Below are positions 1 through 64,000 of a stretch of 64,000 bases of DNA, in pieces. A model generated the notes under the pieces. The model saw only the letters and a program-made list of their open reading frames with translations, was not told where the DNA came from and did not search any database. The stretch comes from Bacillota bacterium (GTDB lineage Bacteria; Bacillota; Clostridia; Oscillospirales; CAG-382): positions 1 through 64,000 of the forward strand of contig JAKPGJ010000007.1 in NCBI GenBank assembly GCA_029550965.1. Direction: 5' to 3'. The position numbers and the translations under genes were made by a program. Numbering within the stretch: the first letter of the stretch is position 1; each line of letters starts with the position of its first letter.

Positions 1-145
1 TGAATGAACTTCCTCGTAAGCATCTTGGATACCGGACACCAACAGAACTATTTGATGAGTTTTTGGATCAGGTGTATTCGATTGCCAAAGTACAGGTAAC
101 TTAATTCTATTAGTGTTCAATTTGAAATTGCAATTTTAGAACAAA
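1..145 (+). mobile_element. IS30-family transposase, C-terminal end (cut by window start)
   Basis: A frame open from base 3 to the TAA at 102-104 gives 33 residues containing LPRKHLGYRTPTELF. This matches the conserved C-terminal end of IS30-family transposases (RPRKxLGYxTPxExF), DDE enzymes that move small insertion sequences. The AT-rich bases from about 105 to 145, including GTGTTCAATTTGAAATTGCA, sit where the right terminal inverted repeat should be, but the left end lies outside the window so this cannot be confirmed. Whether the element is intact is unknown. Confidence 0.75.
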
Positions 146-185
146 ATATTTTGACATAATTTTATCCAATACAGGCGGTGCGGGT

Positions 186-608
186 ATGGATATTTGCGAA
201 TTAAAGCATAAATTAAGACAATTAAGGCGGCTGGAGCAGCGGATACGGTTCGGCGTTGAAATTCAACGAAAGGGAATCCTGATCTTCGAAAGCTTTTTTG
301 ATTTGGGAAATTCAAACTGCTGCGACGCGAAGTACGATTTGAAACGCTTATCCGAAATGAGCCGCGAAGAATACCGGAATGTGATGAACGAATATTGGAC
401 GTGCGTTTATAACGAACTGTTTAAAGATAAAGCCATTCGCGCAGCCGGAATTCTAAAATTTGATTTGCCGTACGACGCCGACGAGCAAACCATTAAGAAA
501 CGCTTTCGCGAACTGGCGAAACTGTATCATCCGGATGCCGGCGGAGATGCGGAGCAGTTTTTGGACCTGATGGATACATATAAAAGTCTGATGCGAAAGA
601 AGAAATAA
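186..608 (+). CDS. J-domain protein, C-terminal J domain
   Basis: A 140-residue soluble protein whose last 50 residues form a short DnaJ-like J domain. Helix II is FRELAKLYHPDAGGDAEQF, with the diagnostic HPD at residues 115-117 that stimulates the DnaK ATPase. The N-terminal 85 residues are basic and charged, with no domain I recognise. There is no Gly/Phe region or zinc domain, so it is a type III-like J protein, perhaps steering DnaK to one client. The ribosome binding site is weak (GCGGTGCGGG before ATG). It lies directly downstream of an IS30 remnant and is followed by its own terminator. Confidence 0.7.
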   Translation: MDICELKHKLRQLRRLEQRIRFGVEIQRKGILIFESFFDLGNSNCCDAKYDLKRLSEMSREEYRNVMNEYWTCVYNELFKDKAIRAAGILKFDLPYDADEQTIKKRFRELAKLYHPDAGGDAEQFLDLMDTYKSLMRKKK

Positions 609-646
609 AAATGACCTGCTTTTTTTAGCAAGTCATTTCGTTTTTT
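608..646 (+). terminator. Intrinsic terminator after the J-domain gene
   Basis: AATGACCTGC (610-619) pairs with GCAAGTCATT (628-637) with one mismatch, followed by TCGTTTTTT. It begins at the stop codon of the J-domain gene. Confidence 0.75.
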
Positions 647-695
647 AGATTCCCAAACGAGTAAGTGTATTTCGTTTTTTAGATTTCCGAACGAG
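637..695. repeat. Two-copy 25-bp direct repeat
   Basis: Bases 637-661 and 671-695 are near-identical 25-mers that start TTCGTTTTTTAGATT and end ACGAG, differing at two positions and offset by 34 bases. The first copy includes the T-run of the terminator, so a tandem duplication may have created a second T-rich tail. Confidence 0.65.
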
Positions 696-733
696 CAGGG
701 ATATCTGGAAACAAGCGTCCGCGCGGCCCTATA

Positions 734-765
734 CTATTATACAAAATGCAAATTTTGTATAATAG
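734..765. repeat. Perfect 14-bp inverted repeat with GCAA tetraloop
   Basis: CTATTATACAAAAT (734-747), loop GCAA (748-751), ATTTTGTATAATAG (752-765). The loop is of the stable GNRA type when transcribed. Flanking CCCTATA and AATAGGGG extend the symmetry imperfectly outward. It lies between two convergent genes and lacks a T-run, so it could be a transcript-end hairpin or the remnant of a small palindromic mobile repeat. Confidence 0.7.
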
Positions 766-844
766 AATAGGGGCGCCGAAAAGCGGATAACGCCTGCGAA
801 CCGGCTATTATCCGCGCGTCCGTTTAACAGTCTTTTCATAGGTT

Positions 845-1588
845 CTACTCGGCTTCCGAAACCGGCAAAAGTCCGCCGTAATCATACAGCGGTTCGCTTG
901 ACAGCGAATAAAGCTCCACGCCGTAGTTCCGGCAGAAATCCTTGATGTTCGCATATGCGCTAAACTGCTCGATATTTCCTGTGAACACCAGCAAATCCTT
1001 CGATACCTTTCCAGCGCAGCCGCCGATGAATCCGTTGCTGTAGCCGTTTAACTGTATGCCGCTTCCGTCCACATACAGACAATCAAACTTTAATTCCGAT
1101 AGCTTTTTATAGATAGATTTGTCGCTTGTTATAAACGCGTTTTCCTGAACCAGCACGACCGAGCATTTCGCGTAGCCCTGCTTAAACGACACGAACGAAA
1201 AGCTCGAAAGTTCTTCGATATTCTCGTACATGCCGACGTTAACAAAGCCGCAGAATATGGTTTTTTCGACAACAAAACTGTTAAAAATACAGTCCGCCGG
1301 ATATTTGTTCCCGATATGGTGCTTCACTTCTGTTAACAAATTGTTCATATTTATATTTCCCGGGAAATAATCGTTGTCAAACTCCGCCATCCATTTTCCG
1401 GGCATATAGTTAAAAAGAAGAATATCCGGATGATACGCCAGCTCGGATTTTAAACGCCTGCTTTTTCCGAGCTTCACAGGCTCTACGCCCAGCAAAATTA
1501 GCTCATCACAGATATTCTGCGGCAAAATCGAAGAAACAAACATTTTATTTACTTTTCCTGACGGAAGATTGGGAGTGCAGTATTTCAT
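845..1588 (-). CDS. DUF6873 (GME-fold) family protein
   Basis: A 247-residue soluble protein of unknown function. The C-terminal YDYGGLLPVSEAE and the glycine-rich NGFIGGCAGKVSKDLLVF region match what I know of the DUF6873 family, predicted to adopt the guanidino-group-modifying-enzyme fold. I cannot identify a complete catalytic Cys/His/Asp set by eye, so activity on arginine-like substrates is only a possibility. There is no signal peptide or membrane segment. It is convergent with the J-domain gene. Spacing from the nearest purine-rich site (CCAGAGG) to ATG is long, so expression may be low or the start imprecise. Confidence 0.6.
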   Translation of the reverse strand: MKYCTPNLPSGKVNKMFVSSILPQNICDELILLGVEPVKLGKSRRLKSELAYHPDILLFNYMPGKWMAEFDNDYFPGNINMNNLLTEVKHHIGNKYPADCIFNSFVVEKTIFCGFVNVGMYENIEELSSFSFVSFKQGYAKCSVVLVQENAFITSDKSIYKKLSELKFDCLYVDGSGIQLNGYSNGFIGGCAGKVSKDLLVFTGNIEQFSAYANIKDFCRNYGVELYSLSSEPLYDYGGLLPVSEAE

Positions 1589-1681
1589 AAGACTTATAAA
1601 AAACCTCTGGCATTAATTAGCATGTAAAAATGTGAATAATATGTAAATCGCGGTTTATATTAAGGTCTGAGGTGGATAAAT

Positions 1682-1870
1682 ATGCTTATTGCCTGTACGG
1701 AAAAATGCGTTCATCAGCAGGACGGTTTGTGCACAAAAACCGACTGCGCGCCCCAGACCGAATTTATCAGCGGAAACATTAGCTGTCCGCATTTTGAGCC
1801 GGTGAAAACCGACGCGATAAGCGTAAAAACTAAATCCCCAACAGTTTCAGAAGATCAAAAACGCTTCTGA
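1682..1870 (+). CDS. Small Cys-rich protein
   Basis: A 62-residue protein with a good ribosome binding site (GAGGTGG, 8 bases before ATG). Five cysteines lie in the first 40 residues: CTEKC, GLC, DC and SCPHF. The pattern of C-x3-C, a DGxC step and a closing CPHF resembles small clostridial metal-binding proteins that are often given unrelated automatic names. A mononuclear metal or redox site is plausible but not shown. The tail is hydrophilic. Its 3' end overlaps the convergent radA 3' end by 41 bases, so the two transcripts are antisense there. Confidence 0.6.
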   Translation: MLIACTEKCVHQQDGLCTKTDCAPQTEFISGNISCPHFEPVKTDAISVKTKSPTVSEDQKRF

Positions 1871-3212
1871 CCGGTATGAATTCAACGCCGGAATACTTCC
1901 CTTTGCACTTCCCAACCGCTTTGAACGGAAGCGCAATCTGCGTAAACCCAAGCCTTGCGGCCTCGTTGATTCTCTGCTCGATGCCGAACACGCTCCGGAT
2001 TTCGCCTGACAAGCCTACCTCGCCGATGACCATCAGGTTTTCCGGAACCGGCGCGTCCTTGAGCGAGGAAATCAACGCAAGCGATGCCGCCGCGTCGCAG
2101 GAAGTGTCGTCGGCCTTCAAACCGCCCGCGACGTTGATATAAATGTCCTGCGTAGAGAACCGCAGACCCAGCCGCTTTTCCAAAACCGCCAACAGCAGCG
2201 AAAGGCGGTTGTAGTCGAAGCCGGAAGCCATTCTGCGCGGCGACGGAAAGACGGTCGGCGTAGACAGCGCCTGAATATCCGAGATAATCGGCCGCGTGCC
2301 CTCTAAAATACACACAGCGCAGTTCCCCGAAACACCCTTCGGTCTTTGCTCGAGCATCAGTTCCGATGGGTTTTCTATTTCCCGCAGGCCTGCGTCGCCC
2401 ATTTCAAAGACGCCGATTTCGTTCGTGGAGCCGTAGCGGTTTTTCACCGCGCGGAGAATGCGGTATGTCTGCTGCTTGTCCCCTTCGAAATAAAGAACGG
2501 CGTCGACCATGTGTTCGAGCACTTTCGGACCGGCAACGGCGCCGTCCTTGTTGACATGGCCGACCAGTATTATAGAAATCCCGCTTTCTTTCGCGATATT
2601 GATAAGATGGAGCGCGCTCTGCTTCACCTGCGTGACCGTTCCCGGCGCGGACGGATAATCCTCGTCGAACATGGTTTGAATCGAATCGACGATTGCAACG
2701 GCGGGGTTGACGGCCTTGATTTCTGCGATGATTCTGCCGATATTGGTTTCGTTCAGCACGAAAAGCCGCTCGCTGTCCACCCCTACCCTGTCCGCGCGTA
2801 GTTTTATCTGCGAGACAGACTCCTCGCCGGTTACATATAAAAGCGTCGCGGACGCGTCGATCGACTGGCACAACTGCAAAAGCAGCGTGGACTTTCCGAT
2901 GCCCGGTTCGCCCGAAATGAGCACCACCGAGCCTTCCACAAGCCCGCCGCCCAGCACTCTGTCCAGCTCGCCGATGCCCGTGCTGATGCGCAGGTTGTTC
3001 GAATATGTAATGTCGCGAATTTTAAAAGCCTTGCTGCTTTCGGCGGGAGCAAAGCTTTTTACCTTATTCTGTTTGATTCCTTTTGCCGGCTGCGGAATCT
3101 GTTCCTGCTCCTCAAGCGTGTTCCATTCGCCGCATTCGGGACATCTGCCGAACCATTTTGAGGTGATATTTCCGCAGTTTGTGCATAGAAAGCTGCTCTT
3201 CATTTTAAACAT
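1830..3212 (-). CDS. radA: DNA repair protein RadA
   Basis: A 460-residue RadA/Sms: a RecA-like ATPase that promotes branch migration and processing of recombination intermediates. It has an N-terminal C4 zinc finger (CTNCG...CPECG, residues 10-27), Walker A GEPGIGKST (101-109), the RadA-specific KNRYGS motif (257-262) and a Lon-protease-like C-terminal domain with GEVGLSGEIRSV. The length is normal. The ATG at 3212 overlaps the promoter-less junction with cwlD 12 bases upstream, with a weak AGAAAG site. An in-frame ATG three codons later is possible. The cwlD-radA pair probably forms one transcript. Confidence 0.96.
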   Translation of the reverse strand: MFKMKSSFLCTNCGNITSKWFGRCPECGEWNTLEEQEQIPQPAKGIKQNKVKSFAPAESSKAFKIRDITYSNNLRISTGIGELDRVLGGGLVEGSVVLISGEPGIGKSTLLLQLCQSIDASATLLYVTGEESVSQIKLRADRVGVDSERLFVLNETNIGRIIAEIKAVNPAVAIVDSIQTMFDEDYPSAPGTVTQVKQSALHLINIAKESGISIILVGHVNKDGAVAGPKVLEHMVDAVLYFEGDKQQTYRILRAVKNRYGSTNEIGVFEMGDAGLREIENPSELMLEQRPKGVSGNCAVCILEGTRPIISDIQALSTPTVFPSPRRMASGFDYNRLSLLLAVLEKRLGLRFSTQDIYINVAGGLKADDTSCDAAASLALISSLKDAPVPENLMVIGEVGLSGEIRSVFGIEQRINEAARLGFTQIALPFKAVGKCKGKYSGVEFIPVRSVFDLLKLLGI

Positions 3213-3224
3213 CCGTATCTTTCT

Positions 3225-4019
3225 TTATTTTTCTTTCATCGCGAGAAACTCGGTCACGCCGCAGTATATGGTAAATGCCAGCTTATCCTGAAAATCGCTG
3301 TTGCTTAAATTCGCCGCGTCCGTCGGATTGGACAGGAACCCGCATTCCACGAGCACCGCCGGCACCTGCGTCCGGTGCAGAATGAATATCATGCCCGATT
3401 CCGGCTTGATTTCTCTTTTGTTTTCCGGCATCAGCATTTTCGTTTTGTTCTGCACGCACAACGCGAACCTTTGCGACAGCGGGTTGTTTTCCGAATAGAA
3501 GGTCTGCAGCCCGTGCACTTCTTCCATTGGGAATTTGTTCATATGAATACCGATATAAACGCAGTTGTCGTAACTCTCGATTAACTTCAGCCGGTTGCGC
3601 ACGTCATAGAACTTCTTCGAGTATTCCTCGCCCTCGCCGTACAGGGCGGTGTCCGTCTTTCTGGTAATGACGACGTTATACCCGGACAGGGAGAGCAGGT
3701 CGTACAGTTTCAAGGCAACCTGAAGGTTCAGGTCTTTTTCCAGAAGCCCGTTCGCGACGGCGCCCGGGTCCTCTCCGCCGTGACCGGGATCGACAATGAT
3801 GGTAAGCGGCTGATAGTTGTTGCCGATTACCTCTTTTATCCGGTTCTCGGCTTTCTGCGCCTGCAGGAAGGTGTCGTACCCGACCGAAGTAAAAATCGAC
3901 GCGACGCAATAGAAAAGTATGATAAAAGCCACGAGGAGGCAAAGTATAAACATACTTTTCCGTACGTCTTTAAAATAATTCTTTTTCTTCGGAAGAGAAA
4001 TTCCGCCTACGTTTTGCAT
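3225..4019 (-). CDS. cwlD: N-acetylmuramoyl-L-alanine amidase, CwlD-like
   Basis: A 264-residue zinc amidase (Amidase_3) with one N-terminal membrane anchor (about residues 22-45), placing the enzyme outside the membrane. Motifs seen: VDPGHGGEDPGA (zinc His), LLEKDLNLQVA (zinc Glu), YIGIHMNKFP (second His) and LVECGFLSNP (catalytic Glu). The spacing and the ITRKTDTALYGEGEEYSKKF segment fit B. subtilis CwlD, which acts with PdaA to make muramic delta-lactam in the spore cortex. This suggests a sporulating ancestry, although general wall-hydrolase roles cannot be excluded. It lies 12 bases upstream of radA. Confidence 0.85.
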   Translation of the reverse strand: MQNVGGISLPKKKNYFKDVRKSMFILCLLVAFIILFYCVASIFTSVGYDTFLQAQKAENRIKEVIGNNYQPLTIIVDPGHGGEDPGAVANGLLEKDLNLQVALKLYDLLSLSGYNVVITRKTDTALYGEGEEYSKKFYDVRNRLKLIESYDNCVYIGIHMNKFPMEEVHGLQTFYSENNPLSQRFALCVQNKTKMLMPENKREIKPESGMIFILHRTQVPAVLVECGFLSNPTDAANLSNSDFQDKLAFTIYCGVTEFLAMKEK

Positions 4020-4096
4020 ATATTCCTACACACCCTTTTTTGCTGTCGTTTGACTGTTGTTTTACAGCCTGGTACATAGGAATATATGAATCGATT

Positions 4097-4690
4097 TTAC
4101 TTTTTATTCTTTTTTTGGTCGTCAGGTTTTCTTTGATTTACCGGAATACCGAGAATTTTACGAATCGGCATGTCTTTGAGCCCTAAATAATAGCCAAGCG
4201 TCGTCGCGGTCAATACCGGCGCAAACGAAAGGATAAACAATACCGGATCCGTCAGGTGTTCGGCTAAAAGCCAGAAGAACCCGTTATAAGAGCCGTGCAG
4301 GAGGAAGATATATACGAATTTTATGATCGAGAAAAACACCGCCGCGTTGCAAAAATACGCAACCATCGCGATAACGGCAAACAGAAGGGTCGGCGCGTAG
4401 GCCAACAACCCGATTATGAGACCCTCCCACTTGTTCGGCTGAAACGCGTCGTGATTTCGAACCGAATCCTCGAAACCTTTTGTAAACATGATGTCATATT
4501 GCAAAAACACGAAAAAGCCGATGGAAAACACGATAGAGCCGATTACCAGCCCCGTATTACCAGTGGCGATCGCCGCTAAGCTCAAAATCACGCCGAAAAC
4601 GCTCATCGTCACCTGGTTTACCCAGAACTTGAATATATACTTGGAATATTTCACATATAAATTGAAAAACTTCTTCATCGTATCGACCAT
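4097..4690 (-). CDS. Polytopic membrane protein, unknown
   Basis: A 197-residue protein with about five hydrophobic helices (roughly residues 25-43, 46-65, 90-112, 118-140, 150-172) and a lysine-rich tail ending QKKNKK, which is likely cytoplasmic. I do not recognise the family. The conserved-looking NPxKWEGLIIG-like and LGLKDMPIRKILGIP segments could help in a profile search. It lies upstream of cwlD-radA on the same strand with a 77-base gap. No strong ribosome binding site is visible at either of the two possible ATG starts (codons 1 and 5). Confidence 0.5.
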   Translation of the reverse strand: MVDTMKKFFNLYVKYSKYIFKFWVNQVTMSVFGVILSLAAIATGNTGLVIGSIVFSIGFFVFLQYDIMFTKGFEDSVRNHDAFQPNKWEGLIIGLLAYAPTLLFAVIAMVAYFCNAAVFFSIIKFVYIFLLHGSYNGFFWLLAEHLTDPVLFILSFAPVLTATTLGYYLGLKDMPIRKILGIPVNQRKPDDQKKNKK

Positions 4691-4859
4691 GCAGGAAAGC
4701 CGAAATAGCCGGCCCGCACCTTCCTTTTTTAAATTTTCGCTTATATCATTGCCTTTTTATAATTTTACATTCCAAAACACTTATTTTCAATAGAAAAAAA
4801 GTAAATAATGCCAAAAAACACTGAAAAATGTCTCATTCGTACGGACTAATGCAGTATAA

Positions 4860-4890
4860 AAACAAAAATGGCGCAGCTTTCGCAGCGCCT
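4860..4890 (-). terminator. Terminator after the TM2-domain gene
   Basis: Read on the minus strand: GGCGCTGC, GAAA tetraloop, GCTGCGCC (4870-4889), then an ATTTTTGTTTTT tail. The stem has one T-T mismatch. It lies just past the stop of the 4906-5241 gene. The remaining bases up to 4690 are AT-rich and show no gene. Confidence 0.8.
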
Positions 4891-4905
4891 TGTTATGTTT
4901 AACGT

Positions 4906-5241
4906 TTAGATGATTGTCATTACTTTTTGGAAGTTAAGCTCTCTTGTTTTATTGGATATTGTAAACCAATCGACGATGGTTAGAATACCGCAAACGCCGG
5001 CAGTAAGCAACTTTAAAACGCCCATTCCGGTATCGCCGATCATAAAACGGTCTACTCCAAGAGATCCAACGAATATGAAAATCAGAAGGATTGTTGTAGG
5101 ATCCTTTAAATCCGCAGCGTTTACAAGATTGAGTTTTGATTCATCGGCTGACAGTAATTTTTCCTTCAGAAACATTATTTTTTCTGCTGGGAAAAACTTC
5201 TGGTTTGTCATAATGTACATGTCAACTTTTTGTGCGTCCAT
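4906..5241 (-). CDS. TM2-domain membrane protein
   Basis: A 111-residue protein with a TM2 domain in its second half: DPTTILLIFIFVGSLGVDRF and then TGMGVLKLLTAGVCGILTIVDW, two helices joined by a short GxDRFYIG-like turn. The N-terminal half is hydrophilic. TM2 proteins are of unknown function in bacteria and are commonly found beside DUF2752 genes, as here. A strong ribosome binding site (AGGAGG) precedes the ATG. Located in the cytoplasmic membrane. Confidence 0.85.
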   Translation of the reverse strand: MDAQKVDMYIMTNQKFFPAEKIMFLKEKLLSADESKLNLVNAADLKDPTTILLIFIFVGSLGVDRFMIGDTGMGVLKLLTAGVCGILTIVDWFTISNKTRELNFQKVMTII

Positions 5242-5331
5242 TTTTGTCCTCCTAATTGTTTTCTTAAGAGTAACATTTTGTATTCATTTTGTCAATATGT
5301 GATATTATATTTTTTTAAATTTTTACCCTTT

Positions 5332-5670
5332 TTAAATAACGCCAATATATAATCGATAAAAATATACAAGAAACACCATAATTCCAATAAAAACTACACA
5401 TATATTTAATATATTTTTGTGTTTAGGAAACAATTTTTTATGTATTCCAAAAAAGATTGCCGCGACCAACGGAATCGACATGGGATACAAATGGAAAGAA
5501 TCCGCGATTCTTCCCGTCAGCAAATAAATAATCGACCTTGTAACCCCGCATGTCGGGCAGTTAATGCCTGTTGTATAGCGAATCGGACATCCGATTCCCG
5601 AGAAGTGTAAAATTGAGATGTACAAAATGAGTATCAGAAAAATAAAAATATGCGTTCGAAATATCTTCAT
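5332..5670 (-). CDS. DUF2752-family membrane protein
   Basis: A 112-residue protein with three hydrophobic segments. The signature INCPTCGVTRSIIYLL (residues 34-49) is the CPxCGxTR motif of DUF2752, a small membrane family of unknown function frequently adjacent to TM2 proteins. The start at 5670 has only a weak GGTAAG site. It probably shares a transcript with the TM2 gene 90 bases downstream. Confidence 0.8.
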   Translation of the reverse strand: MKIFRTHIFIFLILILYISILHFSGIGCPIRYTTGINCPTCGVTRSIIYLLTGRIADSFHLYPMSIPLVAAIFFGIHKKLFPKHKNILNICVVFIGIMVFLVYFYRLYIGVI

Positions 5671-5754
5671 AGCTTACCGAAAAAGTACGTAGTTTTATCA
5701 TATTTTGCTTAATATTATCATTATGTCTGTAAAAATGCAATACTATAATCAAAA

Positions 5755-5785
5755 ATAAAAAGTCCAGTTTTGCTGGACTTTTCAT
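5755..5785. terminator. Terminator of the cohesin-fold/phosphoesterase operon
   Basis: AAAAGTCCAG, loop CAAAA, CTGGACTTTTT on the minus strand (stem arms 5761-5767 and 5773-5779). A-rich and T-rich flanks on both sides make it usable in either direction. Confidence 0.85.
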
Positions 5786-5798
5786 TATATAATTATTT

Positions 5799-6512
5799 TT
5801 ATACCGATTTTTTAATATGCCTGCCGATGAAAACCGCGCCAACGACGACGATCAGCACCGCGATAACACCGATAGCGGTTTTCAGCACGATATTGATATC
5901 GAAGTTGATTTTTTTCTCTTTTGCGATGTCGACATTCGTAATTTCTGCGCCGTCAAAATTGATTTTTATCTCCAGCGTGTTGCAGGAAACGAACTGATTG
6001 CCGTCGTCCATGACATCGGTATCGTCAATGCGCAGAACCGTGCCGTCGGCCGCTTCCGAAAGCACCTCAAAGGTAATATCCGTATAAAGGATGCCGTCCT
6101 CGGTAATGCCTTTGCCGGTTTCTTTCTCCGAATACATAAACGCGACATACAGATACAACTCGTCCGGATTGTCCTCGCTTGGCTTCGGCGCCGCGATTTC
6201 CTCAAAGCCGTCGCCCCAGGCTTCGGGCTTGTTGGTATTCCATTCAACCAGCCTTAGGCAAGTGCTGTCAAAGTACAGTTTGAACTGCGCAAGGATTAAA
6301 CCCTCTTCGGTCTGAATGTTGTTTACCGTGACCCGGACTTTAAATACATCGCCGACTTTCAGCGTCGAATAGTCCGCCGTCGCGGAAAACTCGGCGCTCA
6401 ACGCGCTTGCCGGAAGAACCGTCGCGCTCAACAGCACGATAGACACCATCAGAAAAACGAAAACCTTTTTGCTTTTCAACTTCGATATCCTCTTTCTAAT
6501 CCTTTTTCGCAT
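5799..6512 (-). CDS. Membrane-anchored cohesin-fold surface protein
   Basis: A 237-residue protein with a basic N-terminus and signal peptide ending near LPASALSA (about residue 40), a beta-rich extracellular domain of about 150 residues, and a C-terminal helix (about 208-228) followed by GRHIKKSV. The extracellular part resembles the cohesin/carbohydrate-binding-like fold: STLKVGDVFKVRVTVNNI, ILAQFKLYFDSTCLRLVEW, ILYTDITFEVL. Its start overlaps the end of the upstream phosphoesterase gene by 17 bases, indicating an operon and a possible surface complex. No dockerin was noticed in that partner. The cohesin assignment is by pattern only. Confidence 0.65.
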   Translation of the reverse strand: MRKRIRKRISKLKSKKVFVFLMVSIVLLSATVLPASALSAEFSATADYSTLKVGDVFKVRVTVNNIQTEEGLILAQFKLYFDSTCLRLVEWNTNKPEAWGDGFEEIAAPKPSEDNPDELYLYVAFMYSEKETGKGITEDGILYTDITFEVLSEAADGTVLRIDDTDVMDDGNQFVSCNTLEIKINFDGAEITNVDIAKEKKINFDINIVLKTAIGVIAVLIVVVGAVFIGRHIKKSV

Positions 6513-9500
6513 TCTTCCTGCGGCGCGCCGCCGAGATAGCCGCCGCCGCGACGCCGGAGAGAATCGTAAGCCCTATAATGCCCCAAAGAATAATCGAATT
6601 GTAGTCGGCTCCCGGCAGAATATCGACTTCTTCATTGTAGTAAGTCGCTCTGGCGGCCGCATCCTTCTTTGCGAAGCGCGCGTAAACGGTTAATCCGCCT
6701 TTCTGCATTTTTGCTGGGAACTCTACCTTCTCGCCGTTCTCTTTATCGGTAAACCAGCCTTCAAAGAGATAGCCGTTCTTTACCGGAGACGCGATGGGGG
6801 CAATTTCGCTGCCTTCCAGATAATCGACCGCGTATTCGGTTTTGTCGTCGATGACGAACTTGACGCTCTCGCCCAGCGACTTGCCGATGAAGAAGTAGTC
6901 GAAAACGACCGGGCTTTCAGAAGTCGCGGCGACAAAGGAAACGCTGGTGATGGTCACGTCGCCGCTGATTTTATCTTTGAACAAGCCGAGCGGAATATAA
7001 CCCTGCCAGGTTCCCTGAATGTCGCTGGGAATATAATATTTCTCATAACCGAACAGCTCGTATAACCCCTGCGAGAAGTTCAGGTTTGTGCCGTTGCTAA
7101 AGTTTACAAGCAGGTTCCACTTCGTATTCGGGTCTGCCGTAACGCCGAAATACAGCCGGTCGTACTCGTCAATATTGATGTTCTTTCCGATCGGAAGCGT
7201 CGTGTTGACCCATGTCGAAGCGCCGGACGCGGTAAATTTCAGCACGTATTTTCCGTCTTCCATATAAGTCGGAATATAATCCCGAGAACCCGAAGCGTGC
7301 GTCGTGGGCTGCGATTGAGAAGGCATCAGGTTCAGCCCTGCCTTGACAAGCTCGGAGGAAGGAACCGCGTTGGTTTCCCCGCGCCGCAGCGTGGGCGCGA
7401 CGCCGCTCATTCCGGTAACGACATAACGCTCGAACTCTATGGCATAATCATGCGGGTCTGCAAAAACAGGATACGAAACCGATTTGCTCTTCAGCGCTAA
7501 AATCTCGGTCGTGTGCTGGATGTCGCCCTGCGTGATTACGGCGAACATGCCGTCTTTGCCGGATAGGCTGATTTTATCCTTGCCAAATATACCCTCGTCC
7601 TTGATGTTGACGCCGACCGAGAAATCGATGGTCCGAATCGAGCGCACGGCAGGAATCAAATCGAGGTCGTAAACGAAGGAATCGACGTAAGAAGGATAGA
7701 AATTATATTTGTCCGCGGTCGGCGAATAGGTGGTCGCGATGACCTGACCGGCTTCGTTGAAGGTCAGCAGCCTGATGAATCCCTCGCCGTCGCAGGTCAT
7801 GCCGTTCTCGACGTGCTGGGGCGGAACGCCGAGCTCTGCGAACTGGTAGTCCGCCAGAATTTCGAGAACATATCTGTCGCTGCCCTCAACCTGACGCAGC
7901 TGATTTGCAGCGCCCGCGTTGTGACCGCAGAGAATCATTTTTACGTTTTTGTTGGGAACAACGATTTTATCCCAGACAACTTTCGCGCGGTCGCCGGAGT
8001 ACGCGCCCGACGGAAGGATATACTCGTGGGTGCAGATAACCGCGTTGCGCTCGGGATAAGCCTGCAGTACCGCGTTCGCCCAGTCAATCGTGCTCTGTTC
8101 CGCTTCTTTATAGCAGCCTAAATACAGGAACAGAAAATCATATCTGCCTAAGGTAATCAGGTCGAAGTGATTGGTGTTGTCGTCCTGATTGCCGCCGTAC
8201 CATTCGAAGTTTTTATATCTGTCCGCGCCGAAATACTTTTTATAATAGCTGTAATCGGCTTCGGTATGCTTAATGTCGTGGTTTCCGGTGACGACGCCGT
8301 TCGGAACGTTCGCCTTGTCCAGAATACTCTGCGCGTCGGAAGCGACTTTGTACTGCGCGTGCGCGACCGCGTCGCCGACGTTGGTCTGGTCAACCAGGTC
8401 GCCGGTGTGCACGACGTAGCCGATGTTGCCCGCGATATACTCGTCTTTCGCGTAGTTCATGATTTTAGTATAGACGTGGTTCAGGTCCTCGTACCGCGAA
8501 TAATACTGCGTATCGCTGACCCACAGCAGCGTGTCGCTGCCGTTGGAATAGACGTAAGGCGAGGCTTTGATGCGCATTTTTCCGTCTTTTGCGTAGGTCT
8601 CGATCGGAACTCTGATCGAAACGCTCACGCTGCTGTCGGTGCGGGCAAGCGTGTCCCAGCAGTTGTTCTGATAGTTCCAGCCCTGAATCAGAATGTCTTC
8701 GCCGTTTCCGGTTTCGCCCTTGTAAGATATAATCGCGTCGCCGGACTTGCCGGAAACGTCAATCACGAACGCCTGATACGGCAACGTGTTTCCGACCGAT
8801 TCAGTAACGATATTGGCTCTTTCGCTGAAAGCGGTCAGCACTTCGTCCGACGAGCGCAAATCCTTCATGAAAAACTCGCCGAGCCGGTTATAATACATAT
8901 TGATTCTGCTGATCAAATCAACCGAATAAATCTGCGCGGTCGCGTCGTCCGGAATCGTCAGCTGCGCAGTGCCGTTCTTCTTGGTCAGCGTATAATTCGG
9001 GACGGTCTGCTTAACGCTAAAATGCACCAGTTTTGACGATTTGTTTCCGACCGCGTCGGTTGCGGTGACATAAAGCGTGTGCGCGCCTTCGCTGAACGAC
9101 TTTAAGGAAATGCTCGTGCCTTTAACGGCTTTTCCGTCCACTTCCGCCGAAAAGGTTACCTTCAGCCTGTCGTTCGCGCTGAAGCTGATGGTGTTGTTGT
9201 TGGCGATGGTTTCGCCGTTCTTAAACGAGAACGTGATTTCCGGAGCGGTGTTGTCGACCCGGATGGTATGCGTATCGACGAGCTGGTCGCTCTTGTACAG
9301 TTCGACCTTATACTCCCCGTCCGCCAGCTGCGTGGTATCAATCGAGAAATAGCGAATATTCTCAGACGGTTTGTTCAGGATATATCCGATATAAATCGGC
9401 ACGTTCGGCGTAGAGCCGCCGAGATTGGTTTGGCTGTTCCACCCGTCGCCTACCGACTGATTCGGAACATACGACGCCTCGACCGCCTTCACCTCGTCGC

Positions 9501-9990
9501 TTCCTTCAACCGGCATGTATTTGATAATGGTCGTAGGCGCAATCGGATTCTGAACGCCGTAAGTGACGGATACCGACTCGACCACGATATCGTCCAAGTT
9601 GTATGTTCCGTAAACGCCGCCCGAGAAAGTAGAAGACCCGCTCGCGAGCATAATGCGTATTTCGTTTCTTCCGTCCAGCATATCGGAATTCTTAAACTCG
9701 AAACTGCATTCGCCGTTCGTCAGGCTTCCAAGCTCGGTTCCGTTCAGATATACTTTACTCTTATTGCTGTCGCAGCCTGATATTCTAAACGTGATTTTAT
9801 GGACAATATTATCGGCAGAAACGGGATAATACTTGTTCTCGCCGATTTTGAGCATATCGGCATTGTCCGTCATGAGTTTATATACGCCCGCGACATCCTC
9901 CGGGTTTTCCTCCGCTAAAATAAAAATGCCGCTGAGCATGCCAAACAATAAAGCCAAAACGATTAATCGGGCTATACTCTTTTTCTTCAT
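6496..9990 (-). CDS. Surface-anchored multidomain metallophosphoesterase
   Basis: A 1164-residue exported protein: signal peptide (about 1-26), beta-sandwich and Ig-like modules (for example TAPEITFSFKNGETIANNN near residue 250), and a calcineurin-like phosphoesterase domain at about 485-690. The metal-binding motifs are WVSDTQ, HTGDLVDQ, VTGNHD, CTHEY and CGHNAG. Further beta domains follow, then one InlB B-type repeat (about 1053-1107, YLFEGWFTDKENGEKVEF), and a C-terminal helix with an RRRKNAKKD tail. DILPGADYN just before the helix loosely resembles a sorting signal but is not LPxTG. Likely hydrolyses phosphoesters outside the cell; the substrate is unknown. The ribosome binding site CAGGAGA is good. 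Confidence 0.8.
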   Translation of the reverse strand: MKKKSIARLIVLALLFGMLSGIFILAEENPEDVAGVYKLMTDNADMLKIGENKYYPVSADNIVHKITFRISGCDSNKSKVYLNGTELGSLTNGECSFEFKNSDMLDGRNEIRIMLASGSSTFSGGVYGTYNLDDIVVESVSVTYGVQNPIAPTTIIKYMPVEGSDEVKAVEASYVPNQSVGDGWNSQTNLGGSTPNVPIYIGYILNKPSENIRYFSIDTTQLADGEYKVELYKSDQLVDTHTIRVDNTAPEITFSFKNGETIANNNTISFSANDRLKVTFSAEVDGKAVKGTSISLKSFSEGAHTLYVTATDAVGNKSSKLVHFSVKQTVPNYTLTKKNGTAQLTIPDDATAQIYSVDLISRINMYYNRLGEFFMKDLRSSDEVLTAFSERANIVTESVGNTLPYQAFVIDVSGKSGDAIISYKGETGNGEDILIQGWNYQNNCWDTLARTDSSVSVSIRVPIETYAKDGKMRIKASPYVYSNGSDTLLWVSDTQYYSRYEDLNHVYTKIMNYAKDEYIAGNIGYVVHTGDLVDQTNVGDAVAHAQYKVASDAQSILDKANVPNGVVTGNHDIKHTEADYSYYKKYFGADRYKNFEWYGGNQDDNTNHFDLITLGRYDFLFLYLGCYKEAEQSTIDWANAVLQAYPERNAVICTHEYILPSGAYSGDRAKVVWDKIVVPNKNVKMILCGHNAGAANQLRQVEGSDRYVLEILADYQFAELGVPPQHVENGMTCDGEGFIRLLTFNEAGQVIATTYSPTADKYNFYPSYVDSFVYDLDLIPAVRSIRTIDFSVGVNIKDEGIFGKDKISLSGKDGMFAVITQGDIQHTTEILALKSKSVSYPVFADPHDYAIEFERYVVTGMSGVAPTLRRGETNAVPSSELVKAGLNLMPSQSQPTTHASGSRDYIPTYMEDGKYVLKFTASGASTWVNTTLPIGKNINIDEYDRLYFGVTADPNTKWNLLVNFSNGTNLNFSQGLYELFGYEKYYIPSDIQGTWQGYIPLGLFKDKISGDVTITSVSFVAATSESPVVFDYFFIGKSLGESVKFVIDDKTEYAVDYLEGSEIAPIASPVKNGYLFEGWFTDKENGEKVEFPAKMQKGGLTVYARFAKKDAAARATYYNEEVDILPGADYNSIILWGIIGLTILSGVAAAAISAARRRKNAKKD

Positions 9991-10055
9991 TAGAGTTTCT
10001 CCTGGAATTAGTAATCAAAATGTTATAGAAATCTTAATTTTTCAGATTTTTCTTT

Positions 10056-10084
10056 ATTATAATCGACAATACGCCGAATGTCAA
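10056..10084 (-). promoter_or_regulatory. Perfect consensus sigma-A promoter for the surface operon
   Basis: On the minus strand TTGACA (10084-10079), a 17-base spacer and TATAAT (10061-10056): an exact match to the housekeeping consensus, about 65 bases upstream of the phosphoesterase start. Confidence 0.85.
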
Positions 10085-10179
10085 GCATTTGGTAAAGAGT
10101 TACAAAAAATAAATGCTTTTTTTGTCAATTTAGCATACTCATCACGCGGCGTCATCGACTGTTTCGGCCGGCTGCAGGG

Positions 10180-10208
10180 TTGACATTTCCACACGCTTTT
10201 GCTATACT
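10180..10208 (+). promoter_or_regulatory. Sigma-A promoter of parAB
   Basis: TTGACA (10180-10185), 17-base spacer, TATACT (10203-10208). The predicted transcript start near 10215 lies upstream of the ATG at 10237 and rules out longer in-frame starts of parA. Confidence 0.85.
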
Positions 10209-10236
10209 GAACTGTAATAAATTACGGGGACTTTCT

Positions 10237-11010
10237 ATGATTCAATATAAAACGATTTGTTTTGCGAACCAAAAAGGCGGTGTCGGGAAAACCACTTCCG
10301 CCGTCAATATCGCGGCCTGTATGGCAAGAGCCGGAAAAAAGGTACTGCTTGTCGATTCGGACCCGCAGGGTAACGCGACCAGCGGTATCGGCATCAACAA
10401 GCGCGCAGCCGGCGCTACCGTTTATGATTTAATCATCGGCAGAAGCAAAGCCGCGCAAGCCGTGCAGAAAACAGCGTACAAAGGCTTGTTTATCATCCCG
10501 TCCAGCATCAACCTCGTCGGGGCGGAGATTGAGCTTGTCGACGAAAACAGGCGGGAATTCCGGTTAAAGGATTCTATCGCGGAGATTAAGGACGATTTCG
10601 ATTACATAATTTTAGACTGCCCGCCTTCGCTGGGCCTGATTACCATAAACGCGCTGACCGCTGCCGACGCCGTGGTGGTTCCCCTGCTGTGCGAGTATTA
10701 CTCGCTCGAGGGTCTGTCGCAGCTGACCATGACCATCAAGCGCGTCAAGCAGCTTTTCAATCCGCAGCTCGAGCTGCTAGGCGTTCTGATTAATATGTAT
10801 GACGGAAGGCTGAACCTTACGATACAGGTGCTCGAAGAAATCAAGAAGTATTTCGCGGACAAAATATTCAAAACCCCGATACCCCGCAACGTCAAAATCA
10901 GCGAAGCGCCCAGTTTCGGAATGCCGATTATCGATTACGACAAACATTCCAAAGGCGCGGCCGCGTACGCTTCCATCGCAAGAGAAATCATGGACAGATG
11001 CGAGAAATAA
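10237..11010 (+). CDS. parA: Chromosome partitioning ATPase ParA (Soj)
   Basis: A 257-residue ParA/Soj ATPase. The deviant Walker A KGGVGKTT is at residues 13-20, with DSDPQGNATSGIG and the Walker B-like YIILDCPPSLG. It binds DNA nonspecifically as an ATP dimer and moves ParB-parS complexes; in Bacilli Soj also modulates DnaA. The start was chosen at ATG 10237 because GGGGA lies 6 bases upstream and the promoter sits before it. It is followed by parB after a heptamer repeat. No parS-like 16-mer was noticed in the window. Confidence 0.95.
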   Translation: MIQYKTICFANQKGGVGKTTSAVNIAACMARAGKKVLLVDSDPQGNATSGIGINKRAAGATVYDLIIGRSKAAQAVQKTAYKGLFIIPSSINLVGAEIELVDENRREFRLKDSIAEIKDDFDYIILDCPPSLGLITINALTAADAVVVPLLCEYYSLEGLSQLTMTIKRVKQLFNPQLELLGVLINMYDGRLNLTIQVLEEIKKYFADKIFKTPIPRNVKISEAPSFGMPIIDYDKHSKGAAAYASIAREIMDRCEK

Positions 11011-11045
11011 GTAAAAGGTAAGAAGTAAGAGATAAGAGATAAGAG
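11011..11045 (+). repeat. Heptamer tandem repeat (GTAAGAR) between parA and parB
   Basis: Five degenerate 7-base units directly after the parA stop: GTAAAAG, GTAAGAA, GTAAGAG, ATAAGAG, ATAAGAG. The same unit recurs at 54811-54867 after dgt. It is non-coding and purine-rich on the transcribed strand. Confidence 0.75.
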
Positions 11046-11077
11046 ATTCGGTTAAAAGTAAGGACGGTATTATAGGA

Positions 11078-11971
11078 ATGATAAAAAAAGGTCTTGGACG
11101 AGGACTGGACGCGCTGCTGTATGACAATACGGTCGAGAGCAGCAACGGCGGAATAACCATGCTGAAAATTTCGGATATCGAACCAAACAGAGAGCAGGCT
11201 CGCAAAACGTTCGACGAAACCGCGTTGAGCGAACTGGCTGATTCTATTCTTCTCCACGGACTCGTTCAGCCGATTGTCGTCCGTAAAAAAGAAAACGGTT
11301 TTTACGAAATCATCGCCGGCGAGCGCCGCTGGCGCGCCTGCAAAATGGCGGGTTTGAGCGAGATTCCCGCGATCGTGAAAGACGTCGGCGATTTAAACGC
11401 GAGCGAGCTTTCTTTGATCGAAAACCTCCAGCGCGAGAACCTCAATCCTGTCGAGGAAGCGAACGGATACAGAGAATTAATCGAAAAATACGGGCTTACG
11501 CAGGAAGAAGCGGCAAAACGCGTCGGGAAATCCCGCGTCGCCGTCGCGAACCTGCTCAGAATCCTCAAACTGCCGCAGGCGGTCCTGACGCTCGTCGAGA
11601 AAAACGAGCTTTCGTACGGGCACGCGAGAGCGCTGATTCCCCTTTGCGACCATATGAGCGACGACGAGATTCTCGCCCACGCCAAAAAGATCGCTTCTTC
11701 CGGCATGTCGGTCCGCGATACGGAACGGCTTGCTAAGAATCTTTTGGAGAATAAAAAAGCGATTAACAAAGAAGAATCTATCATAGAAAAAAGCTATTAC
11801 AAAGCGCTCGAGAACAAAGCGAGCTCCGCGCTGGGCAGACGCGTCGCCATCAAACAGTCGTCGGACGGAAAAGGAAGCGTTCAGCTCGCCTACTCCAGTT
11901 CGGACGACCTCGAACAGCTCCTGAAAAAGCTGTGCGGCGCCGACTTTTTTGAGGAATCATCGGACGAATAA
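11078..11971 (+). CDS. parB: Chromosome partitioning protein ParB (Spo0J)
   Basis: A 297-residue ParB: the N-terminal KKGLGRGLDALL peptide, which in the family stimulates ParA, then the CTP-binding ParB fold with GERRWRA (81-87) and ENLQRENLNPVEEA, a helix-turn-helix (LTQEEAAKRVGKSRVAVANLLRIL, about 142-165) for parS, and a C-terminal dimerisation domain. It loads at parS and spreads as a CTP-dependent clamp. It forms an operon with parA and is followed 33 bases later by serS. AGGA directly before ATG is a tight ribosome binding site. Confidence 0.95.
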   Translation: MIKKGLGRGLDALLYDNTVESSNGGITMLKISDIEPNREQARKTFDETALSELADSILLHGLVQPIVVRKKENGFYEIIAGERRWRACKMAGLSEIPAIVKDVGDLNASELSLIENLQRENLNPVEEANGYRELIEKYGLTQEEAAKRVGKSRVAVANLLRILKLPQAVLTLVEKNELSYGHARALIPLCDHMSDDEILAHAKKIASSGMSVRDTERLAKNLLENKKAINKEESIIEKSYYKALENKASSALGRRVAIKQSSDGKGSVQLAYSSSDDLEQLLKKLCGADFFEESSDE

Positions 11972-12004
11972 TATAATAATTTAATATTAAAGAGGGAATT
12001 ATAA

Positions 12005-13276
12005 ATGCTTGATATTAAGTTTATCAGAGAAAACAGGGATAAGGTTTTAGAACGCCTGAACGCAAGAAACACCGATTATACCGAGCTTGTCGATAAGGCG
12101 ATCGAACTGGACGCCAAAAGACGCGCGATAATCATAGAGAACGAGGAGCTAAAGGCCAAGCAGAACGCGGTCAACAAATCCATCCCGGCACTGAAAAAGG
12201 AAGGCAAAGACTTAGCGCCGGTATTCGAGGAGTTAAAGGCAATCGCGAACAAAATCAAAGAAGACGACAAACTCCAGAGCGAAGTTGAAGCCGAGCTGGA
12301 GGCCGTGCTGCTCTCGATTCCGAACATTCCGGACGACAGCGTCCCGGTCGGAAAGGATTCGGAAGACAACGTTGAAATCAGACGCTTCGGCAAACCGACC
12401 GAGTTCGATTTCGAGCCGAAGCCGCACTGGGACATCGGCAAAGCGCTGGACATTCTTGACCCGGAAAGAGCCGCCAAGGTCAGCGGCGCGCGCTTCCATT
12501 TCTATAAAGGGCTCGGCGCAAGGCTGGAAAGAGCGCTGGTAAACTATTTTCTGGATACGCATACGGCAAACGGTTATACCGAGGTCTTCCCGCCCTTTAT
12601 GGTCAACCGCGATTCCATGCGGGGAACCGGACAGCTGCCGAAGTTCGAGGAGGACGCTTTCCGCGTCGCGAACAACGATTTCTTCCTGATTCCGACCGCC
12701 GAGGTTCCGGTTACAAACTTCCACCGCAACGAGATTCTCAAAAAAAGCGAACTTCCCATAAAATACTGCGCGTACTCCGCCTGCTTCAGAGCGGAAGCCG
12801 GCAGCGCCGGACGCGACCAGAGAGGGCTTATCCGTCAGCACCAGTTCAACAAAGTAGAGCTGGTCAAATTCTGCGACCCCGAGAATTCCTTTGATGAGCT
12901 TGAAAAACTTACGAACGACGCGTGCAGAGTGCTTGAAGGTTTGGGGCTCCCCTACCGCGTCATGCTGCTCTGCACCGGAGATATGGGCTTCTCGTCGGCA
13001 AAAACGTACGACCTTGAGGTCTGGATGCCCTCTTACAACCGGTACGTCGAGATTTCGTCCTGCTCGTGCTTCACCGACTATCAGGCGCGCAGAGCGGCAA
13101 TCCGGTTCAAGGGCGACGCCAAGGACAAAGCGACGTACGTTCATACCTTGAACGGCTCCGGTGTCGCGGTCGGCAGAGCCGTCGCCGCCATTCTGGAGAA
13201 CTATCAGAACGCCGACGGCAGCGTCACCGTTCCGGAAGTGTTAAGACCGTATATGGGAATTGATGTGATACGCTAA
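12005..13276 (+). CDS. serS: Seryl-tRNA synthetase
   Basis: A 423-residue class II synthetase charging tRNA-Ser. It has the N-terminal long coiled-coil arm (residues 30-105, rich in Lys/Glu) that grips the tRNA long variable arm, motif 2 with [20 protein letters not shown], the [13 protein letters not shown]-like serine pocket, and motif 3 [18 protein letters not shown]. The length is typical. GAGGG precedes the ATG. The 33-base gap to parB leaves no room for a T-box, so control is probably by the parAB transcript or constitutive. Confidence 0.96.
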
Positions 13277-13324
13277 AATTCGCCGTTTCAAACGGCGCGC
13301 GACCGGAGAAAGGAGAACATTACA

Positions 13325-13756
13325 ATGGCTGGCACTGGTCTTACGGAATTGAATTTTATCATTTGGGCATTTGTAATCGGCGTCGGACTTGCCGCGGTTT
13401 ACACTTTTTACATCAAAAAAGTGCTGGGCGATTTGGTGAGAAGGCTGATTGCCATCGACGCCTGCTCGCCGGAAACCGCGATTTCGCTTGAGAAAATCAA
13501 CTACAAAATGAACGCCATCGTCCAAACCGAACTCAAGCGAAACGGCTCCTACGCGGAAACAGTCAAAGTAACCGAATCCGGTTTGTATTATATTAATCCC
13601 GAAATGCTGGCGAAAGCGAAAACCAAGTATAAAAACGATTTTATGCCGATTTTGTTTCTGGTCGTGCTTCTTGTCGCACTGGCCGGACTGGGCCTTTTAG
13701 CCACATATGTGTTGCCCGGGCTGCTCGAAAGGGTTTTCGACAGTTTTGGTCTTTGA
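13325..13756 (+). CDS. Two-helix membrane protein, unknown
   Basis: A 143-residue protein with helices at about 10-28 and 108-130 and a hydrophilic, probably cytoplasmic, middle of about 75 residues that includes LEKINYKMNAIVQTELKRNG. I do not recognise a family. AAGGAGAA lies upstream of the ATG. It sits between serS and the MORN protein on the same strand, so it may be co-transcribed with them. Confidence 0.6.
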   Translation: MAGTGLTELNFIIWAFVIGVGLAAVYTFYIKKVLGDLVRRLIAIDACSPETAISLEKINYKMNAIVQTELKRNGSYAETVKVTESGLYYINPEMLAKAKTKYKNDFMPILFLVVLLVALAGLGLLATYVLPGLLERVFDSFGL

Positions 13757-13822
13757 TATTCCCGACTCTGACTTTTACGAAAGGACAGGACATCCGGCTT
13801 TAGTATAGCGGATTTAATCAAT

Positions 13823-14692
13823 ATGGTTAATCAGACTGTAGCAAAAAAGCGCAAAACACCACCCGCCGTCATTATATTGGCCATCGCGCTGATTTTTGCG
13901 GCTGTAACGCTGGCGGCATTCTACTTTTTGGGATACCGCTACATCAGAACCGACAAGGTAAAGTTTATCGGCAAGGTCGTAAACGGTCAGCCGGTCAGCG
14001 GTTTATTAAGCTACGCGAACGGCGAGAAAGCGAAACTTGACTATTACAACGCCACCATCGTTTTCGATAACGGAGATAAATATGTCGGTCAAATCAAAGG
14101 GCTGTACCGCGACGGCAGAGGCGTCATGACCTACGCCACGACCGGCGACAGGTATGAGGGCGAGTTCTCGCAGGATGAGATTACCGGTACCGGAACCTAC
14201 ACATACGCGAACGGCGACGTTTACACCGGGTCGCTGCTCAACAACAAAATGCACGGCTACGGGATTCTTGTCTTCGCGAGCGGCGACAAGTACGAAGGAA
14301 ACTTCAGCAACGGACTGCGCAGCGGCAGCGGCGTTTACACCTGGAAAAGCGGCGCGAAATACGACGGCAGCTTTGTGGACGACGTAAAGAACGGCTTTGG
14401 CAAAATGTATTACGCCAACGGAGACTATTACGAAGGGCAGTTTGTAAACGACAAAAGACAGGGCAGCGGCTATTACCGCTGGGCGGACGGCGAAAGCTAC
14501 CGCGGCAGCTTCTACAACAATCTCATCGACACCCGCAAGGTTGACGGCGAAGGCAACTTTGTTAAAAAAGACGGCAAATACGTGCACGGCGATATGGGCG
14601 TTTACACCTTCGCCAACGGCAGGACGTACACCGGTTATTTTGAAGCCGGCGAAGTCGTGGGCGTCGATTTTGAGATACAGCCTCTTCAATAA
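13823..14692 (+). CDS. Membrane-anchored MORN-repeat protein
   Basis: A 289-residue protein with an N-terminal membrane helix (about 16-37), followed by seven or more MORN repeats (YEGxFxxGxxxGxGxYxxxxG), for example YEGEFSQDEITGTGTYTYANG and YEGQFVNDKRQGSGYYRWADG. MORN repeats form elongated beta-hairpin arrays used as protein or lipid binding scaffolds. The array is predicted outside the membrane, or inside if the anchor is reversed; basic KKRK before the helix favours an external array. The repeats make the DNA internally similar. No clear ribosome binding site is seen. Confidence 0.85.
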   Translation: MVNQTVAKKRKTPPAVIILAIALIFAAVTLAAFYFLGYRYIRTDKVKFIGKVVNGQPVSGLLSYANGEKAKLDYYNATIVFDNGDKYVGQIKGLYRDGRGVMTYATTGDRYEGEFSQDEITGTGTYTYANGDVYTGSLLNNKMHGYGILVFASGDKYEGNFSNGLRSGSGVYTWKSGAKYDGSFVDDVKNGFGKMYYANGDYYEGQFVNDKRQGSGYYRWADGESYRGSFYNNLIDTRKVDGEGNFVKKDGKYVHGDMGVYTFANGRTYTGYFEAGEVVGVDFEIQPLQ

Positions 14693-14716
14693 TTTTGACG
14701 GTAAAGGAAACAGAAC

Positions 14717-15583
14717 ATGATGAGCAAAGGTAAATTCATTTTCTCCGCGTTCGCGGACGAAATAGACTCAAATTTCGACAATCAGCTAAACGCGCTCAAG
14801 CAGCTTTCCATCGGGCTGATAGAGCTGCGCGGCGTGGACGGAAAGAGTTTTGTCCATCTGACCGACGACGAGGTTCAAACGGTCAAGGCAAAACTTGAGA
14901 AGAACCAGATCGGGCTTTCCGCGCTGGGCACGCCGATTGGAAAGATTGACGTGGACGGCGATTTTGAAGCGCACAAAAAACTGCTGAACAGAATTATGGA
15001 CATCGGCGATATGCTGGGTTGCAGGCGCCTGCGCGTTTTCAGCTTCTACCCTGCCAAAGGTATGAGCGACGAGGAATTCGAGCAGAGAGTGTTCGCAATG
15101 ATGGAGGAACTGCTGACAATGGCGGAGCAGCGCGGCTTCGTCCTCTGCCACGAGAACGAGAAGGACATTTACGGCTGCACGCCGGAACGGGTACATAAGC
15201 TGGTATCCCACTTCGGCGGCAGGCTGCGCGTCGTGCTGGACCCGGGCAACTTCTCCTTCTGCGGCGTGGACGCAAAACCGGCTTATCCGATGCTCAAAGA
15301 CTACATTGATTATCTGCACATTAAGGACGCGGACGCCGACGGCGTCATCGTTCCGCCCGGAAAAGGCGTTTCCTGCATCGCGGAAACGCTCGCGGCGATT
15401 CGAAAAGACCGTCCGGACGAGGATATCGTTCTCACGATGGAGCCGCACCTGATGGTGTTCGAGGGGCTGTCCTCCTTGTCCAAACTGGACGACATCAAAC
15501 ATAAATACGCGTTTGCGTCTCCCTTTGAAGCGTTTAAGGTCGCTACCGACGCGGTCCGGGCAATGGTCGTATCCATCAAATAG
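14717..15583 (+). CDS. Sugar phosphate isomerase/epimerase-like TIM-barrel protein
   Basis: A 288-residue protein of the xylose isomerase-like/AP endonuclease 2 superfamily. The barrel begins FIFSAFADEIDSNF, and likely metal ligands lie in LCHENEKDIYG (Glu), LDPGNFSFCG (Asp), YLHIKDAD (His/Asp) and MEPHL (Glu). Such enzymes isomerise or epimerise keto-sugars; the substrate is not evident. AAAGGAAA precedes tandem ATG codons at 14717 and 14720. Only 20 bases separate it from the Lnt-like gene. Confidence 0.8.
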   Translation: MMSKGKFIFSAFADEIDSNFDNQLNALKQLSIGLIELRGVDGKSFVHLTDDEVQTVKAKLEKNQIGLSALGTPIGKIDVDGDFEAHKKLLNRIMDIGDMLGCRRLRVFSFYPAKGMSDEEFEQRVFAMMEELLTMAEQRGFVLCHENEKDIYGCTPERVHKLVSHFGGRLRVVLDPGNFSFCGVDAKPAYPMLKDYIDYLHIKDADADGVIVPPGKGVSCIAETLAAIRKDRPDEDIVLTMEPHLMVFEGLSSLSKLDDIKHKYAFASPFEAFKVATDAVRAMVVSIK

Positions 15584-15603
15584 AGCGATTCTTTGGGAGA
15601 AGT

Positions 15604-17184
15604 ATGGTTAAGCTTGCTCAAAAATTAAAGGGGCTGAAGCTCAGCCCCGGCGCGTTATGCTTTTTAGCGGGAGTGATGTATGCACTCCCCTATTATTTTA
15701 AATACCTGTTTGTGCTTTCGTACGTAGCGCTGGTCCTGCTGTTTACGACGCTTTTGCAGGAAGAAAACAGAAACAGGTTCTTTAAATGCTTTTACGCGTT
15801 TGCCGTAGGCTTCTACCTCTTTTTATACTTATGGCTGAGCAAACTGTACCCGTTCGCGGGCTTTGATTTCACCAGGACGCAGGGGCTGGTCATCATCCTG
15901 CTCGCCTGCGTCGGAATCCCGCTTTACCACGCGCTCCTGCACACGCTGGTCATGTGCCTGACCAAACTTCTGCCGGACAACGACTATCTAATCACAATCG
16001 GCTACGGCGCGGCGTGGATGCTCAGCGAATGGGTCATGACGCTCGGCAAACTCGCCTTTCCGTGGGGCAGAGCCGCTTTAAGTCAGGTAGGGCTGCTGGT
16101 TTCGGTACAGACGGTTTCGTTGTTCGGGTCGTATTTTATCGTCGTCATACTCGTCTGCGCTTCGATGATGTTCGCTTTGGCGCTGCAAAAACATAAACGC
16201 CTGTACGCCGTCGTCGGCTGCTCCGTTATTCTTTTAAACCTGATTGCCGGAACCGCGCTTTATTATATTCCGGCTGATGCCGAAACCGATAAAAGCGTAA
16301 AGGTCGGCATCCTACAGGGAAACGCCGCTTCCAACGAAAAATGGGACAAAGCGAAAAGAGAAGAGATTCTGAACCGTTATGTCTCGATGGCGTATGAAGC
16401 GGCCGAAAACGGCGCCGAACTGATTGTTCTGCCGGAAAGCGCGATTCCGATTGCGTTTTCCGAGGGCGGCAGACTTTACGACAGGTTTGCGCAGATTGCG
16501 CAGGACAACAACGTGACCATTCTGGCGGGCGTAATTATTCTGAAAGATGACGAATCCAGCTACAACTCGGTGGTCGCGGTTTACCCGGACGGAAGCGTTT
16601 CCAAACCCTATCACAAGCGGCACATCGTGCCTTTCGGCGAATATATCCCCTATCAGTCGTTTCTTGAAAAAGCGATTCCTTTTATCAAGGGGTTAAATTT
16701 AGGGGGACTGGACTCTTTAGCCGGCGATAAAGCGGTCGTAGCGGATATCAACGGTATTCAAAACGGCTCGCTGGTCTGCTTCGATTCCATTTTTGACTCG
16801 CTGGCGCGGGACAACGTAAAAAGCGGCGCAGAAGTCATCACGGTGGTGACCAACGACAGCTGGTTTAAGGATTCCGCGGGCATCGAGCAGCATCTGAGCC
16901 ATTCGGTCCTGCGCGCCATTGAGAACCACCGGCCAATTATTCGCGCCGCGAATACCGGCATCTCCGCCTTTATCTCCCCGAAAGGCGAGATTCTGCGGCG
17001 GACAGAGCCGCTGGTGACCGACATCATTTACTGCGACGTTTACGCGTCCGACAGCGAGACGCTGTATGCCAAAACCGGCAATCTTGTGCTTTACTTCGCG
17101 TTGGCTTTTGAAATAATTATAATTATCTTATCCGTTTACAGAAAGGCAAGGAAAAACCATGCAGAAAACCGTGAAACTGTATGA
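15604..17184 (+). CDS. lnt: Apolipoprotein N-acyltransferase-like protein
   Basis: A 526-residue membrane enzyme. About seven hydrophobic helices occupy residues 1-225, then a carbon-nitrogen hydrolase domain, then a closing helix near 497-515. The triad expected for Lnt is present: Glu278 in VLPESAIPI, Lys338 in YHKRHIVPFGEYIP, Cys392 in LVCFDSIF. These positions are very close to E. coli Lnt (267/335/387). It would transfer a third acyl chain to the N-terminal Cys of lipoproteins. Lnt is classically a diderm and actinobacterial enzyme, so its presence in a likely monoderm is notable. Ribosome binding site GGGAGAAG. Its end overlaps the next gene by 26 bases. Confidence 0.85.
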   Translation: MVKLAQKLKGLKLSPGALCFLAGVMYALPYYFKYLFVLSYVALVLLFTTLLQEENRNRFFKCFYAFAVGFYLFLYLWLSKLYPFAGFDFTRTQGLVIILLACVGIPLYHALLHTLVMCLTKLLPDNDYLITIGYGAAWMLSEWVMTLGKLAFPWGRAALSQVGLLVSVQTVSLFGSYFIVVILVCASMMFALALQKHKRLYAVVGCSVILLNLIAGTALYYIPADAETDKSVKVGILQGNAASNEKWDKAKREEILNRYVSMAYEAAENGAELIVLPESAIPIAFSEGGRLYDRFAQIAQDNNVTILAGVIILKDDESSYNSVVAVYPDGSVSKPYHKRHIVPFGEYIPYQSFLEKAIPFIKGLNLGGLDSLAGDKAVVADINGIQNGSLVCFDSIFDSLARDNVKSGAEVITVVTNDSWFKDSAGIEQHLSHSVLRAIENHRPIIRAANTGISAFISPKGEILRRTEPLVTDIIYCDVYASDSETLYAKTGNLVLYFALAFEIIIIILSVYRKARKNHAENRETV

Positions 17185-18004
17185 CAAACCCATCTACGAC
17201 GGCTGCGGTCAGGTAACGCTGGAATGCTACATCCATACCCCGTCGCCCGAACTGACTAAAAAACCCCGCCCCGCCATGCTGGTGTTCCCCGGCGGCGGCT
17301 ACGCGTTCGTGTCCGCGCGCGAGGGCGAATCCATCGCCAGCATTTATTTCGCGGAAGGGTATAACTGCTTTGTGCTCACCTATATCACCGGCGAAAAAGC
17401 GGCCAAAAACAAGCCACTCATCGACGCGGCGGCCGCGATCGCGCATATCCGCAAAAACGCCGAAGAATACCAAATCGACCCGAACAGGCTGGGCGTAATC
17501 GGCTTTTCCGCCGGCGGGCATCTGGCCGGATACATCGCGACAAGCTGGCATCTCCCCTTCCTTTCCGATGTTCTCGGCGAGAAGAACGAGCTTTTTAAAC
17601 CGAACGCCGCGATCCTAAGTTACCCGGTCATATCCGGTTTGGACAGCCCTCATGTCGGTTCGTTTGACAACCTGCTCGGAAAAGAAAGGACGGAAGAAGA
17701 AACCCGCTCCGCCTCGCTCGAAACGCTGGTTTCCGAGAAAACCTGCCCCTGCTTTATCTGGCATACCGCGGAGGACGATGTGGTGCCGGTCCGAAACTCG
17801 CTGATCTTCGCGGAAGCGTTAACCAAATACAATATCCCGTATGAGCTGCATATTTTCCCGAAAGGCAAGCACGGCATTGCCCGCGCGAACTGGGAGACGA
17901 CGCCGGACTGGAGCAGCGGCGAGTACAACCGACCGTATGTGGCGCGCTGGGCGCGCTGGTCGGTAAAATGGCTGGAAAACCTGTTTTTTGGCGGTGATTT
18001 TTAA
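17159..18004 (+). CDS. Alpha/beta-hydrolase esterase
   Basis: A 281-residue cytoplasmic hydrolase of the acetyl-esterase/BD-FAE type. It has the oxyanion-loop LVFPGGGYAFVS (residues 41-52), nucleophile elbow GFSAGG with Ser117, an acid in AEDDVVPV and His in GKHGIA. It probably removes acetyl or other short acyl groups, often from plant polysaccharide fragments in gut Clostridia. There is no signal peptide. The start overlaps the Lnt-like gene by 26 bases, with AAGGCAAGGA upstream, so translation is coupled. Confidence 0.85.
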   Translation: MQKTVKLYDKPIYDGCGQVTLECYIHTPSPELTKKPRPAMLVFPGGGYAFVSAREGESIASIYFAEGYNCFVLTYITGEKAAKNKPLIDAAAAIAHIRKNAEEYQIDPNRLGVIGFSAGGHLAGYIATSWHLPFLSDVLGEKNELFKPNAAILSYPVISGLDSPHVGSFDNLLGKERTEEETRSASLETLVSEKTCPCFIWHTAEDDVVPVRNSLIFAEALTKYNIPYELHIFPKGKHGIARANWETTPDWSSGEYNRPYVARWARWSVKWLENLFFGGDF

Positions 18005-18108
18005 AATCGCAACCGATAGTTGACAAATTGAAAACTGAAATTGGTAGAGCAACCGACGTCTTTTTGGTTATACTGATGCCGCAAAAAAGAAGACGGAGGT
18101 TCTCTGAC

Positions 18109-18201
18109 ATGCTATTAAGAAGAATTTTTGAATTCTTTTCTTTCAAGGAAATCAAAGCGATGTTTATTAACCATGGCGCGATGATACTGCCGCTGTTATA
18201 A
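18109..18201 (+). CDS. Putative 30-residue hydrophobic peptide
   Basis: A short ORF, MLLRRIFEFFSF... ending GAMILPLL, with a strong ribosome binding site (GGAGG, 9 bases before ATG) and TATACT at 18069-18074 as a possible -10. It is too short to prove by coding statistics. It ends 21 bases before the XRE regulator gene, which has its own AAAGGA site, so the two look co-transcribed. It could be a leader peptide or a small membrane-active peptide. I recognise no family. CAAC-CGATA-GTTG (18010-18022) upstream could be an operator. Confidence 0.45.
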   Translation: MLLRRIFEFFSFKEIKAMFINHGAMILPLL

Positions 18202-18222
18202 CAACCAAAAGGACGGTGTTTT

Positions 18223-19107
18223 ATGAACATAGAAATCGCAAACAGACTGTATCAGTACCGCAAAAGGTTCAACCTATCACAGGAAGAACTCGCGGAAAAG
18301 CTGGGGATTTCTCGTCAGGCGGTTTCCAAATGGGAGCGCGCCGAGGCGTCGCCAGATACGGAAAATCTGATTAATCTCGCCAAACTGTACGGTGTTACGA
18401 TAGACGAACTGCTCAATAAAGACCCGCAGGACGAAATAAGCAAAAATAAAGAAGCGAATCCGTCCGCAACGGATACATCCGCAACGGGAGCATCCGTAAC
18501 GGATACACCCGTAACGGAAGCATCCGCAACAGATACATCCGCATCGGATACATCCGCAACGGAAAACAAGTCCGAAACGCAATCTTCTTCCGCAGCGGAC
18601 GCGTCCGCGTCATCGAGTACGGAAAACACCGATTCGGCCGAAAGCGAGCGTTCTAAAAAAACCGCAAAGGTCATTCTTGGCAAAGACGGAATCCAGGTCC
18701 AGAAAAACGATAGTGTCGTGCAAATTGATTTTAAAAGCTTGGAAGGCATTATCGGGAGCGACTTTGTGAAGGTCGCTCCGGACATCGCCAAGCCCGTAAA
18801 GGAGTATAAGATTTCGCTGGGCAAAAAGCGGAAGTGGATAGAGGCTCCCGTTGCGATTCTCGTCGTAATCGCCTATTTGGTAATCGGTTCGGTTTGGGAT
18901 CTGTGGCATCCGGGCTGGCTTCTTTTCCCGATGATACCCGTAATCAGCGGCGTAATTCGGGCAATCGAAAAACGCAGGTTAAAAGAAATCCCCTACCCGA
19001 TTGTTGCCGTAGTGGTTTTTCTTCTGCTTGGTTTTCTCTTCGAGCTGTGGCATCCGGGATGGATAATCTTTCTGACCATACCGGTGTTCTACTGGCTGGC
19101 AGATTAA
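18223..19107 (+). CDS. XRE-family regulator with membrane domain
   Basis: A 294-residue protein with an N-terminal Cro/C1 helix-turn-helix (residues 5-60: LSQEELAEKLGISRQAVSKW), a Ser/Thr/Ala-rich linker (about 80-145) made of five-residue repeats, a small folded region (about 150-205) and a C-terminal membrane domain with two copies of an LWHPGW motif (WDLWHPGWLLFP and FELWHPGWIIFL) each inside a hydrophobic segment. A DNA-binding protein tethered to the membrane suggests it senses envelope conditions. It possibly regulates its own operon. Targets are unknown. Confidence 0.8.
   Translation: MNIEIANRLYQYRKRFNLSQEELAEKLGISRQAVSKWERAEASPDTENLINLAKLYGVTIDELLNKDPQDEISKNKEANPSATDTSATGASVTDTPVTEASATDTSASDTSATENKSETQSSSAADASASSSTENTDSAESERSKKTAKVILGKDGIQVQKNDSVVQIDFKSLEGIIGSDFVKVAPDIAKPVKEYKISLGKKRKWIEAPVAILVVIAYLVIGSVWDLWHPGWLLFPMIPVISGVIRAIEKRRLKEIPYPIVAVVVFLLLGFLFELWHPGWIIFLTIPVFYWLAD
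18466..18555 (+). repeat. 15-bp coding tandem repeat in the XRE linker
   Basis: Six in-frame 15-base units of the type GCAACGGATACATCC, encoding variants of Ala-Thr-Asp-Thr-Ser. Units differ at one to four bases. It is not a CRISPR: there are no spacers and the repeats are translated. Confidence 0.85.
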
Positions 19108-19116
19108 TAAAAATAT

Positions 19117-19150
19117 AAGAGCCGGTTTGCAGCCGGCTCTTTTCTTTTTC
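19117..19150 (+). terminator. Terminator after the XRE regulator
   Basis: AAGAGCCGG (19117-19125), loop TTTGCAG, CCGGCTCTT (19133-19141), then TTCTTTTTC. A perfect 9-bp stem. Confidence 0.9.
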
Positions 19151-19453
19151 ATATTCTAATGAAACATATAACGATTATAATTCAAAAATCTGCACAGTGA
19201 TTTTCCGATTTTCACTTTATTATTCATTTTTAGAATATAATCGAAAAGATAGCGTATCTGCTTTTTTGTATAGGGTCTGGCATTTAATGCTACATAAGCC
19301 AAGGCAAAAGTACACCCAAGGTCACAAATACCGGATTTTTTGGTCTTATTTTTTCCATATCTATCACCACGCAGATTGATAAAAACGCCAATATATTATA
19401 TTATAAATTTAAATTAAATGCAATAAAAACTAAAATAAGTTCTAACATCTTAG
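19151..19453. other. Intergenic, no gene seen
   Basis: About 300 AT-rich bases between the two terminators of the convergent XRE and SIS genes. A 60-codon open frame on the plus strand (19197-19379) has no ribosome binding site and an unconvincing composition. No tRNA, riboswitch or repeat was recognised. Confidence 0.5.
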
Positions 19454-19482
19454 CAAAAAAATATGAGCGGCTGTTGCCGCCC
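19454..19482 (-). terminator. Terminator after the SIS-domain gene
   Basis: On the minus strand GCGGC, AACA, GCCGC, then a T-run (CATATTTTTTT). A second small hairpin (AGTAATG...CATTACT) lies at the stop codon. Confidence 0.8.
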
Positions 19483-19513
19483 ACATTTTTATAAACAAAA
19501 GTAATGATAAACA

Positions 19514-20554
19514 TTACTTTGTTATGGTTACTTTGTTGAGATTTCTGGGTGCGTCGGGGTTTCTGCCCTTGACAGCGGTCAGCTTGCACGCGAACATCTG
19601 CGCGAACACCGCGAACAGGAACGGCGAAACCGCGTCGCTGCCCAGCTTCGGAAGCATGAACGCCAGCGGTCTGTTCGCGACGATTTCCTCGTTATCAGAA
19701 ACCAAAATAACCTCCGCGCCGATCGAATCCAGTTTCGCGAGCATTTCCTTGCAGTTCTCAAAGACAGGGCCTTCGGACGCGTAGAGCATGACAAAGGTTC
19801 CCTCGTCAACCTGCGCGAGCGGTCCATGCCAGAAGTCGCTGACCGCATAGCCCTTCATCTTGACGTAGTTGGTTTCCTGCAGCTTGAGCATGGTTTCATA
19901 CGCGACGGCGAGGTTAATGCCTCTGCCGAGTACGAAACCGTTCTCTAAATATCTGTAACGCTGAATGATTTTATCGATTTCCTGCGGAATATACGATAAC
20001 TCCTGCTCTATGGCGGCGGGAACCTTATCGAGGTCGGCCATCAGCTGCTCGTTGCCGGACCAGTAAGCCGCGAGCAGCGCAAGCAGATACATCTGGCTGG
20101 TAAAGGTCTTGGTAGCGGCAACGCTTTCCTCGACGCCCGCGTTGCAGTAGAGATGGTAGTCGCCATAGGTAGCCATCGGAGAAGACAGGTCGTTGGTGAC
20201 CGCGACGGTAAGCGCGCCGTTTGCCTTCGCGCGCTCCATGACCGCGAGCACGTCCGCAGCTTTACCGGACTGAGATACGCCGATGACCAGCGCGTCTTTT
20301 AAATCGAGCTTTCCGTTGTACGCGGTTACAACCGACGGAAGCGCGAGCGCCGTAGGAATCCCTACGAATGTACTGATCATATATGAAGCATAGATCGAAG
20401 CGTGGTCCGATGTGCCTCTGGCAGCAAAATAAACCAGCTTAATATCGCGATGTTTGATGTCGCTGACCAGATTCTTAAGCGTACTGTCGTTGGTCGCCTT
20501 GAGAGAGGCCAATACTTTTGGCTGCTCAAGAATTTCCTTTTCCATTTTTGTCAT
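19514..20554 (-). CDS. SIS-domain sugar-phosphate isomerase/deaminase (GlmS-like)
   Basis: A 346-residue protein equal to the isomerase half of GlmS without the glutaminase domain. It has two SIS domains: first with AARGTSDHASIYASY and GVSQSGKAADVL, second with LGRGINLAVAYETMLKLQET and the active-site EFxHGP-like DFWHGPLA. The C-terminus DAPRNLNKVTITK mirrors the GlmS tail. The lack of glutaminase suggests amino-sugar-phosphate deaminase or deglycase activity (AgaS/NagB-II/FrlB types) rather than synthesis. Cytoplasmic. Ribosome binding site AAGGAAGG. Followed by a terminator. Confidence 0.85.
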   Translation of the reverse strand: MTKMEKEILEQPKVLASLKATNDSTLKNLVSDIKHRDIKLVYFAARGTSDHASIYASYMISTFVGIPTALALPSVVTAYNGKLDLKDALVIGVSQSGKAADVLAVMERAKANGALTVAVTNDLSSPMATYGDYHLYCNAGVEESVAATKTFTSQMYLLALLAAYWSGNEQLMADLDKVPAAIEQELSYIPQEIDKIIQRYRYLENGFVLGRGINLAVAYETMLKLQETNYVKMKGYAVSDFWHGPLAQVDEGTFVMLYASEGPVFENCKEMLAKLDSIGAEVILVSDNEEIVANRPLAFMLPKLGSDAVSPFLFAVFAQMFACKLTAVKGRNPDAPRNLNKVTITK

Positions 20555-20605
20555 GATATTTTCCTTCCTTTTAGAACATATATATAAATTATTATTACTC
20601 CCAAT

Positions 20606-21592
20606 TCATCCGCGATCCCTGAAGATCGGTTCTTCGTCCGGTTCTTTCGGCCGTTCCTCGGGATGCTCTTCATAATACGGCTCGATCATATACTTATCGA
20701 TTACCGGGTAGGTGCAATAAATGCCGATGAACCATAAAAGCGAAATGGTAAAGATTCCCGGCAGAATCAAGCCGACGTTCGGGAAAAGCAAAAACACATA
20801 TATGCTGGCAAAAACTACGAACGCGCTGCCCAATAGCAAGACGATGTTCCTTTTCAAGCCCAGCACGGTTAAGAGAAACGCGTTCTTGAATATCTTTCTG
20901 ATCGGCAAATCGAAGGTAATCAGAATGGTATAGATATAATAGCGCATTACCAGGTACGTAAGCAGGAAAATGATAATCGCGATATAGAACGTTCCGTATA
21001 TGAACGTACCGGCGTTCGCTCTGTACTGAACTAAATCATACCCCAAAATGAATAAAAAGAGCGCATCCAAAACGCTGATGAAAATGCCCTGCCTGAAGTT
21101 CTTCTTAATCGCGCCGAAGAAATCGCTCCAGGTAGACACGTATTCTCTTCTGACAATGCCTCTGATGACGTAGGTCATGCCGATCGCGGACAGTCCCAGC
21201 GTGAAAACCAAAAGCGCCGACAGATAAATAAACACTTTCGACGCGGTGGAAACCACCCGAATGCTCGTAGAAACGCCGAGAATACCGTTGAGCGCCATCA
21301 CCGTCGGCGAGCGGTCGTTGAGCATGATTCCGTACAGCTGCCCGTAAAGCGGATTGGTCGGGGCGCTGACATAATCATCCATTCTGCCGGAAAGACCGTA
21401 CAAAACAAATAAAACTACGATATTGCAGAGCAAAAAAGTGAGGTTTAAGCTGGTCAGCTTTCGCATCGAACGGCCGAGCAGCTTAAAGAAATAGCCCCAC
21501 CCCATCTTTTTTGCTTCTTCTAACTCTTTTTTATCTACGCCTTTGCCTTTTTTGTTTTCCGTTCCGGAAAAAAAGTTAAAAACTTTGCTCAA
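20606..21592 (-). CDS. DUF624 (YesL-like) membrane protein
   Basis: A 328-residue protein with about six helices. Near the N-terminus GWGYFFKLLGRSMRKLTSLNLTFLLCNIVV matches the conserved start of DUF624 in pattern (an amphipathic lead-in followed by helix 1). Members are often near carbohydrate uptake genes and have no established function. The C-terminal 30 residues are acidic and Pro-rich (EEHPEERPKEPDEEPIF), likely cytoplasmic. It lies 51 bases upstream of the SIS gene on the same strand, hinting at a shared sugar-related role. Confidence 0.7.
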   Translation of the reverse strand: MSKVFNFFSGTENKKGKGVDKKELEEAKKMGWGYFFKLLGRSMRKLTSLNLTFLLCNIVVLFVLYGLSGRMDDYVSAPTNPLYGQLYGIMLNDRSPTVMALNGILGVSTSIRVVSTASKVFIYLSALLVFTLGLSAIGMTYVIRGIVRREYVSTWSDFFGAIKKNFRQGIFISVLDALFLFILGYDLVQYRANAGTFIYGTFYIAIIIFLLTYLVMRYYIYTILITFDLPIRKIFKNAFLLTVLGLKRNIVLLLGSAFVVFASIYVFLLFPNVGLILPGIFTISLLWFIGIYCTYPVIDKYMIEPYYEEHPEERPKEPDEEPIFRDRG

Positions 21593-21639
21593 ACGTTTTA
21601 CCTCTCAATTTTTCTCAACTAAACCTTAGAAAGGCAGTT

Positions 21640-22551
21640 CTAAGCCCTTGGATGAAACTTCATATAGCTGTTCTTCATCTTTTTCTTTAAGAACTGCGCA
21701 TAACGCTGCGTCGAAGAAATATCGCTATGGCCGAGTATCTCCTGAATATCGTGAATATCCGCGCCGTTTTCGAGCAAATGCGCCGCGAAAGAGTGGCGAA
21801 GCGTATGCGGCGTTATGTCTTTGTATATTTTAGCACTTTCCGCGTAGTTTTTCAATATCTTCCAGAAACCTTGTCTCGTCATGCGCTCACCCGCCACGTT
21901 GACGAACAGCGCGGGCTCGTCCGCATGCAGCACGAGGAGTTTTCTGGATTTTTCTATGTAATTTGCCAGCGACTTCACAGCCAGCGGATAAATCGGGATG
22001 AACCTTTCTTTGTTTTCCGAACCGCACCGGATAAACGCAAGCTGCAAATTGACGTCGTCGATGTTGAGGTTGATCAGCTCGGACACCTTGATTCCCGTCG
22101 CGTACAGAAGCTCAAGCATCGCTTTGTCCCGTATTCCCTTGACGTCGGTCAGAGAAGGCTGCGCGAGCAGAAGCTCTATCTCCTTTGCGGTAAGCACCTG
22201 CGGACTCTTTTTGTCATACTTGTCGTTGGGAATTTCCCGCGCGGGATTATGGTCCACAGCGCCGACCGTAATCAAATACTGGAACATGCTTCGAAGCGCG
22301 GAAAGCGAACGGCTGACGGAAGACGGAGAGAGCCCAAGGTCAGACAGATATTTCTTGTAAGCGGCAACAGTATCCGTTTTTACCTCGCAGAAGGAAGAAA
22401 TCACATTCTTCCGCGCAAACTCTAAAAACTTGGAAAGATCGCGCTCATAAGCCTGCAAGGTGTTATCCGAGGACTTCTTTATATCCCGCAGATAGCTGAG
22501 AAAATCATTCAATTGTAGGTAAATGTTTTTTTCTATTACCTGACCCTGCAT
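21640..22551 (-). CDS. xerD: Tyrosine recombinase, XerD-like, with Lys at Arg-I
   Basis: A 303-residue Xer-type recombinase with an N-terminal SAM-like DNA-binding domain (1-100) and catalytic domain. Visible active-site residues are Lys181, His249 and Arg252 in HTLRHS, His275 in LGHSD and Tyr284. The first catalytic Arg, normally in GLRVSEL, is Lys155 here (ATGIKVSEL, codon AAG). Xer recombinases resolve chromosome dimers at dif; B. subtilis has a spoIIM-fur-xerD neighbourhood. Start ATG at 22551 with GGAG 9 bases upstream. If Lys155 supports chemistry the role is standard; otherwise it may be a structural partner. Confidence 0.85.
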   Translation of the reverse strand: MQGQVIEKNIYLQLNDFLSYLRDIKKSSDNTLQAYERDLSKFLEFARKNVISSFCEVKTDTVAAYKKYLSDLGLSPSSVSRSLSALRSMFQYLITVGAVDHNPAREIPNDKYDKKSPQVLTAKEIELLLAQPSLTDVKGIRDKAMLELLYATGIKVSELINLNIDDVNLQLAFIRCGSENKERFIPIYPLAVKSLANYIEKSRKLLVLHADEPALFVNVAGERMTRQGFWKILKNYAESAKIYKDITPHTLRHSFAAHLLENGADIHDIQEILGHSDISSTQRYAQFLKKKMKNSYMKFHPRA

Positions 22552-22583
22552 TTTCTTACTCCGTTCAATTTATACTGAAATTA

Positions 22584-23234
22584 TTATTTGCAGATTGTAA
22601 GGAAAATATAGGAAACCGTTAGATTCATACCCGTTATCAGGATATATGTAATAAGATAGCCCGCTATCCGTTTCGGCAAAAACATCTCCTTAGTCCCGCC
22701 GCGCGCGTATCCGGAATACTTAAAGACCTCGCAGGAGATTAGCAGGTCTATCATCATAAAAAGCGAAATGCATAAAAAATAGAGGATGATAGAGACTAAC
22801 GAGGATTTTTCCTGCAGGTACTGTATCGAATACTGCAGCGAAAAGCCGACCAAAAAAGCGTCGCAGGCGGTAAAAAGCAGCGCTGAGGGTTTTCCGAAAA
22901 TGGTAAATCCGGTTAAAAAAAGAAAAAGCGACGCAAAAAGATGCAGCTTTCTAAACCCGAATACCGCGCCGAAATCGAAAACGCCGCCCGTTTTTACCGG
23001 CGTGTAAATCGGAATCGGCGCAAGTCCGCTCGCCGCGGCGCTGTAATAATACAGCCCGAGAACCGAGAATATGCAGAACGTTAAGAATAAAAAACCGTAG
23101 GTCTTACGCCTGTTTTTATAGCAGTCGGTAATGAGCGCATCGGTTTTTCTGAAAAATTCAAAATACGGCGGCTTTTCGTACTCAATCTTCGGATACGGTA
23201 TGAGCGCCCGCACTGCGTAATTCGGTCTGATCAT
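22584..23234 (-). CDS. Five-helix membrane protein, possibly SpoIIM-like
   Basis: A 216-residue protein with helices near 46-66, 92-112, 117-140, 145-168 and 190-213. The segment LFLFLTGFTIFGKPSALLF and the following GFSLQYSIQYL recall the conserved core of clostridial stage II sporulation protein M, part of the engulfment complex. Five helices and a position next to xerD, as in Bacillus, agree. Sequence identity looks low, so this is an inference. The ribosome binding site AGAAAGGA is good. The 32-base gap to xerD suggests one transcript. Confidence 0.4.
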   Translation of the reverse strand: MIRPNYAVRALIPYPKIEYEKPPYFEFFRKTDALITDCYKNRRKTYGFLFLTFCIFSVLGLYYYSAAASGLAPIPIYTPVKTGGVFDFGAVFGFRKLHLFASLFLFLTGFTIFGKPSALLFTACDAFLVGFSLQYSIQYLQEKSSLVSIILYFLCISLFMMIDLLISCEVFKYSGYARGGTKEMFLPKRIAGYLITYILITGMNLTVSYIFLTICK

Positions 23235-23357
23235 AAAATCATTCCTTTCTCAAACACAATATGCGAATGCCCGGGCTCTACGTCGAACCGTCGATCGCGT
23301 ACATTTCGGACACCGCAATATTGTTTTGTATTACACAGTATGCGGACAAGCCGCTGT

Positions 23358-24227
23358 TTATGCTTTAATTTCTTCGGAAATTTCGTCCGCGCGCTTCGTG
23401 CAGGCGGCCATCGCGCGCTTGATGGCGCCGACAAAATCGTCTTTGCCTAAAGAATCCAGCGCCGCGAGCGTTGTGCCGTTCGGCGAAGCGACTCTTTGAA
23501 TCAGCGTGTCTATATCCACGTCGGCCTGTCTGATCATGCCGACTGCGCCTTCTACCGTCTTTAAAATCAGCGGCAGCGCCTTTTCCTTCGGTATCCCCTG
23601 CTCCGCGGCGCCCTCAAGCATTGCCTTCACAAACAAATAAACGTAGGCAGGAGAAGACCCGTTGACCGCGATGATGCTGTTCATACTGCGCTCTTCCAAA
23701 ACCGCGACTTCGGCGATTTCCGAGAACAGCCTGCAGATAAACGCAAACTTTTCGGTATCTACCGCTTCGTTTTTGCAGACGGCGATTGCGCCCTGGCCGA
23801 TCAGCATCGGCGTGCTCGGCATGGTTCGAATGATCGGAACCGTCATGCCTAAAAATTCGCAGATAGAATCCATCGGCACAGCCGCCGCGATGGATATAAA
23901 GGTTGTATTTTCAAACGCAGATTTGTCTGCGGAAAGCTCCTTCATCGAAGAAACGACAATCGACGGTTTTAACGCTATTACGGTATATTCCGCGCCCCTT
24001 ACGGCAGACGCCGTATCGGGCGCAATTTTTATCCCGCGCATTATGTAGTTTTGATACTTTGAACTGTCGATGTCGAAAACGATTATTTCTTCCGGTTTCA
24101 CCAACCCGCTTTTTAAAAAACCGTCCAGCAACGCGCCGCCCATATTCCCTACGCCGAGGAAGGCGAAGCGGTGCGCATAGCATTTCGCATTGCATTTTTT
24201 GCTTAAATTGCTCGTATTTTGGCTCAT
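23358..24227 (-). CDS. proC: Pyrroline-5-carboxylate reductase
   Basis: A 289-residue enzyme making proline from pyrroline-5-carboxylate with NAD(P)H. The Rossmann start FLGVGNMGGALLDGF lies at about residues 23-37; VIALKPSIV and the C-terminal substrate/dimer region VNGSSPAYVYLFVKAMLEGA and RVASPNGTTLAALDSL (usually SPGGTT) follow. The N-terminal 20 residues before the Rossmann strand are Asn/Lys/Cys-rich and unusual, so a later start is possible, though no better ribosome binding site was found. Probably first gene of a unit with the SpoIIM-like gene and xerD. Confidence 0.92.
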   Translation of the reverse strand: MSQNTSNLSKKCNAKCYAHRFAFLGVGNMGGALLDGFLKSGLVKPEEIIVFDIDSSKYQNYIMRGIKIAPDTASAVRGAEYTVIALKPSIVVSSMKELSADKSAFENTTFISIAAAVPMDSICEFLGMTVPIIRTMPSTPMLIGQGAIAVCKNEAVDTEKFAFICRLFSEIAEVAVLEERSMNSIIAVNGSSPAYVYLFVKAMLEGAAEQGIPKEKALPLILKTVEGAVGMIRQADVDIDTLIQRVASPNGTTLAALDSLGKDDFVGAIKRAMAACTKRADEISEEIKA

Positions 24228-24510
24228 CTTATGTCATCCATTTCAATGCCTGAAAATTCGCGGTGAGTATATGATAATACAAACTTTCCCATTTTTCAAG
24301 AGCTTTTTTGCATTTTTTAAAAAATTGTGTATTATGATCATGTATTATGGTAAATGCGTTATGTAAACTTTATCAACCATAACATTATATAGTGTTCAGC
24401 CGGACGGGCGATGTCTATATATTGATTTTTTGATGAAATATTTTATTTTTACTCTTGCAATAAATTCTTCTTATATTTTTCGCGCGATTTTGATTGTGAA
24501 AATACACAAA
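24228..24510. other. AT-rich intergenic, no gene seen
   Basis: About 280 bases upstream of proC and downstream of the ABC permease terminator. Strongly AT-rich, with several A/T runs. It should hold the proC promoter, but I cannot single out a clear pair of boxes. No RNA gene recognised. Confidence 0.5.
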
Positions 24511-24559
24511 TAAAAAAACAGCCCGAAACCGCGCAGTACACAGCGGATTTCGAGCTGTA
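24511..24559 (-). terminator. Terminator of the ABC exporter operon
   Basis: On the minus strand ACAGCTCGAAATCCGC pairs, with small bulges, to GCGCGGTTTCGGGCTGT, followed by TTTTTTTAT. It is a long stem of about 16 bp just past the permease stop. Confidence 0.85.
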
Positions 24560-24588
24560 TTTTGATTGCTGATTCTATTGTTATACGG

Positions 24589-26919
24589 TTATAGATTGCA
24601 GAATGTTCTGTACGACCTTCGGATCAGGAGCGCGCACAACGCCGTTACCAGCGCAAGGAAGAGTATGAGCAGACCGAAATCGCCGATCACGCCCGCCTTC
24701 GCCGACAGCAGGAAGTAGTCGGTGGCGGAAAGAATGCCCGGCAGCGAGATATACCCGGCGTCCTGCAGGCCGAACTTGACAAGCATGTACGGAAGTATCG
24801 TCGCGATGGTAACCGTGCCTAATACGGTTATATTTTTCCGCATAAGCTCCGATACAGACGTGATGATCAGGTACAACAGCATAAATCCGACGATCCTGAC
24901 GACAAACATCAAAACCGCGTAGGTTTGTATCGAAATGCAGGAGGCCGCGGCTTCGAATCTCTCGATGCTGACAAGCGGCGCATCAGGCGCTGGCAGATAA
25001 TTGTAATTGAACAGATAAACAATATCCAGCGCGGCGAACGCCAATGTAAAGACCAGCGCGGTTATGCCGCAGGTTATAAACTTGGCTTTGAACGTTTTAT
25101 CCCTGCCCTTTTTTGTCGATTTGAGCAGCTGGTCGAAGCCGGAACGGTATTCGTCCGCGAACGCGCCGCTGAAAAGAAGCAAAAACAAAAGGAAAAGAAC
25201 GAAATCGAACTCGGCAAAGAACATATGATTCCAGCCCGTGTCGTAAACGAAATGCGCGGTCTTCCCTTCCAAAGCCATTCGGTCGATATACGCCGCGTGC
25301 TGTTCCACTCTGAAAAAGACCTTGCTTTTTATCTCCGCGACGTTATACTGCGAGTAATATTTGCTGTACTCTTCGCTTGTGATTATGCCGCTTTGAAACT
25401 GACTATCCATTATACTCTTTTGCGCTATTATTTCGTTGAGCCTCTGTCTTTCCTCACGGATATACTGCCTTTTTTCCTCCGTCATTTCGCCTTCGAGCTC
25501 GACCATATAATCTTTATAAATCTCGTCCTCAAAAGAGTTGCCGACCCTGTACGCGGAATCGTTGACGAGCACCTTAATCATTACGAACAGCAGAATAATT
25601 AAGATCGTTTTGTTGGCGAGCAGCAGCTTATAGAACTCGTATCCGTACAGATTTTTTACGACTATCCGCTTATGCCAGCTTCTCACTCCGTTTCGTAGCG
25701 AAACCGGAATCTTCAGCGGGATTTTCAACTTTTTGCTCATAACGCCCATTCGTATGAATTTTACAAAGAGCAATCCGCCGACGATACCGGCCGCGATCAG
25801 AAACAGCGCGCAGACTGCCACCGTAAATCCGTAGTGCGGAACACAGTATCCAAAAACATTTACCCCAAGATATCTTGCAAAGAACTTTTCCGACGCCGTG
25901 ATAAAGAACAGGTTCAGCACCCGGATCGGACTGTTCAGATTTGTATAAGTAATCGTGCTTAAATAATAGGACAGCCCGCAGAACGCCAGCGACGCGACAA
26001 AGGTATGCGTTACCCTTCTGAATAGAATCGAGAGCAGCATTACGACGGCGGCAAGCCCTATAAACGCCAGTATCTTAACGCCGAATGAAACCAGCAGAAA
26101 ACGCCCGATGCTAATCGGCAAAGGATTGACAAAAAAGTAATCGATCGCCTGAACGCTGTTGTGGATGGACGAAAAACCGGTTGTGAAGTATATTGCCAAT
26201 AATGGCAGACCTAAAAACAGAATACTGGTTACAACGCTTATGATTATACAAAATAAATATTTTGCGTTGTATAACCTCATCCTTCCGTACTTGGTGGTAT
26301 GTATAATCTGCTTGAGTCCCGTATTGTCCTCCGCGAGCACAATGCAGGGAACCGCGATTAAAAGATAAACAATAATCAGCAAATTTGGGATCGAGAATCG
26401 AAAATAATCGTCCCAGCCTTTGATCAGCTCAAACTCGATTTTTACGTTTTTTACCTTCGAATAGACCTCAATAACGCTGTCTTGATACCGGTAAAGATAG
26501 CTGTCCGGCGAAATGCCCACCGAAATATAATCCAGCTTGTTCCGCTCCGCTGTTTTGATAAAGACATCGATATTTTTATCAAACTTTTCTATATAATCGA
26601 TATGATGCAACACGTTTCTAAAAGCGGTTGCCTTTTTACTGATCGCTTTATATTCATCCGAAGAAAAATCGCCTTTTGCTACAAATTCACTCTGAAGCGC
26701 CGATATGGCGTTAAACTCCTTCATGAACGCTTCCCTGTCGGAAAGGTATAGCGCAAATACTTCTTCGACCTCTGTTTTGTCTATGTATTCGTTCGCCGCG
26801 TTCTTTTCATTAACATAGTAAACCGTCAGCGCCGCGTCGCAGACCAAAAGCAGAAGGAAAAATACGACCAAAAATTTGTTCAAAAAGAACTTTTTAGCTT
26901 CAAAACGCAGCACTTTCAT
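24589..26919 (-). CDS. ABC-2-type exporter permease, two-part
   Basis: A 776-residue permease. It begins with the typical cytoplasmic MKVLRFEAKKFFLNK and helix 1 (about 12-30), has an extracytoplasmic loop (about 35-165), a first bundle of roughly six helices to residue 395, then a second loop-containing half repeating the layout (helices from about 425, loop rich in Glu/Gln/Arg, five or six final helices). This internal duplication suggests one polypeptide supplies the whole membrane part. Its ATG overlaps the ATPase stop by 4 bases (ATGA), so the two are coupled. Substrate unknown; such exporters move peptides, lipids or antibiotics. Confidence 0.8.
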   Translation of the reverse strand: MKVLRFEAKKFFLNKFLVVFFLLLLVCDAALTVYYVNEKNAANEYIDKTEVEEVFALYLSDREAFMKEFNAISALQSEFVAKGDFSSDEYKAISKKATAFRNVLHHIDYIEKFDKNIDVFIKTAERNKLDYISVGISPDSYLYRYQDSVIEVYSKVKNVKIEFELIKGWDDYFRFSIPNLLIIVYLLIAVPCIVLAEDNTGLKQIIHTTKYGRMRLYNAKYLFCIIISVVTSILFLGLPLLAIYFTTGFSSIHNSVQAIDYFFVNPLPISIGRFLLVSFGVKILAFIGLAAVVMLLSILFRRVTHTFVASLAFCGLSYYLSTITYTNLNSPIRVLNLFFITASEKFFARYLGVNVFGYCVPHYGFTVAVCALFLIAAGIVGGLLFVKFIRMGVMSKKLKIPLKIPVSLRNGVRSWHKRIVVKNLYGYEFYKLLLANKTILIILLFVMIKVLVNDSAYRVGNSFEDEIYKDYMVELEGEMTEEKRQYIREERQRLNEIIAQKSIMDSQFQSGIITSEEYSKYYSQYNVAEIKSKVFFRVEQHAAYIDRMALEGKTAHFVYDTGWNHMFFAEFDFVLFLLFLLLFSGAFADEYRSGFDQLLKSTKKGRDKTFKAKFITCGITALVFTLAFAALDIVYLFNYNYLPAPDAPLVSIERFEAAASCISIQTYAVLMFVVRIVGFMLLYLIITSVSELMRKNITVLGTVTIATILPYMLVKFGLQDAGYISLPGILSATDYFLLSAKAGVIGDFGLLILFLALVTALCALLIRRSYRTFCNL

Positions 26920-27776
26920 AGGATGTCACCGAACACAAGCAGGTAGTAGTCTTCCAGAACCGGCGGAACCGAAACCGAATCATGCGTCGGCTGTTCGTCG
27001 GACAGAATCCGCAAAGCGACGCCGTCGTCGTTGTTTTGGATGTTGAGTATTCGAAATTTTTGCTGATATTCGGGCACCTGCTCGCTGGTTACGATCGTTT
27101 TCCATACCTTACCTTCCGCTTTTTTCAGCAGCGCTTCCGGCGCGCCGGCATCGGCGATTACGCCTTTTTTTAAGAAAATGATCTCTTTCGCTATGTACTC
27201 TACATCCGATACAATGTGTGTGGCGATGATGATGGTTCGGTTCAGTGCCGTGCGCGCGATGTAGTTGCGGATGGATATCCGCTGCTTCGGGTCAAGTCCC
27301 GCGGTCGGCTCGTCAAGGATAATCAGTTCCGGGTTCCCAAGCATCGCCTGCGCCAGCGCAAGACGCTGCTTCATGCCGCCGGAAAGCGTTTTAATCGCTC
27401 TGCTTCGAACGTCAGAAAGCTCTACCGCTTCCAAAAGTTCGGCGACCTGCTTATCCGCTTCCTTTTTCTCTACCCCTTTCAGAACCGCTATGTAGAAAAG
27501 AAAGTTCTCGACCGTAAACGCGGGATACATTCCGGGATTCTGCGGCATAAAACCGATCTTCTCGCGAAACTCCGCACCCATTTTCAGCGTATCGACGCCG
27601 TTCCAGGTGATATTGCCGCTGTCCGGCTTGAGGTTGTCCGTAATAATGTTCATCAGCGTGGACTTCCCCGACCCGTTCGGACCCAGCAAAGCATAAATCC
27701 CTTTGCCGAATTCGTAGCTGAAATCAATGAGCGCTTTGGTTGACCCGTAGGACTTTGAAAGATTGTTGATTTTCAT
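26916..27776 (-). CDS. ABC transporter ATP-binding protein
   Basis: A 286-residue ATPase partner of the downstream permease: Walker A LLGPNGSGKST, Q-loop FMPQNPGMY, signature LSGGMKQRLALAQAM, Walker B LIILDEPTAGLD and switch IATHIVSD. The start was set at ATG 27776 because GGGAGG lies 7 bases upstream; the frame continues upstream only through a TTG inside that site. The C-terminal 80 residues are a divergent extra domain. It lies downstream of the AT-rich lipoprotein gene with a 133-base gap and no clear terminator between. Confidence 0.92.
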   Translation of the reverse strand: MKINNLSKSYGSTKALIDFSYEFGKGIYALLGPNGSGKSTLMNIITDNLKPDSGNITWNGVDTLKMGAEFREKIGFMPQNPGMYPAFTVENFLFYIAVLKGVEKKEADKQVAELLEAVELSDVRSRAIKTLSGGMKQRLALAQAMLGNPELIILDEPTAGLDPKQRISIRNYIARTALNRTIIIATHIVSDVEYIAKEIIFLKKGVIADAGAPEALLKKAEGKVWKTIVTSEQVPEYQQKFRILNIQNNDDGVALRILSDEQPTHDSVSVPPVLEDYYLLVFGDIL

Positions 27777-27909
27777 AACGAATCCTCCCAAAGATACCGG
27801 CTTTTTATGTAACTGTTTTGTACTCTTTTATTGCTGTTCGCAACTGCGCACGCATTTTCTACCGTCACAGCGCGCTCGCCGCTATCGCTTTTCTTTTCAG
27901 AAAGGTCCC

Positions 27910-29001
27910 TTACGTCACCATCTTATACTCGCCGGTTATGATGTTTAGGACTGCGTACTCATATTCAATATAAACTTGACCATCACTATCTTTGCAATAT
28001 TTATTAAATCTTATTAAGCAATAATTATCTACTGTACTTTTATAATTATAGTTATTTAGATAAAATGGATCTAAATGATCGCCAAAATCACATAATTCTA
28101 TATTCTCAGATCCATCATATTTTGCACGATACAATTTACTTTCTATCACTTTATAATATTTTCTATTTAATACAGTATCTTCTATAATAAGCTCTTTTTC
28201 ACTGTTAAATTTCGTATAATAAACATAATCTCCTATCTCAAGTGATAAGTAAGCTTTATCTGTAATAATTGAATCGTCCGCGCTTTTTATAATCGCATAT
28301 TTAGTTTGCGGATCTTTTTCAAATTTGAATTTTCTTGTTTTTTTATTATTGCTTTGTTCAGTAACTCTATTATCTTTTAAGTCCAGCGTTGCGTTATATG
28401 ATTTTGTAGGATTATCAGTTTGAAAGTAAAATATTCGATCATTTTCGATTTTTTCTATAAAATAATTACCCTCAATTTTATCATTATTTAATTTTATAGT
28501 TTCATCTTCTGCGGTGATTTTATAGAAACTTGTATATGTTTTAATTTCGTTGTTTTCATCTTTTTCATAACATATTTCTGTGAAATAATAGTCCTCTTTA
28601 TAAGCAATATTTGATGTAAGAGTATCTTTGGTAGTGTAACATATTTTTAATTCTCCTGTCAATAAATTGTATTTTTTGACTTGGCTGTAAAAATTATAAT
28701 TTTCATCCTTTTCAGATGTTTCGTGCAGAAAATATATAACATTACCGCTTTCGGTAACAGAGTAAGCTCCTGGAAGGCAATAAAAAGGGCATTTATTTTT
28801 ATATAGATCCGAGTGATCACATAAAGGGTCTTGACAAATCGTTGTTGAAACAGCAGTTTCAACATTTATTTTGACTAATAAATCATTTAACACAAAAATA
28901 AAATACTTATCCGATAGCGATTTTTCATTTTCTTTTTTACAGGAGGACATCGGGGAGAATAAAAAAATGATAATTAAAAATATAGGAATAAACTTTTTCA
29001 T
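27910..29001 (-). CDS. Lipoprotein with CxDPLCxH motif (DUF5050-like)
   Basis: A 363-residue lipoprotein with signal peptide and lipobox FSPMSSC (lipidated Cys21). The mature part is beta-rich with many short YFxxxx strands. Near its start TICQDPLCDHSD followed by KCPFYC is a motif I associate with clostridial DUF5050-like lipoproteins, probably a disulfide or metal site at the base of a beta-propeller-like domain. The gene is far more AT-rich than its neighbours, uses A/T-ending codons, and has a good AGAGGTG site. It sits between a secreted-protein gene and the ABC exporter, suggesting a surface sensor or accessory of that exporter. Confidence 0.75.
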   Translation of the reverse strand: MKKFIPIFLIIIFLFSPMSSCKKENEKSLSDKYFIFVLNDLLVKINVETAVSTTICQDPLCDHSDLYKNKCPFYCLPGAYSVTESGNVIYFLHETSEKDENYNFYSQVKKYNLLTGELKICYTTKDTLTSNIAYKEDYYFTEICYEKDENNEIKTYTSFYKITAEDETIKLNNDKIEGNYFIEKIENDRIFYFQTDNPTKSYNATLDLKDNRVTEQSNNKKTRKFKFEKDPQTKYAIIKSADDSIITDKAYLSLEIGDYVYYTKFNSEKELIIEDTVLNRKYYKVIESKLYRAKYDGSENIELCDFGDHLDPFYLNNYNYKSTVDNYCLIRFNKYCKDSDGQVYIEYEYAVLNIITGEYKMVT

Positions 29002-29022
29002 ATCTACACCTCTAAAAAGACT

Positions 29023-29618
29023 AAAAGATGTGGCGTTATTTTATTATTTAATTATTTTCCAAAATTCCATGAATAAGTAGGAATATTTCCTGATTGTGTT
29101 CCATTATCTGGATAATTATAATTTGCTTTATATTTTCCTCTAGCTGTTAAAACAACATTTCCAAAAGGATCATAACGTACGATTCTATCAGAGTAAGGTA
29201 AATATACCGCATTAGTTTGTTTACCACTTGTCATTCCTTTTGAAGCTGCAGATACCATATAACCACCTGTATAACTTCCACTTGTACCTTCCGAGTATAA
29301 GCAATAATCAATTATAGGTATAATTTCAACTAACTGCCTACCATCACCTGCTCTAATCTCTCCATATAAAGTATAAGGCTGACTTTGAACATCCCATAAG
29401 CTATAATAAGCTAAATCGATTGCTACAGGGCCTAAAATCATTTTATTTTCGACTATACTATATGCATTAGTAGATAGTGATGAACCAAAAAATATTGAAA
29501 CGCAACATATTGATAATACTAATAATTTTGATATGTTTTTAAATTTTCTTTTAATATTTTCTTACTTTCTTTTGAAATTTTAAACAACAAATGAAACCAT
29601 AATAACGCCACATCTTTT
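29023..29618. repeat. 18-bp perfect inverted repeats flanking the secreted-protein gene
   Basis: AAAAGATGTGGCGTTATT at 29023-29040 and its exact reverse complement at 29601-29618. They bracket the gene at 29052-29555 almost exactly: one arm lies within the first few bases of its predicted transcript, the other just before the ribosome binding site of the lipoprotein gene. They could be ends of a small mobile cassette or arms of a long-range mRNA pairing. Confidence 0.8.
29052..29555 (-). CDS. Secreted protein without a conventional start codon
   Basis: The frame encodes about 168 residues if read from ATT at 29555: KRKFKN, a hydrophobic core SKLLVLSICCVSIFFG and SSLSTNA form a clear signal peptide, then a mature part of about 137 residues rich in Tyr, Gly and Ser (for example GSYTGGYMVSAASKGM, PYSDRIVRYDPFGNVV) ending YSWNFGK. 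No ATG, GTG or TTG lies between the upstream stop (29562-29564) and the signal peptide. The first ATG (29441) would delete the signal and lacks a ribosome binding site. Either a non-AUG start, reinitiation after a 20-codon leader ORF, or start loss or frameshift. Family unknown. AT-rich. Confidence 0.5.
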   Translation of the reverse strand: MKRKFKNISKLLVLSICCVSIFFGSSLSTNAYSIVENKMILGPVAIDLAYYSLWDVQSQPYTLYGEIRAGDGRQLVEIIPIIDYCLYSEGTSGSYTGGYMVSAASKGMTSGKQTNAVYLPYSDRIVRYDPFGNVVLTARGKYKANYNYPDNGTQSGNIPTYSWNFGK

Positions 29619-29628
29619 GTTTAATTTT

Positions 29629-29657
29629 ATTATAACCTATATGGAAATATATGTCAA
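29629..29657 (-). promoter_or_regulatory. Perfect consensus sigma-A promoter for the secreted protein/lipoprotein genes
   Basis: On the minus strand TTGACA (29657-29652), 17-base spacer, TATAAT (29634-29629). The start of transcription near 29622 places the 18-bp repeat arm at the very 5' end of the mRNA. Confidence 0.8.
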
Positions 29658-29673
29658 TAATGTAATTTTATTT

Positions 29674-29796
29674 TTATATCATTTTATTTAGATCATTGTA
29701 TTCACTAGTTATAAACAATTGCGTAATCAAACTTATATTTTGCATCTTGTATTTATTGCAACTACGACATATTTTGTCAGCTTGATTTAATTCTAT
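29674..29796 (-). pseudogene. 40-codon ORF with ideal ribosome binding site but ATA in start position
   Basis: AGGAGGTGG (29809-29801), a near-perfect match to the anti-Shine-Dalgarno, is followed 4 bases later by ATA GAA TTA AAT and an open frame to TAA at 29674. The peptide would read (I/M)ELNQADKICRSCNKYKM... with a CRSC pair. ATG to ATA is one change, so this may be a start-lost small gene, or coincidence in AT-rich DNA. No family recognised. Confidence 0.3.
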
Positions 29797-29831
29797 GTAA
29801 CCACCTCCTCATAATTTTAAAATGTTTTTAC

Positions 29832-29860
29832 TTGACAAAATAATTAAGTAACTGTATATT
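29832..29860 (+). promoter_or_regulatory. Sigma-A promoter for the 29904 membrane protein
   Basis: TTGACA (29832-29837), 17-base spacer, TATATT (29855-29860). About 44 bases ahead of the chosen ATG. Confidence 0.7.
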
Positions 29861-29903
29861 GGTTATAAGATAAATTTAATTATTTTTGGTAATGGTAAGA
29901 AGT

Positions 29904-30293
29904 ATGAACGATAAATCAAAGCTGTTTCTTCTTTGTACTGTTTGCTTTTTCATCTCGTCGCTGACGGTGTTTTTCATCCCGGCTTTTCCGAGAGATAGCA
30001 ACGTGACAGGCGCCAACATACTCGCAGGCATATTCTGGATTTTTTTGATTGGCGGAATTGCCTTGGCGGTAATTCTTCTAAAAAATACAAAGAAGAGCAC
30101 AAAAGGACTGAACGTGTTTCGGTTTTTTAAAAGCAAGCCGGCGATCATAACCGATACTATTCTGGTTATTTCCGCGGCTGCATTCGTGTTGCTGAATGTT
30201 TTGGATGTTCGTTCGGAAATCCTTCAAGAAATCACGGTCTTTCTGCTTCTTTTTTCCATAGAAATGCACTGCGTATTAAATCTTCTTGATTGA
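29904..30293 (+). CDS. Four-helix membrane protein, unknown
   Basis: A 129-residue protein with helices near 8-27, 40-62, 83-103 and 107-126 and a basic loop KNTKKSTKGLNVFRFFKSK between helices 2 and 3, likely cytoplasmic. I do not recognise a family. Starts at ATG 29904; an in-frame ATG at 29892 is possible. It has its own promoter and terminator, so it is a single-gene transcript. Base composition returns to normal within this gene, marking the edge of the AT-rich island. Confidence 0.6.
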   Translation: MNDKSKLFLLCTVCFFISSLTVFFIPAFPRDSNVTGANILAGIFWIFLIGGIALAVILLKNTKKSTKGLNVFRFFKSKPAIITDTILVISAAAFVLLNVLDVRSEILQEITVFLLLFSIEMHCVLNLLD

Positions 30294-30302
30294 GTAAAAA
30301 AA

Positions 30303-30328
30303 TCCGCTGCCGGGCAGCGGGTTTTTTA
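30303..30328 (+). terminator. Terminator after the four-helix protein
   Basis: CCGCTGC (30304-30310), CGG loop, GCAGCGG (30314-30320), then GTTTTTTATT. Seven-bp GC-rich perfect stem. Confidence 0.9.
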
Positions 30329-30415
30329 TTGAACGACAGGACATTTTACGCGAAATATGAATATATATGAAAAAGAAAGGTGGCAAACCTGTGCTATCTT
30401 GCATAGGCTGTCTTT

Positions 30416-30702
30416 ATGGACGGAAAGATCCGCTTTGCAGCAATAAACGACGCTTTTGATTGCAGGGTTTTTATACCGTTGTCGCGGCGATAACCCTGCC
30501 CAACGAAAAAATACGTCAGAATCCACAAGGCGTTCGGATTAAAAGAGGTCGGCGTTTACCGCAATATCGGCTATTCGGCAAATGGCGCGATGCTTTGCAT
30601 ATGCAAAAACCGCTGCGCGCGTACGACGCCGTCCCTGCCCCTGTCAAACCCATCAGCGAACTTCCGCGGGCGTTTTTTAGACGAACTTTTTTACAGGATA
30701 AA
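30416..30702 (+). pseudogene. Decayed GNAT-family N-acetyltransferase
   Basis: Pieces of a phosphinothricin-type acetyltransferase occur in order in different frames. ATG 30416 begins MDGKIRFAAINDAF (GNAT N-terminus), then stops early. From about 30460 one frame gives YTVVAAITLPNEK, the next VRIHKAFGLKEVGVYRNIGYS (the acetyl-CoA-region HxxxGFxxVGxYxxVGYK pattern), and the first frame again FGKWRDALHMQKPL...KPISELPR. The middle of the protein is missing and at least two frameshifts are needed. The last frame runs by chance without a stop into the following ABC ATPase gene. Confidence 0.75.
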
Positions 30703-30705
30703 CAT

Positions 30706-31686
30706 ATGATTCAGCTTATAAACATAAACAAAACCTACAAAACAATAAAAAGAAGCGCCGGTCTTTTCGCGGCGCTAAAATCGCTGTTTCATAAAGAATA
30801 CGAGTATATCCGCGCGCTCGAAGACGTTTCGTTCACAATAAACGAAGGAGAAACCGTCGCGCTGCTCGGTCCGAACGGCGCGGGCAAGAGCACGATGATC
30901 AAAATGATGCGCGGCATGGTGGTTCCGGACAGCGGCGAATGCATCGTCTGCGGGCTGACGCCGTGGAAGTCCTATCAAGCGCATCAAAAAAATATCGGCG
31001 CTGTGTTCGGGCAGAACCTTCAGCTCTGGCCGGACGCGCCGGTCTTGGATTCGTTTGAACTCCTAAAAAAGCAATATGGTATCAAACCGTCCGATTATAA
31101 AAGGTCGCTTAACGAACTGACCGAAACGCTCGATATTTCGGCGTTTCTTGCTGTACCCGCAAAAGACTTAAGCCCCGGACAGCGGATGCGCTGCGAGATT
31201 GCCGCTTCGCTGCTGCATAACCCGAAAATTCTTTTTCTTGACGAGCCGCTGAACGGTGTGGACGCGGAATCAAGAAATATCATCATCGGCTTTTTAATAA
31301 GAATCCGTCAAGAACGCAAAACCACCATTGTCCTTTCGTCATCCGATACGCAGGATATAGAACCGCTGGCAGAGCGCGTTCTGCTGATGGACGAAGGCAG
31401 AATACTGTTCGACGGTCCGCTTGCCGCGCTAAAAAAACGCTGTCCTATGCATAAAAAGGTCACGGTCGAGTTCGCCGCGGGCGATTTTGAGCCGGCCGCC
31501 GGTATCGCATTGGAAAAGAAGATAAGCGGGTTTGCTGTTTTTACCGTAGATACCGATAAAATCCCCATGCCCGATGCGATTTCCCTGCTTTCGAAGCGGG
31601 CGGAGATCATTAGTCTCTCCGTCGCCGGCGCAAGCGCAGCGGAGATTGCCGCGCGGTTTAAAAGAGCGGTTCGCGCTGAAAACTAA
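30706..31686 (+). CDS. ABC transporter ATPase without a neighbouring permease
   Basis: A 326-residue ATPase of the COG4586 type: an N-terminal insertion before strand 3 (AGLFAALKSLFHKEYEYIRAL), Walker A LLGPNGAGKST, Q-loop with VFGQNLQLWPDAPVLDSFELL, signature LSPGQRMRCE (family usually LSLGQRMR), Walker B ILFLDEPLNGVD and a switch region LSSSDTQD where His is absent (usually S-x-H/D). The start at ATG 30706 has AGGAT upstream; a longer in-frame reading runs into the acetyltransferase remnant. Family members are normally followed by two ABC-2 permeases, but here a terminator and convergent pssA follow. Possibly a relic. Confidence 0.8.
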   Translation: MIQLININKTYKTIKRSAGLFAALKSLFHKEYEYIRALEDVSFTINEGETVALLGPNGAGKSTMIKMMRGMVVPDSGECIVCGLTPWKSYQAHQKNIGAVFGQNLQLWPDAPVLDSFELLKKQYGIKPSDYKRSLNELTETLDISAFLAVPAKDLSPGQRMRCEIAASLLHNPKILFLDEPLNGVDAESRNIIIGFLIRIRQERKTTIVLSSSDTQDIEPLAERVLLMDEGRILFDGPLAALKKRCPMHKKVTVEFAAGDFEPAAGIALEKKISGFAVFTVDTDKIPMPDAISLLSKRAEIISLSVAGASAAEIAARFKRAVRAEN

Positions 31687-31691
31687 ATACG

Positions 31692-31750
31692 CAAAAAAAC
31701 CCCTTTCTTACAGCCATGTGATTACGGCAGCAGAAAGGGGATTCTTTTTT
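31692..31750. terminator. Bidirectional terminator between ABC ATPase and pssA
   Basis: CCCCTTTCT (31700-31708) pairs with AGAAAGGGG (31732-31740). A-run before and T-run after serve both convergent genes. Confidence 0.85.
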
Positions 31751-32390
31751 ATTTGCTATTCAGCAAAGCGATCGCGATCAGGCACGCGATATCGAAGACC
31801 GCGGCAGTGGCAAGCGTCTTGAGTCCAAACTTCCTGATTCTGATTTTTAAAATATAGGCGACGCCCAAAAGCAGGAAGAAAATTCTGAAAATCCAGCTCG
31901 TAACCGCAAGGTTGTCGATCAGCATGCTTATAAGAATCAAAAACGGCAGAAGAACGCAGCTAACCGGGATCGGGACGCCGGTAAAGTACTTCATGTTCAG
32001 ATCCGGCGTATCCGAAAGCGCCTGCGTGTTGAAGTAAGCGAGCCGAATTGCGCCGCAGACGATAAAGAATATGTACAAAATCAAATCCAAAACGTCCCGA
32101 TAGCCCATGTTGTAGGCAATCAGCGCCGGAACGACGCCGAAACTGATGACGTCGGCAAGGCTATCGAGCTGAACACCGTATATTTTTTCACGCTTTGCCC
32201 TGCTCGCGGCAACCCTGGCGATCCTGCCATCAAACATATCGCACAGTCCCGCAATCAAAAGCATCACGACGGCGAGCGGATACATCTTTTGACTCGAGCA
32301 AAAAATTGCCACGACAGATGATGCCAATCCTAAAAGCGTAATCGTATTCGCCAAGCTGAAATATCCGATGAACATTTTGAAATAACCCAT
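31749..32390 (-). CDS. pssA: CDP-diacylglycerol--serine O-phosphatidyltransferase
   Basis: A 213-residue membrane enzyme with about six helices making phosphatidylserine from CDP-diacylglycerol. The CDP-alcohol phosphotransferase motif is complete: CDMFDGRIAR, then G-x2-LDSLADVISFG, with a slightly long insertion (VAASRAKREKIY) between the halves. No decarboxylase gene (psd) is adjacent. ATG 32390 has GGAG only 2 bases upstream; ATG five codons later (MFIGYFSLANTITLLGL) also fits the family start. Confidence 0.85.
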   Translation of the reverse strand: MGYFKMFIGYFSLANTITLLGLASSVVAIFCSSQKMYPLAVVMLLIAGLCDMFDGRIARVAASRAKREKIYGVQLDSLADVISFGVVPALIAYNMGYRDVLDLILYIFFIVCGAIRLAYFNTQALSDTPDLNMKYFTGVPIPVSCVLLPFLILISMLIDNLAVTSWIFRIFFLLLGVAYILKIRIRKFGLKTLATAAVFDIACLIAIALLNSK

Positions 32391-32459
32391 TTCTCCGGCG
32401 AGAGTATGTATCGTTTCCGAACAGCCGTATATCGCCGGATAGACGGCTGCAACTGTCTT

Positions 32460-33362
32460 TTATGCGTACTTCTTTACACTTTTTATTTCGTCGTAAAGCC
32501 GAACATAGCTGTTGTGCCTGGAAGCCGAAACCTCTCCGCGGTTTACCGCTTCGATGACGCCGCATTCTTCTTCCTTTGTGTGCGTGCAGTCCGAATAACG
32601 GCAGTCCGCGGCAAAAGGCGATAGGTCTGGAAAACATGTGATCAGCTTTTTCAACTCGATGCCGCTGAAAAGCTCGACGTCCAGCATCGTGAACCCGGGC
32701 GTGTCGGCGATGTAGGTGTTCCCGCCGACCGGGAAAAGCTCGGTCACCCTGGTGGTGTTCTTTCCTCTTTTAATTTTCTCGGACAACTCGCCGACCTGCG
32801 TTTTCAGCTCCGGGTAAAGCAGATTGATCAGGCTGGACTTCCCCGCTCCGGACGCGCCGGTAAATACGGTGATCTTTCCGCTCAGCCTTTCCCGTATCTC
32901 CTCCGCGCATTCCGGTTTATAAATGCTGCTGGTTGCGACCGGGAACGGCGTTTTTCCGTAAATTTCGATAAGCTCTTTCGGTACGACGATATCCGACTTG
33001 GTTATAACGATATACACCGACGCGCCTGAAAGTACGGAGAGCACGCTGAGCCGGCCAATGTTATACGGCACCGGATCGGGCTGCGCCGCCGAAACAACAA
33101 TCAAAAGCATGTCTGTGTTCGCAACGGCGGGACGGATAAAGCTGTTCCTGCGCTCCAGAACCGAAGTAATAAAACCGGTTCCGTCGCCGTTGTCGAGGAA
33201 TAAAACATTATCCCCCGCCAGTATTTTCAAACCCGCTTCCTTGCGGATTTTCGAGGCAGAACGGCATTGATAGATGCCGCAGTCGGCTTCTACGGTATAA
33301 AGACCGTTCTGCCCTTTTAGCACTCTGCCTTTTCTTTGCAAATCCGTATAATTCGCTGTCAT
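32460..33362 (-). CDS. rsgA: Ribosome small subunit GTPase RsgA
   Basis: About 300 residues: N-terminal OB fold (LQRKGRVLKGQNGLYTVEAD), circularly permuted GTPase with G4 VITKSDI before G1 GASGAGKSSLINLLYPE, G2 NTTR, G3 DTPGFTMLD, and a C-terminal zinc motif built on CRYSDCTHTKEEEC. It checks late 30S maturation near the decoding centre. ATG 33362 was chosen because it fits the family N-terminus; a TTG at 33377 overlapping the prkC stop is an alternative. Standard position after prkC. Confidence 0.95.
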   Translation of the reverse strand: MTANYTDLQRKGRVLKGQNGLYTVEADCGIYQCRSASKIRKEAGLKILAGDNVLFLDNGDGTGFITSVLERRNSFIRPAVANTDMLLIVVSAAQPDPVPYNIGRLSVLSVLSGASVYIVITKSDIVVPKELIEIYGKTPFPVATSSIYKPECAEEIRERLSGKITVFTGASGAGKSSLINLLYPELKTQVGELSEKIKRGKNTTRVTELFPVGGNTYIADTPGFTMLDVELFSGIELKKLITCFPDLSPFAADCRYSDCTHTKEEECGVIEAVNRGEVSASRHNSYVRLYDEIKSVKKYA

Positions 33363-33373
33363 ACCGCAGGTTA

Positions 33374-35500
33374 TCAATCACCCACACCGAAAATCAGGCA
33401 AATATCCTGTTCAGAATTGATGATCGCGTTTTCCGGTATGCTCTGGTAAATGACGATCGAATCGTCGTCGTCCTCGTCAAACCGGTATCCCGATACGAGC
33501 AGAAAACTTACCGCGCTTTCAAAATCTTTGTCCCTGGTCGCGTCAATCGGGAACGTATCGTCCGAACGGACATAGAAAGTGTGATAATCCGCCAGATTCA
33601 GATACTTGATGCTGTAGATAATCTCGAGCGCTTCCGCTCTTGTTTTGCCGATCAGGTTCGGCATTTCAATGCCGTCCGTTTTCTTGGAAATCATGACCGT
33701 AACCTTTGTCTGCGGTTCGTTGATGGTTCCGGGCGCGATATCCTGACCGATCACTCGGTTGTTGCCTTCCAGGCTCGGAACCTCAATAAACTCTACGGTG
33801 TAGTTCGCGTACCGCAGCATGTTTTCCGCCTGCGTTCTGGACAATCCGGTCAAATCCGGCATAACGTCCGCTTGCGTCGCGGCGGCGCGCTGGCAGACCA
33901 CCAGATTGATGGTTTCGCCCGCCTGAACGATGCTTCCGGCGGACGGTTCGGTCCGAATAACCTGACCGTCAAAGAAGTCGTAGTTGCTCTCGGTAACGAT
34001 TTGCACCTTGAGCTGATACGCGCTGCTCTGCAGTTTCGACTTCGCCTCGGAAGAAGGCAAAAACGCTACGTCCGGTATGATGACATCCTCTAATTTCTTG
34101 CAGACGGTAATGGAAGTGAAATGATAGAACTTGTCGTTGTCTTTCGCAGGCTTTTTGCTAACTTTTCCAGCCGAAGGCTCCGTCGCGATAATTTGTCCGG
34201 AAGCGAAGTCCTTATGCTCTACATAAATGACTTCGTCAACCGTAAAATACGCGCCGTAGGCTTTGTTTCTCAGTTTTGCCTCGAGCTCGTCGTTCCAGTA
34301 CTTGCCGACCAGATTCGGGTAGGACACATACTCGTCCTCGACCGCATCTCTAAAAAAGAAATAATAAATGGTTATAATACCTAAAACAATCGCGACAAGA
34401 AGGAATGAGGAAGCAACTCCCAATATAATCGGGAACATGGAACGGCTTTGCTTTACCTCTCTTCTTCTTTTGCTCATGTCTGAATCCTTATCCTTGTCTT
34501 TCGATTTCTTCTTCGGCTTTTGGTTTTCTTTTCCGAGCGCTTCCGCGATTTCGGAATCGTCGTAATCCTGTATTTCTCCCGTATCAATCATGTCGATCGA
34601 AACGGAAGCGTTGTCTTGGTTTTCCGCGCCTGCCGGCACCGGCTCAAGGTTAAATACGACGTCGGGGTTCCGAAGCACCCATTCGATCGCTTTGCACATC
34701 GAGTGCGCCGACGAGAAGCGCTTTTCCGGCTCCTTTTCCATCGCCTTTAATATAATCTGGCTGACGCCGATCGGAAGAGAAGGCACAATCTCCCGCGGGT
34801 TCTTCGGCGCCTGGCTGACCTGCATCATGGCGATGGACAGGGGGCTTTCCGCGGTAAAGGGCAGCTTTCCGGTAACCGCTTCATACAGCATAACGCCGAC
34901 GGAGTAAATGTCCGAGTAATAATCGGTGGGCTTGCCGCTCGCCTGCTCCGGGCTGATGTAATAGACCGTGCCGATCGCCTTTTCCGTCATGGTCAAGGTT
35001 GACGTGTTCGGGATTTTGGCGATGCCGAAATCGGTCACCTTGATTTCGCCGTTCTTCTGCAATATCACGTTCTGGGGTTTGATGTCCCGGTGAATAACCC
35101 CTTTGCTGTGCGCGTGCTCCAGCGCGCGCAGGATTTGAAGAATATAGACGCAGGCTTCTTTCCAGGGCAAAGCGCCTTTATTGTCAAGATACTCCCGAAG
35201 CGTGATGCCGTCAAGGTACTCCATAACGATATATTTCATATCGGGATAAATCGCAACGTCGTACACGCTGACAATGTTTTTGTGCGAAAGCATTGCGACC
35301 GCTTTGGATTCGTTGATAAATCTGGTTTCCGCCTGCTCGTTTCCATTATATTCGTCGTTTAAAATCTTTATGGCGACGATGCGGTTCATGACAAGGTCTT
35401 CGGCTTTTAATACAAACGCCATTCCGCCCAGACCGATTAGCTCAAGAATCTTGTATCGGCTGTCCAGCACCTTGCCTATGAAGTTTTCGTATTTGTACAT
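33374..35500 (-). CDS. prkC: PASTA-domain Ser/Thr protein kinase PrkC
   Basis: A 708-residue receptor kinase. Kinase lobe 1-270: glycine loop LIGLGGMAFV, Lys45, HRDIKPQN (Asp139), DFG (157-159). A charged juxtamembrane stretch with KKKSKDKDKDSDMSKRRR, one helix (354-383), then extracellular PASTA repeats from about 391 (YPNLVGKYWNDELEAKL, IPDVAFLPSSEAKSKL, MPDLTGLSRTQAENML, MPNLIGKTRAEALEI). PASTA domains bind muropeptide or lipid II and control growth, wall synthesis or germination. The first PASTA repeat and the last 60 residues are atypical. Forms the standard pair with prpC 62 bases upstream. Confidence 0.95.
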   Translation of the reverse strand: MYKYENFIGKVLDSRYKILELIGLGGMAFVLKAEDLVMNRIVAIKILNDEYNGNEQAETRFINESKAVAMLSHKNIVSVYDVAIYPDMKYIVMEYLDGITLREYLDNKGALPWKEACVYILQILRALEHAHSKGVIHRDIKPQNVILQKNGEIKVTDFGIAKIPNTSTLTMTEKAIGTVYYISPEQASGKPTDYYSDIYSVGVMLYEAVTGKLPFTAESPLSIAMMQVSQAPKNPREIVPSLPIGVSQIILKAMEKEPEKRFSSAHSMCKAIEWVLRNPDVVFNLEPVPAGAENQDNASVSIDMIDTGEIQDYDDSEIAEALGKENQKPKKKSKDKDKDSDMSKRRREVKQSRSMFPIILGVASSFLLVAIVLGIITIYYFFFRDAVEDEYVSYPNLVGKYWNDELEAKLRNKAYGAYFTVDEVIYVEHKDFASGQIIATEPSAGKVSKKPAKDNDKFYHFTSITVCKKLEDVIIPDVAFLPSSEAKSKLQSSAYQLKVQIVTESNYDFFDGQVIRTEPSAGSIVQAGETINLVVCQRAAATQADVMPDLTGLSRTQAENMLRYANYTVEFIEVPSLEGNNRVIGQDIAPGTINEPQTKVTVMISKKTDGIEMPNLIGKTRAEALEIIYSIKYLNLADYHTFYVRSDDTFPIDATRDKDFESAVSFLLVSGYRFDEDDDDSIVIYQSIPENAIINSEQDICLIFGVGD

Positions 35501-35562
35501 TCTATAAATCCATTCCTTTCACGCTGTAAGCGAGAAGTACTATTCTTTTCAATAACGTCTTT

Positions 35563-36345
35563 TTATACCAGAGCTTTGCTGCTCTCTTCCTTGGAAATGA
35601 GAACCGCCGTGATATTGTCGGTTCCGCCGTGCTCGTTCGCTTTTCCGATGAGCAGTTCGGTCTTTTTCCGAAGCGAAACTTTTCTCTTTGCGTTGCTGCC
35701 GAGCAAAATCTGGGTGATTTCCTCGTCGGTCACATGCGAGGTCAGACCGTCGCTGCACAGCAGCAGAAGGTCGTAATCCTCGTCGTTTAAAATAAATATT
35801 TCGGGCGTGACCGTTTCATTCACGCCGAGCGCGCGCAGGATGATGTTCCTGTTCGGATGATTCCTTGCCTCCTCGGCGTTGATGCTGCCCTTGTCGATTA
35901 AAAACTGAACAAACGAGTGGTCGTTCGTAATCTGCTTCAGCACGCCGTTCTTCATCGCGTAAAGCCTGCTGTCGCCCACGTTCGCGACATAGGCTTTCCC
36001 GCCGAAAATCAGAACCGAAACCAGCGTGGTTCCCATGCCCTCCAGTTCGGCGTCGCTGTTCGCGGTATTATACACAATTTCGTTCGCCTTGTCCACAGCA
36101 GTCGTGATAATCTGTATGATTTCATCGTCCGTTATGTTCGTTTCGGGAGTGACTTTTGAAAGAGCGTTTTTTACGACGCGGGAATACGCTTTTGTCGCAA
36201 ACGCGCTCGCTACGTTGCCGCCTCTGGCCCCGCCCATTCCGTCGCACACAACCGCGCTCAGAAAGTTGTCTCTTGAAATGACCGCGAAGCAGTCCTGGTT
36301 GCTCTTCCTTTTAAGCCCGATGTCTGTTTTTCCGCTGTACTTCAA
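35563..36345 (-). CDS. prpC: PP2C-type protein phosphatase PrpC (Stp)
   Basis: A 260-residue metal-dependent phosphatase that reverses PrkC phosphorylation. Motifs: TDIGLKRKSNQD, VVCDGMGGARGGNVAS (metal Asp), ANVGDSRLYA, LLLCSDGLTSHV and GGTDNITAVL. Cytoplasmic. The start is TTG at 36345 (TTG AAG TAC) with a strong AAGGGAG site 8 bases upstream; no ATG fits the family N-terminus. Located between rlmN and prkC, as in most Firmicutes. Confidence 0.95.
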   Translation of the reverse strand: MKYSGKTDIGLKRKSNQDCFAVISRDNFLSAVVCDGMGGARGGNVASAFATKAYSRVVKNALSKVTPETNITDDEIIQIITTAVDKANEIVYNTANSDAELEGMGTTLVSVLIFGGKAYVANVGDSRLYAMKNGVLKQITNDHSFVQFLIDKGSINAEEARNHPNRNIILRALGVNETVTPEIFILNDEDYDLLLLCSDGLTSHVTDEEITQILLGSNAKRKVSLRKKTELLIGKANEHGGTDNITAVLISKEESSKALV

Positions 36346-36372
36346 GCACCCACTCCCTTTGCTCGAAAAAGT

Positions 36373-37395
36373 TTAACTGCTGTGGCTGGCTCTCAGCTGA
36401 CCGCAGGAAGCGTCGATATCGCTTCCGAGTTTGCGTCGAACTGTTACGTTTATTTTATATTTTTCTAATGTTCGTGTAAATACCCCTATGGAATTTTTTT
36501 CACTTTTTTTATAATTTTTTCCACCAACCGGGTTAATTGGAATTAAGTTTACATGACACAGCATTCCGGAAAGCAGCTTGCCGAGCTTCTCCGCGTCACG
36601 GACGCTGTCGTTGACGCCCTGAATCATCGCGTACTCAAAGGAAATCCTTCTGCCGGTTTTTTCGATATACCGTTTGCAGGCGTCGATTAACTCCTCGACC
36701 GTCCATTTGTTCGCGACGGGCATCATCGACCGGCGCACTTCATTGTCCGCCGCGTGCAGGGAGACCGAGAGCGTCAGCGGAATATCCTCTTCCGCGAGCC
36801 TGTTGATCTTATCGACAAGCCCGCAGGTGGACAGCGATATATGGCGCATGCCGATATTCAGTCCGTCCTTGTGGTTCGCCAGCCGAATGAAGCGGATGAC
36901 GTTGTCGTAGTTGTCCAGCGGCTCGCCGATGCCCATCAAAACGATGTTGGAAATCTTCTCGCCGGCGTCCGCTTCGGTTTTCATGATCTGCAGAAGCATC
37001 TCGCTGGGCGTCAGATTCCGCCGCCAGCCGTTCATCGTGGACGCGCAGAACGAGCAGCCCATCCGGCAGCCCGCCTGCGTCGATATGCAAATCGTGTTTC
37101 CGTGCTTATACCGCATGAGCACGCTCTCGATTTTCTCGCCGTCGTCCAGCGTGAACAGGTATTTCACCGTGCCGTCAATCGAAGAAACCAGCTTTTTTTC
37201 GACGGTTATCTGTTTGATGACGGCTTTTTCCTTCAGCTTGGCGATAAAGGTTTTCGACAGGTTGGTCATCTGTGAAAAGTCGGTGACGCCCTTGTACAGC
37301 CACGAAAAAATCTGCGACGCGCGGTATTTTTTCTCGCCGAGCGATTCGACCAGCTCTTCGATTTCATTCGGGTAAAGACTTAGAATATCAATCAA
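36373..37395 (-). CDS. rlmN: Dual-specificity RNA methyltransferase RlmN
   Basis: A 340-residue radical-SAM enzyme that methylates A2503 of 23S rRNA and A37 of some tRNAs. The cluster motif CRMGCSFC (CxxxCxxC), an upstream active-site region, VLMGIGEPLDNYDNV for SAM, and the C-terminal VRRKLGSDIDASCGQL with the mechanistic Cys are all present. The start appears to be TTG at 37395 with GGAGAG upstream. The 27-base gap to prpC indicates co-transcription. Confidence 0.95.
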   Translation of the reverse strand: MIDILSLYPNEIEELVESLGEKKYRASQIFSWLYKGVTDFSQMTNLSKTFIAKLKEKAVIKQITVEKKLVSSIDGTVKYLFTLDDGEKIESVLMRYKHGNTICISTQAGCRMGCSFCASTMNGWRRNLTPSEMLLQIMKTEADAGEKISNIVLMGIGEPLDNYDNVIRFIRLANHKDGLNIGMRHISLSTCGLVDKINRLAEEDIPLTLSVSLHAADNEVRRSMMPVANKWTVEELIDACKRYIEKTGRRISFEYAMIQGVNDSVRDAEKLGKLLSGMLCHVNLIPINPVGGKNYKKSEKNSIGVFTRTLEKYKINVTVRRKLGSDIDASCGQLRASHSS

Positions 37396-37426
37396 TTTAA
37401 CTCTCCGTCACTTTATGATTACGCGC

Positions 37427-39103
37427 TTATTTGTCAAGCCACTCTTCGGCGGCTTTTACGATTGCCTTCAGACTGCCTTTTACAAACGGAGCGATTACGC
37501 CGCCCTTTTCGCACAGCTCGACAAAGGTGTATTTTCCGCCGCAGGATACGAAATCCATATACTTCCTGAACGCGTCGTCATAGTCTTCCTGCGACATCGC
37601 CCAGTATTCCAACGCGACCGTCTGCGCAAGGCAGTAATCAATGTAATAGAAGGGATAATGGTAAATATGCAGCTGTCTTTGCCATACCCTTCCTTCGCTG
37701 TAGAAAGGAACGTCGTCGTAATCCATGTAGGGTCTGTAGATTTTCTCGAGCTTTTTCCACTCCTCGTGCCTCTGCGCCGGCGTGAGGTCGGGATTGTCGT
37801 ACATGATGTGCTGGAAGTGGTCCACCATCGTGCCGTACGGGATGAAGGTCAGGCAGCTCTCCAGATGCGCGAACTTCGCTCTCTCCGCATCCGCGCCGTA
37901 GAACTTGTCGAGCCACTTCCAGGCGAAGAACTCCATCGACATCGAATGAACCTCGCAGGCTTCATAGGTCGGGTCTCTCAGCTCAAGCAGTTCGAAATTC
38001 CTTGCGGTGTAAGCCGCGAAGGCGTGTCCGGCTTCGTGCGTCAAAACGTCGACGTCGCCGGAAGTGCCGTTGAAGTTGCTGAAAATAAAGGGGGACTTGT
38101 ACTCCGGGATATAGATGCAGTAGCCGCCGTTCGCCTTGCCCTTCTTCGACAAGCAGTCGAGCAGTTCGTTTTCGTACATAAAGTTGATGAACTCTTTGGT
38201 CTGCTCGCTCATTTCGGAGTACATGATTTTTCCGGCGGCGAAAATGTCGTCCGGCGTGCCGATGGGCTTCGGATTGCCTTCCTTGTAGGTGAAGTTGTCG
38301 TCGTAGAACTTCATGTCCGGTATGCCGATGCGTTTCGACTGCTTCTCCTTGAGCTTGCAAACGATCGGAACGATGTCCTCCACGACCTGCTGCCGGAACG
38401 AGGCGACATCCTTCGGCGTATAGCAGTTCCGAATCATGCGCAGGTATCCAAGCTCGGTAAAGCTGGAGTACCCGAGGGTTTTTGCGATTTTCGTTCTGAT
38501 TTTTACGAGTTTGTCGTACAGCTCGTCAAGCTGCGGACCGATAGAGGTATAGAAAGAAGCGAGCGCTTCGTAAGCCGCTTTTCTGACGCTTCTGTCCTTG
38601 TCAATCGTGTAAGGGGTCATCTGGGAGGTGGTCAGCTTTTTCCCGTCGAAGTCGATCTGCGCCGACGCGGTGAGCTTCTGGTACTCGGAAACCAGGAAGT
38701 TCTCCTCCTGAAGATACGGCACAATCTCGGGCGAGAAACATTTCAGCTGCATTTCGATGTTGCGCAGGAGCAGACTGCCGTATCTTTCCTCGATCTGCGG
38801 TCTGAACGGAGAATCAATCAGGGTTTTTGCGAACGCCAGTATGTCCTCCTGCAGAAGCGGCATGCTCTCGTCCGCGTATTTGTTTTCCTCGTCGTAGAAT
38901 TTATCTTCGGTGTTGATGGTGTGCCGGATATACGCAAGCGTGCTCATCGAGGAAATGTGCGAGTAAGCCTTCTCGTGCTCTTCGATGAGTTTGAATACTT
39001 CGTCCGCGCTTTTCGCATTTCGGGACGCTTCCGCCAGCCTTTTATACAGCGCCTTGCATTCCTCAAGATTGAACCGCTCGTACTTCATTTCTGAAAATTT
39101 CAT
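37427..39103 (-). CDS. pepF: M3-family oligoendopeptidase (PepF-like)
   Basis: A 558-residue zinc peptidase cleaving short peptides in the cytoplasm. The HExxH site is in VLTHEAGHAFAAYTARN, with the downstream Glu ligand in the CEVHSMSMEFFAW helix; C-terminal IDYCLAQTVALEYW is typical of the family. The start at ATG 39103 was preferred over ATG 39109 because TTAGGAG then has 8-base spacing. Its insertion between rlmN and rsmB departs from the usual order. A long antisense open frame mirrors it and is not considered real. Confidence 0.93.
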   Translation of the reverse strand: MKFSEMKYERFNLEECKALYKRLAEASRNAKSADEVFKLIEEHEKAYSHISSMSTLAYIRHTINTEDKFYDEENKYADESMPLLQEDILAFAKTLIDSPFRPQIEERYGSLLLRNIEMQLKCFSPEIVPYLQEENFLVSEYQKLTASAQIDFDGKKLTTSQMTPYTIDKDRSVRKAAYEALASFYTSIGPQLDELYDKLVKIRTKIAKTLGYSSFTELGYLRMIRNCYTPKDVASFRQQVVEDIVPIVCKLKEKQSKRIGIPDMKFYDDNFTYKEGNPKPIGTPDDIFAAGKIMYSEMSEQTKEFINFMYENELLDCLSKKGKANGGYCIYIPEYKSPFIFSNFNGTSGDVDVLTHEAGHAFAAYTARNFELLELRDPTYEACEVHSMSMEFFAWKWLDKFYGADAERAKFAHLESCLTFIPYGTMVDHFQHIMYDNPDLTPAQRHEEWKKLEKIYRPYMDYDDVPFYSEGRVWQRQLHIYHYPFYYIDYCLAQTVALEYWAMSQEDYDDAFRKYMDFVSCGGKYTFVELCEKGGVIAPFVKGSLKAIVKAAEEWLDK

Positions 39104-39131
39104 ACCCATTACTCCTAAATCATGATCAATA

Positions 39132-40388
39132 TTATATTTTTATAATTTTAGCCGCGTAAAAGCCCTCTCCCGCTTCCGCATACGGAAGAAAGGTTTTTTC
39201 CTCGACCAGCCGATAACCGCCGTTTGCAGCGAGGAATGCTTTTACGATTTCCTCGTTTTCCAGTTTATTGAGCGTGCAGGTCGAGTAAACAAGGATTCCG
39301 CCTTTTTTAAGATATTCAGCGGAAGCGGATAATATCCGTTTTTGCGTTTCGTATAAGCCGGCGAACTCCTTTGCGTCCTTATAGCGTATCTCCGGTTTGG
39401 AAGCGATTACCCCCAGCCCCGAGCAGGGCGCGTCGCAGATGACCCTGTCGGCCGCGCCGACATATTCTTTCAAGCTCTCCCGGCTGTCGTGCTGCCGCGT
39501 TTGAATGATGTCGATGCCGAGCGACCGCGCCTGTTTTTCAATCAGCGGCAGCTTGTTCGCGTGAATGTCAAGGCTTATCACGCTGCCTTTGTTGCGCATG
39601 TCCAGCGCGGCGCCGAAACTCTTGCCGCCCGGGCAGGCGCAGACGTCGATGACCGTTTGCCCTTCCCGCGCGTCCAACAAAGAAACCGCGTACTGCGAAC
39701 CAAACCCCTGTATAAAGTATTCGCCTTTTTTTAGACCGTTAATGACCGCGCCGCCGCCTTTTTTTACCCGAACCGTTTTCTCGCTCACCGCTTCCGCAAA
39801 GCAGTCCAGCGCGTTCAGGTCTGCCGCCAGTTTTTTTGCGGACGTTTTTTCGGTGTTTACGCGCAGATAAAGCGCTTTTTTATCGTAAAAAGAGGATAGG
39901 ATCCTTTCGGCCTCGTCCGCGTACTGGCTCTTTAAAAGGTCGTATATGCTTTCGCTGACCGAGTATCGGATATATTCCGGCGCGCCGCTCACCGCTTCTT
40001 TGACGCTTTCTTCGTTTCGGGCGATGTTTCTGAGAACCGCATTGATAAAACCAGCTCTGCCCTTGTCGAGTGTCTTTTTCGCGATGTTCACCGTCTCGTT
40101 GCAGGCGGCGCTCGCCGGAACATCCATAAACAGCATCTGCTGCAGACCCAGCCGCAAAAGCAGCGTCGTGTCCGTATCCGCTTTTTTCTGAATGTACTGT
40201 TTTAAGATATAATCCAGCAGGAGCTGTCTTTCCAGAACGCCGAAAACCAGCGCCTGAACGAACCGTCTGTCCTGACCTTCATAGCGCTCAAGGTTGACCA
40301 TTTCGATGTTTGAGTAAGCCTTGCTGACAGTGATTTTCTGCAGTATCTCAAACGCCGCCTGCCTCGGCGAGTCCTTTTTTTCAGACAT
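39132..40388 (-). CDS. rsmB: 16S rRNA (cytosine-967-C5)-methyltransferase RsmB
   Basis: A 418-residue enzyme: N-terminal NusB-like RNA-binding domain (about 1-135), Rossmann methyltransferase with SAM site CACPGGKSFGAALDM, DAPCSGLGV (motif IV Cys) and the second catalytic Cys in YSTCTLNKLENEE. The start overlaps the fmt stop by 8 bases, so the genes are translationally coupled. Confidence 0.93.
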   Translation of the reverse strand: MSEKKDSPRQAAFEILQKITVSKAYSNIEMVNLERYEGQDRRFVQALVFGVLERQLLLDYILKQYIQKKADTDTTLLLRLGLQQMLFMDVPASAACNETVNIAKKTLDKGRAGFINAVLRNIARNEESVKEAVSGAPEYIRYSVSESIYDLLKSQYADEAERILSSFYDKKALYLRVNTEKTSAKKLAADLNALDCFAEAVSEKTVRVKKGGGAVINGLKKGEYFIQGFGSQYAVSLLDAREGQTVIDVCACPGGKSFGAALDMRNKGSVISLDIHANKLPLIEKQARSLGIDIIQTRQHDSRESLKEYVGAADRVICDAPCSGLGVIASKPEIRYKDAKEFAGLYETQKRILSASAEYLKKGGILVYSTCTLNKLENEEIVKAFLAANGGYRLVEEKTFLPYAEAGEGFYAAKIIKI

Positions 40389-41307
40389 TAAAGAAAGCTC
40401 CTATTTCCACTTTGTTTCCGCACACATATTCGTCGGCGCCCATTCTGCATTTGCCCTCGCAGCACAGCTCGGTCAGCACGACGCTTCCGTCGCCGCAGGC
40501 AACCTCAATGCCTTCTCTGCTCACGGCCAGTATTTCTCCGGGCTCGCCGGTTTTTGCGCCGATTTTCGCCTGATAGATTTTAATTCTTTTCCCGTTTAAG
40601 AACACAAAAGCGCCGGGAAAAGGGTTCAGCCCCCGTATCTGGTTGACCGTCTCCTGCGGGGACATCCGAAAGGTGACAAGACAGTCGCTTTTCTCTATCT
40701 TTTTCGCGTAGGTCGCCAGTGATTCGTCCTGTTTTATTCTGGGGATGTTTCCGCTTTCAGCGAGCTGGAGGAACCGGACGATGCATTCCCCGCCGAGAAC
40801 AGCGAGCCTGTCGTGATACTCGCCGGCCGTCATGTCCGGCGGAATCGCTATTTCCTCCTGCAGAATGATGTCGCCGGTGTCCAGTCCCTCTTCCATATAC
40901 ATAATCGTAATGCCGCCCTTGGTGTGCCCTTCCATTATCGCGCGGTTGATCGGAGCGGCTCCTCTTAACGCCGGCAAAAGCGACGCGTGGATATTGATGC
41001 AGCCCAGCGGCGGAATATCGAGCACCGCTTTCGGCAGTATTTTTCCGTAAGCGGCGACGATAAACACGTCGGCGTTTGCGCTTTTTAATTTTTCGATAAC
41101 CGATTCGTCTTTGAGCGTATTCGGCGTAATGACTTCGATTCCGTGGGCTAAGGCTAACTTTTTAACTTCGGAGGGTTCCAAACGGTAGCCCCTTCCCTTC
41201 GGCTTGTCCGGCTGCGACACGGCAAGGACAATGTCCTGCCCGTCGTGTATTAAAGCCTCCAGCGCTTTTGCCGCGAACTCCGGCGTCCCCATAAAAACGA
41301 TTCTCAC
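40381..41307 (-). CDS. fmt: Methionyl-tRNA formyltransferase
   Basis: A 308-residue enzyme that formylates initiator Met-tRNA. N-terminal Rossmann RIVFMGTPEFAAKALEAL, folate-site HASLLPALRGAAPINRAI with catalytic Asn/His, and MEEGLDTGDII with the catalytic Asp; a C-terminal OB-like domain follows. Normal length. A 139-base gap to def on the same strand shows no terminator. Confidence 0.96.
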   Translation of the reverse strand: MRIVFMGTPEFAAKALEALIHDGQDIVLAVSQPDKPKGRGYRLEPSEVKKLALAHGIEVITPNTLKDESVIEKLKSANADVFIVAAYGKILPKAVLDIPPLGCINIHASLLPALRGAAPINRAIMEGHTKGGITIMYMEEGLDTGDIILQEEIAIPPDMTAGEYHDRLAVLGGECIVRFLQLAESGNIPRIKQDESLATYAKKIEKSDCLVTFRMSPQETVNQIRGLNPFPGAFVFLNGKRIKIYQAKIGAKTGEPGEILAVSREGIEVACGDGSVVLTELCCEGKCRMGADEYVCGNKVEIGAFFNV

Positions 41308-41446
41308 TGAAAGCCATCTCCTTAATGTTTCGCTGAATTCTTTCTATTCGGAAAATTCGTCACGCTGTCGAATATTCGCGATGACGTCCCTTGACCTGCG
41401 GCGCAGGTTTTAAATTTTTTCTATGTATATAAACCTGCCTGTTTAC

Positions 41447-41941
41447 TTATTCGTCCTCTTCTACTTCGCTCTGGTCCAAAACTTCGCTCGCCAAATCGGT
41501 GTAAAGCACGCCGTTCAGATGGTCTATCTCGTGGCAGAACGCGCGCGCGGTGAGCTCCTCGCCGGTGACGGTAAACTCGTTGCCGTTTCTGTCCAGCGCT
41601 TTTACGGTGACCCTCATCGGTCTTTTGACGGTCCCGTATTTTCCCGGAACCGAAAGGCAGGCCTCGAAACCGGTCTGCTCCCCTTCGGTCTTTACGATTT
41701 CAGGGTTGATAAGCTCCAGTATTTTTTCGCCGTTGTCCACCACCACGACGCGGCGCAGAACGCCCACCTGCGGAGCGGCAAGCCCGATTCCGTTGGCGGC
41801 CCGCAGCGTGTCCTTCATGTCGTCCAAAAGCTGGAGGATGCGCGCGTTGATTTGCTCGACAGGACGGCTCTTTTTTCTGAGCGTTCCGTTTTCTTTGTCG
41901 TCGTTTACATTTATTATGTTCAAAATTGCCAATCTTCTCAC
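41447..41941 (-). CDS. def: Peptide deformylase
   Basis: A 164-residue metallohydrolase that removes the N-formyl group from nascent proteins. The three motifs are [13 protein letters not shown] (usually EGCLS, Cys metal ligand kept) and CHEIDHLNG (HExDH). The C-terminus is acidic (SEVEEDE). It lies 23 bases downstream of priA, and upstream of fmt in transcription order. Confidence 0.95.
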
Positions 41942-41964
41942 CTTTTTTAAAAAATATAGAATCG

Positions 41965-44442
41965 TTATACCACCGACGGATTGACGTCCAGATCAAGCCG
42001 AATTCCGTCGGGCAGTTCCGACAGCGCGTCGGAATAAACGTCGTCAAGGAACGCTCTTGACGAAGCGTTATCGGCATATTTTATGATAATCCGCTGCCTG
42101 TAACGTCCGCCGATTTTGTAGATCCCGTCCTTGAAAGGACCGAAACGGATGATTTTGACGTCCTGATGATGTTTGCTGTGTATTTCGTCCAGCTTCGTGC
42201 TGAACCGCTTTACGTACTCCCAAACGGCGCTTTCATCGCCGCCGGAAACGCCGAACACGGCCAGCGAACAGAACGGCGGAAAAAGCACCGCTTTTCTTAA
42301 TTTAATCTCGCTCTCGTAAAATTTTTCGTAGTCCTGTTGCGCGGCGAGCTTTAAAATCTCGTTGTCGGGGTTGTAGGTCTGCAGAATCGCGCGCCCCTGC
42401 TTTTTCGCCCTGCCGGCTCTGCCGACCAGCTGGGTAATCAGCGAAAAAGTACGCTCTCCGGCGCGGAAGTCGTTCATATACAAAAGCGTATCCACCGAAA
42501 TAACCCCGACCAGGCTCACGTTGGGAAAATCCAGCCCTTTCGCGACCATCTGCGTGCCGAAAAGAATGTCCGCCTCGCCCTCGCTGAAACGCTTTAACAT
42601 TTTATCGTGCGAATACCTGGCCGAAGTGGTGTCGGTATCCATGCGGATATACTGCGCGTTCGGGAAGCGCGCGGCAATCTCGTCCTGCAGTTTCTGCGTG
42701 CCGAAACCGAAAAAGCCGATGTGCTTGCTTCCGCAGGACGTGCAGATTTTGGGCGGCAGGCTTACATAGCCGCAGTAATGGCAAATCAGCCTTTCCTTTC
42801 TTTCCGAACCGCTGTACGCATGGTAGGTCAGCGAAACCGAGCAGCTGGGGCAGGTATAAACCATCCCGCAGCTTCTGCAGGACAAAAAGGAGTTATATCC
42901 CCTGCGGTTCGCGAACATGATGGTCTGTTCCTTATTCTCAAGGTTTTTTCTGATTTCCTTTTCAAGCCGTTTGCCGATCAGGTTATCCGGGAAAATGTTC
43001 TCGTCATTCCGCAGATCCTCAATGACTACTTCCGGCAGCTTTATTCCGCCGTAGCGTTCGGTCAGCTTGATGAGCGTATAGACGCCGCTCATCGCTTTAT
43101 ACATGCTCTCGATCGAGGGCGTCGCCGACGCGAGCAGCATCAGGCATTTGTTTTCTCTGCACCGGAAGCGGGCGATGTCGCGCGCGTGGTATTTCGGCGT
43201 AATCTCGGACTTGTAGGTGGTTTCCTGCTCCTCGTCCAATATGATGACGCCGATGTTCTTCAGCGGCGCGAAAACCGCGCTGCGTGTGCCGAGCACCACC
43301 CGTATGTCGCCGTTCGTGATTTTGCGGTATGTATCGATCCGCTCGCCCACCGACAGCATGGAGTGTATTACAGCGAGCTTGCCGCCGAAAACCGCCTTGT
43401 AGGTGGCAAGCGCCTGCGCGGTCAGACCGATTTCGGGCAGCAGAATAATCGCGGTTTTGCCGGCCGACAACGCTTTTTTGACCGCTTCGGTAATCACGCG
43501 GGTCTTTCCGCTTCCGGTCACGCCGAAAAGAAGCGCCGCTTTCGGTTCGCCGCTGTCTATCAGCTCCGATAACTTGCCTACCGCTTCTTTCTGCTCCTGC
43601 GTAAGCTCACCGGCGCAGACGTCTTTTTCTTCTAAATAAACTTCTTCCTCGTACGGCGTGCGCTCGACCCTGTCCTCGTACCGCTCGCAGATGCCCTTTT
43701 TGACCAGCGCCGAAATCACCGAAGATGAAATGCCGCTGATATCCTCGATTTCGCTCGCGCTGATTTTCGGATAATGCAGCAGCAGCGCGATTAACTCTTT
43801 CTGCTTCGCGGTCAGATTTCCGTCGCTTTCCAAAAGAAGCTGCGCCTGCTCTTCGTCAACGGTGAGCCGAATCAGCTTTCTGCTCTTTTCATTAATATGC
43901 TTCGATACTTCGCTGCGCTTCTCAAGAATGCCGTTTCTGACAAGGGTTTTTAAAAGCTTTTCGCTTTCCTCGCCGTACTCGGCGAAAATCTCCTTCTCGT
44001 ACGCTTTCTTTTTGGTTTTGATAAATCGAAAAAGCACTTCCGAGACTGTATTGTATCCGTCCGGGAGCGCATCCACCGCTGCCGTATAATACACGGACGT
44101 GCCTAAGTTCACGCCGGGCGGCAATACCGTCCGCATCGCGTCGCCGAACGTGCAAAAAAACCTTTCCTTCATAAAAACGCAAAGATCGACCAGCTCCTCG
44201 GGTATCTCGATCGGATAATCCAGAACCGAGCTGACCGGTTTGATTCCCGGATAATCGGTCGTGTCCGAGAAGCCGACGACGACTGCGCTTTTCTGTTTGT
44301 TCGCATTTCCAAAGGGGACGACGCATAACGTGCCTTTTTTCATTTCGGCACGCAGTTCCGGCGGCACAAAATACACATACCGCCGGTCTATTCGGTATGG
44401 AATATCTAAGATATAGACGGCGGCATAAATCTTATCCAACAC
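41965..44442 (-). CDS. priA: Primosomal replication restart helicase PriA
   Basis: An 825-residue superfamily 2 helicase that reloads the replisome at repaired forks. N-terminal 3'-OH-binding and winged-helix regions (1-290), Walker [10 protein letters not shown] (about 302-310), DEEQ box (about 405), the zinc-binding insert with four CxxC pairs ([13 protein letters not shown] and CHYCGY...CTSCGS, about 524-580), helicase motif [15 protein letters not shown], and a C-terminal domain. Complete, standard order relative to rpoZ and def. Confidence 0.96.
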
Positions 44443-44456
44443 AGTATTCCCTTTAT

Positions 44457-44714
44457 TTAGTCCGCAATGATTTTATACGTTCCGTCGAACAAACGCTTGA
44501 TTGCAAGCGAAACCGCCTTGTCGTTTGCTGCGTCGTAGCTGGTGTCCTGCCTTGAATCCTTTGAAAAACGGTCGTTTTCCTTATGCGCTTCTGCGGCTTC
44601 CCTTTCCTCTATCGCTTTTTGCGTGATGTAGCGCGCGCATTTCGCAGTCGCGATGACAAGCATATAACGATTTATTTTATCATTTGTAAGCTGTTTAACG
44701 GATGGATAAAGCAT
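44457..44714 (-). CDS. rpoZ: RNA polymerase omega subunit
   Basis: An 85-residue omega subunit, MLYPSVKQLTNDKINRYMLV, typical of the family, which helps assemble beta-prime. The ATG at 44714 is chosen on family similarity and AAGGAGA about 12 bases upstream; the frame extends further upstream only from a TTG. It sits between gmk and priA as usual. Confidence 0.92.
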   Translation of the reverse strand: MLYPSVKQLTNDKINRYMLVIATAKCARYITQKAIEEREAAEAHKENDRFSKDSRQDTSYDAANDKAVSLAIKRLFDGTYKIIAD

Positions 44715-44772
44715 GGCTTTTCTACTCTCCTTTTCTATGTGACTGTTATATTTTGCCAATTACAATATTTGC

Positions 44773-45387
44773 TTAATTCATGAAATTCCGAAGAATCTCC
44801 TGCGCTTGGGCGTCTTTAACATATGTCCCGTCCGCGATTGCCAGGATGTCCCGCGCCGCTTTTTCGGACTCGCCGGTGCGGTTTACGATAATATAATCGT
44901 ATTCTTTCGCGAACTTTATCTCGGTCAGCGCGGTTTTGAGCCGTTCCTCCATGGCCTCGTCGGTTTCGGTTCCTCGGTCGTGCAGGCGTTTTTTCAGCTC
45001 CTCAAAACTCGGGGGCGTAATGAAAATCAAAACCGCGTCGGGAATCTTTTCCTTTATCTGCATCGCGCCGCAGACTTCGATTTCAAGGATGACGTTCATG
45101 CCTTTGGCAAGCTGCTCGGCAACGAACTTCTTCGGCGTGCCGTACAGGTTGCCGCAGAATTCCGCGTACTCGAGCATTTCGCCCTTTTCGATCATATCGA
45201 TAAACTGCTCCCGGCTGACGAAAAAGTAATCGACGCCTTCCTTTTCGCCCGCGCGCGGGGGACGCGTTGTAGCCGAAACCGAATAACAAAAGTTGTCGCT
45301 CATTTTAAACAGCGCGTCAAGCACCGTGCCCTTTCCGCTTCCGCTCGACCCGGAAACGACGAAGAGCTTTCCCATTTTACTGCTCAT
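44773..45387 (-). CDS. gmk: Guanylate kinase
   Basis: A 204-residue GMP kinase: P-loop VVSGSSGSGKGTV, GMP-binding SATTRPPRAGEKEGVDY, and the lid region RLHDRGTETDEAMEERL. The start was placed at ATG 45387 (GAGAGG 8 bases upstream), which makes its first codons overlap the end of remA by 11 bases; an ATG at 45402 is possible. Confidence 0.95.
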   Translation of the reverse strand: MSSKMGKLFVVSGSSGSGKGTVLDALFKMSDNFCYSVSATTRPPRAGEKEGVDYFFVSREQFIDMIEKGEMLEYAEFCGNLYGTPKKFVAEQLAKGMNVILEIEVCGAMQIKEKIPDAVLIFITPPSFEELKKRLHDRGTETDEAMEERLKTALTEIKFAKEYDYIIVNRTGESEKAARDILAIADGTYVKDAQAQEILRNFMN

Positions 45388-45616
45388 GCGAAAACCTCTC
45401 ATTCAGTTCCTGCGGCGTCTCCGCGGACAATACGATATGGTCGCTGTCGGTAATCAAAACCGCTTTCGTTTTCTTGCCGCAGCTGACGTCAATAACGCGG
45501 CCGATGTTTTTCGCGTCCTGAATCAGTCTTCTGACCGGCAGAGAATCCGGGCTTATGACCGCCACAACCCTGCCGGCGGATATAAAGTTTCCGTTGCCTA
45601 TGTCAACCAGTTTCAT
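45377..45616 (-). CDS. remA: Extracellular matrix regulatory protein RemA (DUF370)
   Basis: A 79-residue DNA-binding protein that in B. subtilis activates matrix and osmoprotection genes by binding as an oligomeric ring. It begins MKLVDIGNGNFISAGRVVAV, with SPDSLPVRRLIQDAKN and GRVIDVSCGKKTKAVL, all family hallmarks. Immediately upstream of and overlapping gmk, the standard Firmicutes arrangement. Confidence 0.95.
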   Translation of the reverse strand: MKLVDIGNGNFISAGRVVAVISPDSLPVRRLIQDAKNIGRVIDVSCGKKTKAVLITDSDHIVLSAETPQELNERFSHEQ

Positions 45617-45684
45617 AAAATACCTTTCCGGATATATTATACTTAAAGTATTTATAAATCTATTATGAAATTATTTTGCAAATT

Positions 45685-46563
45685 TTACTCAATGTTCTGA
45701 ATCTGTTCCCGTATGCGCTCGATTGCGCATTTCGCGTCGATTACATAGCGGGCGATTTCCGTGTCGCAGGCTTTCGAGCCGATGGTGTTGACCTCGCGGT
45801 TCAGCTCCTGCACCAAAAAGTCCAGCTTTCTTCCGGCGGGCTGCTTCTCGTTTAAAATCTCCCTGAACTGCGCGAAATGACTGCCCAGTCTTGCCAGCTC
45901 TTCGTTGATGTCGGTTTTGTCCGCGTACACCGCGCACTCGGTGAGCAGCCTTGACTCGTCCACCGGAACCCCGGCGAGCAGTTCCGCCACCCGCGCCTTC
46001 ATGCGCTCGTTGCTGACGCGCAGCGATTCGGGCGCGCGCAGCGCGATTTTCTCGGCAATCTGCTCAAGTTCCGTCAGGTTGCCTAATATATCGTTTTCGA
46101 GTTTTAAGCCCTCGCGGATTCTCATTGCCAAATGCTGTTCGAAAGCCTCTTTTAAAACCTTTTCAATCGCGGTCCAGACCGCTTCCAAATCCTCGTCCAC
46201 TTTGCGCGCGATAAACACCTCGTTTTTCGACGCGATCATGTCGAGTGACAAATCGCCGGAAAGCGCGTACTCGTTCTTGATTTCATTTAAAAGCCTGATA
46301 TAGCTTTCCAGGTACTCTTTGTTGACGGACAGGTCGATTTTATCGCCCGCGATGCTCTCAACCGAAATGTATATTTCCAGTTTTCCGCGCGAAATATAGC
46401 TTGCCGCAAGCTGTTTGATTCTGTCCTCGAGCGGAGAATAGAGCTTGGGCATCTTGAGCGTCGTATCCAGATAACGGCTGTTTACCGACTTTACCTCGCA
46501 AAGGATATCTCTGCCGTCTATGACTTCTTTGTACCGGCCGAACCCGGTCATGCTTTTTACCAT
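45685..46563 (-). CDS. yicC: YicC-family endoribonuclease
   Basis: A 292-residue protein beginning MVKSMTGFGRY, the invariant YicC start, with EVKSVNSRYLDTTLKMP and the C-terminal DUF1732 region GRKLDFLVQELNREVNTIGSKA. YicC proteins are now known as RNases in E. coli and B. subtilis. The ATG at 46563 was chosen over upstream in-frame starts because of the family N-terminus and GGTGAT. First of the yicC-remA-gmk-rpoZ-priA series. Confidence 0.93.
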   Translation of the reverse strand: MVKSMTGFGRYKEVIDGRDILCEVKSVNSRYLDTTLKMPKLYSPLEDRIKQLAASYISRGKLEIYISVESIAGDKIDLSVNKEYLESYIRLLNEIKNEYALSGDLSLDMIASKNEVFIARKVDEDLEAVWTAIEKVLKEAFEQHLAMRIREGLKLENDILGNLTELEQIAEKIALRAPESLRVSNERMKARVAELLAGVPVDESRLLTECAVYADKTDINEELARLGSHFAQFREILNEKQPAGRKLDFLVQELNREVNTIGSKACDTEIARYVIDAKCAIERIREQIQNIE

Positions 46564-46576
46564 TATATCACCATTC

Positions 46577-47113
46577 TTAACGCAGTTTGAAAGTTCTATC
46601 AAAGATCTTTTTGATTTTTACGACATACAAAAGAATCAGTCTGTCCAGCGCAATATCGAACAGCACGAAGGTCAGATTGCCCAGCAGATATACGACCAGC
46701 TTGAAGCTGTAAAAATCATCGTCCAGCATGAAAAGATACATGCCCGCCGCGATGATCGCAGTAAAAAACAGGTTGAAAACGGCCAGCTTGGCGATGAGCG
46801 CCAGCCATTTGTTCGGGATGCGCTGCAGGTATGCTTTTAAAATCGGATACAAACCCGCGAAAACCGCGAAAATGATGCCGGGTGATTTATATGGCAAAAG
46901 CAGGACCGTTAGTACCGAACTGACCGCATAAATGGAAACCGCGTATCTCGTTCCCAGCTCCACCATTGCGAACGCAATGGTCAGACTTGCCGCCGCGGCG
47001 GCCGTCAGATCCATGCTCTGGAAAACGGAGCCGATGAACATAATCAATATATTCAGCGCGCTCAGCATGCCCGATAACGCTATTTTTTTACTGGATTTTA
47101 CCGTGCTTTTCAT
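46577..47113 (-). CDS. Six-helix membrane protein, ECF S-component-like
   Basis: About 178 residues with six hydrophobic helices (ALSGMLSALNILIMFIGSV, AASLTIAFAMVELG, YAVSSVLTVLLLP, IFAVFAGLYPILKAYL, FNLFFTAIIAAGMYLF, LGNLTFVLFDIALDRLILLYV). The opening KKIALSGMLSAL and six-helix layout resemble substrate-binding S components of ECF vitamin transporters, but no ATPase or T component is nearby. This is inference from pattern. The start at 47113 lies 5 bases after the J-protein stop; yicC follows 13 bases downstream. Confidence 0.55.
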   Translation of the reverse strand: MKSTVKSSKKIALSGMLSALNILIMFIGSVFQSMDLTAAAAASLTIAFAMVELGTRYAVSIYAVSSVLTVLLLPYKSPGIIFAVFAGLYPILKAYLQRIPNKWLALIAKLAVFNLFFTAIIAAGMYLFMLDDDFYSFKLVVYLLGNLTFVLFDIALDRLILLYVVKIKKIFDRTFKLR

Positions 47114-47118
47114 ATCCG

Positions 47119-47751
47119 CTAACAACAACTAATCAAATCTCCGCCCATACATTCGCAGCAGGTGTCCGCGATGCACAGGCCGGCGCAGATGTCGCAGCCG
47201 CTGCAGCTTTGCGCCTGACGGCCGGAATACGGGCTGTACGCCGAACCGGTATTCAGGCTGTCCAGTCCCGCCCGGTACTCGGCGTTGTACGGGTCAAGAC
47301 GGCATGCCGTTTCCATTTCGTTGCGCGCGTCGAACAGCCAGCCCTTCTGATACAGCACATGCCCCATCAGGAAGTGCCACTCAGCGTTCCGCTGGTTTTC
47401 GGGAATCCGCAGAAGCAGAATCTCAGCTTCCGCCGCCCTGCGCGTCGCAATCAGCTGCCGTATGCGCAGATAAACATTGCCGGTGTACGCGTCGGAACCG
47501 GAACCGCCGCCGGAATACCCGGTATTGCTTCCCGAATACCCGGAATACCCGTTCGATGCGTTCGCGCGCTGACGCATGATCGTGTCGTACGCTTCGTTGA
47601 TTTCCTTCATCTTCTGCGCCGCAAGGTCGGCAAGCGGGTTGTTCACGTAATTGTCCGGATGATACTGTTTCGCAAGCTTTCGGTAAGCCTGCTTAATTTC
47701 TTCGTCTGATGCCGTAGGGGATACTCCCAATACTTTATAGGGATCTGTCAC
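47119..47751 (-). CDS. J-domain protein with Cys-rich tail
   Basis: A 210-residue protein: N-terminal J domain (1-65, HPD in [11 protein letters not shown]), a Gly/Ser/Tyr linker (68-90), a helical TPR-like part (95-165: [40 protein letters not shown]), and a C-terminal tail with nine cysteines ([19 protein letters not shown], then CC at the end). The tail looks like a metal or Fe-S binding segment or a lipidated or membrane-proximal patch. It starts 3 bases after the DUF5685 gene ends, so the two are almost certainly translated together. Confidence 0.8.
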
Positions 47752-47753
47752 GT

Positions 47754-48617
47754 TTACCTCCGATTTTCACTGCGAGCGTGGACTTTGTCAAGCGCCGCTC
47801 TGCCGCCGAGCTCGCTTATGTTAAAAAGTATTTGATCGTAAGCCGTAACGCCGTCTTCAACCGTGTGCAGTCCGTAAACCGAAGAAAAAGCGTTCAGGCT
47901 GTCGATAATGGTTGTTTTGATTTCGTCGGCGTGTTTGAGAACCGCTTCCGCCGTTCCGTATTTTACAAGAAACGGGTTGTACGAACCGCTTTTTTCGTCG
48001 TCATAAATATCGTCGTACGCGTCGATTAAATAGATATATCTGCCGATATGATACCCGCATTGGGAAGCGATCAGCTTTTTGCTTCCTTCCAGTCCGAAGG
48101 AAGCGATATCCTGCGTAATCTTCGCGAAGCAGTCCGCGACGGCGTCCAGCCTTGCTTCTTTCGCCCGCTCAAGCTCGTCGAGCTTCGCCAGTCCTTCCCG
48201 GATGCTGTTTTCAAGCTCTCCGTATCCGCTTGCCCTGTTTTTGATCCGCTTAAAAAAGGGCAGCGTAAGCTTCTTTACAAAGCGTTTGACGCCTTTTGAA
48301 TCCCGGATATCGTCCAGCGCCTTGTAATAAAGCAGAATCGCGAACGCCGAACAGGTCAGGTCGTAAGCGTTATCCGCGCGCAGGGTGTTTTTCTTCTTTA
48401 AATGATAAGGGCAATACTTTTTCTCAACATTCGGTTTTTCGTCCGTCAGCGCAAGCCTTAACAGCGCGAGCGCGACGAAATCGTAGTTTAAAAAAAAACG
48501 GGTAAAATGCGATATGCGCTTTCCACCGTATCGGCACAATCCGCAGTAAACCGCCCGGTAAAGCTCATATTCTTTGACCAGCAGCTCTCCCTGCACCGGC
48601 CGTATATAACCGAACAT
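47754..48617 (-). CDS. DUF5685 family protein
   Basis: A 287-residue mostly helical soluble protein starting [20 protein letters not shown], with Cys pair YCGLCRYGG (about 25-33) and CPYH (about 68), then helical repeats with [19 protein letters not shown] near residue 220, a region reminiscent of acidic metal or prenyl-phosphate sites. I recognise this as DUF5685, function unknown. The start at 48617 has AAAGGGA upstream and fits the family. It has a promoter at 48657-48685 and heads a unit with the J-protein gene. Confidence 0.75.
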
Positions 48618-48656
48618 AAAGGTTTTCCCTTTCGGAGTGTTGTATTTTATCGAATT

Positions 48657-48685
48657 ATTATACCATATATTTTTTGAAAAGGCAA
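48657..48685 (-). promoter_or_regulatory. Promoter of the DUF5685/J-protein unit
   Basis: On the minus strand TTGCCT (48685-48680), 17-base spacer, TATAAT (48662-48657), about 40 bases before the ATG. Confidence 0.65.
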
Positions 48686-48753
48686 TATAAAAAAACAAGC
48701 GCGCGTATTGTATTTTTTGTTGATTTTGACGTTATATTCATATTCTTTAAATA

Positions 48754-48782
48754 TTGACAATCCCATAGTTGTGTGATAATAT
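48754..48782 (+). promoter_or_regulatory. Promoter of the first plus-strand ABC exporter
   Basis: TTGACA (48754-48759), 17-base spacer, TAATAT (48777-48782). Divergent from the DUF5685 promoter about 70 bases away. Confidence 0.75.
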
Positions 48783-48810
48783 TAGTACAATATTAAATTG
48801 GAGGACTGCT

Positions 48811-49707
48811 ATGAGTTTACGTGTAAACGGTTTAACCAAATCGTTCGGCGACAAAATTGCCGTCAACAACGTCAGCTTTTCGATGGAAAAGCCGGGCGTT
48901 TTCGGCTTGATCGGCACAAACGGCGCCGGCAAAACCACAACCATCCGGTCGGTGCTGGGCATCATGACGCCGGACAGCGGGTCTGCCGAATGGAACGGAA
49001 AAAGAATAACCCGAGAAACCCTCAGCTTCGGCTATATGCCCGAAGAACGCGGCATCTATATGAAGACCAAAGTGCTCGAACAGCTTATATACTTCGGCAT
49101 GCTCAGAGGCATGACCAAAGCAGATGCGAAAAAGAGCGCGCTTTCCTATTTAGACCGGCTCGGAATTATGGAGTATAAGGACGTTCCGGCGGAAAAACTG
49201 TCCAAAGGCAATCAGCAGAAGGTTCAGCTGATCAGCACGCTGATTCACGACCCGGTTCTGATATTTTTAGACGAACCTTTTTCGGGGCTCGACCCGGTCA
49301 ACGCCGTCATGCTGAGCAATCTGATCAAAGAGCTGGTGGAAAACAAACGCTATATCGTCATGAGCAGCCACCAGATGAACACGGTCGAGGACTACTGCGA
49401 GAACATACTGCTTCTACATAACGGAAGAACGGTTCTTCAGGGCAATCTGAAGGAGATTAAGAAAGGGTACGGACACACCAATCTGGTTATTTCCGCCGAC
49501 GAAAGGGTGCTCCCGATTGCGGAGAAAAACGGACTGGTCCTCCTGGCAAAGCAGCCTGAAACCTATGAGTTCAAGATAACCGGCGACGCGATGGCGGAAG
49601 CGTTCCTGAAAGACGTGGTTGCCGCAGGCATCATGCCCACGAAATATGTCGTCAAGGAACCTTCGCTGAACGAAATATTTATTGAAAAGGTGGGTGAAGA
49701 GCAATGA
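48811..49707 (+). CDS. ABC exporter ATPase, NatA-like
   Basis: A 298-residue ATPase: Walker A LIGTNGAGKTT, signature LSKGNQQKVQ, Walker B LIFLDEPFSGLDPVN, switch MSSHQMNT, and a C-terminal extension ending FIEKVGEEQ as in NatA (YhaQ) proteins of sodium or antibiotic efflux systems. The start at ATG 48811 has GGAGG 6 bases upstream. Its stop overlaps the permease start (ATGA). Confidence 0.9.
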   Translation: MSLRVNGLTKSFGDKIAVNNVSFSMEKPGVFGLIGTNGAGKTTTIRSVLGIMTPDSGSAEWNGKRITRETLSFGYMPEERGIYMKTKVLEQLIYFGMLRGMTKADAKKSALSYLDRLGIMEYKDVPAEKLSKGNQQKVQLISTLIHDPVLIFLDEPFSGLDPVNAVMLSNLIKELVENKRYIVMSSHQMNTVEDYCENILLLHNGRTVLQGNLKEIKKGYGHTNLVISADERVLPIAEKNGLVLLAKQPETYEFKITGDAMAEAFLKDVVAAGIMPTKYVVKEPSLNEIFIEKVGEEQ

Positions 49708-50936
49708 AGCAGATCAAAACAGTATTCGCGTTTACCTTCAGGGACGCCGTTCGGAAAAAGGCTTTTATCATTTCTACCGCCATCACGCTGATTATTATAT
49801 TAATCCTGTCGTTTTTGACAAGACTTTCTTCCTCTTCCGGGGATGAAGAAACCGAGTATTACGGCGGTTATACGCTGTATTATATTGACGAGAGCAACCT
49901 GATAAAAGGCGGCGCCGACGCGCTTGCGGCCGCGATGAACGGTTCTGCCGTCATCCAGGGCAGCGCGGCGCAGCTGGACGAATACAAGGAAAAGATCAAT
50001 ACCGAAAATGGCGTTTATGCGGTTCAGGTAACCGAGCAGAACGGCCAGCCGTTCATCACCGTCATCAGCAAAGACTTTATGAGCAGCATTTCGTACGATT
50101 ATATCACCGAGGTGCTGAGCAAAACCTATACCGCGAACGCCATGCGGGAATACGGTCTGGACGACAAAGCGATCGCGCTCGCGCAGACCGAGCTTCGTTA
50201 TACCGCAGAGTTCACCGGCGAGATGAACATCAACGGCTATATCGCCGGCATCCTGCTGACGATGCTGATTTTCTTCGCGATCTATTATTACGGATACGGC
50301 GTCGCGATGTCCATCGCGACCGAAAAAACCTCGCGGGTTATGGAGACGCTGGTGGTTTCCGCAAAACCGTCGCGCATTTTAATCGGCAAATGCCTGGCAA
50401 TGGGACTTCTGGGGCTGCTTCAGTTCGCCGGAACCATCGCTTTCGCCGCGCTGTGCAAAGAGGTTATCATTCCGGACAACTTTTCGCTGCTGGGCGCGCC
50501 GCTCTCTTTCGACGCGTTCACGCCGGAAGCGATTCTCCTTTTGCTCCTCTACTTCATTTTAGGCTATGCGCTGTACGCGGTTCTAAACGCTGTATGCGGC
50601 GCCCTGGTCAGCAAAATAGAGGACTTAAACTCCGCGCTGATGCCGGTTATATTCCTTTCGCTGATCTCCTTCTATTTAGGTTACATTACCGCAGTTTCCG
50701 GCAGCGAGGGAACCCTTGCCAAAGTCGCTTTGTATCTCCCCTTCTCGTCGCCGTTCATGATACCGTTTAAACTTATAAACGGCGGCTATACAGCCTCGCA
50801 AATCGCAATCTCCATAGCGCTTCTTGTCGTATCCATTCTCGTCATCACCTATATCTGCATACGGGTTTACTCCGCTTCCGTGCTCCACTACGGAAAGAGA
50901 CAGAAGCTGGTTGATCTGTACAAGACGAAGTTATAA
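49704..50936 (+). CDS. ABC exporter permease, NatB-like
   Basis: A 410-residue ABC-2 permease: helix 1 at about 20-40 (FIISTAITLIIILILSFLT), a large extracytoplasmic domain (45-180), then five or six helices. The segment YYYGYGVAMSIATEKTSRVMETLVVSAKPSRILIGK is the characteristic NatB/YhaP loop. Substrate likely Na+ or toxic compounds; unproven. Coupled to the ATPase by a 4-base overlap. Confidence 0.88.
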   Translation: MKQIKTVFAFTFRDAVRKKAFIISTAITLIIILILSFLTRLSSSSGDEETEYYGGYTLYYIDESNLIKGGADALAAAMNGSAVIQGSAAQLDEYKEKINTENGVYAVQVTEQNGQPFITVISKDFMSSISYDYITEVLSKTYTANAMREYGLDDKAIALAQTELRYTAEFTGEMNINGYIAGILLTMLIFFAIYYYGYGVAMSIATEKTSRVMETLVVSAKPSRILIGKCLAMGLLGLLQFAGTIAFAALCKEVIIPDNFSLLGAPLSFDAFTPEAILLLLLYFILGYALYAVLNAVCGALVSKIEDLNSALMPVIFLSLISFYLGYITAVSGSEGTLAKVALYLPFSSPFMIPFKLINGGYTASQIAISIALLVVSILVITYICIRVYSASVLHYGKRQKLVDLYKTKL

Positions 50937-50951
50937 TTATAAAAACAACGT

Positions 50952-50987
50952 ATCAGCGCGGACCGGCCTCGAGCTCTCCGCGCTGAT
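50952..50987 (+). terminator. Perfect 11-bp hairpin after the NatB-like gene
   Basis: ATCAGCGCGGA (50952-50962) and TCCGCGCTGAT (50977-50987) with a 14-base loop. The tail TTATTCAA is only weakly T-rich, so termination may be partial. The following 170 bases to 51163 are AT-rich without a gene. Confidence 0.6.
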
Positions 50988-51162
50988 TTATTCAACACGC
51001 TTTTATAAAAAAATGTTGCCATTTTTTAAAAAATATCTACACAAAAAGGTTTTTTTGTTTTTGATGCGTATATATACTACAAATTAGCGCAATCTATTAT
51101 TTTGCACCTTTTATAGTGCGAAAACGCTTCTTATAAAAATACAAAAAGAAACGGAGCCTGTT

Positions 51163-52080
51163 ATGATACTGGAAATGCGCAATGTCACCAAATACTTTGG
51201 AAAACGCAAGGTTTTGGACAACGTTTCCCTGACGGTAAACGAAGGCGAGATCCTGGGCTTTCTGGGTCCCAACGGCGCGGGAAAAACCACGGCGATCAAA
51301 ATTATGCTCGGACTTCTGAACGCCGACAGCGGCGAGGTCATTATCAACGGTTACAGCGTCAAAAAAGATTTTGAGAAAGCGCTCAAAAGAGTGGGCGGCA
51401 TTATCGAAAGCCCGGACATGTATAACTATCTGACCGGATACGAGAACCTAATGCTTTGCGCCAGAATGCACGGGCTCGGCAGAGAGCGCGTGCTGGAGGT
51501 TGCCGAGCAGGTAAAACTTGCGGGCAGACTGAACGACAAGGTCAAAAAATACTCGCTCGGTATGCGCCAGAGGCTTGGTGTTGCGCAGGCGATTATCAAC
51601 AGGCCGAACCTGCTGGTTTTAGACGAGCCGACCAACGGGCTTGACCCGGTGGGCATCAAAGAGTTAAGGGATATGCTGCGCGATTACGCGCGGCAGGGCG
51701 CGGCGGTGTTCGTATCCTCGCACCTGCTCGCGGAAATGGAGCTGATGTGCGACACGCTCTGCATTATCGAACAGGGCGTAGTGATTGCGCAGAAATCCCT
51801 GCGCGAGTTTATTACGACGACGGACACGGCGGACCGGCTCAACTACACCTTCTCGGTCGGCGATTTGGAGAAGGCGGTAGCCCTTTTGAACGCCAACGGG
51901 TACGAGGTGACCGTGTCGGATTCGCTGATTCACGCGCAGATTACGAAAGAGAAAGCCGCCGCGATGGCGAAACTGCTGTCGCTCAACGATGTCGATTTGT
52001 ATTCCATGACCGCGGAGCAGAAGAGGCTGGAGGACGCGTTCCTGCAGGCTACGCACGGCTCCAAAGACCAGATTTCTTAA
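51163..52080 (+). CDS. ABC transporter ATPase, BcrA-like
   Basis: A 305-residue ATPase: Walker A LGPNGAGKTT (about 36-45), signature YSLGMRQRLGVAQAI, Walker B LLVLDEPTNGLDPVG, switch VSSHLLAEM. This set fits the BcrA/lantibiotic-immunity and peptide-exporter group. CGGAG lies 7 bases before the ATG. The permease follows 16 bases later. Confidence 0.9.
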   Translation: MILEMRNVTKYFGKRKVLDNVSLTVNEGEILGFLGPNGAGKTTAIKIMLGLLNADSGEVIINGYSVKKDFEKALKRVGGIIESPDMYNYLTGYENLMLCARMHGLGRERVLEVAEQVKLAGRLNDKVKKYSLGMRQRLGVAQAIINRPNLLVLDEPTNGLDPVGIKELRDMLRDYARQGAAVFVSSHLLAEMELMCDTLCIIEQGVVIAQKSLREFITTTDTADRLNYTFSVGDLEKAVALLNANGYEVTVSDSLIHAQITKEKAAAMAKLLSLNDVDLYSMTAEQKRLEDAFLQATHGSKDQIS

Positions 52081-52096
52081 AAGGGGGCGGCTTAAA

Positions 52097-53806
52097 ATGA
52101 AATTGATTGCGACGCTTATCAAAAACGAGTATATCAAATTGTTTAAAAAGAAAAGCGTGCCCATTTTGCTTTTTGTGCTCTTATTGTTCATTTTCGGCAT
52201 TTCGCTGATAAAACCGTTTAATTACGGCTTTATCGGGCGTGACTTCTATTCCCCGTCCTATTTCGAGAACGAAAAACTGCAATACAAATATAATATAGAG
52301 AATTCCGTTTATGAGTATTTCGGCGAAAAAGAGGATATCAGCGACGAGATCAAAGCGGTGATCAAAGAGTTTTACGAAAAGCAGATCGCGCTTTGCGATA
52401 AAGCCATCGCGATATTGGACGAAAGCGAAAACGACTGGAGAATATCCGCAATCACCGAGCTGCTGAATATGAGCGTTCCGCAGTATCTTTCGGATTATGC
52501 GACCGGAAACGGTGAATACGCCGAGGTAGTCAATGAATATTTAAGTAAAATCGGCTATTTTTATGGTTACGAACGCTATCTTTCCTACTCGGCGCAATTC
52601 AAAGCCATCATGGAAAACGATTACAGCGAGTCGAAGCGCTACTTATACGATTTAGCGGTCAAAACCTCCGATTCTTTAAAAGCGCAGCTCGATGAACTGA
52701 AAAGCAAAAAAGAAAACGGCGCCGGCGGCAGCGATATTGATTTTAAAATTTTCAAAGTCAACGGAAGGTATATAAACAGCGAAAGAATCGTAAGAGCTTA
52801 CAAAGCCGCGCTGGACAAGAAAATCGAATATAATTCCGTACTGGACGAGACTTTGCGGCGTACGATCAACGCGCTGCAATCCGCCATGTTCGGATATGAA
52901 AGCATTTTATCCGAAGAAGAGTTCCAGAAGAACAAAGAAAACGATACGAACAACTATTATTACTATAGCGGCTACTACTATGGCTACAACAGCAACGATA
53001 CTTATGAAGATTACTTGGAAAATTCAAAGAAATCCATTGAAAACGACGAAAACAAAGGTTTAGTCGGTTTGTACTCGCTCGAGAACGACGTGACCGAAAT
53101 GTCGCTGGCAAATTCCGCGCGAGACAAGAGTCTGTCGTTTATAAACCTTTTCTGGTTTATCGCGCCGCTTGCGATTTATTTCGCAAGCAGCATGGTATCG
53201 CAGGAGTTCTCTACCAAGACAATTAACCTTTTGCTTATCCGCCCGGTTAAGCGGTGGAAGATACTGCTTTCCAAGTATATCTGCATCGTAACGCTCACCC
53301 TCGGCATGATCGTTGCGTGCGCGGCGGTTTATTTGGTCGGAACCGGCATCAGTTTCGGTTTCTCCGACTTTTTGCAGCCCTACATTTATATTGCGTCCGG
53401 CGAAGCGCATGCCGCAAGCTTTGTTCCGTGGTTCTTGTGGAGGGTTTTCCTGGCGGCCGTTCCGGTATTCTGCCTTGTAAACCTCACCTTTATGTTCTCG
53501 ACAGTCACCAAGGGAACGGCGGTATCACTGATACTCGGCGTCCTTTCGCTCTTCTCGTCGATCCTGATCCTGTTCTTCACAGGGCTGTTTGAAAACCCCG
53601 ACATCATCACCTACATGCCCTTCCCGTATTTTTCCATGTGGTCGTACGTGTTGAGCGATATCATTTATTTGGACGGTTCAAACGGGAACATTTTCAGTTA
53701 TCTTATAAACGCCGACCTTACCTACGGCTTCATATTGATGCTCGGCTTTATCATACTTTCTGTAATCTTGGCGTTTGCCGATTTTACAAAGAAGGATATT
53801 AAGTAA
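52097..53806 (+). CDS. ABC transporter permease with large extracytoplasmic domain
   Basis: A 569-residue protein: cytoplasmic MKLIATLIKNEYIKLFKKKS, helix 1 (about 22-42), a 300-residue external helical, charged region with a Tyr/Asn-rich patch (about 272-300, NNYYYYSGYYYGYN), then six helices (from about 352). SQEFSTKTINLLLIRPVKRW is the ABC-2 loop found before helix 3. Partner of the preceding ATPase; probable export or resistance role. dgt follows 5 bases after the stop. Confidence 0.85.
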   Translation: MKLIATLIKNEYIKLFKKKSVPILLFVLLLFIFGISLIKPFNYGFIGRDFYSPSYFENEKLQYKYNIENSVYEYFGEKEDISDEIKAVIKEFYEKQIALCDKAIAILDESENDWRISAITELLNMSVPQYLSDYATGNGEYAEVVNEYLSKIGYFYGYERYLSYSAQFKAIMENDYSESKRYLYDLAVKTSDSLKAQLDELKSKKENGAGGSDIDFKIFKVNGRYINSERIVRAYKAALDKKIEYNSVLDETLRRTINALQSAMFGYESILSEEEFQKNKENDTNNYYYYSGYYYGYNSNDTYEDYLENSKKSIENDENKGLVGLYSLENDVTEMSLANSARDKSLSFINLFWFIAPLAIYFASSMVSQEFSTKTINLLLIRPVKRWKILLSKYICIVTLTLGMIVACAAVYLVGTGISFGFSDFLQPYIYIASGEAHAASFVPWFLWRVFLAAVPVFCLVNLTFMFSTVTKGTAVSLILGVLSLFSSILILFFTGLFENPDIITYMPFPYFSMWSYVLSDIIYLDGSNGNIFSYLINADLTYGFILMLGFIILSVILAFADFTKKDIK

Positions 53807-53811
53807 ACGGT

Positions 53812-54810
53812 ATGAAGGACGTCACTTTGAAACGTGAGGAGCAGTTCCTCTGCAAAGAAGCATTTCTGACGAAAAATACCAGAGGCAGGATGTACCCCAT
53901 CGACGACTGCCCGGTGCGCACTGATTTTCAGCGGGACAGGGACAAAATCACGCATTCAAAAGCCTTCCGCAGGCTGATGCACAAAATGCAGGTTTTCCTC
54001 TCCCCTGTCGGCGACCACTACCGCACCCGGCTGACGCACACGCTGGAGGTCACGCAGATTGCGCGCACCATCGCCAGAGCCATGTGCTTAAATGAGGACC
54101 TGACCGAAGCGGCCGCGCTCGGGCATGATTTGGGGCACACCCCTTTCGGGCACTCCGGCGAGCGCGCGCTGGACAAGCTCTGCCCCGGCGGGTTCCGCCA
54201 CTATGAACAGAGCCTGCGCGTCGTGGACAAACTGGAGAACAACTGCAAAGGACTGAACCTCACCTACGAGGTGCGCGACGGAATTCTAAACCATTCGGGC
54301 GACAATCTCGCCTGCACGCTGGAGGGGCAGATTATCAAATTCGCGGACCGGATTGCGTATATCAACCACGATATCGACGATGCCATCCGGGCGGGGATTC
54401 TGAAGATTACGGACATTCCGAAAGAAATCTTAGACATTTTAGGATACACGCACAGCGACCGGATCACCGCCATGGTGACCGCCGTCATCAACTACGGCAC
54501 ATCGCGTCAAAAAATCGGCATGGTCGAGCCGTACGGAAAAGCGATGATGGATTTGCGCAATTTCCTCTTTGACGCGGTTTACACCAACCCGGTCGCAAAA
54601 AGCGAGGACGAAAAGGTCAGCCGGACGATTGCCTTCCTTTTCGAGTACTACTTAAAGCACATCGACGAACTGCCCAAAGAGTATCTGACCTATCTGGAGA
54701 CGGACGGAAAGGAGCGCGTTATCTGCGATTACATCGCCGGCATGACCGACCGTTTCGCGCTTGCTGCCTTCGAGGAGTTATTCGTTCCGAAAACGTGGCA
54801 ATATAAGTAA
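53812..54810 (+). CDS. dgt: dGTP triphosphohydrolase-like HD protein
   Basis: A 332-residue HD-domain enzyme. HSKAFRRLMHKMQVF and RTRLTHTLEV (first metal His), LGHDLGHTPFGHSGE (His-Asp pair, about 105) and later ANLIIKFADRIAYINHDIDDA-like QIIKFADRIAYINHDIDD mark the dGTPase family, which hydrolyses dNTPs to nucleoside and tripolyphosphate. The firmicute short form precedes dnaG-rpoD, as here. A heptamer repeat separates it from dnaG. Confidence 0.92.
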   Translation: MKDVTLKREEQFLCKEAFLTKNTRGRMYPIDDCPVRTDFQRDRDKITHSKAFRRLMHKMQVFLSPVGDHYRTRLTHTLEVTQIARTIARAMCLNEDLTEAAALGHDLGHTPFGHSGERALDKLCPGGFRHYEQSLRVVDKLENNCKGLNLTYEVRDGILNHSGDNLACTLEGQIIKFADRIAYINHDIDDAIRAGILKITDIPKEILDILGYTHSDRITAMVTAVINYGTSRQKIGMVEPYGKAMMDLRNFLFDAVYTNPVAKSEDEKVSRTIAFLFEYYLKHIDELPKEYLTYLETDGKERVICDYIAGMTDRFALAAFEELFVPKTWQYK

Positions 54811-54867
54811 GTAAGAGGTAAAAAGTAAGAAGTAAGAGGTAAGAAGTAAAAAAGTGAGAGGTAAGGA
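54811..54867 (+). repeat. Heptamer tandem repeat (GTAAGAR) between dgt and dnaG
   Basis: About eight degenerate units directly after the dgt TAA: GTAAGAG, GTAAAAA, GTAAGAA, GTAAGAG, GTAAGAA, GTAAAAAA, GTGAGAG, GTAAGGA. The last merges with the dnaG ribosome binding site (AAGGAGGG). Same unit as at 11011-11045. Confidence 0.8.
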
Positions 54868-54875
54868 GGGATTCT

Positions 54876-56645
54876 GTGGCGTTTTCTCAGCGATTTCTGG
54901 AAGAAATACGAGAAAGAAACGATATCGAAGAAGTAATTGGTCAATACGTTCCGCTGAAACGCGCCGGTTCGAACCTGGTCGGACTATGTCCCTTCCATAA
55001 CGAGCGAACGCCGTCTTTCACCGTTTTTCCCGGAACGAGAAGCTTTTACTGCTTCGGGTGCTGCACGGGCGGCGACGTTTTCACCTTCGTGATGCGGTCG
55101 CAAAACCTCGATTACCCGGAAGCGGTCGAATTCCTCGCCAAACGCGCCGGAATCCCGATCGAAGAAGACGAGTTCCGGAAAAGCGAGAAGCCTTTGGTGA
55201 AAAAGGAAAGGATTATCGAGGTCACCACCGAGGCGGCAAGGTTCTTCCGCGACATGCTGTTTTCGCCGCAGGGCGAAGCGGCAAGAAGATACCTGCTTGA
55301 AAACCGAAGGCTGACTTCGGCTACCATAAAGCATTTCGGCATTGGTTATGCGCCCGACAGCTGGGATGCGCTGACCAGGCATTTGACCGAAAAAGGCTTT
55401 ACCCCGCTGGAGCTGACGACCGCCTTCCTTTCCGGAACCGGCAAAAGCGGAAAGCTTTTTGATATATTCCGCAACCGGATTATGTTCCCGATTTTCGACG
55501 CGCAGGGCGAGGTTGTCGCCTTCAGCGGCAGAAGGCTGAACGAAGCCGACGAAAGAAAGTACGTAAACACGTCCGACACGCCGGCTTTTAATAAACGCAA
55601 ACTGCTTTTCGGACTGCATATCGCCAAAAACACCAAAGACGCAACGCTCATCCTCTGCGAGGGCGCGGTTGACGCGATCGCTTTGCATCAGGCGGGATTT
55701 TCCAACGCGGTCGCGACGCTGGGCACGGCGCTGACCAGCGACCACGCGCGGCTGATCGCCAAATATGCGAAAACAGTTTTTTTGGCGTACGATGTTGACA
55801 GCGCCGGAAAAACTGCTACAATGAAAGGCATCGCGCTGCTCAATCAGGTGGGCGTTGACACGAAAATCATTTCCTGGGGCAGCGACGCAAAAGACCCCGA
55901 CGAGTACATAAAAAAACACGGCGCGGACGCGTTTCGAAACAAGCTCATCGGCGCGATCGGACAGGTTGATTATAAAATTAATGAAATTTTGGCAAAATAC
56001 AATAACAGTGTTCCCGACGAAAAAATCCGCGCGCTGGGCGAACTGACCGACTTTATATCGGATTTCTGGAACAGAAGCGAACGCGAGATTTACGCCGCGC
56101 GCGCCGCGGAGCTGCTCTCCCTGACGAAAGCCGCGGTGCTGGAGGACGTGGAGCGAAAAGCGAAAATCAAGGAGCGGCGGCAGAAAAAAGCGTTTGCGGA
56201 AAAAAGCATTCAGGCGTCCGAAGGGTTCGGCGACAGAGTCAACCCGAACAAACTGCGGTTTTCCGCCGAAGCAAAGCTGGAAGAAGCGATACTGGGCATC
56301 ATGCTGCTTTGCACGGACCTTGCGCCGAAAGCGATGGCGGAGCTGGACGAGGACTGCTTTGTTACCGAGTTCAACCGCAGGGTGTTCAACCTTTTCAAAG
56401 AAGAATTCTCGGAAGCAAAAGAAGCCGTATTGTCGAAAAACGGCATACTTTCGCAGGATGAAATCAGCGCTGTCGCACGGTATATCGCTTCCCGACGCAG
56501 GCTGAACGAAAACAGCGAGGAAGTTTTGCTTTCTTACATTCATACATTAAAGGAGCAGAAGAAGAAGCGCGATTATGAAAAGAAAATCGAGGAAAACCCG
56601 TTGGAAGGGCTGACCGAATATATCAATTTAAAAAAGAAAGGTTGA
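54876..56645 (+). CDS. dnaG: DNA primase
   Basis: A 589-residue primase: N-terminal CHC2 zinc-binding domain (CPFHNERTPSF and FYCFGC, about 38-64), a TOPRIM core with LCEGAVDAIALHQAGF (usually EGYMD, acidic residues kept) and LAYDVDSAGKTA, and a C-terminal DnaB-interacting helical domain. It begins with GTG at 54876, GGAGG upstream. Forms the classical macromolecular-synthesis pair with rpoD. Confidence 0.95.
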   Translation: MAFSQRFLEEIRERNDIEEVIGQYVPLKRAGSNLVGLCPFHNERTPSFTVFPGTRSFYCFGCCTGGDVFTFVMRSQNLDYPEAVEFLAKRAGIPIEEDEFRKSEKPLVKKERIIEVTTEAARFFRDMLFSPQGEAARRYLLENRRLTSATIKHFGIGYAPDSWDALTRHLTEKGFTPLELTTAFLSGTGKSGKLFDIFRNRIMFPIFDAQGEVVAFSGRRLNEADERKYVNTSDTPAFNKRKLLFGLHIAKNTKDATLILCEGAVDAIALHQAGFSNAVATLGTALTSDHARLIAKYAKTVFLAYDVDSAGKTATMKGIALLNQVGVDTKIISWGSDAKDPDEYIKKHGADAFRNKLIGAIGQVDYKINEILAKYNNSVPDEKIRALGELTDFISDFWNRSEREIYAARAAELLSLTKAAVLEDVERKAKIKERRQKKAFAEKSIQASEGFGDRVNPNKLRFSAEAKLEEAILGIMLLCTDLAPKAMAELDEDCFVTEFNRRVFNLFKEEFSEAKEAVLSKNGILSQDEISAVARYIASRRRLNENSEEVLLSYIHTLKEQKKKRDYEKKIEENPLEGLTEYINLKKKG

Positions 56646-56743
56646 GCTTTGGTTTTTTCGGCTCGACCGGCGGTTTAAACTAAAACGTTGTTTATAACCG
56701 ATAAGAAAGAACACCACTTTTTTGATATACAGGAGGAAAAGAG

Positions 56744-57847
56744 ATGGCTGACGAAAAGAATTATTTAAAACCCGAGCTGCTGGAAAGTTCGCGGATTAAG
56801 GGCAGCGTAACGCCTGCCGACATTATGGAATCCATTGAAGATACCGATGTTTCCATAGAAACCCTTGAAAAGGTTTACGAAGCGCTCGAAAGCAACGGAA
56901 TCGAGATCGCTACCGACCTTGACAACAGCGTCTTCGACCTGCCGGAAGAAGAACTGATTGACGAGGATCTGGACGACGCGCCGGAAGATGTGGACGAGCT
57001 TCTCAATCAGGAGGGCGTCTCGATCGACGACCCTGTCAGAATGTACCTGAAGGAAATCGGAAAAGTTCCGCTTTTGTCTGCGGAAAAAGAGATTGAGCTT
57101 GCAAGCAGGATGGCTGCGGGCGACCGTGAGGCCAAAAAGCAGCTGGTTGAAGCAAACCTTCGTCTTGTCGTCAGCATAGCAAAGAGATACGTCAACAGAG
57201 GCATGTTTTTCCTCGACCTGATTCAGGAAGGCAACCTCGGTCTGATGAAAGCCGTCGAGAAATTCGATTACGGCAAGGGCTACAAGTTCTCCACCTACGC
57301 GACATGGTGGATCAGACAGGCGATTACCAGAGCCATCGCCGACCAGGCAAGAACCATCCGTATCCCGGTTCACATGGTCGAAACCATCAATAAAGTCTTG
57401 CGTGTTTCCAGGCAGCTTTTGCAGGAGCTGGGCAGAGATCCCACCGACGAAGAAATCAGCGCCGAAATGGGGCTTCCCGTTGACAAAGTCCGCGAAATAC
57501 TCAAAATCGCGCAGGAGCCTGTTTCCCTCGAAATGCCGATCGGCGAAGAGGAGGACAGCCATCTGGGCGACTTCATTGCGGACGACAACACCCCCGCCCC
57601 CGCCGACGCCGCTTCCTATATGATGCTGCGCGAACAGCTGCTTGAGGTTCTGCATACGCTGACGCCGAGAGAGGAAAGCGTGCTCAAGCTCCGGTTCGGC
57701 CTTGAGGACGGCAGACCCAGAACCCTCGAAGAAGTGGGCAAAGTCTTTGACATTACGCGCGAGCGTATCCGCCAGATCGAGGCGAAAGCGCTCCGCAAGC
57801 TGCGTCATCCGAGCAGGTCAAAGAAACTCAGAGATTATTTGGAGTAA
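56744..57847 (+). CDS. rpoD: Housekeeping sigma factor SigA/RpoD
   Basis: A 367-residue primary sigma factor: short acidic region 1, region 1.2 ([17 protein letters not shown]), region 2 with the -10 and core-binding [19 protein letters not shown] and [20 protein letters not shown], region 3, region 4 HTH ([30 protein letters not shown]) for TTGACA. The many TTGACA-17-TATAAT promoters in this window fit it. AGGAGG precedes the ATG. Confidence 0.97.
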
Positions 57848-57917
57848 AACGATACAATTGTAAGCATACACTGTATATACTGCAAATCAACATTCGAGAA
57901 AGGTTATATAAAGGACA

Positions 57918-58937
57918 ATGAAAGAGCAACTTGAGAGCATCAGAAAACAAGCCGTTGATGAAATAAGCGCAGTAGGCTCAGAAGCTGAGCTGGACGCTTT
58001 GCGCGTCAAATACCTCGGTAAAAAAGGCTTGCTTACCGGAATTCTTCGCGGAATGGGACAGCTGTCCGCCGAGGAAAGACCTGTTGTCGGCGCGCTTGCC
58101 AACAAGGTACGCGAGGATCTTGAAAACTACATAGCGGAAAGAAGCGCCTTTTTGAAGGAAAAAGAGCTTCAGGAAAGACTGATTTTGGAAAAACTGGACG
58201 TTACCCTTCCGGCGAGGAAGAAAACGCTCGGAAAACTCCATCCGATTACCCAGATTGAGAACAGAATGAAGGAAATCTTCCTCGGCATGGGCTTCGAGAT
58301 TGCCGAAGGGCCGGAGATCGAGAGCGCCTACAACAACTTCGACGCGCTCAACGCGCCGGCCGACCACCCGTCGCGGGATTTTTCCGATACCTTTTATATA
58401 ACGCCGGAAGTATTGCTGCGTACCCAAACCTCCCCTGTTCAGGTTAGAGCCATGCGCGGCAAACAGCCGCCGATTCGGGTAATATCCCCCGGCAGAGTTT
58501 ACCGCTTTGACGAAGTGGACGCCACCCACTCGCCGATGTTCCATCAGCTCGAAGGGCTCGTCGTCGATAAGAACATCACCATGGGCGACCTGAAGGGAAC
58601 GCTCTCGATTTTCGCGAAGAGCATGTTCGGCGAGGAAACAAAGACCCGCTTCCGGCCCCACAACTTCCCGTTCACCGAGCCCAGCGCCGAAGTGGACGTC
58701 TCCTGCTTTGTCTGCGGCGGAAAAGGCTGCCGGCTGTGCAAGGGAGAGGGCTGGATCGAGATACTCGGCGCCGGCATGGTGCATCCGAACGTTCTCTCCG
58801 GCTGCGGAATCGACCCCGAAGTATATTCAGGCTTCGCATTCGGCATCGGACTGGAGCGCGTCGTTATGATTAAGTACAACATCAACGACATGCGTCTGCT
58901 GTTTGAGAACGACATTCGATTCCTGAAACAGTTCTAA
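57918..58937 (+). CDS. pheS: Phenylalanyl-tRNA synthetase alpha subunit
   Basis: A 339-residue class II catalytic subunit: N-terminal coiled coil, HPITQIENRMKEIF, FDALNAPADHPSRDFSDTFY, the Cys knot CFVCGGKGCRLCKGEGW, and motif 3 GFAFGIGLERVVM. Works as an alpha2-beta2 tetramer with PheT. AAAGGA precedes the ATG. Only 70 bases separate it from rpoD, with no T-box seen. Confidence 0.96.
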   Translation: MKEQLESIRKQAVDEISAVGSEAELDALRVKYLGKKGLLTGILRGMGQLSAEERPVVGALANKVREDLENYIAERSAFLKEKELQERLILEKLDVTLPARKKTLGKLHPITQIENRMKEIFLGMGFEIAEGPEIESAYNNFDALNAPADHPSRDFSDTFYITPEVLLRTQTSPVQVRAMRGKQPPIRVISPGRVYRFDEVDATHSPMFHQLEGLVVDKNITMGDLKGTLSIFAKSMFGEETKTRFRPHNFPFTEPSAEVDVSCFVCGGKGCRLCKGEGWIEILGAGMVHPNVLSGCGIDPEVYSGFAFGIGLERVVMIKYNINDMRLLFENDIRFLKQF

Positions 58938-58954
58938 TTGGGGAGGTATGCGCA

Positions 58955-61354
58955 ATGAGAGTATCGTTAAACTGGCTGAAAGATTACGTTGACATAAACA
59001 AAGACATCCGCGAATACTGCGAAATCATGACGATGACCGGTTCCAAGGTCGAAGGTTTCGAGATTCTTGGAGAGAATATAAAGAACGTTGTGGTCGGAAA
59101 GATTCTTTCCGCCGAAAAGCACCCGGACTCCGACCACCTGATTATCTGCAAGGTGGACGCGGGTCAGGAATACGTTTTGCAGATTGTCACCGGCGCGCAG
59201 AACGTAAAGGCGGGCGACATGGTTCCGGTCTGCCTGAACGGCGCGGTTCTGCCGGACGGAACGACCATCAAGACCGGAAAACTCAGAGGCGTGCTTTCCG
59301 AGGGCATGCTCTGCTCTCTGAGCGAGCTGGGGCTTACGCTGAACGACTTCCCCTACGCGGTTGAGGACGGCATCTTCATCTTGCAGGAGAACTGCAAGCC
59401 TGGCGACGACATCCGCGCGGTATTGAATTTAAACGACATCGCCGTCGAATTCGAAATTACCTTCAACCGCCCGGACTGCCTCTCCTACATCGGCATCGCC
59501 AGAGAAACCGCGGCTTCGCTCGGCGTTCCGCTCAAGCTGAAAACGCCTGTCGTTCCAAGCGCGAACGACGGCGACCATATCGACAAGCATCTTTCCGTGC
59601 GCGTCGAAAACCCGGTTCTCTGCCCGCGCTACACCGCAAGAATGGTGAAGAACGTCAAAATCGGCCCCTCGCCGCTGTGGCTGCGCGCCAGACTGCGCGC
59701 CGCGGGCGTTCGTCCGATCAACAACATCGTCGATATTACCAACTACGTCATGATCGAGTACGGACAGCCCATGCACGCGTTCGACTACAATTACATCTCG
59801 AGCAAGCAGATTATCGTCCGCAACGCGAAAGCGGGCGAGAAAATCACGACGCTGGATGGCGTTGAAAGAACGCTCACGCCCGATATGCTCTGCATCGCCG
59901 ACGGCGACAAGCCGGTCGCGCTTGCCGGCATTATGGGCGGACAAAACAGCGAGATTCTTGACACCACCACGACGGTCGTGTTCGAGTCCGCGAACTTCAA
60001 CCGCGAGAACATACGCCGCACTTCGAGAGAAGTCGGTCTGCGCACCGAGTCCAGCTCGAAGTTCGAGAAAGGACTTCCCGCCTGCAACACGCTTCCCGCT
60101 GTAGACAGAGCGGTTGAGCTTGTGCTCGAATTAGGCTGCGGCGAAGTTGTAGACGGCGTTATCGACGTTCTCAATACGGACGTCGAACCGCGCAAAATCA
60201 AGTTCGACTACAAGCGCGTCAACGAGCTGCTCGGCACAAACCTTTCTTTCGACGAAATGGCAAAACTGCTGGAGCCGCTGGATTTGCGCGCCGACAACGA
60301 CGGCTACCTTATCGTTCCGCCTTACAGAAGCGATATCGTCAACACCGCCGACATCGCCGAAGAGGTCGCGCGGCTGTACGGATACGACAGAATCGCCGAG
60401 AGCAGGTTCTGCGCCGGCATACGGGAGGGCAAGCTGACGCCGTTCCAGAAGTTTAAATATTCGATCAACGACGCGATGACCGCTTTCGGCTTTACCGAAG
60501 TATATACCTACTCCTTCATCTCGCCGAAAATGTACGATAAGATACAGCTTCCGGCGGACAGCGCGTACAGAGACAGCATCCGCATGTTAAATCCGCTGGG
60601 CGACGACACCTCTATTATGCGCACAACCGCGCTTCCCTCGATGCTTGAGGCAATCTCGCACAACACCAACCAGAGAATCGCTTCCTGCAAGCTGTTCGAA
60701 ATGGCGACCGTTTACCGCAAAAATCCCGACGCGAAGGACGCCTCGGATTATTCAATTGAAGAGAAGAACCTCGTGTTCGCTTTCTACGGCGACGGCGATT
60801 TCTTCGACGCGAAAGGATACGCGGAGGGTCTGTTCGACTATCTGGGCGTAAAGGATTACGAAGTCTGCGCCGACAGAGAAAACCCCGCCTTCCATCCCGG
60901 CAGATGCGCCGTCTTTAAGAAAGGCAATCTTGTCATCGGCACGGTCGGTCAAATCCATCCCAAAGCCGCCGAGAACTTCGACATCGACGAAACGGTATTT
61001 GCAGCGGTGCTTAACGTGAACGCGATGTTCGCGGCGCACGATTCGAAAAAAGAATACAAGCCGCTGCCGCTCTACCCCGCCATCGAACGCGACCTCGCCC
61101 TGATTGCGGACGACGATATCGAAGCGGGAACCATCTGCGCAAACATCCGCGCTTACGCCGGAAAATCACTGACCGACGTTTATGTATTCGACGTTTACAA
61201 AGGCAAAGGCGTTGCGGAGGGCAAGAAAAGCGTCGCGGTTCGCCTGACCTTCCGTCTGCCGGATAAAACCATGACGGACGAGGAAGCGGACAACGCGGTC
61301 AAGAAGATTCTCAAAAAGCTGGATAGCGAAATGGGAATTGTACTCCGCTCGTAA
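58955..61354 (+). CDS. pheT: Phenylalanyl-tRNA synthetase beta subunit
   Basis: A 799-residue subunit: N-terminal tRNA-binding OB domain (about 40-150, KHPDSDHLIICKVDAG), B3/B4 editing domain, B5 domain, core with inactive catalytic fold and SPKMYD region, and C-terminal FDX-ACB domain (about 705-799, PLYPAIERDLALIADDDI) binding the anticodon. Complete. 17 bases after pheS, with GGGGAGG upstream. Confidence 0.96.
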   Translation: MRVSLNWLKDYVDINKDIREYCEIMTMTGSKVEGFEILGENIKNVVVGKILSAEKHPDSDHLIICKVDAGQEYVLQIVTGAQNVKAGDMVPVCLNGAVLPDGTTIKTGKLRGVLSEGMLCSLSELGLTLNDFPYAVEDGIFILQENCKPGDDIRAVLNLNDIAVEFEITFNRPDCLSYIGIARETAASLGVPLKLKTPVVPSANDGDHIDKHLSVRVENPVLCPRYTARMVKNVKIGPSPLWLRARLRAAGVRPINNIVDITNYVMIEYGQPMHAFDYNYISSKQIIVRNAKAGEKITTLDGVERTLTPDMLCIADGDKPVALAGIMGGQNSEILDTTTTVVFESANFNRENIRRTSREVGLRTESSSKFEKGLPACNTLPAVDRAVELVLELGCGEVVDGVIDVLNTDVEPRKIKFDYKRVNELLGTNLSFDEMAKLLEPLDLRADNDGYLIVPPYRSDIVNTADIAEEVARLYGYDRIAESRFCAGIREGKLTPFQKFKYSINDAMTAFGFTEVYTYSFISPKMYDKIQLPADSAYRDSIRMLNPLGDDTSIMRTTALPSMLEAISHNTNQRIASCKLFEMATVYRKNPDAKDASDYSIEEKNLVFAFYGDGDFFDAKGYAEGLFDYLGVKDYEVCADRENPAFHPGRCAVFKKGNLVIGTVGQIHPKAAENFDIDETVFAAVLNVNAMFAAHDSKKEYKPLPLYPAIERDLALIADDDIEAGTICANIRAYAGKSLTDVYVFDVYKGKGVAEGKKSVAVRLTFRLPDKTMTDEEADNAVKKILKKLDSEMGIVLRS

Positions 61355-61432
61355 CTGCAGAATACACCTGGAACTTTTTTAGAAAAACAAGGCTGTTTTA
61401 GCAGAATTCAAAGAAATTTCGTAAAAAAAGTA

Positions 61433-61461
61433 TTGACATATAAACTTTGGTCTGTTAAAAT
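61433..61461 (+). promoter_or_regulatory. Sigma-A promoter of rpmG-secE-nusG
   Basis: TTGACA (61433-61438), 17-base spacer, TAAAAT (61456-61461), predicted start near 61468. Confidence 0.8.
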
Positions 61462-61467
61462 AGCCTT

Positions 61468-61522
61468 ACCTCTGGATTCGAGGTTTTTTTGTTGTGCGCA
61501 GAAGGTTTGATTTCCGCCTTCT
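61468..61522 (+). promoter_or_regulatory. Leader with attenuator-like hairpins before rpmG
   Basis: ACCTC (61468-61472) and GAGGT (61480-61484) followed by a run of seven T (61484-61490) form a minimal terminator at the very start of the transcript. A second stem AGAAGG (61500-61505)/CCTTCT (61517-61522) follows. The first stem is only 5 bp, so function is uncertain; it could instead end read-through from pheT. Confidence 0.35.
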
Positions 61523-61577
61523 TCAGCCCGAAAAAGAATCAAGAGGGAGGTAACAAAATTGGAGGTGCCGATAAAGA

Positions 61578-61727
61578 ATGAGAGTAAAAATCACAATGGT
61601 TTGCAGCGAGTGCAAACAGCGAAACTACGATACCATGAAGAACAAGAAGAACGATCCGGACAGACTTGAAATGAAAAAGTACTGCAGATTCTGCCGCAAG
61701 CACACTCTCCATAAAGAGAGCAAGTGA
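61578..61727 (+). CDS. rpmG: 50S ribosomal protein L33
   Basis: A 49-residue L33, [20 protein letters not shown], with two CxxC pairs (CSEC and CRFC): the zinc-containing form. Conserved position before secE. GGAGGTG lies 10 bases before ATG; an extra GGGAGG site just upstream would serve a TTG-started frame that I consider spurious. Confidence 0.96.
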
Positions 61728-61736
61728 GGTGGAAGT

Positions 61737-62279
61737 ATGTTTTATAGCAAACTCAAATCACTGCTTGCGTTCGCGCTTGTGCTTTTGCTTTCCTGTTCTT
61801 TCGCGGTATTTGCTCACGCTGAAGAGAATTCGGACGTAGTTTCTTCAGAATCTGCGGTTTCCGAAACGCAGTCGGAAACTTCTGACGACAGCGCCGTATC
61901 CGAGGACGAATCGAAGGATGCCTCGTCGGATGCGTCGGAAGCTGAAAGCGAAACTTCTGCGGAAAGCAGCGCCGCCGGCGACGTAAGCGAAGAGGATACT
62001 TCCTCCGGTGCTCCGGGTTGGCTTGGCTGGGCGATAGCAGGCGGAGTAATCGTAGTAATTGCTCTCTGGATATTCATTTCAATCAAGAGAAAAACGCCTT
62101 TTGGTCAGAAGGTAGTTAAGTTCTTCAAGGATTACAAGAGTGAAATCGGAAAAGTAGTCTGGCTTTCTAAAGAAGATCTTGTTAAAAAGACAGTCGTCGT
62201 TCTTGTTACGATCATCATCGCATGTATCGTAATCGGTTTTCTTGACTGGGCGTTTACAAAGCTGATTACTTTGATATAA
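61737..62279 (+). CDS. secE: SecE with N-terminal signal-like segment and acidic Ser-rich external region
   Basis: A 180-residue protein whose last 60 residues (121-180) are a canonical SecE: amphipathic FGQKVVKFFKDYKSEIGKVV, W142, KEDLVKKT and a membrane helix (152-176). The usual WP is WL. Firmicute SecE is normally about 60-75 residues. Here 120 residues precede it: a signal-peptide-like start with AHA-EE (about 26-30), an extremely Ser/Glu/Asp/Ala-rich stretch (29-92) with a single Lys, and an extra helix (95-115). Predicted topology resembles three-helix SecE with a 65-residue outside loop. The position between rpmG and nusG confirms identity. GAGGTGG overlaps the rpmG stop. Confidence 0.9.
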   Translation: MFYSKLKSLLAFALVLLLSCSFAVFAHAEENSDVVSSESAVSETQSETSDDSAVSEDESKDASSDASEAESETSAESSAAGDVSEEDTSSGAPGWLGWAIAGGVIVVIALWIFISIKRKTPFGQKVVKFFKDYKSEIGKVVWLSKEDLVKKTVVVLVTIIIACIVIGFLDWAFTKLITLI

Positions 62280-62368
62280 AACCGCCGATTTCTCATCCAT
62301 CATAGGGTTTTAAAAATACTCTGTGAACGAATCTATTCTATTTACCCTGTTAGGGGTTGGAGATTAAT

Positions 62369-62905
62369 ATGGGATTACCGCAGGATACGACTCCGCACTG
62401 GTATGTTGTTCACACATACTCCGGCTACGAGAACAAAGTAAAATCGAATATAGAGAAAATCGTAGAAAACCGCAATCTCGGACATTTAATTCTGGAAGTA
62501 AAAATCCCTGTTGAAAAGGTAATCGAATCCGACAGCAAGGGAGAAAAGGAAATCGAACGCAAATTGTTCCCGAGTTATGTCCTTGTAAAAATGGTTATGA
62601 ACGACGAGAGCTGGCATGTTATTCGAAACACTACCGGTGTTACAGGTTTTGTAGGTCCCGGAAGCAAACCGGTTCCCCTTACCGACGCAGAGGTAGAAGC
62701 TCTCGGTGTAGAAACCAAAGTGATTGAAATCAAGTACGCTGTCGGCGACAGCGTAAGAATCTGCGATGGACCGTTATCCGGCTTCGTCGGCGTTGTAGAC
62801 GATATCTCGCCAGACAAGAAGAAGGTTACCGTTACCGCTTCCATGTTCGGCAGAGAAACAAAAGTCGAGCTCGACTCCATGCAGGTTAAACCGTTAGACG
62901 ATTAA
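62369..62905 (+). CDS. nusG: Transcription termination/antitermination factor NusG
   Basis: A 178-residue NusG: NGN domain (HWYVVHTYSGYENKVKSNIE, PVEKVIE, KLFPSYVLVKMVM, VRNTTGVTGFVG-like IRNTTGVTGFVGP) and C-terminal KOW domain (VGDSVRICDGPLSGFVGVVDDI). The start at ATG 62369 with GGAG 7 bases upstream; an upstream TTG lies within that site. Confidence 0.97.
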   Translation: MGLPQDTTPHWYVVHTYSGYENKVKSNIEKIVENRNLGHLILEVKIPVEKVIESDSKGEKEIERKLFPSYVLVKMVMNDESWHVIRNTTGVTGFVGPGSKPVPLTDAEVEALGVETKVIEIKYAVGDSVRICDGPLSGFVGVVDDISPDKKKVTVTASMFGRETKVELDSMQVKPLDD

Positions 62906-62931
62906 AAATTTAAAAAGGAAAAAAGAAAAAA

Positions 62932-62999
62932 GAACGCTTAGTTGCCATTGAGCGTTCGGCTGTGCGAAGCACAGTTCTGTGGGAGGGAGTAATGCTCCC
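62932..62999 (+). promoter_or_regulatory. Structured leader of rplK-rplA
   Basis: Three consecutive hairpins in the nusG-rplK gap: GAACGCT/AGCGTTC (62932-62957), TGTGC-GAA-GCACA (62961-62973) and GGGAG/CTCCC (62981-62999). L11-L1 operons are commonly repressed by L1 binding its own mRNA leader, so this is a candidate site; the match to a known L1 motif was not verified. Confidence 0.5.
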
Positions 63000-63032
63000 G
63001 AATTCAATACCACGATGGAGGTGTATATATTT

Positions 63033-63458
63033 ATGGCAAAAAAGGTTATAGGTTATATTAAACTTCAACTGCCGGCTGGAAAGGCAACGCCGCAACCCCC
63101 GGTAGGTCCCGCGCTTGGTCAGTACGGCGTAGCGATTCCGATGTTTACGAAGGAATTCAACGAGCGCACAAAGAACGACATCGGTATGATTATACCGGTT
63201 ATTATCACTGTTTACGCAGACCGCAGCTTCACATTCATTACAAAGACTCCGCCCGCGGCAGTTCTTATCAAGAAGGCTTGCGGAATCGAGAGCGGCAGTC
63301 CGAAACCCAACTCGACAAAAGTAGCTCAGATCACAAAAGAGCAGATCAGAAAAATTGCTGAACAGAAAATGCCCGACCTCAACGCGGCTTCCATCGAGGC
63401 AGCTATGAGCATGATTGCCGGTACGGCCCGCAGCATGGGCGTTACGGTTGTAGATTAA
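63033..63458 (+). CDS. rplK: 50S ribosomal protein L11
   Basis: A 141-residue L11: [37 protein letters not shown] (usually GQHGVNIMxF), [11 protein letters not shown] and C-terminal RNA-binding GTARSMGV. Binds the GTPase-associated centre of 23S rRNA. GGAGGTG lies 9 bases before ATG 63033; upstream in-frame codons were excluded. Confidence 0.96.
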
Positions 63459-63472
63459 GGAGGGCATGAGAA

Positions 63473-64000
63473 ATGAAGAGAGGCAAGAAATATAAAGAAG
63501 CTGTCGCAAAAATCGACAAGACAAAGCTCTACGACAGCTTAGAAGCGATGGCTTTGGCATGTGAAACTGCAAAAGCGAAATTCGACGAAACCGTTGAGGT
63601 TCATATCCGTTTGGGCGTTGACTCGCGTCACGCCGACCAGCAGGTCAGAGGCGCCGTCGTACTTCCCCACGGCACCGGCAAAAAGGTCAGAACTCTCGTA
63701 TTTGCGAAGGGCGACAACGCAAAAGCAGCTGAAGAAGCAGGAAGCGATTATGTCGGCGCTGAAGATTATGTCGCAAAAATCCAGAACGAAAACTGGTTCG
63801 ATTTCGACATCGTTATCGCAACTCCCGACATGATGGGCGTTATCGGCCGTCTCGGTAAGATTCTCGGTCCGAAAGGACTGATGCCAAACCCGAAAGCCGG
63901 CACGGTTACCAACGACGTCGCAAAAGCGGTTCAGGAAGCAAAAGCCGGTAAAATCGAGTACAGACTGGACAAGACAAACATCATCCACTGCCCCATCGGC
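63473..64000 (+). CDS. rplA: 50S ribosomal protein L1 (cut by window end)
   Basis: The first 176 codons of L1: [49 protein letters not shown], and [30 protein letters not shown], the hallmark L1 segment. The frame stays open to the last base, so the C-terminus is outside. AAGGAGGG lies 8 bases upstream of ATG, 14 bases after rplK. L1 also serves as repressor of this operon in many bacteria. Confidence 0.96.

Follow-up and report, generated by a model that had tools for sequence, protein, structure and literature searches.

A recurring four-gene cassette of gut-type Clostridia encodes a putative secreted protein, a Cys/His lipoprotein and an ABC transporter

What is the role of a small protein with a signal peptide that is encoded ahead of a surface lipoprotein and an ABC transporter, and how did these genes come together? 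The question was raised by a 64,000-nucleotide stretch of DNA (the window) from an uncultured, gut-type member of the Clostridia, in which the initial annotation saw an acquired pair of AT-rich surface genes joined to a resident exporter. We report that the four genes are a recurring, unnamed cassette. Our preferred reading, held tentatively, is that of an accessory cassette in which a secreted antagonist or signal is paired with a surface protection unit resembling LanI/LanFEG.

All four genes lie on the minus strand, and the order of transcription (promoter, secreted protein, lipoprotein, ATPase, permease and intrinsic terminator) was as first annotated. The sigma-70-type promoter (29629..29657, minus strand), TTGACA and TATAAT separated by 17 nucleotides, matches the consensus at 12 of 12 positions, in agreement with its earlier description as strong, and ranks first among 30 promoter-like matches (at the scan threshold used, shuffles predict 18.0). 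The predicted terminator was likewise upheld: 3' of the permease gene (24505..24570, minus strand) lies a hairpin of -28.3 kcal/mol (z -5.97; equally stable shuffles, 0/200) with a T tract. The four genes are presumably read as one transcript.

The secreted-protein open reading frame (29052..29555, minus strand) has the signal peptide and the lack of a family match that had been ascribed to it; a conventional start codon was the part that did not stand. No ATG, GTG or TTG lies upstream of the signal peptide, and the end point given for the gene, 29555, is an ATT (29555-29553). ORF listing yields only a 129-residue frame there, which begins at ATG 29441, behind the signal peptide. The ATT aligns opposite the ATG start of the sole confident relative, that of locus L043 in genome G059. 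As the start is ATT and no clear Shine-Dalgarno site precedes it (the ribosome-binding site is weak), translation of the window copy may be weak, or the gene may be in decay. The 166 open codons include a signal peptide of about 30 residues ending in STNA, which suggests that a small mature protein of about 136 residues (29055-29462) is exported by Sec. Note that signal peptides were assigned by inspection and a hydropathy rule of our own, followed by examination by eye. Pfam and NCBIfam gave zero matches for the protein, its single-sequence fold was unusable (pLDDT 30) and searches of viral contigs and plasmids found nothing. A weak match in genome G016 (E 0.0026), interrupted by two stops, was dropped as chance.

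The lipoprotein (27910..29001, minus strand; 363 residues) carries the CxDPLCxH motif that was first reported, as CQDPLCDH at residues 56-63, and a lipobox with Cys21. C21 is invariant in alignments of 13 and 38 members, and C56, C61, H63 and C71, which form a CX4CXH-X7-C motif (28789..28836, minus strand), are invariant in all 38 aligned lipoproteins. CX4CXH was found in 117 of the 126 family members versus 14 of 396 other ORFs of at least 300 residues. The AlphaFold2 model (pLDDT 81.5, pTM 0.79) had as its top VIA-align match the seven-bladed propeller-like structure 3s25 (Z 15.1, 249 residues, rmsd 4.1), and the fold is thus predicted to be a beta-propeller. No PDB chain matched the window lipoprotein by sequence, plasmid searches found nothing, and our literature search found no description of the CX4CXH...C signature or of its link to an ABC-2-like transporter.

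The ABC ATPase (26916..27776, minus strand; 286 residues; ABC_tran E 4.5e-35) begins at an ATG, although an alternative TTG start at 27791 is possible, and shares 56% identity with its counterpart in the G059 cassette. The permease (24589..26919, minus strand; 776 residues) consists, as had been proposed, of two fused parts: its ABC-2-like halves, joined near residue 405, are homologous (hhalign 99.8%, E 1.3e-28, 310 columns) and are encoded separately in some relatives. Of the models for an ABC2_membrane domain, PF12698 matched one of 12 permeases (8.9e-7) and PF12730 one of 12 (1.6e-4); the window permease matched neither. No curated function model in Pfam or NCBIfam matched the window secreted protein, lipoprotein or permease, nor did any PADLOC model at E <= 0.01; the ATPase matches many PADLOC ATPase models, as ABC ATPases do. 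Because the secreted protein has its own signal peptide, it needs no dedicated exporter and the transporter is unlikely to be its pump; protection or sensing would be the more natural job.

The first two genes are AT-rich, as the initial annotation noted (GC 0.27 for the lipoprotein and 0.30 for the secreted ORF, versus 0.51 for the ATPase and 0.45 for the permease), and GC3 of the secreted ORF is 0.13. The AT-rich block (about 27960..29905; GC about 0.12-0.40 in 60-nucleotide windows) extends from within the final 15 or so lipoprotein codons up to where the next gene starts. However, lipoprotein GC3 was below permease GC3 in 55 of 67 loci, and since this recurs across cassettes AT-richness is weak evidence of recent import. 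Moreover, the exporter is itself accessory. The permease was unmatched in both same-genus genomes searched (n=2) at E <= 1e-4, 1e-20 or 1e-10, and the cassette as a whole, with its exporter, is patchily distributed and is absent from both. We therefore do not favor an acquired module on a resident exporter, although recombination may have exchanged the surface genes, given that the composition changes within the 3' end of the lipoprotein gene. The adjoining proC gene is present in both same-genus genomes, but its remaining neighbors differ in each, and hence no clean insertion (empty) site could be shown.

An 18-nucleotide perfect inverted repeat flanks the secreted-protein gene. The right arm (29601..29618) is in the leader, just 3' of the promoter, and the left arm (29023..29040) lies between the stop codon and the lipoprotein ribosome-binding site. 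No perfect repeat exceeded 14 nucleotides in 200 dinucleotide shuffles of 27901-29900. Further copies in the genome did not rise above the level of a reversed-pattern control, and a mobile element was rejected, there being no other genomic copy and, by eye, no target duplication or transposase. The DNA between the arms may invert. Rfam matched no family in the window. In the window and in two unrelated cassettes (three of 17 secreted-protein genes) the leader is predicted to pair with the stretch 3' of the secreted-gene stop. The other 14 of the 17 lack such a repeat of at least 13 nucleotides, and thus the repeats are not general. Note that for L102 the start was chosen by eye (ATG 3102), a choice that decides whether the arm counts as leader, that a second small secreted candidate downstream in L113 (149 residues) was left out of the 17 and that L156 has a short signal peptide, which is doubtful.

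The same cassette was found elsewhere. Contig C86 of G059 (locus L043), from another genus, has the four genes in the order and strand arrangement of the window, and its adjoining secreted-protein, lipoprotein and permease relatives were each found by their own single-sequence search. In contig C73 of G041 lipoprotein and permease relatives lie together, again from independent searches. Of 394 genomes from the order, 72 had a permease profile match at E <= 1e-20. The permease loci compared comprised 20 regions from a first match list, 40 from a longer list and 25 further distinct loci (28 returned minus three duplicates). A lipoprotein with CX4CXH lay within the fetched stretch in 70 of 86 permease loci and a small Sec-type protein adjoined the lipoprotein in 16 of 86, so homologous exporters do not consistently lack these partners and the association put forward by the initial annotation is upheld. 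Many fetched stretches stop at contig ends, and the absences are therefore upper bounds. Secreted candidates that were antisense, overlapping or membrane-spanning, or did not adjoin the unit, were rejected. Small secreted proteins lay directly 5' of 12 of 101 lipoproteins versus eight of 328 other genes (Fisher p = 3.7e-4), a count that leaves out the window owing to its ATT start; of the eight other-gene cases at least three are themselves in such cassettes. The lipoprotein profile gave 13 matches in six of 60 genomes, all six among the 12 with a permease match. As that profile was built largely from those same genomes, we did not count this co-occurrence as independent evidence.

Between cassettes the transporter can still be recognized although its secreted partner differs. 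The permeases of L043, L045, L046 and L047 are 26-27% identical to that of the window, whereas among the secreted proteins only that of L043 is a confident relative (E 1.2e-4), those of the other three loci scoring 0.2 or worse. The window-type secreted protein is rare: one other convincing genome was found among 149 relatives, and none among the 394 genomes of the order, a sample evidently without G059. Within the window-L043 pair rapid divergence was not seen, as the secreted protein (38% identity over 52 residues) is no less conserved than the lipoprotein (23%) or the permease (27%). In toxin-immunity conflicts the cargo is typically exchanged and the protection unit kept, and a changing secreted partner beside a recognizable transporter fits such a conflict. 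Arrays of lipoproteins, which are mostly without a secreted protein, are what would be expected of collected protections; at least two motif lipoproteins were found in 32 of 86 permease loci and up to seven around one permease (L133, L147). Immediately 5' of the unit, L121 and L122 have two-component regulators and L126 has a kinase fragment, as in the lantibiotic immunity/resistance operons described in PMC4828448.

In the mechanism we propose, the small protein would be exported by Sec and affect related bacteria from outside, more probably as a bacteriocin-like antagonist of narrow spectrum than as a signal. The propeller, anchored by its lipid at the producer surface, would bind it, or its target, there, and the ATPase and pseudo-dimeric ABC-2-like permease would use ATP to remove bound protein from the membrane. 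We infer toxicity, binding, secretion and the direction of transport in this scheme. A bolder version, which we consider doubtful, is that gut Clostridia have a new class of antagonist composed of polymorphic Sec proteins of 100-165 residues, a Cys/His propeller lipoprotein that would confer specificity and a pseudo-dimeric pump. In part of that family a foldback between leader and post-stop mRNA would gate production of the secreted protein, such that it and the protection genes would be expressed apart despite sharing one promoter.

The strongest competitor, possible although not probable, is envelope defense, in which the lipoprotein and transporter would guard against foreign antimicrobial peptides or bacteriocins and the secreted protein would be an optional helper (a decoy, sensor ligand or cell-wall protein) rather than a weapon. 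No small secreted protein was recognized in 70 of 86 permease loci, and hence transporter and lipoprotein together have a function that does not depend on one; the multi-lipoprotein arrays and the histidine kinases and response regulators that adjoin some units also suit this explanation. However, secreted proteins are commoner directly 5' of the lipoprotein than beside other genes, and the four-gene order is kept across two genera. We think it improbable that the cassette serves signaling or adhesion, with a secreted surface or communication protein, a propeller receptor and an ABC transporter acting as transducer or small-molecule exporter. Aromatic residues, S, T, N and G are abundant in the secreted proteins of the cassettes, as in many surface proteins, and propellers are common binding modules, but Pfam and NCBIfam searches of the secreted proteins found neither a cell-wall anchor nor a repeat or an adhesin domain, the window has no dedicated sensor and the sequence diversity is too great for one common signal. 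There is very little chance that CX4CXH...C is a metal site and the transporter an exporter of a metal complex, with the secreted protein playing no part in this: the three cysteines and one histidine are indeed invariant, but they could equally pin a loop by disulphides, metal export is not typical of ABC-2-type permeases and the small secreted proteins would be left unexplained. It is just as improbable that the window secreted ORF is a decaying or chance neighbor of a working unit of lipoprotein, ATPase and permease, since its ATT start, weak ribosome-binding site and low GC3 must be weighed against an open frame of 166 codons at 30% GC, a signal peptide, a G059 homologue in the corresponding position and a promoter that fits the consensus perfectly.

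Should the secreted proteins prove to be antagonists, as in our preferred reading, genome sequences would reveal a set of gut antimicrobial proteins along with their matched protection genes, and the lipoprotein arrays would be a record of the antagonists that a lineage has met. If they are not, a function is still wanted for a family of surface lipoproteins that has an invariant Cys3-His motif and is tied to a single type of transporter.

Among known systems, the lipoprotein resembles the DUF5050 (PF16472) propellers: its top structural match was 3s25 (EUBREC_1955), which we take to be a DUF5050 protein, and the DUF5050 profile matches eight of 38 related lipoproteins (best E 1.9e-9), although not that of the window. 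PMC11217815 gives TsgL of T7SSg as a DUF5050 beta-propeller. The predicted pairing between the leader and the sequence 3' of the ORF resembles the 5'-3' long-distance interaction of type I toxin mRNAs such as hok and aapA, as presented in PMC6733600. In such mRNAs the pairing keeps translation blocked until the 3' end is processed. In contrast to those mRNAs, pairing here is a prediction for three of 17 genes and the product is secreted rather than a small membrane peptide; Rfam, the sole search for antisense RNA, gave no match.

In the lactococcin 972 operon, as described in PMC4786598, a Sec-secreted protein is encoded with a putative immunity ABC transporter. The cassette likewise has a Sec signal peptide gene (by inspection and hydropathy rule) in one unit with a transporter, but differs in having a lipoprotein and a permease that is ABC-2-like in look. 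Membership of that family was rejected on the secreted-protein domain and on the TIGR03608 score. Lactococcin 972 models (PF09683, presumably, in Pfam) were unmatched by 11 secreted proteins in Pfam and 13 in NCBIfam, neither the window protein nor the related secreted proteins having such a match at E <= 1, and the window ATPase scored 132.2 bits against TIGR03608 (cut-off 254.85). More broadly, Pfam, NCBIfam and PADLOC models gave no homology to any known bacteriocin or immunity protein.

In nisin-type immunity LanE and LanG are two permease subunits; the permease here also has two halves, a likeness that is no proof of kinship, although they are fused in one polypeptide (split in some relatives). 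The window ATPase scored 142.7 bits against the lantibiotic-protection model TIGR03740 (curated cut-off 309.75), and the ORFs listed around the cassette gave, by eye, no hint of a lanthionine peptide or of LanB/C/M. According to PMC4828448, nisin-type immunity unites the LanI lipoprotein and LanFEG ABC transporter with the secreted agent, two-component systems occur in such immunity/resistance operons and NisI consists of two mainly beta domains. Here too a lipoprotein and an ABC transporter stand beside a putative secreted agent, and some relatives have two-component systems, but the agent, of Sec type and about 136 residues long, is unrelated and the lipoprotein is a predicted propeller. Membership of the lantibiotic immunity family was thus rejected on the TIGR03740 score and the NisI/SpaI fold. 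The mechanism that we propose follows the logic of both NisI/NisFEG and the lactococcin 972 operon.

On the minus strand of the window, from 29657 to 24505, a 12/12 sigma-70-type promoter is followed by a signal-peptide ORF, a lipoprotein gene (27910-29001), an ABC ATPase gene (26916-27776), a permease gene (24589-26919) and an intrinsic terminator, the order given in the initial annotation. The lipoprotein and ATPase genes are separated by ~130 nt, whereas the end of the ATPase gene is overlapped by the start of the permease gene. As judged from the sequence, the genes between promoter and terminator likely form one transcription unit. The signal-peptide ORF opens at ATT (29555), which aligns opposite the start of its relative at L043 (the cassette locus of G059, a genome of another genus), and the first ATG of the frame, at 29441, falls behind the signal peptide. 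An obvious ribosome-binding site precedes the L043 gene, whereas none as clear precedes that of the window. The window copy may use ATT as its start or may be losing its function. On the plus strand, an 11/12 promoter match (29832-29860) within the same AT-rich intergenic block faces a divergent membrane-protein gene (29886-30293).

The first two genes had been described as AT-rich relative to the exporter, and this was borne out: GC is 0.27 for the lipoprotein gene and 0.30 for the secreted-protein ORF versus 0.51 and 0.45 for the ATPase and permease genes, with GC3 values of 0.22, 0.13, 0.64 and 0.59, respectively. The AT-rich block extends from ~27960 to 29905, so that composition is already that of the exporter side in the final ~15 lipoprotein codons. 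The comparison was extended to 67 loci in which a motif lipoprotein shares the strand of the permease: its GC3 was lower than that of the permease in 55 (Wilcoxon p 8e-9) and lower than that of the ATPase in 47 of 55, and thus the low GC of the surface genes is a trait of the cassette as a kind. The window shows the most extreme contrast of the 67.

The anatomy was surveyed in 86 distinct permease loci (61 including the window plus 25 from the named-contig set). A permease ORF of at least 600 residues was found in 79, the ATPase in 74 and a CX4CXH lipoprotein in 70; 32 loci had at least two lipoproteins, with a maximum of seven. In three loci (L133, L147 and L148) five to seven motif lipoproteins are arrayed around one permease, and in three others (L121, L122 and L126) two-component system genes lie immediately 5' of the lipoprotein-ATPase-permease unit. 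A small secreted protein was recognized beside a lipoprotein in 16 of the 86 loci (17 genes, L116 having two), 15 of which contain a motif lipoprotein. In a neutral gene set such a protein was the immediate 5' neighbor of 12 of 101 family lipoproteins versus 8 of 328 other genes (p 3.7e-4); three of those eight (L097, L114 and L115) are cassettes in which a lipoprotein that the profile does not capture comes next.

The secreted proteins matched no family model above a cut-off. The hit of the L045 protein to a BLB8/JUQZ-1 model (E 0.17) spans residues 1-27 only. All-against-all comparison of 18 mature parts joined the window protein with that of L043 (1.2e-4), L114 with L115, the two of L116 and, weakly, L046 with L109 (1.4e-3); the remainder showed no sequence kinship in this comparison. 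What they have in common is a mature size of ~100-165 residues, a composition rich in S/T/N/G and aromatic residues, and their position in the cassette. Upstream of the G059 gene, a 23-nt inverted repeat (87%; L043 5866-5888 / 6472-6494) surrounds ~580 bp without an assigned gene, a segment resembling a small non-coding insertion element.

The window secreted-protein gene is bracketed by an 18-nt perfect inverted repeat (29023-29040 / 29601-29618), one arm right after the promoter and the other between the stop codon and the lipoprotein gene. In 200 dinucleotide shuffles of 27901-29900, perfect repeats never exceeded 14 nt. Perfect leader/post-stop matches of at least 13 nt were found in 3 of 17 secreted-protein genes, those of the window (18 nt), L102 (15 nt; 3072-3086 / 3572-3586) and L047 (13 nt; about 1830-1842 / 2483-2495). 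Each beat all 100 shuffles, and the three gene sequences are unrelated. Such matches occurred in 4 of 368 control genes, a set that includes the window and L047, giving 3/17 versus 2/~352 (p 8e-4). Duplex z-scores were -7.1, -5.2 and -3.3 for the window, L102 and L047, versus -0.07 to +1.5 for the remaining 11 of the 14 genes tested; scores under -3 were seen in 3 of 160 controls. The closing stem is present in all three minimum-energy folds, with overall fold z-scores of -3.0, -1.4 and -2.0; taken whole, the L102 stretch is no stabler than chance, 10 of 100 shuffles being equally stable. The repeat is possibly an RNA foldback, a DNA inversion site or an insertion scar. For the predicted pairing, the comparison is the mRNA foldback of type I toxins (PMC6733600).

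In the lipoproteins the lipobox Cys, C56, C61 and H63 are invariant in both alignments (13 and 38 members), as is C71 in the larger one, and CX4CXH occurs in 117 of 126 family ORFs versus 14 of 396 other long ORFs. The AlphaFold2 model of the window protein is a propeller (pLDDT 81.5). VIA-align ranks 3s25 from Eubacterium rectale, which is propeller-like with seven blades, first (Z 15.1), tied with unrelated propellers, and thus a propeller fold and no more is supported. The DUF5050 profile matches 8 of the 38 members. The N and C halves of the window permease are homologous to each other, each having one membrane segment, a long soluble stretch and several further segments (11 in all by hydropathy scan). 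ABC2_membrane_3 and ABC2_membrane_4 each match 1 of 12 permease members.

Single-protein searches with window queries covered 149 genomes for the secreted protein and 99 for the lipoprotein and permease. The neighborhood check proposed for lipoprotein homologues showed that the exporter association recurs: with each protein searched alone, G059:C86 gave relatives of secreted protein, lipoprotein and permease in window order, and a contig of a second genome (G041:C73) gave lipoprotein and permease. Identity between window and G059 is 56% for the ATPase, 27% for the permease, 23% for the lipoprotein and 38% over 52 residues for the secreted protein. Of 394 genomes of the order, 72 had a match to the permease profile (E <= 1e-20). 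In a sample of 398 genomes from across the phylum there were six (E <= 1e-40), three of which, including the window's genome, belong to the order. Both same-genus genomes searched lack the permease. The 28 named contigs with permease loci come from uncultured Clostridia and kin, chiefly from the guts of ruminants and other animals. RGIG6940 (sheep rumen) accounts for four of the 28, and thus some genomes hold many copies of the unit. The window's own genome has a second family lipoprotein (C20:68804-69876), frameshift-split, also AT-rich and close to rpsO (recognized by eye), and the stretch read around it shows no adjacent transporter.

The initial annotation offered, as an example, the ABC transporter as a pump for the secreted protein, a role that is unlikely because that protein has its own signal peptide and does not need the transporter for export. 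The lipoprotein and transporter would instead protect the producer against its own secreted agent, in the manner of nisin immunity. The swapped secreted partner, the partnerless tandem lipoproteins and the linked two-component systems fit self-protection. We found no description of the cassette in titles, abstracts and passages from open-access papers, a weak negative. According to PMC4828448, nisin producers protect themselves by a lipoprotein and an ABC transporter acting together and, as in the cassette, these are united with a secreted agent. Lactococcin 972 shows that a bacteriocin exported by Sec may come with a putative immunity transporter in its operon (PMC4786598). As the cassette fails the sequence tests of both families, the claim is one of analogy: it would work like nisin or lactococcin 972 protection rather than be a member of either.

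Follow-up and report, generated by a model that had tools for sequence, protein, structure and literature searches.

Which features of a SecE protein can change, given that SecYEG ranks with the most conserved machines in biology and SecE is often seen as its minimal clamp? The known SecE of Gram-positive bacteria is a tail-anchored protein of about 60-90 amino acids with a single helix and without a signal sequence (PMC3087755), which bears out the premise of the preliminary description that the SecE of Firmicutes is usually very small; it also lacks a signal as a rule. The secE gene at positions 61737-62279 (forward strand) of the window, i.e., the whole analysed stretch of 64,000 nucleotides, raises the question because it encodes a long form of 180 amino acids. 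The gene starts with an ATG at 61737, comprises 180 codons, and is the sole SecE gene across the 2.07 Mb assembly. According to the list of open reading frames and the sequence, its upstream neighbour is rpmG for ribosomal protein L33 (61578-61727, forward strand), whose stop codon (61725-61727) is separated from the secE ATG by 9 bases. A Shine-Dalgarno-like GAGGTGG (61726-61732, forward strand) was rated as a good ribosome-binding site by start-site scoring. Downstream follow nusG (62369-62905) and rplK (63033-63458), both on the forward strand. The resulting order rpmG-secE-nusG-rplK is the standard one.

Four parts can be distinguished in the protein. Residues 1-28 (61737-61820, forward strand) consist of MFYSKLK, a hydrophobic stretch, and an AHA end that directly precedes two Glu residues (AHA|EE). 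On the basis of hydropathy, they resemble a signal peptide with a basic n-region, and cleavage is predicted before E29. Residues 29-93 (61821-62015, forward strand) form a segment of 65 residues, among them 20 Ser, 13 Glu, 8 Asp, 9 Ala, and one Lys, with a net charge of -20; this segment, henceforth the brush, is predicted to be disordered and external. Residues 95-116 (62019-62084, forward strand) represent an added transmembrane helix according to hydropathy, AlphaFold2, and conservation in long relatives. Its predicted orientation is N-out/C-in, as indicated by the basic residues (KRK) directly C-terminal of it. The SecE core, residues 127-180 (62115-62276, forward strand), is composed of a cytosolic amphipathic helix, a WLS hinge replacing the usual WP, and the clamp transmembrane helix. 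It was recognised by the Pfam SecE family PF00584 (E 2e-14, 53.6 bits, cut-off 22.7), by the NCBIfam model TIGR00964 (49 bits, cut-off 27.55), by SecE chains in the PDB, and by comparison of the hinge; the core residues of SecE are conserved among the aligned long forms. Thus, the gene and the order of its parts are confirmed and the layout is well supported by the sequence, including all three features pointed out in the preliminary description: the signal-like N-terminus, the acidic Ser-rich segment nearly devoid of positive charge (21 acidic residues versus one Lys), and the extra helix ahead of a normal SecE core.

Hydropathy analysis revealed three hydrophobic segments, the first of them signal-like. 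A low-confidence single-chain AlphaFold2 model (mean pLDDT 54) contained helices at residues 2-34, 95-119, 121-137, and 145-179, and neither structure nor helix at residues 35-94. According to the sequence and this low-confidence model, the disordered stretch runs directly into the added helix, with no folded domain in between. No DNA tandem repeat was found in the acidic segment of secE, and its 20 Ser residues are coded by TCG, AGC, TCT, TCC, and TCA, i.e., by both the TCN and the AGY group. The segment is therefore neither a recent slippage product nor a reading-frame accident, and a recent slippage repeat was rejected as its origin. We also rejected the classification as a lipoprotein. A cysteine at position 20 (LL[STA]C) is shared by members of genus g1 only; g6 and most of g2 lack it at this position, and the hydrophobic stretch and the AxA motif come after C20, so that the sequence does not constitute a lipobox.

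To map the extension, we analysed SecE in related Clostridia. The sample of the bacterium's own GTDB family, f1, comprised 63 genomes, 52 of which yielded a SecE. The long layout is present in 27 of these 52 (26 besides the one studied here) and is spread over three genera, namely all three genomes of g1, all 18 g2 genomes that yielded a SecE (one gene truncated by the end of its contig), and six out of seven of g6. The remaining 25 genomes encode an ordinary SecE of 65-87 amino acids that lacks the layout. A profile of the long form also matched SecE in a second family of this order, f19, namely in 12 of the 45 genomes sampled; ten of them have signal and helix, and two (G304 and G349) have the helix only. 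The SecE proteins of the latter two (L118, L119) carry the extra helix behind a short N-terminal stretch without signal peptide, and both genomes are sister to G354, which has a signal and a Thr-rich brush. Thr in place of Ser dominates several f19 brushes. Among the matches listed for samples of the class (392 genomes) and the phylum (398 genomes), there was no other full-length match to the long-form profile. The long layout is thus not a one-genome freak but recurs across related bacteria. Two slightly different SecE genes (L008 and L058) were detected on separate contigs of G050, a genome with 6% contamination, which probably reflects a mixed bin.

Trait changes were counted on a NusG+RplK tree with 121 rows. 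The long layout was gained or lost at least seven times, three times within f1 and four times within f19; a single clade of the f1 long forms was not rejected on this tree (AU p 0.057). When scored against the f1 helix profile, 10 of the 12 f19 helices remained at background level, and two (G334 and G299) reached 15-19 bits. The alignment of the long forms revealed a common helix, which in most cases begins with Pro-Trp, and a common helix-to-core linker, while the brush was unalignable. The added helix is present in every one of the 39 long and helix-only forms, and the signal is nearly always there. The brush ranges from nearly 0 (G006, G262, and G274) to about 110 amino acids, with a median length of 68 and a median net charge of -18 in f1. 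The helix is therefore the constant part of these proteins and the brush the most variable one, and close relatives (G025/G026 and G014/G016) differ in it by whole repeat units. Seven relatives have at least three His residues in the brush, often as DHDHDH, which is suggestive of metal binding. His-rich runs such as DHDHDHDH and HDHS occur in the genus g2 proteins L019, L028, L037, L038, L041, L042, and L043.

The loss of the proline of the WP hinge (window positions 62160-62168) is shared with many relatives. Within f1, it affects 24 of 27 long versus 0 of 24 short SecE proteins. Every short SecE read from f16 lacks the proline too, and so does most of f19. As f16 lost the proline without acquiring an extra helix, and tree-based pairs gave a p of about 0.6, we rejected its loss as a companion of the helix. 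Other long SecE forms were observed as well. Those of f22 (genera g45 and g90; L059, L060, L063, L064, and L069) have approximately four extra transmembrane helices ahead of the SecE core, and one of them matched DUF4293 below the threshold (E 3e-5). In f16, SecE L080 (G126) carries several extra N-terminal helices without a known domain, and this form is apparently independent of that in f22.

Three agreeing lines of evidence place the brush outside the membrane: the signal peptide together with the positive-inside charges, the conservation of the layout, and a composition largely limited to exported proteins. In all 36 readable long relatives, pattern matching and inspection revealed a short, basic n-region with Lys or Arg and a small-x-Ala ending right before Asp or Glu. 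The latter pattern suggests signal cleavage; the genome encodes a type I signal peptidase, and the signal peptide is probably removed before E29 or nearby. As a background for the composition, we used a 386 kb sample of the same genome, in which signals were called by a crude hydropathy rule. Acidic Ser/Thr-rich segments occurred in 8 of 53 signal-bearing versus 1 of 254 soluble proteins (Fisher 4e-6). Acidic linkers akin to the brush were also found in other, unrelated exported proteins of this genome. Thus, linkers rich in acidic residues and Ser are a general trait of its exported proteins, and the brush composition may be a matter of linker style. A helix-turn-helix protein encoded in the window (18223-19104, forward strand) is predicted to have a membrane segment and contains an acidic stretch rich in Thr, Ser, and Asp with ATDTS repeats. 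The preliminary description had envisaged an acidic brush outside the cell at the exit of the channel. The three lines provide good support for the external location, and the position at the exit side, like cleavage, topology, and function of the brush, is what we infer.

Acidic segments are not special to SecE, because SecG of f1 nearly always has a comparable tail. SecG was found in 58 of 63 f1 genomes, including all three of g1, and its absence from the others is compatible with incomplete genomes. Defining a tail as a C-terminal segment of at least 15 residues with a net charge of -4 or lower, we detected an acidic tail in 44 of 47 f1 genomes, with a median of 55 amino acids and a net charge of -13. 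The SecG tail of the bacterium itself has 44-50 residues, depending on which of two ways of counting is used, nine of them acidic. SecG tails are also present in genera with a short SecE. The acidic Ser/Glu-rich disordered tails of SecG (L133 at G000:C33:60511-61920, minus strand, L129-L152, and L203-L237) measure about 20-110 residues. Since SecG has two helices connected by a cytosolic loop (PMC8082313), the tails are predicted to face outward and be external. An acidic, presumably outer fringe on small translocon subunits is thus widespread in f1, and three of its genera have added the SecE brush. Beyond f1, such tails occur in 20 of 38 genomes of f19 and 0 of 5 of f22, and many f19 genomes have neither a SecE brush nor a SecG tail. 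In G270 (f24), the SecG tail (L173) comprises approximately 93 residues, mostly serine. Two relationships between the subunits were rejected. A replacement of SecG by the extra SecE helix is at odds with the presence of SecG in most f1 and all g1 genomes. SecE brush and SecG tail appeared to be mutually exclusive in f19 (Fisher 0.011), but independent tree pairs gave a p of about 1 for such an alternation.

Our preferred reading, held tentatively and with a little less than even confidence, is that a normal SecE clamp has acquired an added N-out helix by which a passive, polyanionic brush is tethered where the channel opens to the outside. The signal peptide would export the N-terminus and would then probably be removed, and approximately 65 disordered acidic residues would hang on the outer face. 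The added helix would bring the chain back to the cytosol and thereby anchor the brush beside the channel exit, and the amphipathic helix and the clamp helix would hold SecY as in ordinary SecE. With the f1 SecG tail as a second acidic tail at the exit, a polyanionic zone would arise. The brush would act passively by crowding and charging the exit and by concentrating cations. It might also hold basic parts of emerging chains weakly and non-specifically, which would keep them soluble and prevent back-sliding. A passive polyanion role is favoured by an acidity that has persisted although the sequence drifted, by the occurrence of acidic segments on two subunits, and by the His-Asp runs in seven relatives. 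In Gram-positive bacteria, the release of some secreted enzymes depends on an interaction with cations (PMC12445088). One slow step of export is the passage of positively charged residues (PMC9110029). Cation binding, as proposed in the preliminary description, has become more plausible through the His-Asp runs and the analogy to the acidic tail of TRAPα, and the binding itself is a prediction.

The main rival, which we consider quite possible, reverses the roles of the two additions. The helix would be the functional part, located peripherally beside SecY like TM2 of E. coli SecE; the signal would only serve to export the N-terminus of the helix, and the brush would be a loose spacer that grows and shrinks through repeat changes. 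This reading gains its rank from the pattern of losses, which most often strike the brush and spare the helix. The nearly absent brush in G006, G262, and G274 and the helix alone in G304 and G349 indicate that the brush is dispensable and the helix is not. A spacer would also fit the constancy of the helix in all 39 proteins, the whole repeat units that separate close relatives, and the similar linkers in unrelated exported proteins; moreover, the PDB and NCBIfam matches reach into TM2 of three-helix SecE. However, the composition is acidic and poor in Lys and Arg in almost all members, the same kind of segment is attached to SecG in 44 of 47 f1 genomes, and the mixed Ser codons of the segment studied here do not indicate a fresh repeat.

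Another possibility is that the signal remains uncleaved, which would result in a three-helix SecE of the E. coli layout with a TM1-TM2 loop that has grown acidic. Number and direction of the segments are as in E. coli SecE (PMC3087755), and the spacing from helix to core is similar. The small-x-Ala pattern directly ahead of the acidic start and the short, basic n-region, however, are found without exception in the readable long relatives. Furthermore, the f1 helix profile scored 3.3 bits against E. coli TM2, which is about the 95th percentile of unrelated helices (3.2 bits for 177 helices). We therefore regard an uncleaved signal as improbable. The suggestion of the preliminary description that the external segment might be cut away and freed as a separate peptide did not hold up and is very improbable; it draws on nothing but the exposed, flexible nature of the segment, whereas the added helix follows the brush and tethers it in every member, and the alignment of the long forms lacks a conserved site ahead of the helix. 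The weakest alternative, a gene-model artefact in which the real SecE is short, as is the rule in Firmicutes, and begins internally, has a next to negligible chance: neither codons 83-135 of the secE frame nor the in-frame sequence upstream of the SecE core in G008, G026, and G364 contain an ATG, GTG, or TTG, the long start has a good ribosome-binding site, and the protein layout is kept across genera, so that the internal start considered in the preliminary description is ruled out for this gene with standard codons.

By every tested family feature, the protein is a SecE, yet it is not the described Gram-positive type. A literature search on SecE extensions, acidic segments of the translocon, and SecG tails, which was not exhaustive and had most subscription journals outside its reach, yielded no description of the layout. 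Within that scope, and with an occurrence in three f1 genera and part of f19, the extension does not represent a common, already described feature of the order. The clade appears to have altered the insertion of SecE, which would be exported and probably processed, and to have put a charged brush at the exit, and SecG seems to reach much the same acidic exit design independently. A broader idea, which we judge rather unlikely, is that the translocon of this lineage bears an exit-side polyanion under selection, on SecE, SecG, or both, as a functional counterpart of the TRAPα acidic tail. On SecE, this would mean that the subunit needs export and trimming by existing channels before it can build a new one, so that channel number could sense channel capacity. 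With long, short, and brush-less forms occurring naturally in related genera, a small bacterial system would be available to test what charge on the exit side does.

How does this SecE compare with known systems? With the B. subtilis type, it shares the core of amphipathic and clamp helix, the gene order, and the presence as the only copy, but it adds the signal peptide, the acidic external segment, and the extra helix and has lost the hinge proline. It thus departs from the tail-anchored single-helix SecE, which is characterised by one transmembrane helix and the lack of a signal. In the three-helix SecE of E. coli, the last helix pair runs in the same direction with roughly the same spacing to the core; however, TM1 is not a cleavable signal, and the TM1-TM2 loop comprises only a few residues. 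The f1 SecG tail is likewise a disordered, acidic Ser/Glu-rich segment on the predicted outer face of the same complex, but it is C-terminal, needs no signal peptide, and is nearly universal in f1, including the genomes with short SecE. In terms of design, the nearest analogue may be the acidic N-tail of TRAPα (SSR1). This tail lies near Sec61 and is described as extraordinarily long; calcium binding by TRAPα is heavy, and no further function of the tail is known (PMC11186639). Both proteins would combine a signal peptide, a long acidic N-tail, one helix, and a cytosolic C-terminal part, with the place at the exit side being predicted for SecE. The two are not homologous, as the PDB match between them (E 0.19) reflects composition only. 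Unlike TRAPα, the SecE described here has no lumenal folded domain, and its tail forms one chain with a subunit of the channel.
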